A stretch of DNA of 35,000 bases from NCBI GenBank assembly GCA_035480635.1, contig DATIHN010000004.1:1-35000 (forward strand). Direction: 5' to 3'. Positions 1-35,000 of the stretch are shown piece by piece. The position numbers were made by a program, and so were the translations under genes. This DNA is from Candidatus Saccharimonadales bacterium. GTDB taxonomy: Bacteria; Patescibacteriota; Saccharimonadia; UBA4664; DATIHN01. Each line of letters opens with the position of its first letter. Positions within the stretch are counted from its first letter, which is position 1. The notes under the pieces are model-generated. The model worked only from the letters and a program-made list of their open reading frames with translations, made no database searches and was not told where the DNA came from.

Positions 1-997
1 CGCTCCGACTAAGCATAAAAATACCCAAGAATATGACCATAACGACGCCAGCCAAAAACAGCCAGCGGCCACGGCGATGGGATAAAACTCGCCGCAGCCA
101 GGCCGCCAGACCCAAGCTTAATCGCTTAAGTCCAGGCCGCATTTGCCTCCCATAAAATTGTTTGACCCAGCCCATCGAGCGACCTACCTGCCGGGCTAGA
201 GTCGACATGATGGGGGCAGCGTTTTGGCGGGCCAGAGCCGCCATATTTTCTGGTTTGCCCAAACGAGCCTCTTTGGACAGGCCAGTTTGAGGCATCATAG
301 CGGCTTCGTCAGCCTTGGCAATTTCGCTGATTGTTGCGGCAATTCGGTCTAAGTTAGTCTGGGGGGTTAAGATTTGCTGCAATTTTTGCACGGCTGTAGC
401 TGCCGAATTTTGGGTCACAATCGGTGATAACTCATCCAAGCTCAGCTGATGGAGGAGGGCCGGGGTGGCAAGCATTAGCCGATCGCCCGATTGGAGTTGG
501 CCACTGGCAATATTGGTGAAGGTTTTTGACGGCCGGTGAGGTTCTTTAGTGGCAAGCCCGGTCGTAATACAACTATTTTGGCCTCGGCGGAATAAATAGG
601 CTGAGGCCGAGCCAGCCTGGGTCAGGTGAACTTGGCCGGCCGAGACCACGGCCAAAACGGCGCTAACTTTGCCGACCCAAGCGTTATTTCCATGGGTGGC
701 AAAAGTAGCCAGCTCTTCATTAACGGCTTTGATAGCCGCCTCAAATTGACTAACAGCTTGAGCCTCAGCATTGGCGTAGTAGGTCTTGGTGGCAGTTGTC
801 AAAATTAGATCAACCACCTCGTAGGCTTGTTTGCCTGGGGCCAAGGCTTCCACCACGCCGAAAAGTTCGCCCAGCCCCGCCTGAGTGGGGTCGGGTTCGC
901 GCATGTAGGCCGTGGCTGCTCCGACTGAATTATTAGATCGTTTAACGTAGGGCAGCAGTTTGGCCGTCGTGGTCAAATATTGATCCGCATCCACCAT
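1..997 (-). CDS. Membrane protein with degenerate PPM/PP2C-like phosphatase domain (partial, runs off window)
   Basis: An open frame starts at the ATG at 997 and runs off the left edge, so about 332 N-terminal residues are visible. Residues 20-225 follow the layout of PPM/PP2C phosphatases: LFGVVEAL at 45-52 lies where LFVVADGMGG is expected, AGSASAYLFRRG at 128-139 where GDSRAYLLR is expected, GDRLMLATPALL at 171-182 where GDRLLLCSDGL is expected, and NLDRI where DNIT is expected. The metal-binding aspartates are replaced at every one of these places, so it is probably a pseudophosphatase or sensor. A basic linker follows (260-312) and then a hydrophobic segment (WLFLAGVVMVIFLGIFML), so the remainder is probably outside the membrane. 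The fold assignment is by eye from motif order. It is divergent from the helicase gene. Confidence 0.75.
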   Translation of the reverse strand, partial: MVDADQYLTTTAKLLPYVKRSNNSVGAATAYMREPDPTQAGLGELFGVVEALAPGKQAYEVVDLILTTATKTYYANAEAQAVSQFEAAIKAVNEELATFATHGNNAWVGKVSAVLAVVSAGQVHLTQAGSASAYLFRRGQNSCITTGLATKEPHRPSKTFTNIASGQLQSGDRLMLATPALLHQLSLDELSPIVTQNSAATAVQKLQQILTPQTNLDRIAATISEIAKADEAAMMPQTGLSKEARLGKPENMAALARQNAAPIMSTLARQVGRSMGWVKQFYGRQMRPGLKRLSLGLAAWLRRVLSHRRGRWLFLAGVVMVIFLGIFMLSRS

Positions 998-1009
998 ACT
1001 TCTAGGGGA

Positions 1010-1038
1010 AGCATAGCACGAGCAAAGCTTAACCACAA
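1010..1038 (-). promoter_or_regulatory. Sigma70-type promoter of the PP2C-like gene
   Basis: Read on the minus strand: TTGTGG (1038-1033), a 17-nt spacer, then TATGCT (1015-1010) preceded by an extended TGC. The hexamer ends 12 nt before the ATG, so the predicted leader is only about 5 nt. It lies back to back with the helicase promoter. Confidence 0.5.
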
Positions 1039-1059
1039 TCTGGGGCTAAGCTGATAAGC

Positions 1060-1065
1060 TATACT
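1060..1065 (+). promoter_or_regulatory. -10 box of a probable leaderless promoter (helicase)
   Basis: TATACT ends 7 nt before the ATG at 1073, which places the expected transcription start on or next to the start codon. No Shine-Dalgarno sequence can fit. No good -35 hexamer is visible. Confidence 0.5.
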
Positions 1066-1072
1066 AATTTCG

Positions 1073-3901
1073 ATGGAGTTAAAGAATCTCAATCCAGATC
1101 AACGCCAAGCTGTCGAACATGATGAGGGACCACTGCTGGTTGTGGCCGGGGCGGGTACTGGCAAAACCCAAGTTATTACTGGGCGAGCGGCGCACTTGAT
1201 CAACCAAGGCAAGGCTAGACCCAGCCAAATTTTAGCGCTGACTTTTACCGAAAAAGCCGCCAAAGAGATGGAAGAGAGACTGGACCTACTCTTGCCCTAT
1301 GGGTTGGTTGATACGAAAGTCATGACCTTTCATAGTTTTGGCTCAGACATCTTAAGCCAATACGGTACCGAAATCGGTTTAGATGGCCGCTTAGGGTTGA
1401 TCAACCAAGCTCAGCAGCGATTGTTTCTGCGCCAAAATCTAGATGCCTTCAAGTTGAACTACTTTGCTCCCATCGGTGATCCGGTTGCTCTATTGGGCGA
1501 TTTGGCGACTTACTTCTCTAGGCTCAAAGAAGAGCTAATTACTCCCAAGCAATATTTGGCTTGGGCCAAAAAGTTGAAGAACGGGACCAGCGATGCAGCC
1601 TCCAAACTCGAAGCCAGCAAGCAAATGGAGCTGGCCCAGGCTTTTGCAACCTATAACCAGCTAATGCGCCAGCGGGGTTTAATTGATTTTTCGGATCAAG
1701 TTTCTCTGGCCTTAGAATTACTGCTAAATCGAGCTAATATTCTTAAATCAATCAAAACCGAAATTAAATATATTATGGTCGATGAGTTTCAAGACACTAA
1801 TTTAGCTCAGGCCCGTCTGATCGAAACCTTAGCCGGAGCCGATGGCAACATCATGGTGGTGGGCGATGATGATCAAAGTATCTACAAGTTTCGAGGAGCA
1901 GCCATTTCAAATATCCTGGAATTCAAACTACGCTATCCCAAGACCAAACAGATTGTCTTGACCAAGAACTATCGATCAACGCAGCAGATCTTGGATGCCG
2001 CCTACCAGTTAATTCAGCATAATAACCCGTTTCGATTGGAGATTAAGAATAAATTAAACAAGCGACTGGTCGGCACAAAACCGGGGAAGCAGCCTGAAGT
2101 CAGACCTTATACCACATTTGGCGAAGAGGCTGACAAGCTGGCCGAGTCAATCAAGGCGGATTTGGCCAAGGGTTTGAAGGGGGATATGATTGCGGTTTTG
2201 GTGCGTAATCGTAAGCAAGCGGCTGCGGTCATAGACGTCCTCGAGCGTAAGGGTATTAACTACCATTACAGTGGCGGCGAGCGGCTATTCGAACAGGAAA
2301 TAGTTCGAGAGATGTTGTCCTTTTTACAATATATGACCAACCCGGATGATGATAACAGCCTCTATAATCTGTTATCTGGACCTATCTATAACTCCGATAT
2401 CGCTAGCCTGGCTCGCTTAAGCGCACAGGCGCGCAAACACAACCGATCATTGGATCAGGAAATTAGGGCATCAACCGAGGATATTTCGTTAAGTGGCCAT
2501 ATTCGCGATTTAGACAGTTGGCGCAGGCAGGCTCTAAACCAATCCGCCGGTGAACTACTCTATGCTTATATTGATAAAATAGGCTATCTCAAGCGTTTAA
2601 CCGATGCCACTCAGACTGATCCCGGAGTTGTCCTGCAAATCAACAAACTAGCCATGTTCTTTACTACGCTAGCTGAATTTCAGCAGGTATCTCATGACAA
2701 AACCGCCTTTGGCTATGTCGCATCATTAGGAACGCTGACTGAAGAGGTCGAAATTGCCCAACCAAGTGATTTCGAAACTGGTCAAGATCTGGTCCAAGTT
2801 ATGACGATTCATAAATCAAAAGGTCTAGAATTTGAGGCTGTCTATCTCTTTGATTTAACGGCTGGAGCTTTTCCACCGCGACGGCGTGCCTATAAACTTG
2901 AAATCCCAATTGAACTGGCCACCGGCGAACATATTAGCGATGAGGACTGGCATCTGGCCGAGGAGCGACGCCTGATGTATGTGGCGATGACCAGGGCCAA
3001 AACTAAGTTGATCATGAGCTATAGCACTAACCACGGCGGGATTAGAGCCAAGCGCCCATCCCAATTTTTAGCCGAGGCCCTTGGTCACGAGCCTCAGGCC
3101 GCTTTGCCAAAAGCTTTGCCGGCATCGGAGCAAATCAAGATGTTTGGGGCCAGTTCAGGCAAGAAATCAACGATTAGCCCCAGCTTTCTTCATAACCAGC
3201 GTCTAGACTTGAGCGTTCATCAAGTTGAGGATTATTTGATGTGTCCGCTGAACTTTTACTGGAAGTACGTACTAAACGTGCCCCAACCTGTTCAGCCGGC
3301 CATGCTCTATGGTACCGCCATCCACGCCGTCATCAGCTATTACTTTCAACAACGCCGCCGGCGATCAGTCGATCTCAAGGATCTAGAGGACTACTTTGCC
3401 AAGACTTGGCAGGTCGAGGGCTATGCTAGCAAGGGGCAAGAGGCCAGGCGACTAAAATCAGCTCAAGCCACTATCAAGCGCTTCCATCAGCGGGAAGAGG
3501 CCGGCAAACGTTGGCCCAAATACGTTGAGCGATCATTTAACTTTGAATTAGCCCATGGCACCATCCGTGGTCGCTATGATGCCATCTACGAAGACTCAGA
3601 TGGGGTCGAGATCAGGGATTTTAAAACTAGTCAGGTCGAAACTAAATTAAAGGCTGATGAAAAGGCTAGAGCTAGTTTGCAAATTTCGCTCTACGCCTTG
3701 GGTTGGTTTGCTTCAACCAAACAACTGCCAACCAAATTGGTTCTAGATTATGTCGAAACAGGCCAGATCGGCGTGACTATCAAAACAGCCGCAGACATAA
3801 AAACCCTAGAGCAGCAGGTCAATGAAGCTTGTCAGCAGATAACCAGCGGCAGCTATCCGCCCGGCAAAAATCACTTCCATTGCATTCATGATAAGCTTTA
3901 A
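1073..3901 (+). CDS. UvrD/PcrA-like superfamily 1 helicase fused to a PD-(D/E)XK nuclease
   Basis: The 942-residue protein is predicted to unwind DNA 3'-5' and cut it in repair or recombination. Helicase motifs run in order: Walker A GAGTGKT at 26-32, LTFTEKAAKEM (motif Ia), MVDEFQDTN (Walker B) near 235, VGDDDQSIYKFRGA near 260, KNYRST, VMTIHKSKGLEF near 580, and YVAMTRAKTKL near 640. From about residue 705 (LSVHQVEDYLMCPLNFYWK) a RecB/AddB-type nuclease domain begins, with YGTAIHAVISYY, GRYDAIYE and EIRDFKTS supplying the acidic and lysine active-site residues, then QISLYAL. The fused layout resembles AddA/RecB-like or 'ATP-dependent DNA helicase' proteins common in CPR genomes rather than classic UvrD. 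The C-terminal CIH could be a remnant of an Fe-S cysteine set, but the usual CxxC is not evident. The next gene starts 2 nt downstream. Confidence 0.93.
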   Translation: MELKNLNPDQRQAVEHDEGPLLVVAGAGTGKTQVITGRAAHLINQGKARPSQILALTFTEKAAKEMEERLDLLLPYGLVDTKVMTFHSFGSDILSQYGTEIGLDGRLGLINQAQQRLFLRQNLDAFKLNYFAPIGDPVALLGDLATYFSRLKEELITPKQYLAWAKKLKNGTSDAASKLEASKQMELAQAFATYNQLMRQRGLIDFSDQVSLALELLLNRANILKSIKTEIKYIMVDEFQDTNLAQARLIETLAGADGNIMVVGDDDQSIYKFRGAAISNILEFKLRYPKTKQIVLTKNYRSTQQILDAAYQLIQHNNPFRLEIKNKLNKRLVGTKPGKQPEVRPYTTFGEEADKLAESIKADLAKGLKGDMIAVLVRNRKQAAAVIDVLERKGINYHYSGGERLFEQEIVREMLSFLQYMTNPDDDNSLYNLLSGPIYNSDIASLARLSAQARKHNRSLDQEIRASTEDISLSGHIRDLDSWRRQALNQSAGELLYAYIDKIGYLKRLTDATQTDPGVVLQINKLAMFFTTLAEFQQVSHDKTAFGYVASLGTLTEEVEIAQPSDFETGQDLVQVMTIHKSKGLEFEAVYLFDLTAGAFPPRRRAYKLEIPIELATGEHISDEDWHLAEERRLMYVAMTRAKTKLIMSYSTNHGGIRAKRPSQFLAEALGHEPQAALPKALPASEQIKMFGASSGKKSTISPSFLHNQRLDLSVHQVEDYLMCPLNFYWKYVLNVPQPVQPAMLYGTAIHAVISYYFQQRRRRSVDLKDLEDYFAKTWQVEGYASKGQEARRLKSAQATIKRFHQREEAGKRWPKYVERSFNFELAHGTIRGRYDAIYEDSDGVEIRDFKTSQVETKLKADEKARASLQISLYALGWFASTKQLPTKLVLDYVETGQIGVTIKTAADIKTLEQQVNEACQQITSGSYPPGKNHFHCIHDKL

Positions 3902-3903
3902 TT

Positions 3904-4377
3904 ATGCGTGACGAGAGGTGGCTACACCAACTCTTAGATGAGACTTGGGATTCATATTTTAGCGATATCCCCCAAGATAATATCGTTCGAATTCGATTCG
4001 GCCGTAAAGCCAAAACCCGACTGGGTTCGATTATGGTAGACCACAAGGAATCTGATGTCAGCATCATCACCATCAACGGGCTGTTTCGTGACCCTGAAAT
4101 TCCTGATTATGTTATTCAAGCCACCATCTTCCATGAACTAAGTCACTATGCCCATGGCTTTAACTCACCGATCAAGCAACAACACGCTCATCCACACGCC
4201 GGTGGGGTCATGAGAACTGAGTTCAGTCAGCGCGGAGCTATAAAACTCTATAAAGACCAAAAAAGTTGGCTTAAAAGTCACTGGCGAGGTATAGTTTTGA
4301 ACAATTTTGATAAAAAATTAGCGAAAACTAGTGTTGTTAGAAAAACTACAAAAGTACCAAATCCCTTCTGGTTTTAG
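3904..4377 (+). CDS. Putative zinc-dependent protease-like protein (HELSH motif, SprT-like)
   Basis: A 157-residue protein starting 2 nt after the helicase stop, so the two are probably cotranscribed and translationally coupled. HELSH at 77-81 matches the HExxH zinc-binding helix, and a histidine-rich stretch HAHPHAGG at 94-101 could give the third ligand. The spacing and small size recall SprT/Spartan-type zincins, which act on DNA-protein crosslinks. That link is an inference supported by the neighbouring helicase-nuclease. The C-terminus is basic and there is no signal peptide or membrane segment, so it should be cytoplasmic. It could equally be an unrelated minimal metallopeptidase. Confidence 0.7.
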   Translation: MRDERWLHQLLDETWDSYFSDIPQDNIVRIRFGRKAKTRLGSIMVDHKESDVSIITINGLFRDPEIPDYVIQATIFHELSHYAHGFNSPIKQQHAHPHAGGVMRTEFSQRGAIKLYKDQKSWLKSHWRGIVLNNFDKKLAKTSVVRKTTKVPNPFWF

Positions 4378-4461
4378 CGAAATAAACGGGCGTATTTAAC
4401 AAAATAATCAAGATCAACTTTTTCAGATACTCGCATTATGGTAATCAAATCAACTTTAAGC

Positions 4462-4467
4462 TATAGT
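4462..4467 (+). promoter_or_regulatory. -10 box of the tRNA-Pro/csaA promoter
   Basis: TATAGT, preceded by GC, ends 16 nt before the mature tRNA 5' end. That is a sensible distance for a short RNase P-processed leader. No clear -35 box is seen. Confidence 0.4.
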
Positions 4468-4483
4468 GAGTGGTCGGAAACAT

Positions 4484-4559
4484 CGGGGTGTGGCGCAGTT
4501 GGTAGCGCGCAGCATTCGGGTTGCTGAGGCCGGAGGTTCGAGTCCTCTCACCCCGACCA
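4484..4559 (+). tRNA. tRNA-Pro (anticodon CGG)
   Basis: A complete cloverleaf: acceptor CGGGGTG pairs with CACCCCG, D stem GCGC/GCGC, and anticodon stem CAGCA/TGCTG around the 7-nt loop TTCGGGT, which gives anticodon CGG (reads CCG proline codons). The T arm carries TTCGAGT. Discriminator A is followed by an encoded CCA. Its 3' end abuts the Shine-Dalgarno of the next gene. Confidence 0.95.
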
Positions 4560-4566
4560 AGGAGAG
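4560..4566 (+). promoter_or_regulatory. Shine-Dalgarno of csaA, immediately after the tRNA CCA
   Basis: AGGAGAG begins at the first base after the tRNA CCA and lies 3 nt before the ATG at 4570. Maturation of the tRNA 3' end would therefore release an mRNA starting with its own ribosome binding site. Confidence 0.65.
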
Positions 4567-4569
4567 TTA

Positions 4570-4902
4570 ATGGCAAATTATGATGATTTTCAAAAAGTTG
4601 ATATCAGGGTTGGCAAAATAATTGAAGTTGATAATTTCCCAGAAGCAAAAAAACCAGCCTACAAGTTGAAGATAGACTTTGGTTCGGAAATTGGAGTAAA
4701 AAAATCATGCGCTCAATTAACGAAAAACTATAAGAAGGAGCAGCTTCTTGAAAGAATCGTTCTGGCTGTCGTCAATTTTCCACCCCGCCAGATTGGACCA
4801 GCAGTTTCTGAAGTTCTAACTTTAGGCGTGCCTGATAAAAGTGGAGAATGTATTCTAGTTCAGCCCAGCACCGAGGTACCACTAGGCGCTAGATTGTTCT
4901 AG
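4570..4902 (+). CDS. csaA: CsaA-type tRNA-binding protein
   Basis: A 110-residue stand-alone tRNA-binding (EMAP/Trbp111/CsaA) OB-fold protein. Family signatures are F-x-KVDIRVGKI at 8-18, the YKLKIDFG strand, SCAQLTKNY, VLAVVNFPPRQIGPAVSEVL and the late VPLGARLF. The length matches the family (about 110). CsaA proteins form dimers that bind the elbow of tRNA and have been described as export-related chaperones. Here the gene sits 10 nt after a tRNA gene on the same strand with no promoter between them, so it is probably made from the same transcript. The start is fixed by the AGGAGAG motif. Confidence 0.93.
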   Translation: MANYDDFQKVDIRVGKIIEVDNFPEAKKPAYKLKIDFGSEIGVKKSCAQLTKNYKKEQLLERIVLAVVNFPPRQIGPAVSEVLTLGVPDKSGECILVQPSTEVPLGARLF

Positions 4903-4909
4903 GCCGCGC

Positions 4910-4915
4910 TATAAT
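4910..4915 (+). promoter_or_regulatory. -10 box of a leaderless promoter (Cas4-like gene)
   Basis: A perfect TATAAT ends exactly 6 nt before the ATG at 4922, which predicts transcription starting at the A of the start codon. It begins 8 nt after the csaA stop codon. No Shine-Dalgarno sequence is present. Confidence 0.6.
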
Positions 4916-4921
4916 ATCCTT

Positions 4922-5677
4922 ATGACTAAACGCGCCAAAAATCTTTATGACCCTAGCTCAACCGAGCCGTTTAAGCTGTCACGTACCAAAATCGAGAACT
5001 TCGTCCAGTGTCCGCGCTGTTTTTACATTGATAGACGACTCGGTGTTGGCCGACCTTCGATTCCAGGATTCACGCTCAACTCAGCCGTTGATACACTGCT
5101 CAAAAAAGAGTTCGATGCGCATCGAATTGGTAAAAGGGCGCATCCGATCATGGATGCCTACGGCATTGATGCCATCCCGTACACTCACGAAAAGTTGGAT
5201 AAGTGGCGAGAAAATTTCCACGGTGTTCAGTACTTGCATGAGCCAACCAACTTTTTGATCTTTGGGGCCGTCGACGACATCTGGGAGAACCCAGCCGGAG
5301 AGCTAATAGTGGTGGACTATAAATCAACGAGTAAGGCCGGGGAGGTTAATTTAGATGATCATTGGAAGGACGCTTACAAGCGCCAGATGGAAGTTTACCA
5401 ATGGCTGCTCAGGCGCAATGGATTCGAGGTCCAACCAATTGGTTACTTTGTTTATGCCAATGGCCAGACCGATCGCCAGGCTTTCGATGCCAAGTTAGAG
5501 TTCAATCTAACCCTGCTGCCTTATGAGGGTGATGATCGATGGGTGGGACAGGCTTTAATTGATATTCATAAATGCTTGGGGTCCGATGCAATTCCCGACT
5601 ATACAGAGTCATGCGAACACTGCCAATATCGGCTAGCGGCTAATGAAGCCGAAAGTACTGCAAAAGCCACAAGCTGA
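4922..5677 (+). CDS. PD-(D/E)XK nuclease family protein (Cas4/RecB-like, four cysteines)
   Basis: A 251-residue nuclease-fold protein. KLSRTKIENFVQCPRCFYI at 18-36 is the helix seen at the start of RecB/AddB/Cas4 nuclease domains. FGAVDDIWE (Asp118/119) and VVDYKST (Asp132, Lys134) supply the D...(D/E)xK site, and QMEVYQWLL near 155 matches motif QxxxY. Two cysteine pairs, C30/C33 and C231/C234, bracket the domain and could hold an Fe-S cluster or zinc, as in Cas4 and AddB. No CRISPR array or cas gene is visible, so a repair role is more likely than spacer acquisition. ATG 4922 is supported by the leaderless -10 box. Confidence 0.88.
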   Translation: MTKRAKNLYDPSSTEPFKLSRTKIENFVQCPRCFYIDRRLGVGRPSIPGFTLNSAVDTLLKKEFDAHRIGKRAHPIMDAYGIDAIPYTHEKLDKWRENFHGVQYLHEPTNFLIFGAVDDIWENPAGELIVVDYKSTSKAGEVNLDDHWKDAYKRQMEVYQWLLRRNGFEVQPIGYFVYANGQTDRQAFDAKLEFNLTLLPYEGDDRWVGQALIDIHKCLGSDAIPDYTESCEHCQYRLAANEAESTAKATS

Positions 5678-5855
5678 CCTTAGCATCAAGAATCGAAGCC
5701 CAGAAGATGTTGTAATTTTTAGAACAAAAAATCGAAAAAGTCTATGTAATATTCATTTCGTCACACCATGTCTACAGATGAAAAATCCTGGATTGAGCGT
5801 TAGCTTTACAATTATGAGTCTAGGGGGCAATAATAAGATGTACTTGATTGGTGGA

Positions 5856-5865
5856 GGGAGGTGAT
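5856..5865 (+). promoter_or_regulatory. Strong Shine-Dalgarno that fixes a TTG start
   Basis: GGGAGGTGAT is nearly the full complement of the 16S 3' tail. It overlaps the GTG at 5861, so that GTG cannot be the start. The in-frame TTG at 5870 lies 4 nt after the motif and fits. The bases from 5678 to 5855 hold no credible gene. Confidence 0.6.
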
Positions 5866-5869
5866 AAGA

Positions 5870-6277
5870 TTGGCAACTGTAGATGTTAATTTTGCGGCTG
5901 TTTTAGTTAGCGCTTTGGCCAGCATGGTGGTTGGTGCCATTTGGTATTCACCAGCCCTATTCGCAAAGCCTTGGATGGAGCTGACCGGACGCCGCGACAT
6001 GAACCCAGCCGAGGGCGCCGCTGTTGGCTATACCACGGCTGCCGCGGGCTCGCTCATCACCGCCTATATTTTGGCTCATTTTGTCTCATATGCTGGGGCG
6101 GTGACGGCTATGGATGGTGCCATTACCGGAGCCTGGGCTTGGCTTGGCTTTAACGGTGTTTCGATGCTTACGACTTACACTTTTGCGGCCAGGCCACGCA
6201 AACTTTGGGCCATTGATTCGCTGCAATACTTAGTCGTTTTCGTCGTCATGGGCATGATACTAGCGGTTTGGCACTGA
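5870..6277 (+). CDS. DUF1761 family integral membrane protein
   Basis: Four hydrophobic segments and the family signature near the N-terminus, IWYSPALFAKPWMELTG, identify a DUF1761 protein of typical size (about 135 residues). No biochemical function is established for the family. I choose the TTG at 5870 because an upstream GTG at 5861 overlaps the Shine-Dalgarno. The TGA stop at 6275-6277 shares its A with the ATG of the HAD gene, so the two are translationally coupled. Confidence 0.85.
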   Translation: MATVDVNFAAVLVSALASMVVGAIWYSPALFAKPWMELTGRRDMNPAEGAAVGYTTAAAGSLITAYILAHFVSYAGAVTAMDGAITGAWAWLGFNGVSMLTTYTFAARPRKLWAIDSLQYLVVFVVMGMILAVWH

Positions 6278-6900
6278 TGCCTGGGCGCAAGTTCAAGGCC
6301 ATCGGCTTCGACATCGGTGGGGTCATTCTGCCGAGCGAAAGGCAACGCTTGTACAGTTACTGTCAGGCAGTTTTTGGTGCTCCCGTCGATGAAATTGAGT
6401 CCGCTATTAATTCCCACCTAAACGACCTCGAGACAGGAAGCATTAATCTGGATCAGTTCTGGAAAGACGTCACCAAAAGCTTGGGCGTTGATTATAATGC
6501 CAAAGTTGATCGAGCCCTTTGGGCCGATCATTATATCGCTGATACTCCAGTTAGAACGGAACTGCTTGAACTATCGGATCGCCTGCGGCAGCGGGGGTAT
6601 AAGACCGGCTTGCTTTCAAATACTCACGCTGAGCACGCCATCTTAAACCGCTATCGGCACATCTTTAATCATTTTGATGCGGCTGTATTGAGTCACGAAA
6701 TTCACGCGGTTAAGCCGGAGCCAGAAGCTTTCCTGGCCCTCTGTAAAGCCTTAGAGGTTTTGCCTTCAGATACCATTTTCATCGACGATCTGGCAACCAA
6801 CGTGGCTGGCGCCGAAAGGGTAGGCATGGTTGGCCTGGAATATTTCGGCTACCAAGATCTGGTCCAGAAATTGAATCAATTGGGAATAGAAGCTAATTAG
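6277..6900 (+). CDS. HAD-superfamily hydrolase, subfamily IA
   Basis: A 207-residue haloacid-dehalogenase-like hydrolase. Motif I is FDIGGVIL (nucleophile Asp, with the usual second Asp replaced by Gly as in many 'DxGGV' members), motif II is LLSNTHAEH, motif III is the lysine in HAVKPEPEAF, and motif IV is IFIDDLATNVAGAE. A cap domain of about 75 residues sits between motifs I and II. Likely a small-molecule phosphatase; the substrate cannot be read from sequence. The frame is open upstream to a TTG at 6268, but ATG 6277, overlapping the previous stop as TGATG, is the natural coupled start. Confidence 0.9.
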   Translation: MPGRKFKAIGFDIGGVILPSERQRLYSYCQAVFGAPVDEIESAINSHLNDLETGSINLDQFWKDVTKSLGVDYNAKVDRALWADHYIADTPVRTELLELSDRLRQRGYKTGLLSNTHAEHAILNRYRHIFNHFDAAVLSHEIHAVKPEPEAFLALCKALEVLPSDTIFIDDLATNVAGAERVGMVGLEYFGYQDLVQKLNQLGIEAN

Positions 6901-6950
6901 CAAATCACTTGGTTAAGTAGTTAATATACGAATAATATATAAATAAACTG

Positions 6951-6980
6951 TTTACAAACAAACTAGTTATATATAAACTA
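6951..6980 (+). promoter_or_regulatory. marR-type promoter with overlapping imperfect palindrome
   Basis: TTTACA (6951-6956), a 17-nt spacer and TAAACT (6974-6979) form a good sigma70 promoter ending 8 nt before the GTG at 6988, so the transcript is nearly or fully leaderless. The AT-rich imperfect palindrome at 6964-6980 (arms TAGTT and AACTA) covers the -10 region, a plausible autorepression site for the encoded MarR protein. Confidence 0.55.
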
Positions 6981-6987
6981 AGACCTT

Positions 6988-7425
6988 GTGGAGAAAGCGG
7001 CTAAGGCAAGGACAACAAAGTTTAGCCAGACGTTACTGTATCGTCTTGATCGTTACGTCTCAAAAACTGTGAAAGCCGCGGAATCCAGACTGCGAGAAGT
7101 TTCGGGAATGAGCTTCTCGCAGTTTCTGGTCTTAATGGCTTTAGTTGAGCGAGGAGACTTACAGCAGTCTAGCGTTGCCGACTACGTTGGAGTGACACCA
7201 GCAGTTATATCGAAACAAGTTGAATTACTGGCCGGCCAGGGTCTGCTGCAGCTGAGGCCAGCCCACAACGACCGCCGGTCTAACTTGGTTCGGATAACCC
7301 CGAGCGGTCGCCAAAGCGCTCAGCAGGCTCTAGCGACGGTTCAGGAGGCTTTTGCAGCTAGCTCGGCTTTTCCAGATCATTATAAATCCAAGCTGCAGCA
7401 CTGGCTGGACGCCCAGAACCTCTAA
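6988..7425 (+). CDS. MarR-family winged-helix transcriptional regulator
   Basis: A 145-residue protein with the MarR layout: N-terminal dimerisation helix, SFSQFLVLMALVERGDL, recognition region QQSSVADYVGVTPAVISKQVELLAGQGLL at about 71-99, then the wing RPAHNDRRSNLVRITPSG with the family's D-x-R-(R/S) signature, and a closing helix. MarR proteins usually bind palindromes as dimers and are released by small ligands. The palindrome over its own promoter suggests autoregulation; the other target could be rmuC downstream. The GTG start is the one compatible with the promoter spacing. Confidence 0.9.
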   Translation: MEKAAKARTTKFSQTLLYRLDRYVSKTVKAAESRLREVSGMSFSQFLVLMALVERGDLQQSSVADYVGVTPAVISKQVELLAGQGLLQLRPAHNDRRSNLVRITPSGRQSAQQALATVQEAFAASSAFPDHYKSKLQHWLDAQNL

Positions 7426-7452
7426 GTTGTTCGTAGTTTGTTCGGTTTATGC

Positions 7453-7458
7453 TATAAT
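7453..7458 (+). promoter_or_regulatory. Extended -10 of a leaderless promoter (rmuC)
   Basis: TGCTATAAT: a perfect TATAAT with extended TGn, ending exactly 6 nt before the ATG at 7465. No Shine-Dalgarno sequence can fit in the predicted transcript. TTGTTC motifs occur upstream but at non-standard spacing. Confidence 0.65.
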
Positions 7459-7464
7459 TGAAGC

Positions 7465-8454
7465 ATGATTGCCTTATTAATTGCGCTATTCATTTTGGTT
7501 ATGGGCGGTTTTGCCTTGATTATTCTGCTACTCAATCAACGAATTGGTGAGCTCAAAAACGATAGCGGCTTGCATTTATTAAAAGCCGACATGGCTGGTA
7601 TGAGCACCCAAATCACATCTACCACCAAAGAGATCAATGACCGCTTGAGCCAGGCAGCCGGGTACATGATGGGTGTTCAGCAGGAGCTGGGTAAGATGCA
7701 AGAAATCGGCCGCAGCATGAAAGATCTACAGGATTTCCTGCGTTCACCGAAATTGCGCGGTAACGTTGGGGAGCAGGTCTTGCGCGATTTGTTGCAGCAG
7801 ATGATTCCTAAAAACAACTTTGACCTTCAATATGGCTTTAAGTCTGGCGAAAAGGTCGACGCCATAGTTAAAACCAAGAATGGCCTGATTCCGATCGATG
7901 CTAAGTTTCCAATGGAAAACTTTAATCGGGCCATGAAGGCAGCCGATGAGGCCGACAAGGCTAAGTACCTTAACGAATTTGCAAAGGACGTGCGCAAACA
8001 CATTAATTCGATTGCCAGAAAATACATTTTACCTGGAGAGGGGACGGTTGATTTTGCTCTAATGTATGTACCTAGTGAGGCCATTTACTATGAGATTTTG
8101 GTCAATTCAGACCTGCAAAACTCCGGTATCGACCAAAAAGTTTACATGGTTTCGCCTAATACCTTCTATTACTTCTTGCAAACCATAATGCTTTCGCTCG
8201 AGGGCGAAAAGGTTGAAGAAAAGGCCAAATTGGTCTTGCAGGCGCTCAAGGGTATCCAACAAGACACCCGGAAATTTGGCGACGAACTTGATTTGGTCGG
8301 CGGGCACCTAACCAGAGCCAAGAACGCCATGGAGGGCGCTAGTTCCAGTTATGCTAAACTATCAACTAAGATTGAGACGACTGGCCAGCTGCAAGCTGCC
8401 AGCGTTGATGAGATCGAGGAAGTGACCGAAAAACTGGGAGCACCGCAAGGGTGA
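7465..8454 (+). CDS. rmuC: DNA recombination protein RmuC homologue
   Basis: A 329-residue protein with an N-terminal membrane anchor (residues 1-25), a coiled-coil region (30-95), then the RmuC nuclease-like domain: LRSPKLRGNVGEQVLRDLL, VDAIVKTKNGLIPIDAKFPMENF and VDFALMYVPSEAIYYEIL are family hallmarks. RmuC limits inversions at short repeats in E. coli and its core resembles PD-(D/E)XK nucleases. It is shorter than the E. coli protein (about 475), mostly in the coiled coil. The last four bases overlap the trpS start (GTGA), so the two are translationally coupled. Confidence 0.93.
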   Translation: MIALLIALFILVMGGFALIILLLNQRIGELKNDSGLHLLKADMAGMSTQITSTTKEINDRLSQAAGYMMGVQQELGKMQEIGRSMKDLQDFLRSPKLRGNVGEQVLRDLLQQMIPKNNFDLQYGFKSGEKVDAIVKTKNGLIPIDAKFPMENFNRAMKAADEADKAKYLNEFAKDVRKHINSIARKYILPGEGTVDFALMYVPSEAIYYEILVNSDLQNSGIDQKVYMVSPNTFYYFLQTIMLSLEGEKVEEKAKLVLQALKGIQQDTRKFGDELDLVGGHLTRAKNAMEGASSSYAKLSTKIETTGQLQAASVDEIEEVTEKLGAPQG

Positions 8455-9443
8455 AACGAATTTTATCGGGTATTCAACCGAGTGGCGATGTCACGCTCGG
8501 CAATTATTTGGGCGCCATGAAGCGCTGGTCAACCCTCGAGCAAACCAAGGGCGGTGAGTACTTTTACTTTGTGCCCAACCTCCATGCCCTAACCAACCGC
8601 CCTAACCCAGATGAACTCAAGCAAAAAACGCTCTCAGCTGTGGCTTGGCTACTAGCCTTAGGCATCGATCATAAGCGCAGTCACATTTACGTTCAGTCCC
8701 AGATTCCCCAACATAGCGAACTGATGTGGATCCTTAGCAATTACACTGGCTTTGGGGAGTTATCACGCATGACTCAATTCAAAGACAAGAGCCAAAAGCT
8801 GGGGCCCCAGGGTCAAGTGGCTGGTCTGTTTCTGTATCCGGTGCTAATGGCGGCCGATATCCTACTCTACGACGCTGATGAAGTCCCAGTCGGTCAGGAT
8901 CAGATTCAGCACGTTGAGCTAGCCCGAGACATTGCTGAGCGTTTCAATAAAGTCTACGGCCCGACCTTTCGAGTCCCCAAGGCCACTGTTCAAGATTCGG
9001 GCGCCAAGATTATGGATTTACAGGATCCAACCAAGAAAATGAGCAAAAGCGATGGGACTAGCAACCTCGGCTGCATTTTCTTGACCGATAGCTCTGAGAC
9101 GATGAAGCAAAAGATCATCAGGGCAGTGACTGATTCCAGCGGTCAAATCCGGTTTAGATCCGGGCAACCAGCGGTTAGCAATTTACTAACAATTTATAGT
9201 TTATTATCCGATCGACCGATTGAAGACATCGAGAAAAGCTATCATGACTCAGGTTATCAAGACTTTAAGTCCGATCTGGCCGAATTACTGATCAAAGTTC
9301 TGGATCCCGTCCAAAAACGCTTCCAAGAAATCATGGATGATCAAGCAGAGCTCGAAAAAATCATCGAGATGGGCAGCGATAAGGCTGCTGACCTAGCGGA
9401 TACTAAGTTAGTTCAGGTTAAAACTACTCTCGGATTGCTCTAA
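8451..9443 (+). CDS. trpS: Tryptophanyl-tRNA synthetase
   Basis: A 330-residue class I aminoacyl-tRNA synthetase that charges tRNA-Trp. SGIQPSGDVTLGNYLGAMK contains the HIGH-equivalent TLGN. The tryptophan pocket regions HALTN, GELSRMTQFKDK and MAADILLYDADEVPVGQDQ are intact, and KKMSKSD is the KMSKS loop. Length is normal for bacterial TrpS. The start is a GTG overlapping the rmuC stop by 4 nt. No T-box leader is present upstream, as expected for an internal operon gene. Confidence 0.97.
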   Translation: MKRILSGIQPSGDVTLGNYLGAMKRWSTLEQTKGGEYFYFVPNLHALTNRPNPDELKQKTLSAVAWLLALGIDHKRSHIYVQSQIPQHSELMWILSNYTGFGELSRMTQFKDKSQKLGPQGQVAGLFLYPVLMAADILLYDADEVPVGQDQIQHVELARDIAERFNKVYGPTFRVPKATVQDSGAKIMDLQDPTKKMSKSDGTSNLGCIFLTDSSETMKQKIIRAVTDSSGQIRFRSGQPAVSNLLTIYSLLSDRPIEDIEKSYHDSGYQDFKSDLAELLIKVLDPVQKRFQEIMDDQAELEKIIEMGSDKAADLADTKLVQVKTTLGLL

Positions 9444-9493
9444 CTTTACTATCGACCATAGTCTGGCGAAACAATTGTCTGAAAAACGGCGAA

Positions 9494-9528
9494 ATAATAC
9501 TAGAACAATGGGTTTAGTGTTGTATTAT
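9494..9528 (+). other. AT-rich hairpin after trpS
   Basis: Arms ATAATAC (9494-9500) and GTATTAT (9522-9528), extended inward by AACA/TGTT after a 3-nt bulge. No U-tract follows, so it is a weak terminator candidate at best. The rest of 9444-9617 shows no gene. Confidence 0.35.
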
Positions 9529-9617
9529 CTACAACTATAGTTAGATTATCCAGCAATTTATCTATTTTATGCCTATGCCAAGCCACTTTAGAAGAGCCAT
9601 AAATGACTCAAAAATAC

Positions 9618-9646
9618 TTGACACGTCATTTCGCTTATGCTAGCAT
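9618..9646 (+). promoter_or_regulatory. Consensus sigma70 promoter of a non-coding RNA
   Basis: TTGACA (9618-9623), exactly 17 nt, then TAGCAT (9641-9646). It is the only perfect -35 hexamer with ideal spacing that I found in the window. Expected transcription start is about 9653. What follows is not a gene for almost 490 nt. Confidence 0.75.
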
Positions 9647-9840
9647 AAGGTCAAGTTGAATGCTCAACTTGCACCTTTCCCGCACTACTATAGACCTTCA
9701 CCCAGGTAACTTACTTGTCTCAAACGAGTAGGGAGTAACGGTAGGGACAGCCCGAATTAGAAGTATCCCCCTTACCTCTAATTCGGACTCACCCTACTGT
9801 TCAAGCCGGCCAGTGCGGCTGGCGGCGGTTCTGGTGGGAT

Positions 9841-9865
9841 CTGGTCGTGGCCCCTGGTCGTGGCC
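9841..9865 (+). repeat. Tandem direct repeat in the loop of the 14-bp hairpin
   Basis: CTGGTCGTGGCC occurs at 9841-9852 and again at 9854-9865, with a period of 13 nt. The two copies straddle the apical part of the hairpin, so alternative registers of pairing are possible. Confidence 0.7.
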
Positions 9866-10051
9866 AGATCCCACCAGAGTCCAGACGATGGTGGGGGTCG
9901 CGGTTGCCACTTGGCAGCCACCCAACTCGTTCTTTGTGCGCCCTGTTTCGGCCGCGCAAGGAGCCAGGCTCGGGGCGACAAGCGCCAATTAAGTAATTAC
10001 TTTTGGGCGGATTTCGTCGCCCCGAATACCGATTTTTATAAATCGCAACCG

Positions 10052-10073
10052 CCACGCCGCCAGCGTGGTTTTT
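10052..10073 (+). terminator. Intrinsic terminator ending the non-coding RNA
   Basis: CCACGC (10052-10057), a 5-nt loop, GCGTGG (10063-10068), then five T. It lies 64 nt before the purM start, so it either ends a free-standing RNA or acts as an attenuator in front of purM. Confidence 0.75.
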
Positions 10074-10137
10074 GCATTTACAGGTTAGATATGGTTAACT
10101 TCAGGAGTAGTTCGAACCTCGAAAACTGGAGTTAGTC

Positions 10138-11265
10138 GTGAGTGGTGAAATTAAGGGCGAATACGCTCTGGCTGGAGTTGACTACAGCATCCTCCAAGGC
10201 TTCAAAGACCTGATGGTTGAGATGGGCAAAAAGACCCTCAACTTTCCCAACTTCCGGGGTGTTTACGTTCAAAATATCCGGCATTCGCACGGAGTGGTCT
10301 TTGACTATCTCGGGCCTCGTAAGCATCGGTGGTGTAACACCACCGAGGGACTCGGGAACAAGAACTGGATCGCCGAGTGGATGTATCAGTACGCTGGGAC
10401 CGGGCGGACCTACTACGAGGGCATCGGCATAGATATGCTCCTGATGGCGGTTAATGACGTCATTGCTCAGGGGGCCATGCCAGCTGTCTACACCGACGAG
10501 GTTGCGGCAGGGGACGGGGAATGGTTCTTGGACGAACATAGGGCCAGGGATTTTGCCGACAGCCTCCTAAATGGGCTAATGGCCGACGGCATTGCTTTGC
10601 CAGCGGGGGAGACACCAGCCTTGAAGCACCTCATCAACTCAACGCCGCCAGTGATCAGTGCGCCATCACTTAGCGGAACCATCACCGGCATCATTGCTCC
10701 CAGAAGTCGCCTGATCACCGGTGAAGAATTGCAGCCCGGCGATCACATTCTGGGCGTAGCCTCATCGGGTATCCACGCCAATGGCATCTCGCTAGTTATT
10801 AAGCGAGCATTGGATTTGCCAGACCAGTTCCTGACCAAGCTACCGAATGGGCAGATGCTGGGCGAGGAAGCTCTAATCCCGACAACTTCGTACGTCCATC
10901 TCGTCGAAGCACTGCTGGATGAGGCGGTTCAAATACACGCACTCCTTCCCGGCACCGGTGATGGCATCGCCAAACTGGCCTTCGACAAGCGCCCCTTCAC
11001 TTACCGTGTTCACTCTTGGGTACAGGAAATCCCACCGCTCTTCCTATTCATGCAAGAACTCGGCGTCAGCTTGATTGACTGCCTGACGACCTTTAACTGG
11101 GGGATTGGCTATTACATCTTCCTGCCCGAGAACGAGGTTGAGCGTGCCATCCAAATTGGCACCAATGCTGGATACGAGATCCTGGAGGTCGGAAGAGTCG
11201 AAGAAGGCGAGCGTCAAACCATTTTCGAACCAGCCGGACTAACTCTACCGCCACCTGGCGACTAG
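10138..11265 (+). CDS. Divergent PurM-family (AIR synthase-like) protein
   Basis: A 375-residue protein with the PurM/AIR synthase fold order. GIDMLLMAVNDVIAQGAMP at 97-115 matches the GIDLVAMNVNDLLVQGA strand-helix, ALPAGETPALKH matches the IGGETAEMPG loop, GDHILGVASSGIHANGISLV matches GDVLIGLASSGLHSNGYSLV, then LIPTTSYVHLVEAL, PPLFLFMQELGVS and FNWGIGYYIFLPE. The phosphate-binding DGVGTK is changed to EGLGNK (70-75) and the GLGGFG loop is absent. In purine synthesis PurM closes the imidazole ring of AIR using ATP. Whether this variant does so is doubtful, and no other pur gene is in view. GTG start, with GGAG about 6 nt upstream. Confidence 0.85.
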   Translation: MSGEIKGEYALAGVDYSILQGFKDLMVEMGKKTLNFPNFRGVYVQNIRHSHGVVFDYLGPRKHRWCNTTEGLGNKNWIAEWMYQYAGTGRTYYEGIGIDMLLMAVNDVIAQGAMPAVYTDEVAAGDGEWFLDEHRARDFADSLLNGLMADGIALPAGETPALKHLINSTPPVISAPSLSGTITGIIAPRSRLITGEELQPGDHILGVASSGIHANGISLVIKRALDLPDQFLTKLPNGQMLGEEALIPTTSYVHLVEALLDEAVQIHALLPGTGDGIAKLAFDKRPFTYRVHSWVQEIPPLFLFMQELGVSLIDCLTTFNWGIGYYIFLPENEVERAIQIGTNAGYEILEVGRVEEGERQTIFEPAGLTLPPPGD

Positions 11266-11280
11266 TTCGAAATCACAACG

Positions 11281-11301
11281 GGGCCCGGTTAATCCGGGCC
11301 C
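11281..11301 (+). terminator. GC-rich hairpin after the purM-like gene
   Basis: GGGCCCGG (11281-11288), TTAAT loop, CCGGGCCC (11294-11301): an 8-bp perfect stem 15 nt after the stop codon. Only two T follow, so it is a weak intrinsic terminator or a 3'-end stabilising hairpin. Confidence 0.55.
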
Positions 11302-11373
11302 TTGAACTACCTATTTGATTGCCCCCAGGTTGATATTTTGCGATAATAAGGTAACCAGAAGTGGAAAGAGAGT

Positions 11374-11745
11374 GTGGCAACCAAACTAAATCAGCTTAAG
11401 GTTGGGTTTTACGGTGCGATCGCCTGGGTTTTTGTAATCGCTGCCCTGTGGCTAGCAACCCCAGCGAACCTGAAGCCAATCGGGGTCACCCTGTGGTTTT
11501 TGTTTCTAGCACTAGGTCTGTGTTGCATCCTAGCCTTGATTATCGATGCGGCCAAAAGACTATTTGGCCCCAAGAAAGCCGAAGGACGCTCATTTGAGCC
11601 TTCGCTGCGTCAAGGAGTTCTACTAGGGTTATGGGCAACGATTTTGCTAGCGATGAGCAGCTTGAGGCAACTAAGCCTAAGGGACACTCTACTTAGTGCC
11701 ATTCTAATAATAATAATAGAAATATATTTGAGACTATCAAAATGA
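11374..11745 (+). CDS. Small integral membrane protein, function unknown
   Basis: A 123-residue protein with about four hydrophobic segments (roughly 14-29, 37-57, 84-96 and 103-118) separated by a basic loop (AAKRLFGPKKAEGR). I do not recognise a family. It begins at a GTG with a GGAAAG motif nearby, and its TGA overlaps the pheS ATG as ATGA, so it is the first gene of a coupled pheST transcript. That link is positional only and does not imply a role in translation. Confidence 0.75.
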   Translation: MATKLNQLKVGFYGAIAWVFVIAALWLATPANLKPIGVTLWFLFLALGLCCILALIIDAAKRLFGPKKAEGRSFEPSLRQGVLLGLWATILLAMSSLRQLSLRDTLLSAILIIIIEIYLRLSK

Positions 11746-12755
11746 ATTTGGATAAAATCGTAGTAAATTCTACAACAGTTATTAAAAAAAGTGCCAGCAT
11801 TCAAGAGCTGGAAAAACTCAGAGTGAAGTATCTGGGCCGCAGCGGGGAAATTACCGAGGTGCTAAAGCAAATTGGAAAACTACCAGCCAATCAACGGGCA
11901 TCTCTGGGGAAGCAGGCCAACCAAGCCAAGCAACAGATAGAACTAGTTATAAAAGCTAGACAAGGGGAGCTGGAGCAGGATCAAATTACCAAAGAGTTAG
12001 GTGAGACCAAAATAGATCTTTCGGCTCCGACTCCAAGCCAGCGCTTTGGGCATACTCACCCTATCAATAACTTGCTTTCTGACATTGTGCGACTCTTCTG
12101 GCAAATGGGTTTCGAGGTGGTCCAGGGTCCTGAAATTGAAACCCAATGGTATAACTTTGAAGCTCTCAACTTGCCAGCCGATCACCCGGCTCGCGATATG
12201 CAAGATACTTTTTATCTGGAAGATGATAATTTACCCAGAACCCATACGTCTGGCATGCAAATCAGACACATGGAGGCAAATCAGCCTCCGATTCGAATCA
12301 TTTCTCCCGGTAAAGTATACCGTAACGAGGACGAAGATTCTCGCCACATCTGGTCATTTGTCCAGGTCGAGGGCCTGGTAGTTGATGAGGGCATTGGCGT
12401 AGCCGATTTGAAGGGCACACTACTGGCCATGGTCCAAGGTGTCTTAGGTAAGGATACCGAAATCAGGCTTAGACCAAATTATTTCCCCTATACAGAGCCA
12501 TCAATTGAAGTTGATGCTAGCTGTGTCATCTGCCATGGTAAGGGCTGCGCGACTTGCTCGGGGACTGGTTGGATCGAGTTACTCGGTTCAGGCCTGGTCC
12601 ACCCCCAAGTTTTAGAAAACGTTGGCATCGATTCGAAGCGCTATTCTGGCTTTGCCTTCGGGGTTGGCCTGGAGCGGCTAGCAGCAGTAAAGTACCAAGT
12701 TCCAGATCTACGAGAGTTCTGGCGGCCAAACCTACGCTTTTTGGAGCAATTTTAA
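11742..12755 (+). CDS. pheS: Phenylalanyl-tRNA synthetase alpha subunit
   Basis: A 337-residue catalytic subunit of the (alpha-beta)2 class II enzyme. It has an N-terminal coiled-coil (residues 1-85) for tRNA binding, then HPINNLLSDIVRLFWQMGFE, HPARDMQDTFYLE (motif 2 region), PGKVYRNEDEDSRHIWSFVQ, and the C-terminal motif 3 GVGLERLAAVKY. Between them CVICHGKGCATCSGTGW holds four cysteines in CxxC pairs, seen in a subset of bacterial PheS and possibly a zinc site. It overlaps the upstream gene by 4 nt and is followed 2 nt later by pheT. Confidence 0.97.
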   Translation: MNLDKIVVNSTTVIKKSASIQELEKLRVKYLGRSGEITEVLKQIGKLPANQRASLGKQANQAKQQIELVIKARQGELEQDQITKELGETKIDLSAPTPSQRFGHTHPINNLLSDIVRLFWQMGFEVVQGPEIETQWYNFEALNLPADHPARDMQDTFYLEDDNLPRTHTSGMQIRHMEANQPPIRIISPGKVYRNEDEDSRHIWSFVQVEGLVVDEGIGVADLKGTLLAMVQGVLGKDTEIRLRPNYFPYTEPSIEVDASCVICHGKGCATCSGTGWIELLGSGLVHPQVLENVGIDSKRYSGFAFGVGLERLAAVKYQVPDLREFWRPNLRFLEQF

Positions 12756-12757
12756 TT

Positions 12758-15079
12758 ATGAATGTCCCGACTGAGTGGCTACAAGACTATCTAAGTAAAA
12801 AACTCACAACCAAACAAATGGCTGAGGCCTTAGAAGCTAATGGCGTAGAAATAGAACAAATAATGTATGCACAAGAAATAGACGAACAAATTATTGTTGT
12901 AGAAGTTAAAAAAGTTATTCAACATCCAAACGCCGATAAGCTCAAAATTGCCATAATTGATACCGGTTCAGCCGAAATCAGATTAGTCTGCGGGGGCCCT
13001 AACCTTAAAACAGGTCAAAAATTGGCTTTTGCACAGGTTGGCTCGCGATTGCCCGACGGTAGCTTAATGAAGGAGGCAGTAATTCGGGGCGAAAAGTCGC
13101 CGGGTATGCTTGCAACTGCCACCGAACTCGGTTTGGGCGGTGATGCCTCTAACTTACTGATCCTGCCAAGCGACTCAAAACCAGGTGTCAGTGTTGGCAA
13201 GCTCCTTAGCCAAACCGACGTTGTTGACGTAACGACTCAAGCCAACCGATTTGATCTGTTATCATACATCGGCCTAGCTCGCGAAATTGCGGCTAAAACC
13301 GGATCGGAGCTAAAACTCCCCCCTATTTCTAAACCAAAAGACGACTTGCCGTCTCTCGAGGTGAAGGTAGAGGCCAAAGAGGCAGTCAAGGCTATTAGAA
13401 CGGTAGGGATCAGTCTCGATCAGCAGCATGGCACCAGTCCCACGGCCAAGGCCCGACTGGAAGCCGCTGGGCAGCGTAGCATCAATCTAGCGGTTGATAT
13501 TACTAACTACACGATGCTCGAGACCGGGCAACCTTTGCACGCTTTTGACGCTGATAAACTCAAGCTTCCTTTAAGCATTCGCTTTGCTAAACCAGGTGAA
13601 AAGCTAACCACCCTCGATTGCATTAAGCGCCAATTGACCAGTCTGGATCTGGTTATTGCCGACGCCCGCGGCCCCCTGGATCTGGCTGGCATCATCGGCG
13701 GCAAAGACTTCGAAGTCGAAGAATCATCCAAGAATCTGATTCTTGTATCGGGCACTTTTGATGCCACGACCATTCGCAAAACGGCCAAACGGCATGGGAT
13801 TCGCACCGAGGCCAGCGCTCGCTTCGAGCGCGCTCTGGCTCCCGAATTGGGGCGATTTGGTCTGGAGCGCTGCCTGTTCAATTTCGAGCAGGCTGCGGCT
13901 GCCAAACAGACCACGGCTGTGTGCGAAATAGTTTTGGTACCTTCAACGCTAACGCGCATTTCAGTCGACCCCGAGCATATTAGCCGGATTCTGAGTCTAG
14001 CGGTAAGCAAGACAGCACTTGCGACCCAGTTAGGCAAGTTTGGCTTTGAGACTAAAGACGCAGGATCATCTCTGGAAGTTGCTGTACCCTGGTGGCGGCC
14101 CGATGTGTCGCTAGCCGAAGATCTAGCCGAAGAGTACATTCGCCTAGTTGGTTTTGATGGCGTCGAGTCTCGCTTGCCCAAATGGCAGCCCTCTAAAGCC
14201 CCGAGCGATGATTACTGGGCTCCTGTCTGGCAGGCTAAGGCCTGCTTGGCTGGACTGGGGCTGTTCGATGTCATTACCTATTCATTCGTTAGCCAAGATC
14301 AAATTAAAGCCTTTGGTTACAAAACTAGCGATCATTTGAAGCTGAAAAACCCGATGTCGCAAGAACAAGCCTATCTGCGGCGCAATTTACTACCCAGCCT
14401 CTATCAAGCTAGTCTGCGTAATCAAAATTACCGCGACAGCTTCGGTCTCTACGAAATTTCACGAGTTTTCATCCCGACCAAACCGACTCAGCAGCCGACA
14501 GAGCCGACTCAATTAGCTGTTTTATGCAAAAGTCGAAACGGGGCCTATACGGCCGCCAAAGAGGCTCTAGATGGGCTCTGCCGGGCATTCAACATTGAAG
14601 TTACTCTGACAATTGAAGCCTACAGCGAGTTTATGCCAAATCGATCAGCCAGCATAAAAATCGGGACCAAATCCCTTGGCCGCATTGGCGAACTCCACCC
14701 CAGATATTTAACTGAGTTTAAATCCCAGACTAACTTGGCTTATTTAGAAATTGATTTGTTGGAACTGATACAAGCCGCTCGCGAACCTCTCTACCAGCCG
14801 ATTAGTCGCTACCCTAGCTTGCTGCGTGACTTAACCGTCATCATTCCCACCAAAGTCATGTGGCAGGATGTAGCGGGGGTAATAGCAGATTCTGGCCTGG
14901 CCAAAGCCACTTTTTTGAACGACTACTACGATGCCAACCTGGGCGCTAGCAATAAGACGCTAGCTATGCGGCTAGAAATGAGTTCTCTAACTGGGACACT
15001 AACTACTAAAGAAGCCTCTGATCGCTTAGCTAAAATCGAGGCTTTGCTGAAAAAGCATTTTGGAGCCAGCACTCGTTAA
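12758..15079 (+). CDS. pheT: Phenylalanyl-tRNA synthetase beta subunit
   Basis: A 773-residue beta subunit. Order of domains: an N-terminal segment starting MNVPTEWLQDYLSK, a tRNA-binding OB domain (about 40-150, with HPNADKLKIAIIDTG and GEKSPGMLATATELGL), the B3/B4 editing domain (TNYTMLETGQPLHAFDADKL), B5, the catalytic-like core, and a C-terminal anticodon-binding FDX-ACB domain (YQPISRYPSLLRDLTVIIP). The open frame extends further upstream inside pheS, but the ATG at 12758, 2 nt after the pheS stop, gives the conserved N-terminus. Length is normal. Confidence 0.96.
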   Translation: MNVPTEWLQDYLSKKLTTKQMAEALEANGVEIEQIMYAQEIDEQIIVVEVKKVIQHPNADKLKIAIIDTGSAEIRLVCGGPNLKTGQKLAFAQVGSRLPDGSLMKEAVIRGEKSPGMLATATELGLGGDASNLLILPSDSKPGVSVGKLLSQTDVVDVTTQANRFDLLSYIGLAREIAAKTGSELKLPPISKPKDDLPSLEVKVEAKEAVKAIRTVGISLDQQHGTSPTAKARLEAAGQRSINLAVDITNYTMLETGQPLHAFDADKLKLPLSIRFAKPGEKLTTLDCIKRQLTSLDLVIADARGPLDLAGIIGGKDFEVEESSKNLILVSGTFDATTIRKTAKRHGIRTEASARFERALAPELGRFGLERCLFNFEQAAAAKQTTAVCEIVLVPSTLTRISVDPEHISRILSLAVSKTALATQLGKFGFETKDAGSSLEVAVPWWRPDVSLAEDLAEEYIRLVGFDGVESRLPKWQPSKAPSDDYWAPVWQAKACLAGLGLFDVITYSFVSQDQIKAFGYKTSDHLKLKNPMSQEQAYLRRNLLPSLYQASLRNQNYRDSFGLYEISRVFIPTKPTQQPTEPTQLAVLCKSRNGAYTAAKEALDGLCRAFNIEVTLTIEAYSEFMPNRSASIKIGTKSLGRIGELHPRYLTEFKSQTNLAYLEIDLLELIQAAREPLYQPISRYPSLLRDLTVIIPTKVMWQDVAGVIADSGLAKATFLNDYYDANLGASNKTLAMRLEMSSLTGTLTTKEASDRLAKIEALLKKHFGASTR

Positions 15080-15100
15080 CTTGTTCTAGAACATAAGTGG

Positions 15101-15106
15101 TATACT
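15101..15106 (+). promoter_or_regulatory. Extended -10 of a leaderless promoter (proline-rich protein)
   Basis: TGGTATACT: TATACT with extended TGn, ending 8 nt before the ATG at 15115. A TTGTTC at 15081-15086 is 14 nt upstream of the hexamer, too close for a standard -35. No Shine-Dalgarno is present. Confidence 0.55.
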
Positions 15107-15114
15107 TTTAGCTA

Positions 15115-15492
15115 ATGGAACCGAGTAATCCAAATCAAACTCCGAACCCAGAACAGGGACCACCCGCACCAGCGCCCGAACAAGTCAGTGCCCCCGGCAA
15201 CGCTCAACCGGTGGTGAGCACTCCGGCTGGTAGCCCGGTAGTGAGCCCACCGCCAACTGCGCCGGTGCCTCAATCGCCGGCCCCACCAACTCCTCAGCCC
15301 AAAACTACCACTCCCACTCCAGCCACCGCCGAAGATGTTGATGTCATAGAAAAAGAGTGGGTTGATGCGGCTCAAGCCGTGGTTGAAAAAAACGCGCAAG
15401 ATCCGCACGCCGAAGAAGAAGGTTTTGAAGACTTGCAGGTCGATTACCTCAAAAAGCGCTACGGCAAAGATATTAAAAAGCCCCAAGAGTAA
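15115..15492 (+). CDS. Small proline-rich protein, probable partner of the VirD4-like ATPase
   Basis: A 125-residue protein without membrane segment or signal peptide. Residues 1-75 are low-complexity Pro/Ala/Gln/Thr and look disordered. Residues 76-125 (DVIEKEWVDAAQAVVEKN ... LQVDYLKKRYGKDIKK) are charged and helical. From memory, small proteins with this ending sit next to VirB4/VirD4-like ATPase genes in many CPR genomes. The downstream ATPase begins 48 nt later and has its own proline-rich tail. The biochemical role is unknown. Confidence 0.75.
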   Translation: MEPSNPNQTPNPEQGPPAPAPEQVSAPGNAQPVVSTPAGSPVVSPPPTAPVPQSPAPPTPQPKTTTPTPATAEDVDVIEKEWVDAAQAVVEKNAQDPHAEEEGFEDLQVDYLKKRYGKDIKKPQE

Positions 15493-15540
15493 GACTTTGG
15501 TCGAGGTGAGCCAGACATTTATTAATCCAAGAGTCCAGCA

Positions 15541-18414
15541 GTGAGTGCTATCGCTACCGGAGTCGGTGTGGCTGTCTTTATGGCGGTAGTAGTTGGCGGC
15601 GTGGCCTTCTTTGTATATCGGCGCATTCTCAGGCGAGCCAAAGCCATCGAGCGCGGAATCAAAATGGTACCGATTAGGATCCATTTGCCACCACCAGGTA
15701 ATGAAGGGGAAGAGTCTGACCCACGCACTGTGATGCGTCAAAAAATTGCCCAAGCCGAGACGCTCTACAGTTTATTGGCTGGGGCTACCAAGAAGGGGGC
15801 CAGCACAGCCATTTACGGTCAGCGCCATATCTCACTCGAAATTGTAGCCACCGATGGGACTATTCACTTCTTTATGGCAGTGCCAGTGGCTTTGGTGCCA
15901 GTCGCCGAGCAGGCCATCCAATCAGCTTATCCAACAGCCAGATTAGAGGAGGTCGAGGATTACAATATCTTTAGCGAGCAAGGCAAATTAAAGGGCACGA
16001 CCGGGGGTGAGTTGATCTTGCAGCAACCCTATTCATACCCAGTTATGACCTACGCTGAACTCGAAAATGATCCGATGCAGGCCTTATTACATACTCTTAG
16101 TCAGCTCAAAGCCGGCGAAGGGGCAGCGGTCCAAATAATGGTTCGTCCAGCCGACAAGAGTTGGTCCAATGCCGTTAATAAACTAGCGGCTCAGAAGCGT
16201 AAATCTCCGGGCAGCACCAGTCTCAAAATTACGCCCAAAGACCTGGCCAAAGCGGCCATCAAAAGTCCAAAATCAGCTGACCCAGCCAGTCCCGCCGCCG
16301 CCATCGAGACCCCGCAGCTAACTGGCATTGACGAAGCCATCATTTCGTCCATTGAAGAAAAGGCCAAGCATCCTGGGTTCGAAACTTTGATTCGGGTGCT
16401 AGCTTCGAGCCCCGATAACACCAGAGCCCAGGGTCTACTTACCCAGATGGTCAGCGCCTTTTCGCTCTACGAAGCCCCTGGCCGCAACGGCTTTAAAATG
16501 ATTTCGGCTGGCAATATATCTGGATTAGTCACCGCCTTTATCTTTCGATTCTTTCCGCCAGAATTGCGATCGCAAATTCTAAACACCCAAGAATTAGCCA
16601 CTTTATTTCATTTGCCCGATGCCGAAGCTACCCCGACGTCTCAAGTGGAGCGCCAACAATTCCAGGAGGCCGATAGCCCCGTCAATTTACCAACCGAGGG
16701 CCTACTGTTTGGTTACAACCAGTTTCGGGGGGTCCAAAAAGAGGTTCGCTTGAGTACCAATGACCGCCGCCGCCACACCTACATCGTTGGTCAGACCGGC
16801 ACCGGTAAATCAACCATGCTGGAAAACTTGGCGGTCCAAGACATGCTGGCTGGTCGAGGCTTTGCCTTCATTGACCCCCACGGTGACACAGCCGAACGTT
16901 TGCTCAGTGTGGTGCCAAAAGCGCGGGCTGAAGACATCGTTTATTTTAACCCTGGTGACGTCGAAAGGCCCCTGGGGCTGAATCTCTTCGAGTTTAGTTC
17001 GCCGGAGCAAAAGGACTTTATTATTCAAGAAACCATCAATATGCTCTATAAAATCTATGACCCGGGCAAAACTGGCATCATTGGCCCTCGCTTTGAGCAA
17101 TGGTTTCGCAATGCGGCCCTAACTCTAATGAGCGATCCGGCCGGTTCGACATTCATAGAAATACCCAAAGTTTTTACCGATTCCGAATACCTCAAACAGA
17201 AGTTCAAGTACCTTCAAGATCAGACCGTGATTGAGTTCTGGACCAAAGAAATGGCTCAAACTAGCGATTTCCATAAATCCGAAATGCTCGGTTGGTTTTC
17301 TTCTAAATTCGGGGCTTTTCTGCAAAATGAGATGATGCGAAACATCATCGGTCAGACCAAAAGCGCCTTTAACTTCCGCGAGATTATGGATCAAAATAAG
17401 ATCCTGATTGTAAACCTAAGCAAGGGCTTGCTGGGCGAATTAAATGCCAACTTGATCGGTATGATCTTCGTCATTAAATTTCAAGCGGCGGCCATGAGCC
17501 GAGCTCAGGTGCCGGAGGATCAACGCAACGATTTCTGCCTCTACGTCGATGAGTTTCAAAATTTTTCGACCGATTCGTTTGCCACCATTCTTTCCGAGGC
17601 TCGCAAATATCGCCTGAATCTGATCGTGGCCAACCAATTCATCTCCCAGCTATCCGAAGAAATCCGGACGGCCGTATTCGGCAATGTTGGTTCGGTGGTT
17701 AGTTTCCGGACTGGGCCCGAAGACGCCGATTTCCTGGTTAAACAATTTGCGCCCATCTTTGATAGTCACGATCTCGTCAACATTCCAAACTATAACGCCG
17801 TAATTAGGCTAATGGTTGGCGGTCTGCCATCACAGCCGTTTAGTCTTCGAGCTCTACCGCCTCTAACCGTCTCTAACCCGGAACTGGGGGAAGCCATCAA
17901 GCAACTCTCAGCGGCCAAATTTGGCAGTTCCAAAAACCAAGTTGCGGCCGAAATTACAGCCCGGTTGCAAGGTCACACTCCTGAACCACCTTCAGTTGCA
18001 GCAGAACCTCAAGCTGGGCAGGCTAGCGCCAACAGTGAACCAGCGGCTGACTTACTTGATATTAAACCACTTGTTCCACCTAAGGCTGCGTCGGTTCCTC
18101 AAGCGACTCCTCCTGAGCCTGTGGCTAAACCCAACATCGCAGCACCCGCACCAGTAGCGAAAACTGAAATCAGCCCACCAGAACCAGTCTCAGCCAGCTC
18201 TAACCCCCAAATACCCGCCAAACCAATTCAAGCCCAGCCCACGGCACCAATGGCACCCAAGCCTCAGCCGCAAGCACCAAGCCAACCCACTCCATCGCCA
18301 GTTCAAGCCCCCGCTGCAGCCACTAAAACCCCAGAACCCCAATTGGCCCCTACCCCCAAACTCCAGCCCGGTCAGATCCACGTTGACGAGCACGGCAACG
18401 TTACTCAGGGTTAA
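15541..18414 (+). CDS. VirD4/TraG-like type IV secretion coupling ATPase
   Basis: A 957-residue membrane-anchored AAA-type ATPase of the FtsK/VirD4/TraG class. It has an N-terminal membrane segment (about 8-28) and an accessory region to about 380. The motor follows: IVGQTGTGKSTML near 415-427 (Walker A), FAFIDPHGDTAERLL, LYVDEFQNFSTDSFA near 667-681 (Walker B), EARKYRLNLIVANQF (sensor) and FRTGPEDADFL. The last 160 residues are Pro/Ala/Gln-rich and end in a short motif (QIHVDEHGNVTQ). Such proteins pump DNA or hand substrates to a secretion channel. No channel, relaxase or VirB4 gene is in the window. The GTG start follows the proline-rich gene, so the two are probably one operon. Confidence 0.88.
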   Translation: MSAIATGVGVAVFMAVVVGGVAFFVYRRILRRAKAIERGIKMVPIRIHLPPPGNEGEESDPRTVMRQKIAQAETLYSLLAGATKKGASTAIYGQRHISLEIVATDGTIHFFMAVPVALVPVAEQAIQSAYPTARLEEVEDYNIFSEQGKLKGTTGGELILQQPYSYPVMTYAELENDPMQALLHTLSQLKAGEGAAVQIMVRPADKSWSNAVNKLAAQKRKSPGSTSLKITPKDLAKAAIKSPKSADPASPAAAIETPQLTGIDEAIISSIEEKAKHPGFETLIRVLASSPDNTRAQGLLTQMVSAFSLYEAPGRNGFKMISAGNISGLVTAFIFRFFPPELRSQILNTQELATLFHLPDAEATPTSQVERQQFQEADSPVNLPTEGLLFGYNQFRGVQKEVRLSTNDRRRHTYIVGQTGTGKSTMLENLAVQDMLAGRGFAFIDPHGDTAERLLSVVPKARAEDIVYFNPGDVERPLGLNLFEFSSPEQKDFIIQETINMLYKIYDPGKTGIIGPRFEQWFRNAALTLMSDPAGSTFIEIPKVFTDSEYLKQKFKYLQDQTVIEFWTKEMAQTSDFHKSEMLGWFSSKFGAFLQNEMMRNIIGQTKSAFNFREIMDQNKILIVNLSKGLLGELNANLIGMIFVIKFQAAAMSRAQVPEDQRNDFCLYVDEFQNFSTDSFATILSEARKYRLNLIVANQFISQLSEEIRTAVFGNVGSVVSFRTGPEDADFLVKQFAPIFDSHDLVNIPNYNAVIRLMVGGLPSQPFSLRALPPLTVSNPELGEAIKQLSAAKFGSSKNQVAAEITARLQGHTPEPPSVAAEPQAGQASANSEPAADLLDIKPLVPPKAASVPQATPPEPVAKPNIAAPAPVAKTEISPPEPVSASSNPQIPAKPIQAQPTAPMAPKPQPQAPSQPTPSPVQAPAAATKTPEPQLAPTPKLQPGQIHVDEHGNVTQG

Positions 18415-18418
18415 TAAA

Positions 18419-18955
18419 CTAAGCTTTACGGCGAAACAGTTTGGACAAACCTTCAATCAGGAGGCCGATTAGGCCACCAATGACCAAGCTTAGTAGCATG
18501 GCCGAGCCGGACAAGCTATACCCATAATGTTTGGCTAAAAAGTAAGTGAAGCCGCCAACCAGTAGAGCCGTCGAGGTGGCACCAAGTGTGATTGATGGCC
18601 GTAGTACTGTTGAGCCAACGACTTCACTAGTTTTGTCGATAACTGGATTGTGGATGACCTTACTAAACCCGCGACTAAAAGTCGGCAAATGACGCTGCAA
18701 GGTAGCCATGGTATCGGCGTAGGCAGCCTTGCGGTCGAGTCCGGTCGGTTCTTTCTTTGCGGGTTCGGCCTCCTTGGGCTTCAATGTATCGACCGACTTA
18801 GTCTCGCGTTCCAAGCTTTGGCGGGCGGCTTCAACCTTACGCCCGCGATCAGCTTCGGACTCAGTATAGTGCTCGGGGCTAGTTGACTCGGGCTTGGCTT
18901 CGAGTTCTGGTGTAGAGAACTCGCCTTGTTCTGGTGATTTGGGTTCTTGTTCCAT
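18419..18955 (-). CDS. Membrane protein with acidic/coiled N-terminus, function unknown
   Basis: A 178-residue protein. The first 75 residues are highly charged and rich in Glu, Lys, Ser and Pro; then an amphipathic stretch (TMATLQRHLPTFSRGFSKVI) is followed by two membrane segments (about 120-140 and 148-170) and a basic end (LFRRKA), giving a hairpin topology with both ends probably inside. It starts 2 nt after the stop of the DUF11 gene, so it is translationally coupled to it. It converges on the ATPase gene with a gap of only 4 nt, with no terminator between them. Confidence 0.75.
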   Translation of the reverse strand: MEQEPKSPEQGEFSTPELEAKPESTSPEHYTESEADRGRKVEAARQSLERETKSVDTLKPKEAEPAKKEPTGLDRKAAYADTMATLQRHLPTFSRGFSKVIHNPVIDKTSEVVGSTVLRPSITLGATSTALLVGGFTYFLAKHYGYSLSGSAMLLSLVIGGLIGLLIEGLSKLFRRKA

Positions 18956-18957
18956 GA

Positions 18958-20553
18958 TTATCCCGTTACGTTATCGACTCTTAACATCTTCAATTCCCGG
19001 ACCAACTGGCGGTTGCGTAAGTAGAAGAAGACCATGCCGCCAACCAAGGCAAAGGTCAGAATTGAGGTTGTGCTGGCCCCAGTTTGAGGCAACTTTTCAA
19101 TCGTAGTTTCGATGGTCTTGGGGGGTGGGCAAGCGACTTTAACACTGACGCCAGAATTGCCATAAACGTTATCGAGGGTGCAATCGTTGAGCTTGGGGTC
19201 GGCTTTGATCGCGGCCGTAGTCGGGATCGGGTTTTTGACTTTAACCTGGAAGATTTTAGTTTGGGCTGTTCCAGGAGCGATGTCGGCCGCCGCCCAGGAC
19301 AAGTGGCCGCCCGAAAGAGTCCCGCCGTTGAGCTGCACCACATCGGTGTAGGCCAAAATATCGCCGATGTCTTCACTAGTGCGATAGGCTTTCTCAACGC
19401 CATCGCCGGTGTTTCTAGTCACCAAGCGATATTCTAGAATGTCGCCCGCGTGAACAGTTGAATGGTTGGCATCGCCATTGTTAGTAGTCAGATTTTTCAC
19501 GCCCTTACTCAGGATCAACTTGGGGTTTTTGGGCGGCGGTGGTGGAGGTGGGGGCGGAGGGGCTTCTTTAACGACGGTGTAGCAAATCGGGGCAGATTTA
19601 GAGATCGGAATTTCCTGCGAGCGAATGTAGGCATAATTACATATGCGAGTGTTGTTCGGCGTGTCATTATTAATAGTCACGGTAAAATCAACGTAGCCCG
19701 AGAAACCACTGACCACCTGCGGTTGCATCCACCAAACATGATCAACGCGGCCTAGCGTTGGTACGGGGTTAGAATCTTGGTCGAAGAAGGGCGTTCCGCC
19801 ACCCTGCCACTTGACGGTGGTGTGGTCTGGGACTGGATCCTCTATGACCATAGTGTGGGCAATGCCAGCCCCATTGTTCTTATAAAAGAGTCTATAGCCA
19901 AGATTGGCGCCCGGTGGGACCTGACTATCGGCTGCCGGCATTCCTGGCAGCACGGTTTTCGATAGCTGCAATTTGGGTGGCTGAATTGGGATGGAGCGTA
20001 CGACAATATTGCCACAGTCAACAAGAACGGCAAAGAAGCTGCCATCAGCTCTCGTTCCAGTAACAGCACTATAGCTAACGTGATCACCCCATTCAAAGAG
20101 TGAGCGATAATAGTAAGTCTGGCCATCAACGCTGATGGCTTGATCATCGGCAAAACGGTGCTCACGGCCGATTGAATGCAAGCTGTGATCACTTGAATTA
20201 ATGGTTGTAACGCTGGCTCTTGTGATGTCATCGCGGGTGATACCAAAGTATTTAAAGAGGTTTTGATAGCCGGTATGGCCGGCACTATCATGGTTTTGAT
20301 CGTAGATGGTTAATAGATCAGCCTTGGGATTAGAGCTAGTCAGCCCACCGTAGATGATGTCGTTGGTCGAAGGCTGGTGAGAAGCCGAGGCGGGCGAAAT
20401 AATCGTAGCTATTTGCAAAACGACCAGGCCGACAGCAAAGACCAAGGCTAAGCGTCTAGTCGCGCCCTCCTTTTGGAGGCGCCGCAAGTAGAAGGTTAGC
20501 TGGCTACCAGCGCTAGGACTTAAATTGAGATTAGAGACAATTTTACGAAACAT
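18958..20553 (-). CDS. LPXTG-anchored surface protein with DUF11-like domains
   Basis: A 531-residue exported protein. The N-terminus is basic with one hydrophobic segment (LALVFAVGLVVLQIATII, 37-54) ending in ASA, a likely signal peptide. Residues 60-190 form a domain I do not recognise (starts NDIIYGGLTSSNPKADLL). A DUF11-type segment follows (LSKTVLPGMP ... LGYRLFYKNNGAGIA ... VIEDPVPDHTTV), then a run of ten prolines, then a second DUF11-like segment (LSKGVKNLT ... LEYRLVTRNTGDGVE). The C-terminus has LPQTGAS, a hydrophobic helix and basic residues, the classic sortase signal. No sortase gene is in view. It is first in a two-gene minus-strand operon. Confidence 0.87.
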   Translation of the reverse strand: MFRKIVSNLNLSPSAGSQLTFYLRRLQKEGATRRLALVFAVGLVVLQIATIISPASASHQPSTNDIIYGGLTSSNPKADLLTIYDQNHDSAGHTGYQNLFKYFGITRDDITRASVTTINSSDHSLHSIGREHRFADDQAISVDGQTYYYRSLFEWGDHVSYSAVTGTRADGSFFAVLVDCGNIVVRSIPIQPPKLQLSKTVLPGMPAADSQVPPGANLGYRLFYKNNGAGIAHTMVIEDPVPDHTTVKWQGGGTPFFDQDSNPVPTLGRVDHVWWMQPQVVSGFSGYVDFTVTINNDTPNNTRICNYAYIRSQEIPISKSAPICYTVVKEAPPPPPPPPPPKNPKLILSKGVKNLTTNNGDANHSTVHAGDILEYRLVTRNTGDGVEKAYRTSEDIGDILAYTDVVQLNGGTLSGGHLSWAAADIAPGTAQTKIFQVKVKNPIPTTAAIKADPKLNDCTLDNVYGNSGVSVKVACPPPKTIETTIEKLPQTGASTTSILTFALVGGMVFFYLRNRQLVRELKMLRVDNVTG

Positions 20554-20608
20554 TGCTTATGTTTATTAAACACCTGGGCTTCTCAGAGCGCAAGGTTTGG
20601 AAGTTTGC

Positions 20609-20614
20609 TAAGAT
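20609..20614 (+). promoter_or_regulatory. Extended -10 of a leaderless promoter (unknown protein)
   Basis: TGCTAAGAT: TAAGAT with extended TGn, ending exactly 6 nt before the ATG at 20621. It lies in the 67-nt divergent gap with the DUF11 gene. Confidence 0.5.
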
Positions 20615-20620
20615 TATTGC

Positions 20621-21364
20621 ATGGAACAATCAGAAGATAACTATGTGCCGTTCAAAGACGGCCTGTCAGATGAGTTATTGAACTACGACAAAGATTACCT
20701 ACCTCCTTCACAAGTCAGGGAATTCGACACTAATCCAGATAAAGTCGTAAGGATTACCACTATGCAGAGCAAGACTGTTTCCGGAGTCGATAGACTAAAT
20801 CAAAAGAATAATCCCGAGGGTTCAGCAAGTTCAATTGAATATATCCGGATGGCTAAAGAACATTTTGGCGAAGCCAGTCACTACATCAACATACCGGACC
20901 ACCAGTTTATTATTGGGGAACACCCAGACACGAAGGGCTATCCTACTGTTTATACGGTGACCGACAAAGTTGTTGGGAGAATTCTTGACTATGAGATTTC
21001 CGATCCCAACTCAAAACTCAGCGATGGAGAACTAGTCGAATTTTACCAAGCCCTAGTCAATTATTACAAGGCAGCTTCTACGAGAAAAGGTGACTATTTG
21101 TCGGACCTAAATAGGCACGAACAGTTCATGTATGGGCATACGGCAATTGACCCGAAAAACAGAATTTATCTTATTGATTTAGATTTGATTCTGGTAAGGG
21201 GGGATATATCAGATTCGATTAATAGCCGAAATACACTTTGGAATAAACTTGAGCACACTCGTTTGATGGTGGACGAGGCAAAGAAAGCTAGAGGAGAAGT
21301 TTTTTCGCCAATCTTAGACCAAATTATTGAGCTACAACATGCCGTGATGCCTGAACGATACTAG
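20621..21364 (+). CDS. Hypothetical protein, possibly a kinase-like fold
   Basis: A 247-residue soluble protein that I do not recognise. The second half contains HTAIDPKNRIYLIDLDLILV near 171-190, which resembles the catalytic and metal-binding strands of small-molecule kinase folds (an 'IDxDxxxx' strand after an N/D-containing loop). There is no clear glycine-rich loop or HRD, so this is a weak suggestion. Its own start-adjacent -10 box makes it an independent unit; it precedes gyrB by 96 nt. Its codons look more AT-rich than those of the surface genes nearby. Confidence 0.7.
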   Translation: MEQSEDNYVPFKDGLSDELLNYDKDYLPPSQVREFDTNPDKVVRITTMQSKTVSGVDRLNQKNNPEGSASSIEYIRMAKEHFGEASHYINIPDHQFIIGEHPDTKGYPTVYTVTDKVVGRILDYEISDPNSKLSDGELVEFYQALVNYYKAASTRKGDYLSDLNRHEQFMYGHTAIDPKNRIYLIDLDLILVRGDISDSINSRNTLWNKLEHTRLMVDEAKKARGEVFSPILDQIIELQHAVMPERY

Positions 21365-21373
21365 TCGGAGTGT

Positions 21374-23521
<2,148 letters not shown>

Positions 23522-23523
23522 CT

Positions 23524-26079
23524 GTGGCAGAGAAGACCAAACAAACTGAAGAACCAGAAATGAAACCGCAAGAGCGAGTGTTGAATCGAACTGTTGAGGG
23601 CGAAATGGAGACCCGCTATCTGGATTACGCCATGAGCGTAATTGTAGCCCGGGCTTTGCCCGATGTCCGTGACGGTATGAAGCCGGTCCATCGCCGCATT
23701 CTCTATGTTATGAACCAAGCGGGATTGCGCCATAACGCCAAATATCGCAAGAGTGCCAACGTGGTCGGTGAAGTTATGGGTAAATTCCACCCTCATGGTG
23801 ATGTGGCTATCTATGATGCCATGGTTCGCATGGCCCAGGACTTTTCCTACCGCTATCCTCTGGTCGATGGCCAAGGCAACTTCGGTAACATCGATGGCTA
23901 CCCGGCTGCTGCCATGCGCTATACCGAGGCCAGATTAACCAGGGTAGCTGAAGAAATGCTCTTTGATATTGAAAAAGAGACGGTTGATTTCCGTCCCAAC
24001 TTCGATGGCTTTGAACGTGAACCAGTGGTGTTGCCAGCTAAACTACCTAACCTGTTACTAAACGGTCAGGTCGGCATCGCTGTCGGTATGGCTACAAACA
24101 TACCGCCTCACAATTTGAGCGAATTACTTGATGCCGTTATCTACATTATTGATAATCCAGCGGCCACTGTCGAAGACCTGATTGGCATCGTCAAGGGGCC
24201 AGATTTCCCCACTGGTGGAACCATTTTTGGCCAGGAGTCGATCAAACAGGCCTATGGTACTGGCAAGGGGGGGATTGTGGTTCGGGCCGTGGCCGAGATT
24301 GTTCAGGACAAAAAAGAAAATTATCAGATTGTAGTAACCGAAATTCCCTATGCTGTTAACAAAGGCTCATTGGTCGAAAAGATTGCCGAACTAGTCAAAG
24401 ACAAACGGATTACCGGCATTAGCGATTTGCGAGATGAATCCTCCAGAGCGGGGCTGAAAATTGTAGTGGACCTGAAAAAGGATGCTTATCCCAAGAAAAT
24501 CTTAAACCAGCTCTATAAATTGACCCCCATGCAAACGACCTTCCACGTTAATATGCTAGCGCTAATTGATGGTTTGCAACCTCGAGTTTTGAGCCTGGAA
24601 TCCATGCTCAAGGAGTTTTTGAAGCATCGCCAAGTTGTAATACGCCGTCGCACCGAATTTGAGCTCAGAAAAGCTAAAGAACGAGAGCATGTGCTCGAAG
24701 GGCTAAAAATTGCCCTGGATCACATCGATAAGGTTATTGCCACCATTCGCGCTAGCCAGACCACCGATGAGGCTCAAGCCAACCTGATAAAGGCTTTCAA
24801 ACTGACCGAAATTCAGGCCAAAGCCATTTTGGCTATGCAGCTTCGAACCTTGGCCGGCCTAGAGCGCAAGAAAATCGAAGATGAATTAGCTGAGTTGCTC
24901 AAACTAATCGCTAAACTCGAAAAGATCTTGGCTAGCGAAAGCGAGATTTTAACCGTTATCAAACAAGAATTAATTGAACTCAAGGCTAAATACGGCGATG
25001 AGCGCCGTACCAAAATTATTACCGGCGAAATCGGTAAGTTCAGTGAAGAGGAGCTGGTGCCAAATGAACAAGTCATCGTAACTCTTACGGCCGGCAACTA
25101 CATCAAACGGATTCCGTCCAACACTTATCGCTCCCAGGGTCGGGGCGGCAAGGGCATTATGGGTATGACGACCAAGGAAGAGGACGTGGTTGAACATATG
25201 ATGTTGACATACAACCACGATTTTATGCATTTCTTTACCAATAAGGGTCGGGTCTTCCGCCTTAAAGTTTACGAGGTGCCAATTGCTTCTAGAACTGCCA
25301 AAGGCCAGCCGATCGTCAATTTACTCCAGTTGCAACCAGAGGAAACAGTTACATCAATTGTCACAATCGATAAAGGCATCAGCGCCAAATACTTATTTAT
25401 GGCGACCAGGCAGGGCACGGTTAAAAAGACAGCACTATCCGATTATGCTAATGTCCGAACCAGCGGGTTGATTGCCATCAAGCTTGATCCAGGCGATGAA
25501 CTCAAGTGGGTTAAATTAACCAGCGGTTCCGATGAGATAATCATGTCGACGGCCCTGGCCCAAGCCATTCGCTTCAAAGAAACTGATGCCCGGCCAATGG
25601 GGCGTGCCACTAGAGGCGTGCGTGGTATTCGCCTGCGCCAAAGCGATGAAGTCGTTGGGATGGATGTTGTGATGCCGGGCTCAAAGCTGCTAGTCATCAC
25701 CCAAAATGGCTACGGCAAACGTACTCAGATTGATCAGTTTGCCACTCATACTAGGGGTGGGGTTGGTATTAAAGCTGGGGTCGTCTCAGATAAAACCGGC
25801 CGCACCGTTGATGTTAGAGCCATAACCCAGGACAGCGATGACCTGGTCGTAGTCTCAACTCAAGGCCAAATTATTCGCTTGCCACTCAAGGCCATTTCGC
25901 TAATTGGCCGAGCCACCCAGGGTGTTCGGATAATGCGATTGAAAGAAGGCGATCGGGTAGCTTCTGTGGCCCTAATTGGTGAATCCAAACTCGAACAAGA
26001 GATTGATCAAACCAGCCACGATCAAACTGGCACCGATATCGATCCCGATCCGGTCGAGGCGGCAGATCAGTCGGATTAG
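23524..26079 (+). CDS. gyrA: DNA gyrase subunit A
   Basis: The 851-residue cleavage subunit. [20 protein letters not shown] and KPVHRRILY open the winged-helix domain, and MRYTEARLT carries the catalytic tyrosine of DNA cleavage. A coiled-coil tower follows (around 370-490), then the beta-pinwheel with the GyrA box written as QGRGGKG at about 539-545, which marks it as gyrase rather than topoisomerase IV. The acidic C-terminal tail is short. GTG start 2 nt after gyrB; translational coupling is likely. Quinolone-region serine/aspartate positions appear as [17 protein letters not shown], so alanine lies where serine 83 of E. coli would be. Confidence 0.98.
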
Positions 26080-26203
26080 TCTCTTTGGTTAAAGATTTGG
26101 ATGATCCCACATATTTTGCCAGCCAGGTTATGAGAAAATTCTAGACATTCTCCCAATGTTGCTTACTTGAAGCCCGAGCTATTATTCCCAATGTACTTGT
26201 GAC

Positions 26204-26231
26204 TTGCTCCGAAGTTTGGCAAGTCTAATAT
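26204..26231 (+). promoter_or_regulatory. Promoter of the exported-protein locus
   Basis: TTGCTC (26204-26209), 16-nt spacer, TAATAT (26226-26231); start expected near 26238, about 5 nt before the ATG at 26243. A GAGGG lies just before the ATG but would be cut by such a start. Confidence 0.4.
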
Positions 26232-26242
26232 GAGGGAATTGG

Positions 26243-27082
26243 ATGGTGGAGCGCTATCTCAAGCGGATATGTGTCCTTAGTGTGGCTTATGCCTCAGTGG
26301 CCGTCGTTGGTGTTGGGGTGGCTCATGCCGCTTCAGCCGATGTCTCCAACCAAGCTGAATCAAGCGTTATTATTCAATCAAACCCAAGTAATTCTATTCA
26401 TCAGGAATCAGATGTTAGTCAGACCACGGACTTAGCTGGTTCGACTTCGAACCCAGTCCAATCGGTTGACCAAAGCAACTCTGATCTGCCACCTACTGCG
26501 GCAGTAACGGATCAAGCTGACCTGGCTCAGTCCAATATTCAAACTGCTGAAGCCAAGGCCGATTTGGTCGCAGTCGCAGGTCAATCAGGTCCTCCGCCGG
26601 CAGCAACAGAGACTGGATCAGGTTTGGCCCAAACTCGTATTGCGGCCGTGGCCTCAAGGCAACTCAAGACCTTCTTATCATCCGCACAGAATTCGCGACC
26701 TAGCCAATCATCAACCCAAGCCCCATTACCGGTTACCCAGGTGCCGAGCAGTCCAACCCCAACCCAACCGGCTAGCTCACTAGTAAATGGCACTTTGAGT
26801 GCGGTGGTGCCACCATTTACTAGAGGCGGCAACGGACTTATCGGGTTATTTACAACCGCCGCTTTTACCCTAGTAGCTCTAATTGTACTTATATCGACTC
26901 TAAACCGAACCGGCCGGAGTCAATATCTAGATCTGCTCAAACGGGCCGGTAATTGCCTTTCCCCAAGGGGTACCGCCCCCAATTTTCATTTGGCTTCTCT
27001 TTTTCAAACGAGTTTGCAGTTCGCTCTCCAGCGGACGCCAAACTCGTTTTTTGGCCCAGACTCACTGAACTGCAGTCAGTGA
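26243..27082 (+). CDS. Exported Ser/Gln/Thr-rich membrane-anchored protein
   Basis: A 279-residue protein with a signal peptide (hydrophobic 9-28 ending AHAAS), then about 180 residues of low-complexity Ser, Gln, Ala, Thr and Pro (DQSNSDL, TDQADLAQSNIQTAEA) with no recognised domain. A membrane helix (GLFTTAAFTLVALIVLISTL, about 200-219) comes next, with a 60-residue tail. The tail is encoded by sequence that also forms a strong intrinsic terminator (27006-27052), and it looks unlike a selected protein end, so the original stop may have been lost by mutation. It has its own promoter and heads the locus of exported proteins. It lacks the TGPNS motif of the genes downstream. Confidence 0.7.
   Translation: MVERYLKRICVLSVAYASVAVVGVGVAHAASADVSNQAESSVIIQSNPSNSIHQESDVSQTTDLAGSTSNPVQSVDQSNSDLPPTAAVTDQADLAQSNIQTAEAKADLVAVAGQSGPPPAATETGSGLAQTRIAAVASRQLKTFLSSAQNSRPSQSSTQAPLPVTQVPSSPTPTQPASSLVNGTLSAVVPPFTRGGNGLIGLFTTAAFTLVALIVLISTLNRTGRSQYLDLLKRAGNCLSPRGTAPNFHLASLFQTSLQFALQRTPNSFFGPDSLNCSQ
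27006..27052 (+). terminator. Strong intrinsic terminator inside the end of the exported-protein gene
   Basis: AAACGAGTTTG (27006-27016) pairs perfectly with CAAACTCGTTT (27039-27049), with an inner CGCT/AGCG helix in the loop and a run of six T at 27047-27052. It lies 30 nt before the stop codon of the reading frame, so it would cut the message before the stop. Confidence 0.75.
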
Positions 27083-27146
27083 GGATGCCCAAAAAGGGAA
27101 GTTAAGACCAAAAAGCTAAACAAAACGGATTAACGCAAGAGACCAG

Positions 27147-27157
27147 AAAGGAGGTGA
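27147..27157 (+). promoter_or_regulatory. Near-perfect Shine-Dalgarno that fixes the start at 27163
   Basis: AAAGGAGGTGA matches the anti-Shine-Dalgarno almost fully. It overlaps the GTG at 27154, so the real start is the ATG at 27163, 5 nt downstream. This contrasts with the leaderless genes elsewhere in the window. Confidence 0.8.
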
Positions 27158-27162
27158 CAAGC

Positions 27163-27825
27163 ATGAAGATCTCAAAGTTTGCAGGGGTTTTACTGATCCC
27201 AGCCATGACCATAATGGTATTCTCTGGCGTGGCCCTGGCATCAAGTGGTGATATTAATGACACTGGACCTAATTCCGTTAACACCATCACCATCGACAAT
27301 TCCAATTCGATTGATGTCAACAACCACAACGATGTGACCATTAACAATACCAATAACCAGACAGCCGATACTGGCAACGCTCAAGTTTCAAACAACACCA
27401 GTGCTGGTAATGCTATTTCCGGTGACGCAAGCAACGCCAACACAGTTTCAACTAGTGTCTCGATTGACAATAGTGGGACTGGTTTGGGCGGCGGTGGTGG
27501 TGGCCAAGGCTCAGGTGGCGATGGTTCAAGCGGTGGGCTCGGCGGTAGCAGTGGCAGTAGCAACGTCGGCGGTGCCGGCAGCGGCTCAGGAAGCTCATCC
27601 GTCAGCACTAGCAGTGGGACCCTACCCGATACAGGACCGAGTTCTCCGATAGATGTTTCGGCTCTGCGCAATCTCTTGAACCCAGTATCCCAGCCGACGC
27701 TCGCCCAAGCGGCAAAGAGCTCTACAGCCTTCACAGCCTGGCTTTTGGCGCTAGCAGCTTTCCTCAGTCTAGGCGGCGCAATTGGCAGTGCGATCTATTC
27801 CAGCAAGCGAACTTTGAACGTCTGA
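27163..27825 (+). CDS. TGPNS-repeat surface protein with C-terminal anchor
   Basis: About 220 residues from ATG 27163. A signal peptide (MKISKFAGVLL ... GVALAS) is followed by one TGPNS unit: DTGPNSVNTITIDN, then Asn-rich strands (VNNHNDVTINNTNNQ), then TGNAQVSNNTSAGNAISG. A glycine/serine linker comes next, then LPDTG at about residue 155, a 30-residue spacer, and a membrane helix (AWLLALAAFLSLGGAIGSAIY) with a basic end. The LPDTG is too far from the helix for a textbook sortase signal, so anchoring may be by the helix. The alternation of short polar strands suggests a beta-solenoid. Three further exported-protein genes follow on the same strand. Confidence 0.82.
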   Translation: MKISKFAGVLLIPAMTIMVFSGVALASSGDINDTGPNSVNTITIDNSNSIDVNNHNDVTINNTNNQTADTGNAQVSNNTSAGNAISGDASNANTVSTSVSIDNSGTGLGGGGGGQGSGGDGSSGGLGGSSGSSNVGGAGSGSGSSSVSTSSGTLPDTGPSSPIDVSALRNLLNPVSQPTLAQAAKSSTAFTAWLLALAAFLSLGGAIGSAIYSSKRTLNV

Positions 27826-27832
27826 CAAAATC

Positions 27833-28273
27833 ATGAAGGTGAGAAATGTCAAACTTCGCTACTTTGTACCTATTGCAGCCATTGGTGGTCTCGGCCTGGC
27901 CGGAGTAACTCTAGCCAACCATCAACAATCACTGCAGACGGCCGATTCGGTTCAATCTGAACAACCCAGGGCTGCACCAAAAGTTCACGTCAACGTCGAC
28001 GGTCAAAACGTCTTCGTCCCTGAAAATGGCACAACGACCAAAACGACCGACGATGGTACCACAACCGTCACCAATCACCAGAACACCAGCTCTTCGGGTG
28101 ACGGCTCTAGCTCAAACACAAACGATATCAGCGTCGATGTCACCTCAAATGGCTCTTCGTCAACAAGTAGTCGGCACAATGTCCATGTCAGCTCATTCGG
28201 TAGCAACTCCATCAACGAGGACACCGACATCCATATCCAAACTAACTCTGGTCACGTCAGTGTGACCCAATAA
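27833..28273 (+). CDS. Small secreted Ser/Thr/Asn-rich protein
   Basis: A 146-residue protein with a signal peptide or anchor (LRYFVPIAAIGGLGLAGVTLA, 8-28) and a low-complexity body of Thr, Ser, Asn and Asp. Near the C-terminus FGSNSINEDTDIHIQTNSGHV resembles a decayed TGPNS unit, which suggests relationship to its neighbours. There is no C-terminal anchor. It begins 7 nt after the previous stop with no Shine-Dalgarno, so translation probably depends on coupling. Confidence 0.7.
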   Translation: MKVRNVKLRYFVPIAAIGGLGLAGVTLANHQQSLQTADSVQSEQPRAAPKVHVNVDGQNVFVPENGTTTKTTDDGTTTVTNHQNTSSSGDGSSSNTNDISVDVTSNGSSSTSSRHNVHVSSFGSNSINEDTDIHIQTNSGHVSVTQ

Positions 28274-28282
28274 ACAACTATT

Positions 28283-28290
28283 AAGGAGGA
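28283..28290 (+). promoter_or_regulatory. Shine-Dalgarno of the two-repeat secreted protein
   Basis: AAGGAGGA, 5 nt before the ATG at 28296. A strong canonical site. Confidence 0.75.
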
Positions 28291-28295
28291 TTTCA

Positions 28296-28877
28296 ATGAA
28301 ACGAACAATTTTGCGCGTAAGCTCAATTGCTCTTGCCACGGCCGCAGTCGGTCTGGGTGTAGCAGCTGCTAGCTCGGCGTCTATCGACACTACTGGCCCG
28401 AATTCACACAACTCAGTCGAGGTCAGCAATCACAGTGATGTCGATGTCACAAACCACAATGATCTTGGTGTAAACAACACCAACTCACAGGATGCCAATA
28501 GCGGTAACGCCGAAGTCAAGCACAACACCACAGGTGGCGATGCAACCAGCGGCGACGCTTCCAACTCGAACGACGTCTCCACTGATGTCAGCGTGACTAA
28601 CGGTGGTTCCTGGAATTTGGGTGACCTATTCGGTGGCTCAAACGATAACGGCAGCATTTCCCACACTGGTCCTGACTCAAACAACAGTATTGAGTTCAAC
28701 ACCAACAACAACGTTGATGTCAACAACTACAACGATGTAACGGTGAACAACACCAGTTCCCAAGATGCTTCAACCGGCAATACTCAGGTTAGCAACAACA
28801 CCACAGGTGGAAGTGCAACCAGCGGTAGCGCCAGCAACAGCAACAGTACTTCAAGCTCAGTTTCAATTACGAACTAG
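28296..28877 (+). CDS. Secreted two-unit TGPNS-repeat protein without anchor
   Basis: A 193-residue protein: signal peptide (residues 1-28, ending AAASSAS), then two units beginning TGPNSHNSVEVSNHSDVDV and TGPDSNNSIEFNTNNNVDV, 91 residues apart, each continuing through NNTxSQDAxxGN, NTTGGxATSG and ASNSN. The protein ends with the second unit, with no linker, membrane helix or sortase motif, so it should be released or bound to other surface parts. It looks like a free subunit while the proteins of 27163 and 28947 look like anchored forms. Function unknown; the repeat suggests an extended fibrous shape. Confidence 0.82.
   Translation: MKRTILRVSSIALATAAVGLGVAAASSASIDTTGPNSHNSVEVSNHSDVDVTNHNDLGVNNTNSQDANSGNAEVKHNTTGGDATSGDASNSNDVSTDVSVTNGGSWNLGDLFGGSNDNGSISHTGPDSNNSIEFNTNNNVDVNNYNDVTVNNTSSQDASTGNTQVSNNTTGGSATSGSASNSNSTSSSVSITN
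28392..28877 (+). repeat. Two TGPNS protein repeats
   Basis: Unit starts at 28392 and 28665 (273 nt, 91 codons apart). The second stops at the end of the gene. Confidence 0.8.
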
Positions 28878-28890
28878 CGATAAGTACCAT

Positions 28891-28907
28891 GCGGGGGAGT
28901 ACCCCGC
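28891..28907 (+). other. Short GC hairpin between repeat-protein genes
   Basis: GCGGGG (28891-28896), 5-nt loop, CCCCGC (28902-28907). No U-tract, so it may stabilise or partly separate the upstream and downstream messages. Confidence 0.5.
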
Positions 28908-28946
28908 AGCAATTATCCAATCATTTTCAATTAACAGGAGCAAAAG

Positions 28947-31142
28947 ATGAAGATCGGTTACAAAATCTGGGTTGCAGCAACTTGTCTGATCATGCTGGTT
29001 GTACCTGCTATGGCGCTAGCCGATGATGCTACGACCACTCCAACCGATGCCACGCCTGTGGCAGTCTCAACCGATCAAACTACTGCTCCTGTAGATTCAA
29101 CCACTAGCCCTGCTCCAACAACTACTGATACCACCGCTCCAACGATTCCAACCACAACCACTACCGGACCAACTACGCCAACGGGGCCGGACGCCAATCA
29201 ATACACTTTCAACCCCACAACCGGGCTATGGGAATCGGCTCTCTATACTTGGGATCCCGTGACCAATCAAACCAGTCCCAAGACCGACCCTGGCTCCTAT
29301 TACAATCCATCCACCGGTATGTGGGATACTACGACCTACCAATATCATCCCGAAACTGGGACCTATCAGCCAGTTACCACTTCGACTCCAGTAAGTCCAA
29401 CTTCTACCTCCGGAAACAGTGGTGGGGTGACCTCAGGTGGTAGCCCAGATCTGATGAGTGCTCTAGCCCAGCTCCTTGGACTGCCGGGTGATCCAAGTAT
29501 TTCCGGTACTGGGCCAAATTCCAATAATTCAATTGTCTCTACCACGCATACTAACGGCTTCTTTGATCTATTCAGCCGAGCAGCCATTACTAATAACCTG
29601 AATTCTCAAGCTAGCACCGGTAATGCCTCGGTCAATGGCAACACTGCGGCTGGTAGCGCCACGACCGGGGCTGCCACCGTCATATCCAACCTCTTTAATT
29701 TACTTAATTCAGCTTGGTCTTGGGCCAGCGGTGGCTTGAGCTCGTTTGTTGCCAACTTATTTGGCAATCAATCCGGCGATGTCTTGATTCATCCTACGAC
29801 AGTTACAGGTGGTGGTGGCATTTTGGGGTCGCTGCCGGGCCTAATTGCAACCAATAGCTCAACCGGGCCTAATTCGGCCAATACCATCACTAGTGGGTTG
29901 GGCAACGACATTACCGTCAGTGCTCAGTCCAGTGGGGCGATCGACAATAACTTGAATCTCTTAGCCACCAGCGGTAACGCTGACGTCAGCGGAAATACTA
30001 GTGCTGGTAACGCTACAACCGGGCCGGCCAGTGTTGATGCCAACATTCTCAATCTAATCAATTCGGCTATTGGCGCCGGCCAATCATTCTTTGGCGTCGT
30101 CAACATCTTCGGTAACTTAACCGGTAATATCTTATTCCCGCAGGGCTTCCTGGACTCAGTTGCAGCGGCCAATACTGCTCAAAGTCCCACTACCTCGGCG
30201 AGTAATAGCGGGACGGGTCCAAACTCCCTCAACCAAATTGATTCCACGACCAATAACAACCTAGCTGTTACAACCGGTGACCAAACTGCTATCAATAACA
30301 ACATTAACGCGGGGGCTCAATCTGGCAGCGCCCAAGTTTCAAACAATACCTCGGCTGGCAGTGCCACCACTGGCAACGCTAGTACAAATACTAATGTTTT
30401 TAACTTTGCCGGACAGCTAGCAAGCGATAATGCCGTGCTAGTGTTGGTCAACGTTCTCGGTCATTGGGTTGGTGCCATCCTCAATTTGCCTCAAACTGGT
30501 GGATCTCAGGCAGCCCTTTTGACGGGCGGAGCAACCACTCTAACCAATCAAAACACCGGGCCAAATTCGCTTAATCAAATCACCGATAGCTCAACCAATA
30601 ACCTGAACTTGAGTTCTCAAAACACTTCCGGCATCAATAACAATATTAATGCTGGGGCTATCAGCGGTAATGCTAGCGTTACGGATAACACCCGAGCCGG
30701 CGATGCCACTAGCGGTAATGCTAACGTAGCAGTAGATGTGGCTAACTTTGTCGGCTCGAGCCTAAATATCAACCATTGGTTTGGGGTTTTGATGATCAAT
30801 GTCTTTGGCGATTGGTTTGGTAGCGTCTCAACAGCTACCACTTCAGTTGCTGCCGTAAATACTGCCACAATTCAGGCTAACCAAACGGCCAATTCAAACT
30901 CATCCAAAACCGGCGGTTCAACGGCAGTCGGTGGTGGGGTAAATAGCAATCAAGCTCAAGTTAGCCAAACTGCTTCACCGGCACCGAGGGCTTTAGCCGC
31001 TGCGGCTAAAGTTTTAGGGACCGAGCAAAACTCAGCTGCTGCTAAACAAAACCACCGCATTATGTACTTAGCTTTGATTAGCGCCTTCCTAATGCTTAGC
31101 GCTGGTATGCTAGCTAGCCTCGAGCGCAAAATAGGCCAATAG
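28947..31142 (+). CDS. Large TGPNS-repeat surface protein with C-terminal membrane anchor
   Basis: A 731-residue protein preceded by AGGAG at 6 nt. A signal peptide (MKIGYKIWVAATCL ... AMALA) is followed by a Thr/Pro-rich stretch (28-80), three short Y-x-(W/N)-P-x-TG-x-(W/Y) motifs (85-150: YTFNPTTGLWE, YYNPSTGMWD, YQYHPETGTYQ), and four TGPNS units of 114-118 residues starting at about 188, 306, 423 and 537. Each unit continues with an Asn-rich stretch, a GNAxVxxNTxAGxATTG segment and a hydrophobic segment (for example FFGVVNIFGNLTGNIL), richer than in the smaller relatives. A membrane helix (IMYLALISAFLMLSAGMLASL) and basic end close the protein. Most likely a cell-surface scaffold. Confidence 0.85.
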   Translation: MKIGYKIWVAATCLIMLVVPAMALADDATTTPTDATPVAVSTDQTTAPVDSTTSPAPTTTDTTAPTIPTTTTTGPTTPTGPDANQYTFNPTTGLWESALYTWDPVTNQTSPKTDPGSYYNPSTGMWDTTTYQYHPETGTYQPVTTSTPVSPTSTSGNSGGVTSGGSPDLMSALAQLLGLPGDPSISGTGPNSNNSIVSTTHTNGFFDLFSRAAITNNLNSQASTGNASVNGNTAAGSATTGAATVISNLFNLLNSAWSWASGGLSSFVANLFGNQSGDVLIHPTTVTGGGGILGSLPGLIATNSSTGPNSANTITSGLGNDITVSAQSSGAIDNNLNLLATSGNADVSGNTSAGNATTGPASVDANILNLINSAIGAGQSFFGVVNIFGNLTGNILFPQGFLDSVAAANTAQSPTTSASNSGTGPNSLNQIDSTTNNNLAVTTGDQTAINNNINAGAQSGSAQVSNNTSAGSATTGNASTNTNVFNFAGQLASDNAVLVLVNVLGHWVGAILNLPQTGGSQAALLTGGATTLTNQNTGPNSLNQITDSSTNNLNLSSQNTSGINNNINAGAISGNASVTDNTRAGDATSGNANVAVDVANFVGSSLNINHWFGVLMINVFGDWFGSVSTATTSVAAVNTATIQANQTANSNSSKTGGSTAVGGGVNSNQAQVSQTASPAPRALAAAAKVLGTEQNSAAAKQNHRIMYLALISAFLMLSAGMLASLERKIGQ
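29508..30880 (+). repeat. Four TGPNS protein repeats
   Basis: Units start at 29508, 29862, 30213 and 30555, spaced 354, 351 and 342 nt apart, all in frame. DNA identity is low compared with motif conservation, so the repeats are old and kept by selection on protein. Confidence 0.8.
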
Positions 31143-31151
31143 AATTTGCTT

Positions 31152-31160
31152 TGCTACAAT
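31152..31160 (+). promoter_or_regulatory. Extended -10 promoter of the DUF212 gene
   Basis: TGCTACAAT: TACAAT (31155-31160) with extended TGn, 12 nt after the stop of the repeat protein. The leader would be about 40 nt. No good -35 or Shine-Dalgarno is seen. Confidence 0.4.
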
Positions 31161-31206
31161 AGATACGCAAACCAAGGCCGCTTGATGGAGTGGCCAGCTA
31201 TAAATT

Positions 31207-32058
31207 ATGTCATCTCTGAATAATCCCTACATTTTCGTACCGTTTGCGACCTGGGCCATTGCTCAAGTTGCCAAGTTTTTGCTAGCCGCGATCAGGCATC
31301 ACAATCGCTATGATTGGCGCTATCTGTATGCTTCCGGAGGAATGCCTAGCGCCCATTCGGCAGTGGTTTCGGCACTAGCAGTCACGGCCTTGGTTCGAAA
31401 CGGCTTTAGAAGTCCAATTTTTGGATTTTCCATAGTCTTTGCCGCCATAGTCATGTACGACTCATTTGGTGTGCGCCGAGCTGCTGGTGAACAAGCCGCG
31501 GCTATTAATGCTATTCTGGACACCCTTAAACGCGATAAGGTTGGTCTGGCTCAAGGCCGCTTGCGCGAAATTTTGGGTCACAAACCGCTCGAAGTTACAG
31601 TTGGGGCACTGACTGGCATTTTTTTGGGCTTGATCTTAAACATTAATGCTCTTTCAACCCAAGTTGATTGGCTGACTGCCTTTCCCACCAAACCCCAAGC
31701 TGATGCTTATATGGTTTTCGGTGCCATCTTAATTATCGGAACCGTCATCGCGGCTTGGTGGCTGCGCCGCCGTCATCGGGGTTCCAAAATTGTTCGAAGT
31801 TTTTGCAAGCAGTTAAGACTGATGGGATTAGTAATTGGTGGGCTAGCGCTGATTTTGGGTTTTGCGGGTTCCCAACAAGCCCTCTACCTGGGTTGGCGAC
31901 TGTGGTTTGGCTTAAATATGCTGGTTCTAGGCGTCTGGGCCATAACGCTAACCAGCCTTTATTGGAATCGCCTGCCGCAGCAGCTGCGGGCCGAGCGAGA
32001 ACAAGCACGGATTGATGGTTGGCTGCCCAAAGGCAAACGTAAGCGCCGCAAAAGATAA
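31207..32058 (+). CDS. DUF212 (YuiD-like, divergent PAP2) membrane protein with extra C-terminal domain
   Basis: Residues 1-150 match the DUF212 family related to PAP2 phosphatases: GGMPSAHSAVVSALAV, VMYDSFGVRRAAGEQA and LREILGHKPLEVTVGALTGIFLG. Family members are usually about 140-160 residues; this 283-residue protein continues with about four more membrane helices and a strongly basic tail (GWLPKGKRKRRKR), so it is either a fusion or a lineage-specific extension. PAP2 relatives remove phosphate from lipids or polyprenyl carriers, which would suit cell-envelope work, but activity of DUF212 is not established. Confidence 0.87.
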   Translation: MSSLNNPYIFVPFATWAIAQVAKFLLAAIRHHNRYDWRYLYASGGMPSAHSAVVSALAVTALVRNGFRSPIFGFSIVFAAIVMYDSFGVRRAAGEQAAAINAILDTLKRDKVGLAQGRLREILGHKPLEVTVGALTGIFLGLILNINALSTQVDWLTAFPTKPQADAYMVFGAILIIGTVIAAWWLRRRHRGSKIVRSFCKQLRLMGLVIGGLALILGFAGSQQALYLGWRLWFGLNMLVLGVWAITLTSLYWNRLPQQLRAEREQARIDGWLPKGKRKRRKR

Positions 32059-32093
32059 CCAAATGAGGGCTGGTACCATAAGCAGTTTCAACC

Positions 32094-32099
32094 TATACT
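32094..32099 (+). promoter_or_regulatory. -10 box close to the start of the Ig/Fn3 surface protein
   Basis: TATACT ends 9 nt before the ATG at 32109, so the predicted leader is 0-3 nt. Confidence 0.4.
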
Positions 32100-32108
32100 A
32101 GGGGTGGT

Positions 32109-34121
32109 ATGGGGCTAATGCCCAAACCAGAATTATCTATGGATCAGAAACAATTTAGTCGTATGCCAGCTCGCAAGAGGTACCCCTTCCAGGCCTATAT
32201 GGCGCTTGTGTTAGTGGCGCTTATCACCGTCGGCGGCTATGTTTACTTCCGGGGCACGAAGGCATCGGGCGCTTTTGTTGGCGTTGCCAGCCCACAGAGC
32301 GGTGCCGGCAGTTGGACGGTTGATACCGGTGGCTGTGTGACCGGTCATAACATCGCAAAATCTGGCGATGTTTGTGGCCAGGCCTTAAACGGCCAAATTA
32401 CTGGCATGGCGGCTTATTCTGGTAACAATAGTGGCTATTGGTTGGCGGGTACCGATGGTGGAGTCTTTGCCTTTGGTGGGGCGCCGTTCCATGGTTCGAT
32501 GGCTGGGCAACATTTAAATGCTCCGATCACCGCCATTGCCTCACAAACTGCTGGTGGCAGCGGCTATTGGTTACTTGGTTCAGACGGTGGCATCTTTGCT
32601 TTTGGGGCAACTTTTTATGGTAGTGATGTGGGCAAGGGTAATGATTTTGTGGCTATTACATCAACCCCCTCTGGCCATGGCTACTGGACGGTTCGCGCCA
32701 GCGGTCAAGTTTACGCCCATGGCGATGCCAGCGGTTCTAATAACCCCGGTGCTACCGTGGCTGGCATCAGCGGCAGTTACTCCGGAGGCAATGGCTATTG
32801 GGTGCTCAAAACCAACGGCGTATTGTCCCATGTCGGGGCCGGCGGCAACATCGCCAGCCTGTCCGGCAGTTTCGTAGCCATTACTAGATACGGCAACAAT
32901 GCCGCTAATTGTATTGTGGCTTTAACCAGTGGTGGAACGCCGCTACCGCGTTGCCCCACGCCCACAGCTGCTCTCAGTGCCAGCCCGACCAGCGTCTCCT
33001 CGGGCAGCTCATCGACTCTAAATTGGACTAGTAGCTTAGCCACTGGCTGCAACCTAACCGGTTTCGGTGCAGTCCCAATCAATGGCCCCAGATCAACCGG
33101 CCCGCTCTCGTCCACCAAAAGCTACACTTTAACTTGCTCAAACGCGACAGCCACCTCGGCGGCTTCCTCGGCTACCGTTACGGTTACAGCCCCCGGGCCC
33201 GGTCCCAGTCCGTCGCCCTCGCCCAGTCCTAGTCCATCGCCAGGTCCGAGTGGGTCGCATAATGGTACTCCGGGAACAACGCCTGATACAACGCCACCAT
33301 CGGCTCCGACTAACTTAACGGCCCAGCTTGATAAACAAGTCGTCGACTTGAGCTGGACGGCTTCAACCGATAACACTGGCGTTGATCACTATCAAATTGA
33401 GCGCTCGCTCGACCAAGCCACATGGAACGAAATTGATGGTCACGTGGTTGATACAACTTATACCGATACAACCGTTGGCTACGGCACGACTTATTATTAT
33501 CGCGTCCGGGCTTGGGATGCGGCCAGCAACCCTAGTGAATATGCTAGTGCCCAAGTTGCCACCGGAGCTTTTAGCGCTAATTCTAACGCTGAAGCCGACA
33601 CCATCGTGACTAGCGAAGACAACATAGTTAGTATCACCATCCCAGCCGGCGCCTTTACCGATCAAGCCGACTGCTCAGTTATTACCGATACGGATCACAG
33701 CGATAAACTGCCGCTCAAAAATGTGGCCTTAGTGGCCGGGCCTTACAACTTGATTTGCAAGAAAGCTGGCGGCGATAACATCACCAGTTTCAGTAAAGAC
33801 GTGACGGTAGCCATCACGCTGACCCGCGACCAACTCAAGCGCTATAAAGGCTTCACTTTCTACTCCTACTCGAGTGATGCTGATAGCTGGAGCAAACTCA
33901 AAATTACTTACGATAAAAAGACCAAAACTTACAGGTTTACAACTACCTCAGCCATCGAATTTGCCGTTCTGGGCAAGGTTAAAAAGGGCCTCTCGATCCA
34001 AGTAATCATTCTCTTAATCATGTTCTTTGCGGCCGTCGGCGGCGTCATTTACTTCCTCTACCGCCGCGGACAGCAACAAAATTACCAAGAGTACATTCGC
34101 AAGAAGTATTACAATCTCTAA
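32109..34121 (+). CDS. Multidomain surface protein: GYW-type repeats, Ig-like and Fn3 domains, C-terminal anchor
   Basis: A 670-residue protein. A membrane segment (FQAYMALVLVALITVGGYVYF, 27-47) opens it. Next come four to five repeats of about 43 residues with the core GYWLAGTDGGVFAFGGAPF (also GYWLLGSDGGIFAFG, GYWTVRASGQVYAHG, GYWVLKTNGV), a type that I know mainly from actinobacterial exported proteins. An Ig-like domain follows (ALSASPTSVSSGSSSTLNW ... YTLTCSN), common in CPR surface proteins, then a Ser-Pro run, a fibronectin type III domain (PPSAPTNLTAQLDKQVVDLSW), a beta-rich domain of about 130 residues, and a C-terminal helix (LSIQVIILLIMFFAAVGGVIYFLY). It could bind other cells or surfaces; that is inference. 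Confidence 0.85.
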   Translation: MGLMPKPELSMDQKQFSRMPARKRYPFQAYMALVLVALITVGGYVYFRGTKASGAFVGVASPQSGAGSWTVDTGGCVTGHNIAKSGDVCGQALNGQITGMAAYSGNNSGYWLAGTDGGVFAFGGAPFHGSMAGQHLNAPITAIASQTAGGSGYWLLGSDGGIFAFGATFYGSDVGKGNDFVAITSTPSGHGYWTVRASGQVYAHGDASGSNNPGATVAGISGSYSGGNGYWVLKTNGVLSHVGAGGNIASLSGSFVAITRYGNNAANCIVALTSGGTPLPRCPTPTAALSASPTSVSSGSSSTLNWTSSLATGCNLTGFGAVPINGPRSTGPLSSTKSYTLTCSNATATSAASSATVTVTAPGPGPSPSPSPSPSPSPGPSGSHNGTPGTTPDTTPPSAPTNLTAQLDKQVVDLSWTASTDNTGVDHYQIERSLDQATWNEIDGHVVDTTYTDTTVGYGTTYYYRVRAWDAASNPSEYASAQVATGAFSANSNAEADTIVTSEDNIVSITIPAGAFTDQADCSVITDTDHSDKLPLKNVALVAGPYNLICKKAGGDNITSFSKDVTVAITLTRDQLKRYKGFTFYSYSSDADSWSKLKITYDKKTKTYRFTTTSAIEFAVLGKVKKGLSIQVIILLIMFFAAVGGVIYFLYRRGQQQNYQEYIRKKYYNL

Positions 34122-34166
34122 GCTCTGTCTAGCAGTCTAGGTCGACAACGTCTGTAGCTTTTGTTA

Positions 34167-34195
34167 TTGACCCCAGGATGCTGTTTGTGTAAACT
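34167..34195 (+). promoter_or_regulatory. rRNA promoter with overlapping inverted repeat
   Basis: TTGACC (34167-34172), 17-nt spacer, TAAACT (34190-34195); start expected near 34202. An inverted repeat with arms CCCCAG (34171-34176) and CTGGGG (34194-34199) overlaps both hexamers and could be an operator, or the remains of a terminator of the upstream gene. Confidence 0.65.
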
Positions 34196-34201
34196 GGGGC
34201 T

Positions 34202-34446
34202 TAGTCTTGAAAGGGCCGTCAGAAGAAGAACGAGTGGCAATCCACCAAACGCCGCTCGTCGTTGTTTCTTTTGCGCTCTGCTTGGCCGAAACTTGAAAGC
34301 TTAAGTAGTGCAGAGTAACCGTTTTGTATAGCTCTTCGGAGTTGTGCAATACAAAAAACAATTAGTCAGAGAGAAACTGACGCCTTTCAAATTGGAGGCG
34401 GACTTAGGTTCGCATCCATCCCAAGCTCTTAGTTTGGGATCTCACA
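34202..34446 (+). other. Structured rRNA leader
   Basis: No gene is present between 34122 and the 16S. The leader has four hairpins: ACGAGTGGC/GCCGCTCGT (34230-34238/34251-34259) followed by a T-rich run that may also terminate the upstream gene; TTTTGTAT/ATACAAAA (34322-34329/34349-34356) enclosing AGCTC/GAGTT with a stable TTCG tetraloop; CGCCT/AGGCG (34381-34385/34396-34400); and ATCCCAA/TTGGGAT (34418-34424/34434-34440), which ends 6 nt before the 16S start and is a candidate processing site. Confidence 0.6.

Positions 34447-35000
<554 letters not shown>

Follow-up and report, generated by a model that had tools for sequence, protein, structure and literature searches.

A structured non-coding RNA family of Saccharibacteria, very probably undescribed until now, linked to a membrane-protein gene

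OLE RNA is a free-standing, large structured RNA whose gene lies beside that of a four-helix membrane protein (PMC11332333), and it was this neighbouring gene that pointed to OapA (PMC11332333; see also PMC12265935). GOLLD and ROOL are large structured orphan RNA classes of unknown function (PMC12286853). Class-wide bacterial RNAs that are absent from Rfam are rare, and the non-coding RNAs of the Candidate Phyla Radiation are little known. The locus analysed here resembles OLE RNA in encoding a free-standing structured RNA next to a gene for a membrane protein predicted to have four helices, but it differs in host (Saccharibacteria rather than Bacillota) and in size (~170-500 nt across the class, compared with about 600 nt), the Rfam OLE model does not match it, and its companion protein belongs to a different family with no resemblance to OapA/CNNM by Pfam or by fold. 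Thus, given the lack of a model match and the different protein, the RNA is not OLE. It shares with GOLLD and ROOL its large size, structure and unknown function, but has no Rfam match and, unlike them, sits in fixed synteny with trpS and the membrane-protein gene.

The DNA analysed (hereafter the window) is a stretch of 35,000 nt from a Candidatus Saccharimonadales genome. Its region 9618-10073 comprises a promoter, a structured transcript and an intrinsic terminator, and the features of the locus are as follows.

8451-9443, + strand: trpS (tryptophanyl-tRNA synthetase, Pfam PF00579), the upstream neighbour, syntenic in the long-form families
9618-9646, + strand: sigma-70-type promoter, with -35 TTGACA at 9618-9623, a 17-nt spacer and an extended -10, hexamer TAGCAT at 9641-9646
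9653-10073, + strand: RNA gene; its start, near 9653, is an inference based on the promoter, and its 3′ end is the terminator
9739-9799, + strand: helix A, a 61-nt, 25-bp hairpin with a 7-nt apical loop UCCCCCU (9766-9772), matched by model R1 at 79.7 bits
9827-9882, + strand: helix B, a long near-perfect hairpin, whose counterparts in relatives differ in sequence
9887-9897, + strand: G-rich stretch GATGGTGGGGG, immediately 3′ of helix B (direct reading)
9971-10024, + strand: helix C, with a GGGGCGAC/GTCGCCCC stem, an internal loop, an inner CGCC/GGCG stem and an A+U-rich loop, matched by models R2 and R3
10051-10073, + strand: intrinsic terminator, a stem-loop GCCACGCCGCCAGCGTGGT at 10051-10069 followed by TTTT(T)
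10138-11265, + strand: AIR-synthase-family (purM-like) gene, between the RNA and the membrane-protein gene
11374-11745, + strand: gene for a 123-aa membrane protein with four predicted helices, which accompanies the RNA throughout the class; an extended -10 (TGCGATAAT) precedes the gene

A preliminary description of this region, made from sequence alone, had proposed a TTGACA-17-TAGCAT promoter, a series of hairpins including a perfect 14-bp stem, a terminator and no credible gene. All of these were present at the locus, the 14-bp stem being part of helix B. No credible gene was found in the gap between trpS and the purM-like gene, where the 84- and 91-aa ORFs are merely mechanical, and protein coding at the locus was rejected. 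The resulting non-coding RNA would be ~420 nt long (9653-10073). Its predicted fold, computed for 9653-10075, had an energy of -208 kcal/mol compared with -146 ± 5.3 kcal/mol in shuffled sequences (z = -11.8), and single hairpins also stood out from shuffles, with z values of -7.6 (9737-9801), -6.4 (9822-9882) and -5.0 (9969-10026).

One rival explanation is that there is no functional RNA here, and that the hairpins came together by chance in a spacer rich in G+C. In its favour, consensus counting placed neither the promoter nor the terminator of the window, each taken alone, above chance (two promoter-like sites in the window stretch compared with 1.8 expected). Against it, compensatory changes and a fixed synteny are conserved across many families, as described below, and we regard this explanation as all but excluded. 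The locus rises above chance because other families show the promoter, the hairpins and the terminator again, in unchanged order. TTGAC[A/T] was present at all 26 homologous loci, most of them with a TG-extended -10 (TATG precedes the hexamer in the window), and the promoter began 77-180 nt upstream of helix A. A terminator-like hairpin was found within 150 nt after helix C at 22 of 26 loci tested, compared with mostly one to three, and at most seven, in shuffles; the 26 loci of this long-form test include three from family f7. We infer from this conserved sequence that the RNA is started by a strong extended -10 promoter and ended by an intrinsic terminator. By inference also, with no expression data at hand, the RNA at 9653-10073 would be expressed and constitutively transcribed; the term 'abundant' used in the preliminary description is likewise only inferred, from a promoter that is strong and conserved. 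As a separate observation, a perfect 16-bp palindrome, CTTATGCTAGCATAAG, at 9634-9649 spans the spacer and the -10 of this promoter, and could be a regulator site or merely reflect the extended -10. Promoters of family f6 carry CATAAGCATAAGC between the -35 and -10 elements.

When 61 genomes were searched at the DNA level, other families of the order and the class yielded two blocks of the RNA (window positions 9737-9805 and 9971-10073), which kept their order wherever both were found. One covariance model was built for each block, R1 for helix A and R2 for helix C. R1 matched nine of the 11 genomes of the order, including all eight that are at least 90% complete. In the class as a whole it matched 26 of 393 genomes, which belong to families f1-f6, f10, f13 and f17. 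R2 found helix C downstream of helix A at nearly all of the R1 loci, and also in f7, where helix A was not detected. Antisense matches to R1 were considered as a possible second RNA and rejected, as they are the same palindromic hairpin read backwards. In families f1-f7, f10, f13 and f17 the RNA follows trpS; elsewhere trpS sits apart and the RNA stays with the membrane-protein gene. What follows the RNA varies: the membrane-protein gene directly, the purM-like gene in the window, purD or a methyltransferase gene in f6 (both recognised by eye from their first residues), or a 0.9-kb gene on the opposite strand in genome G001. In most relatives the membrane-protein gene comes after the RNA without a purM-like gene. 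Such variation downstream is the pattern expected of a free-standing gene.

Within helix A, the five C residues of the apical loop were invariant in 26/26 homologues while the stem below covaries, with compensatory changes in eight of its 25 pairs. Applied to 23 helix A sequences, a tree-based covariation test was of low power (best E = 0.1). Downstream of helix B, direct reading showed that GGATGGTNGGGAAG or a similar sequence replaces GATGGTGGGGG at the same place in many relatives. The CCCCC loop could pair with this G-rich stretch as a pseudoknot in the window (5 bp) and in genome G035 (8 bp), but the pseudoknot was rejected as it is not kept in G001, G004 or f6.

The invariant loop bears on a second rival explanation, in which the RNA regulates in trans: its exposed UCCCCCU and GCACCUU segments would base-pair with mRNAs at G-rich ribosome-binding sites and alter their translation. 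It is supported by the retention of CCCCC in 26/26 homologues over a covarying stem, by the resemblance of the complement, AGGGGG, to a ribosome-binding site, and by the presence of ACCUCCUUU(U/C)C, similar to the 3′ tail of 16S rRNA, in the 5′ part of the f7 RNA. However, the CCCCC loop is restricted to part of the class, the RNA is bigger and more structured than typical pairing sRNAs, and no target is known. We consider this explanation possible.

A broader helix C model (R3), built from 14 sequences, extended the family well beyond the reach of R1. In its alignment 95% of the cells were paired, and eight of the 13 pairs showed double changes (28 double-change cells); none of 500 shuffles scored as high for pairing or covariation. 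For both the R2 and R3 alignments the variable loop was replaced by N and the register of the arms set by eye, and the E-values of the RNA models are rough. R3 matched 83 of the 393 genomes and reached many more families than R1 did, helix C being the most widely conserved part of the RNA. Families detected with R3 only mostly have a shorter RNA (the short form) of ~170-200 nt. Its locus opens with a strong promoter; then come a GUAAG...CUUAC hairpin whose loop is A-rich (CAAAAACAAAAA), a second hairpin that ends in GAGCG and has GUCAGUC after it, helix C and finally a terminator-like hairpin. The last of these was present at 58 of 84 short-form loci, compared with two to six in shuffles. Tree-based covariation analysis of the 84 short forms, a home-made test with a tree-based null which stands in for R-scape, gave six pairs at or above the top null values (E below about 0.03); helix C holds five of them and the second hairpin the other.

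A DNA pattern derived from the short form matched 89 times among the genomes of 84,980 species, essentially all of them Saccharibacteria; by title the matches were Saccharibacteria or Patescibacteria/bacterium bins, with Granulicella as the sole exception. The Granulicella match (L188) and one further match (L236) lacked a promoter, and by our estimate about three chance matches are expected. The short-form set was picked by an exact motif, which in part accounts for how conserved that motif is; loci found with R3 alone also carry it. The large family f9 had almost no R3 match. At most of the f9 loci read, the sequence upstream of the membrane-protein gene contains GGAGCGGUCA or a close variant of it, together with A-rich stretches and a helix like the inner part of helix C. 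We infer from this direct reading, which has not been fully scored, that f9 carries a diverged form of the RNA. Searching downstream of trpS was fruitless in other families because the trpS neighbourhood differs there, and in families missed by the models the RNA was located by reading upstream of the membrane-protein gene. Taken from sequence comparison, helix C would be the core of the family, and the CCCCC-loop hairpin A and helix B would be lineage-specific additions in the lineage of the window.

Known classes were then set against the RNA. With all families of Rfam 15, the RNA region gave no match at the gathering cut-off and the relatives none above it; at E<=10 there were only hairpin matches below cut-off, such as the gyrA RNA (21.3 bits compared with a cut-off of 45), and none beyond chance. 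The RNA of ~400 nt is similar in size to RNase P RNA and tmRNA, but neither model matches it: the only RF00010 match of the genome is at G000:C20:1853-2239, and the only tmRNA match over cut-off (RF00023/ARAGORN) is at G000:C27:9077-9453, with none in the window. Both identities were rejected, as was a T-box leader, for which there was no Rfam match and which is at odds with a position downstream of trpS. A tRNA identity was also tried and rejected. The preliminary description had seen none of the invariant motifs of RNase P, tmRNA and T-box RNAs, and had called for an Rfam search and a covariation test. Both were run: the first gave nothing beyond chance even at E<=10 and the second revealed covarying base pairs among homologues, supporting its view of a free-standing RNA of unknown class. 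Beyond its view lay the extension of the family across the class and its travelling with a membrane-protein gene. We found no earlier description in the open-access literature searched, subscription papers and preprints being mostly outside the search. A real and previously undescribed RNA family in class Saccharimonadia (Saccharibacteria) is very likely; its named members are Saccharibacteria.

A third rival explanation is a diverged 6S-like RNA that binds RNA polymerase. The RNA resembles 6S RNA in standing alone, in its strong promoter, in its conserved neighbouring gene and in the similar size of its short form (~170-200 nt); it is class-wide, and the 6S model RF00013 found no match in this genome. 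That silence says little because the model recovered 6S RNA in only five of 14 control genomes. 6S RNA is defined by an end-to-end rod with a central bubble, whereas the window RNA is predicted, and only predicted, to fold as a row of separate hairpins without a single such rod. We consider a 6S-like identity unlikely.

The companion protein belongs to a family of 110-130 aa with the signatures F..TNP..LP and QSIGQLT.RD, of which the window ORF 11374-11745 is a member. Four helices were predicted for it (mean pLDDT 81). It matched no consistent Pfam or NCBIfam family, giving only scattered weak matches, and no PDB fold at E<=0.001, with no convincing solved relative. The protein family occurs in 364 of the 393 genomes of the class, many of them without a match to the RNA models, so its co-occurrence with the RNA is uninformative until the RNA has been fully scored. 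Wherever an R3-detected RNA and the membrane-protein gene shared a contig, the gene lay downstream on the same strand (76/76), at less than 200 nt in 57 cases and up to 1.8 kb in the rest.

This arrangement raises a fourth rival explanation, that the RNA acts in cis as the 5′ leader of an operon holding the membrane-protein gene (and pheST), with read-through at its terminator under its control. The constant position and strand of the gene, its short distance in 57 of the 76 cases, and the terminator between RNA and gene at most loci speak for it. Against it, other genes are inserted between the two in the window, f6 and G001, while the RNA keeps its own promoter and terminator; because unrelated genes are sometimes inserted, the RNA is not simply the leader of the membrane-protein gene. 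In addition, TATAAT-like hexamers are enriched upstream of the membrane-protein start (38 of 69 compared with 26 in shuffles; 0/200 shuffles as high), so that in many genomes this gene is probably transcribed from a promoter of its own. A leader role remains possible.

The reading we favour over these rivals is that the stand-alone RNA would form a particle, as its RNA component, with the four-helix membrane protein encoded downstream. The particle would be held at the membrane, the RNA acting with the protein as OLE RNA does with OapA, and conserved unpaired motifs (the CCCCC loop, GCACCUU and GGUCA) may contact further partners. We favour it because the linkage survives both gene insertions and a changed trpS neighbourhood, and because OapA was reached by the same clue; the RNA promoter and terminator stay intact despite an inserted purM-like, purD, methyltransferase or opposite-strand gene. 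This mechanism rests on analogy, with no binding data and with the membrane location inferred, and we judge it more likely to fail than to hold. The stand-alone family RNA and the membrane particle, taken jointly, also fall short of an even chance. That the RNA and the membrane protein are partners does not follow from conserved synteny alone, and other RNAs, such as 6S, have conserved neighbours too. A bolder reading, which we put forward only as a possibility, is that the RNA is ancestral and near-universal in Saccharibacteria, acting in a membrane-bound ribonucleoprotein with the four-helix protein, and so would be a second, independent OLE-OapA-like machine in ultrasmall bacteria of the Candidate Phyla Radiation. 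Genomes of mostly about 1 Mb or less still devote 170-500 nt to this RNA. Its fixed pairing with one membrane-protein gene offers a direct, testable hypothesis of its partner; some Saccharibacteria are grown in the laboratory.

Several smaller observations concern motifs within the RNA. GCACCUU lies at window positions 9669-9675 and recurs at varied positions of the RNA in f1, f2, f6 and f9. A short ORF such as ATGCCACATATCAAACCACCATAG (MPHIKPP-stop) occurs in the 5′ part of the RNA at loci L038, L041, L043, L045 and L047, and is similar across several f6 genomes; this 7-codon ORF, conserved in part of f6, was rejected, as it is lost in sister genera. In the f7 RNA (L018, L054/L097 and L096), a conserved GCUUGCUGGAGGGCG downstream of the 16S tail-like ACCUCCUUU(U/C)C could pair with it.
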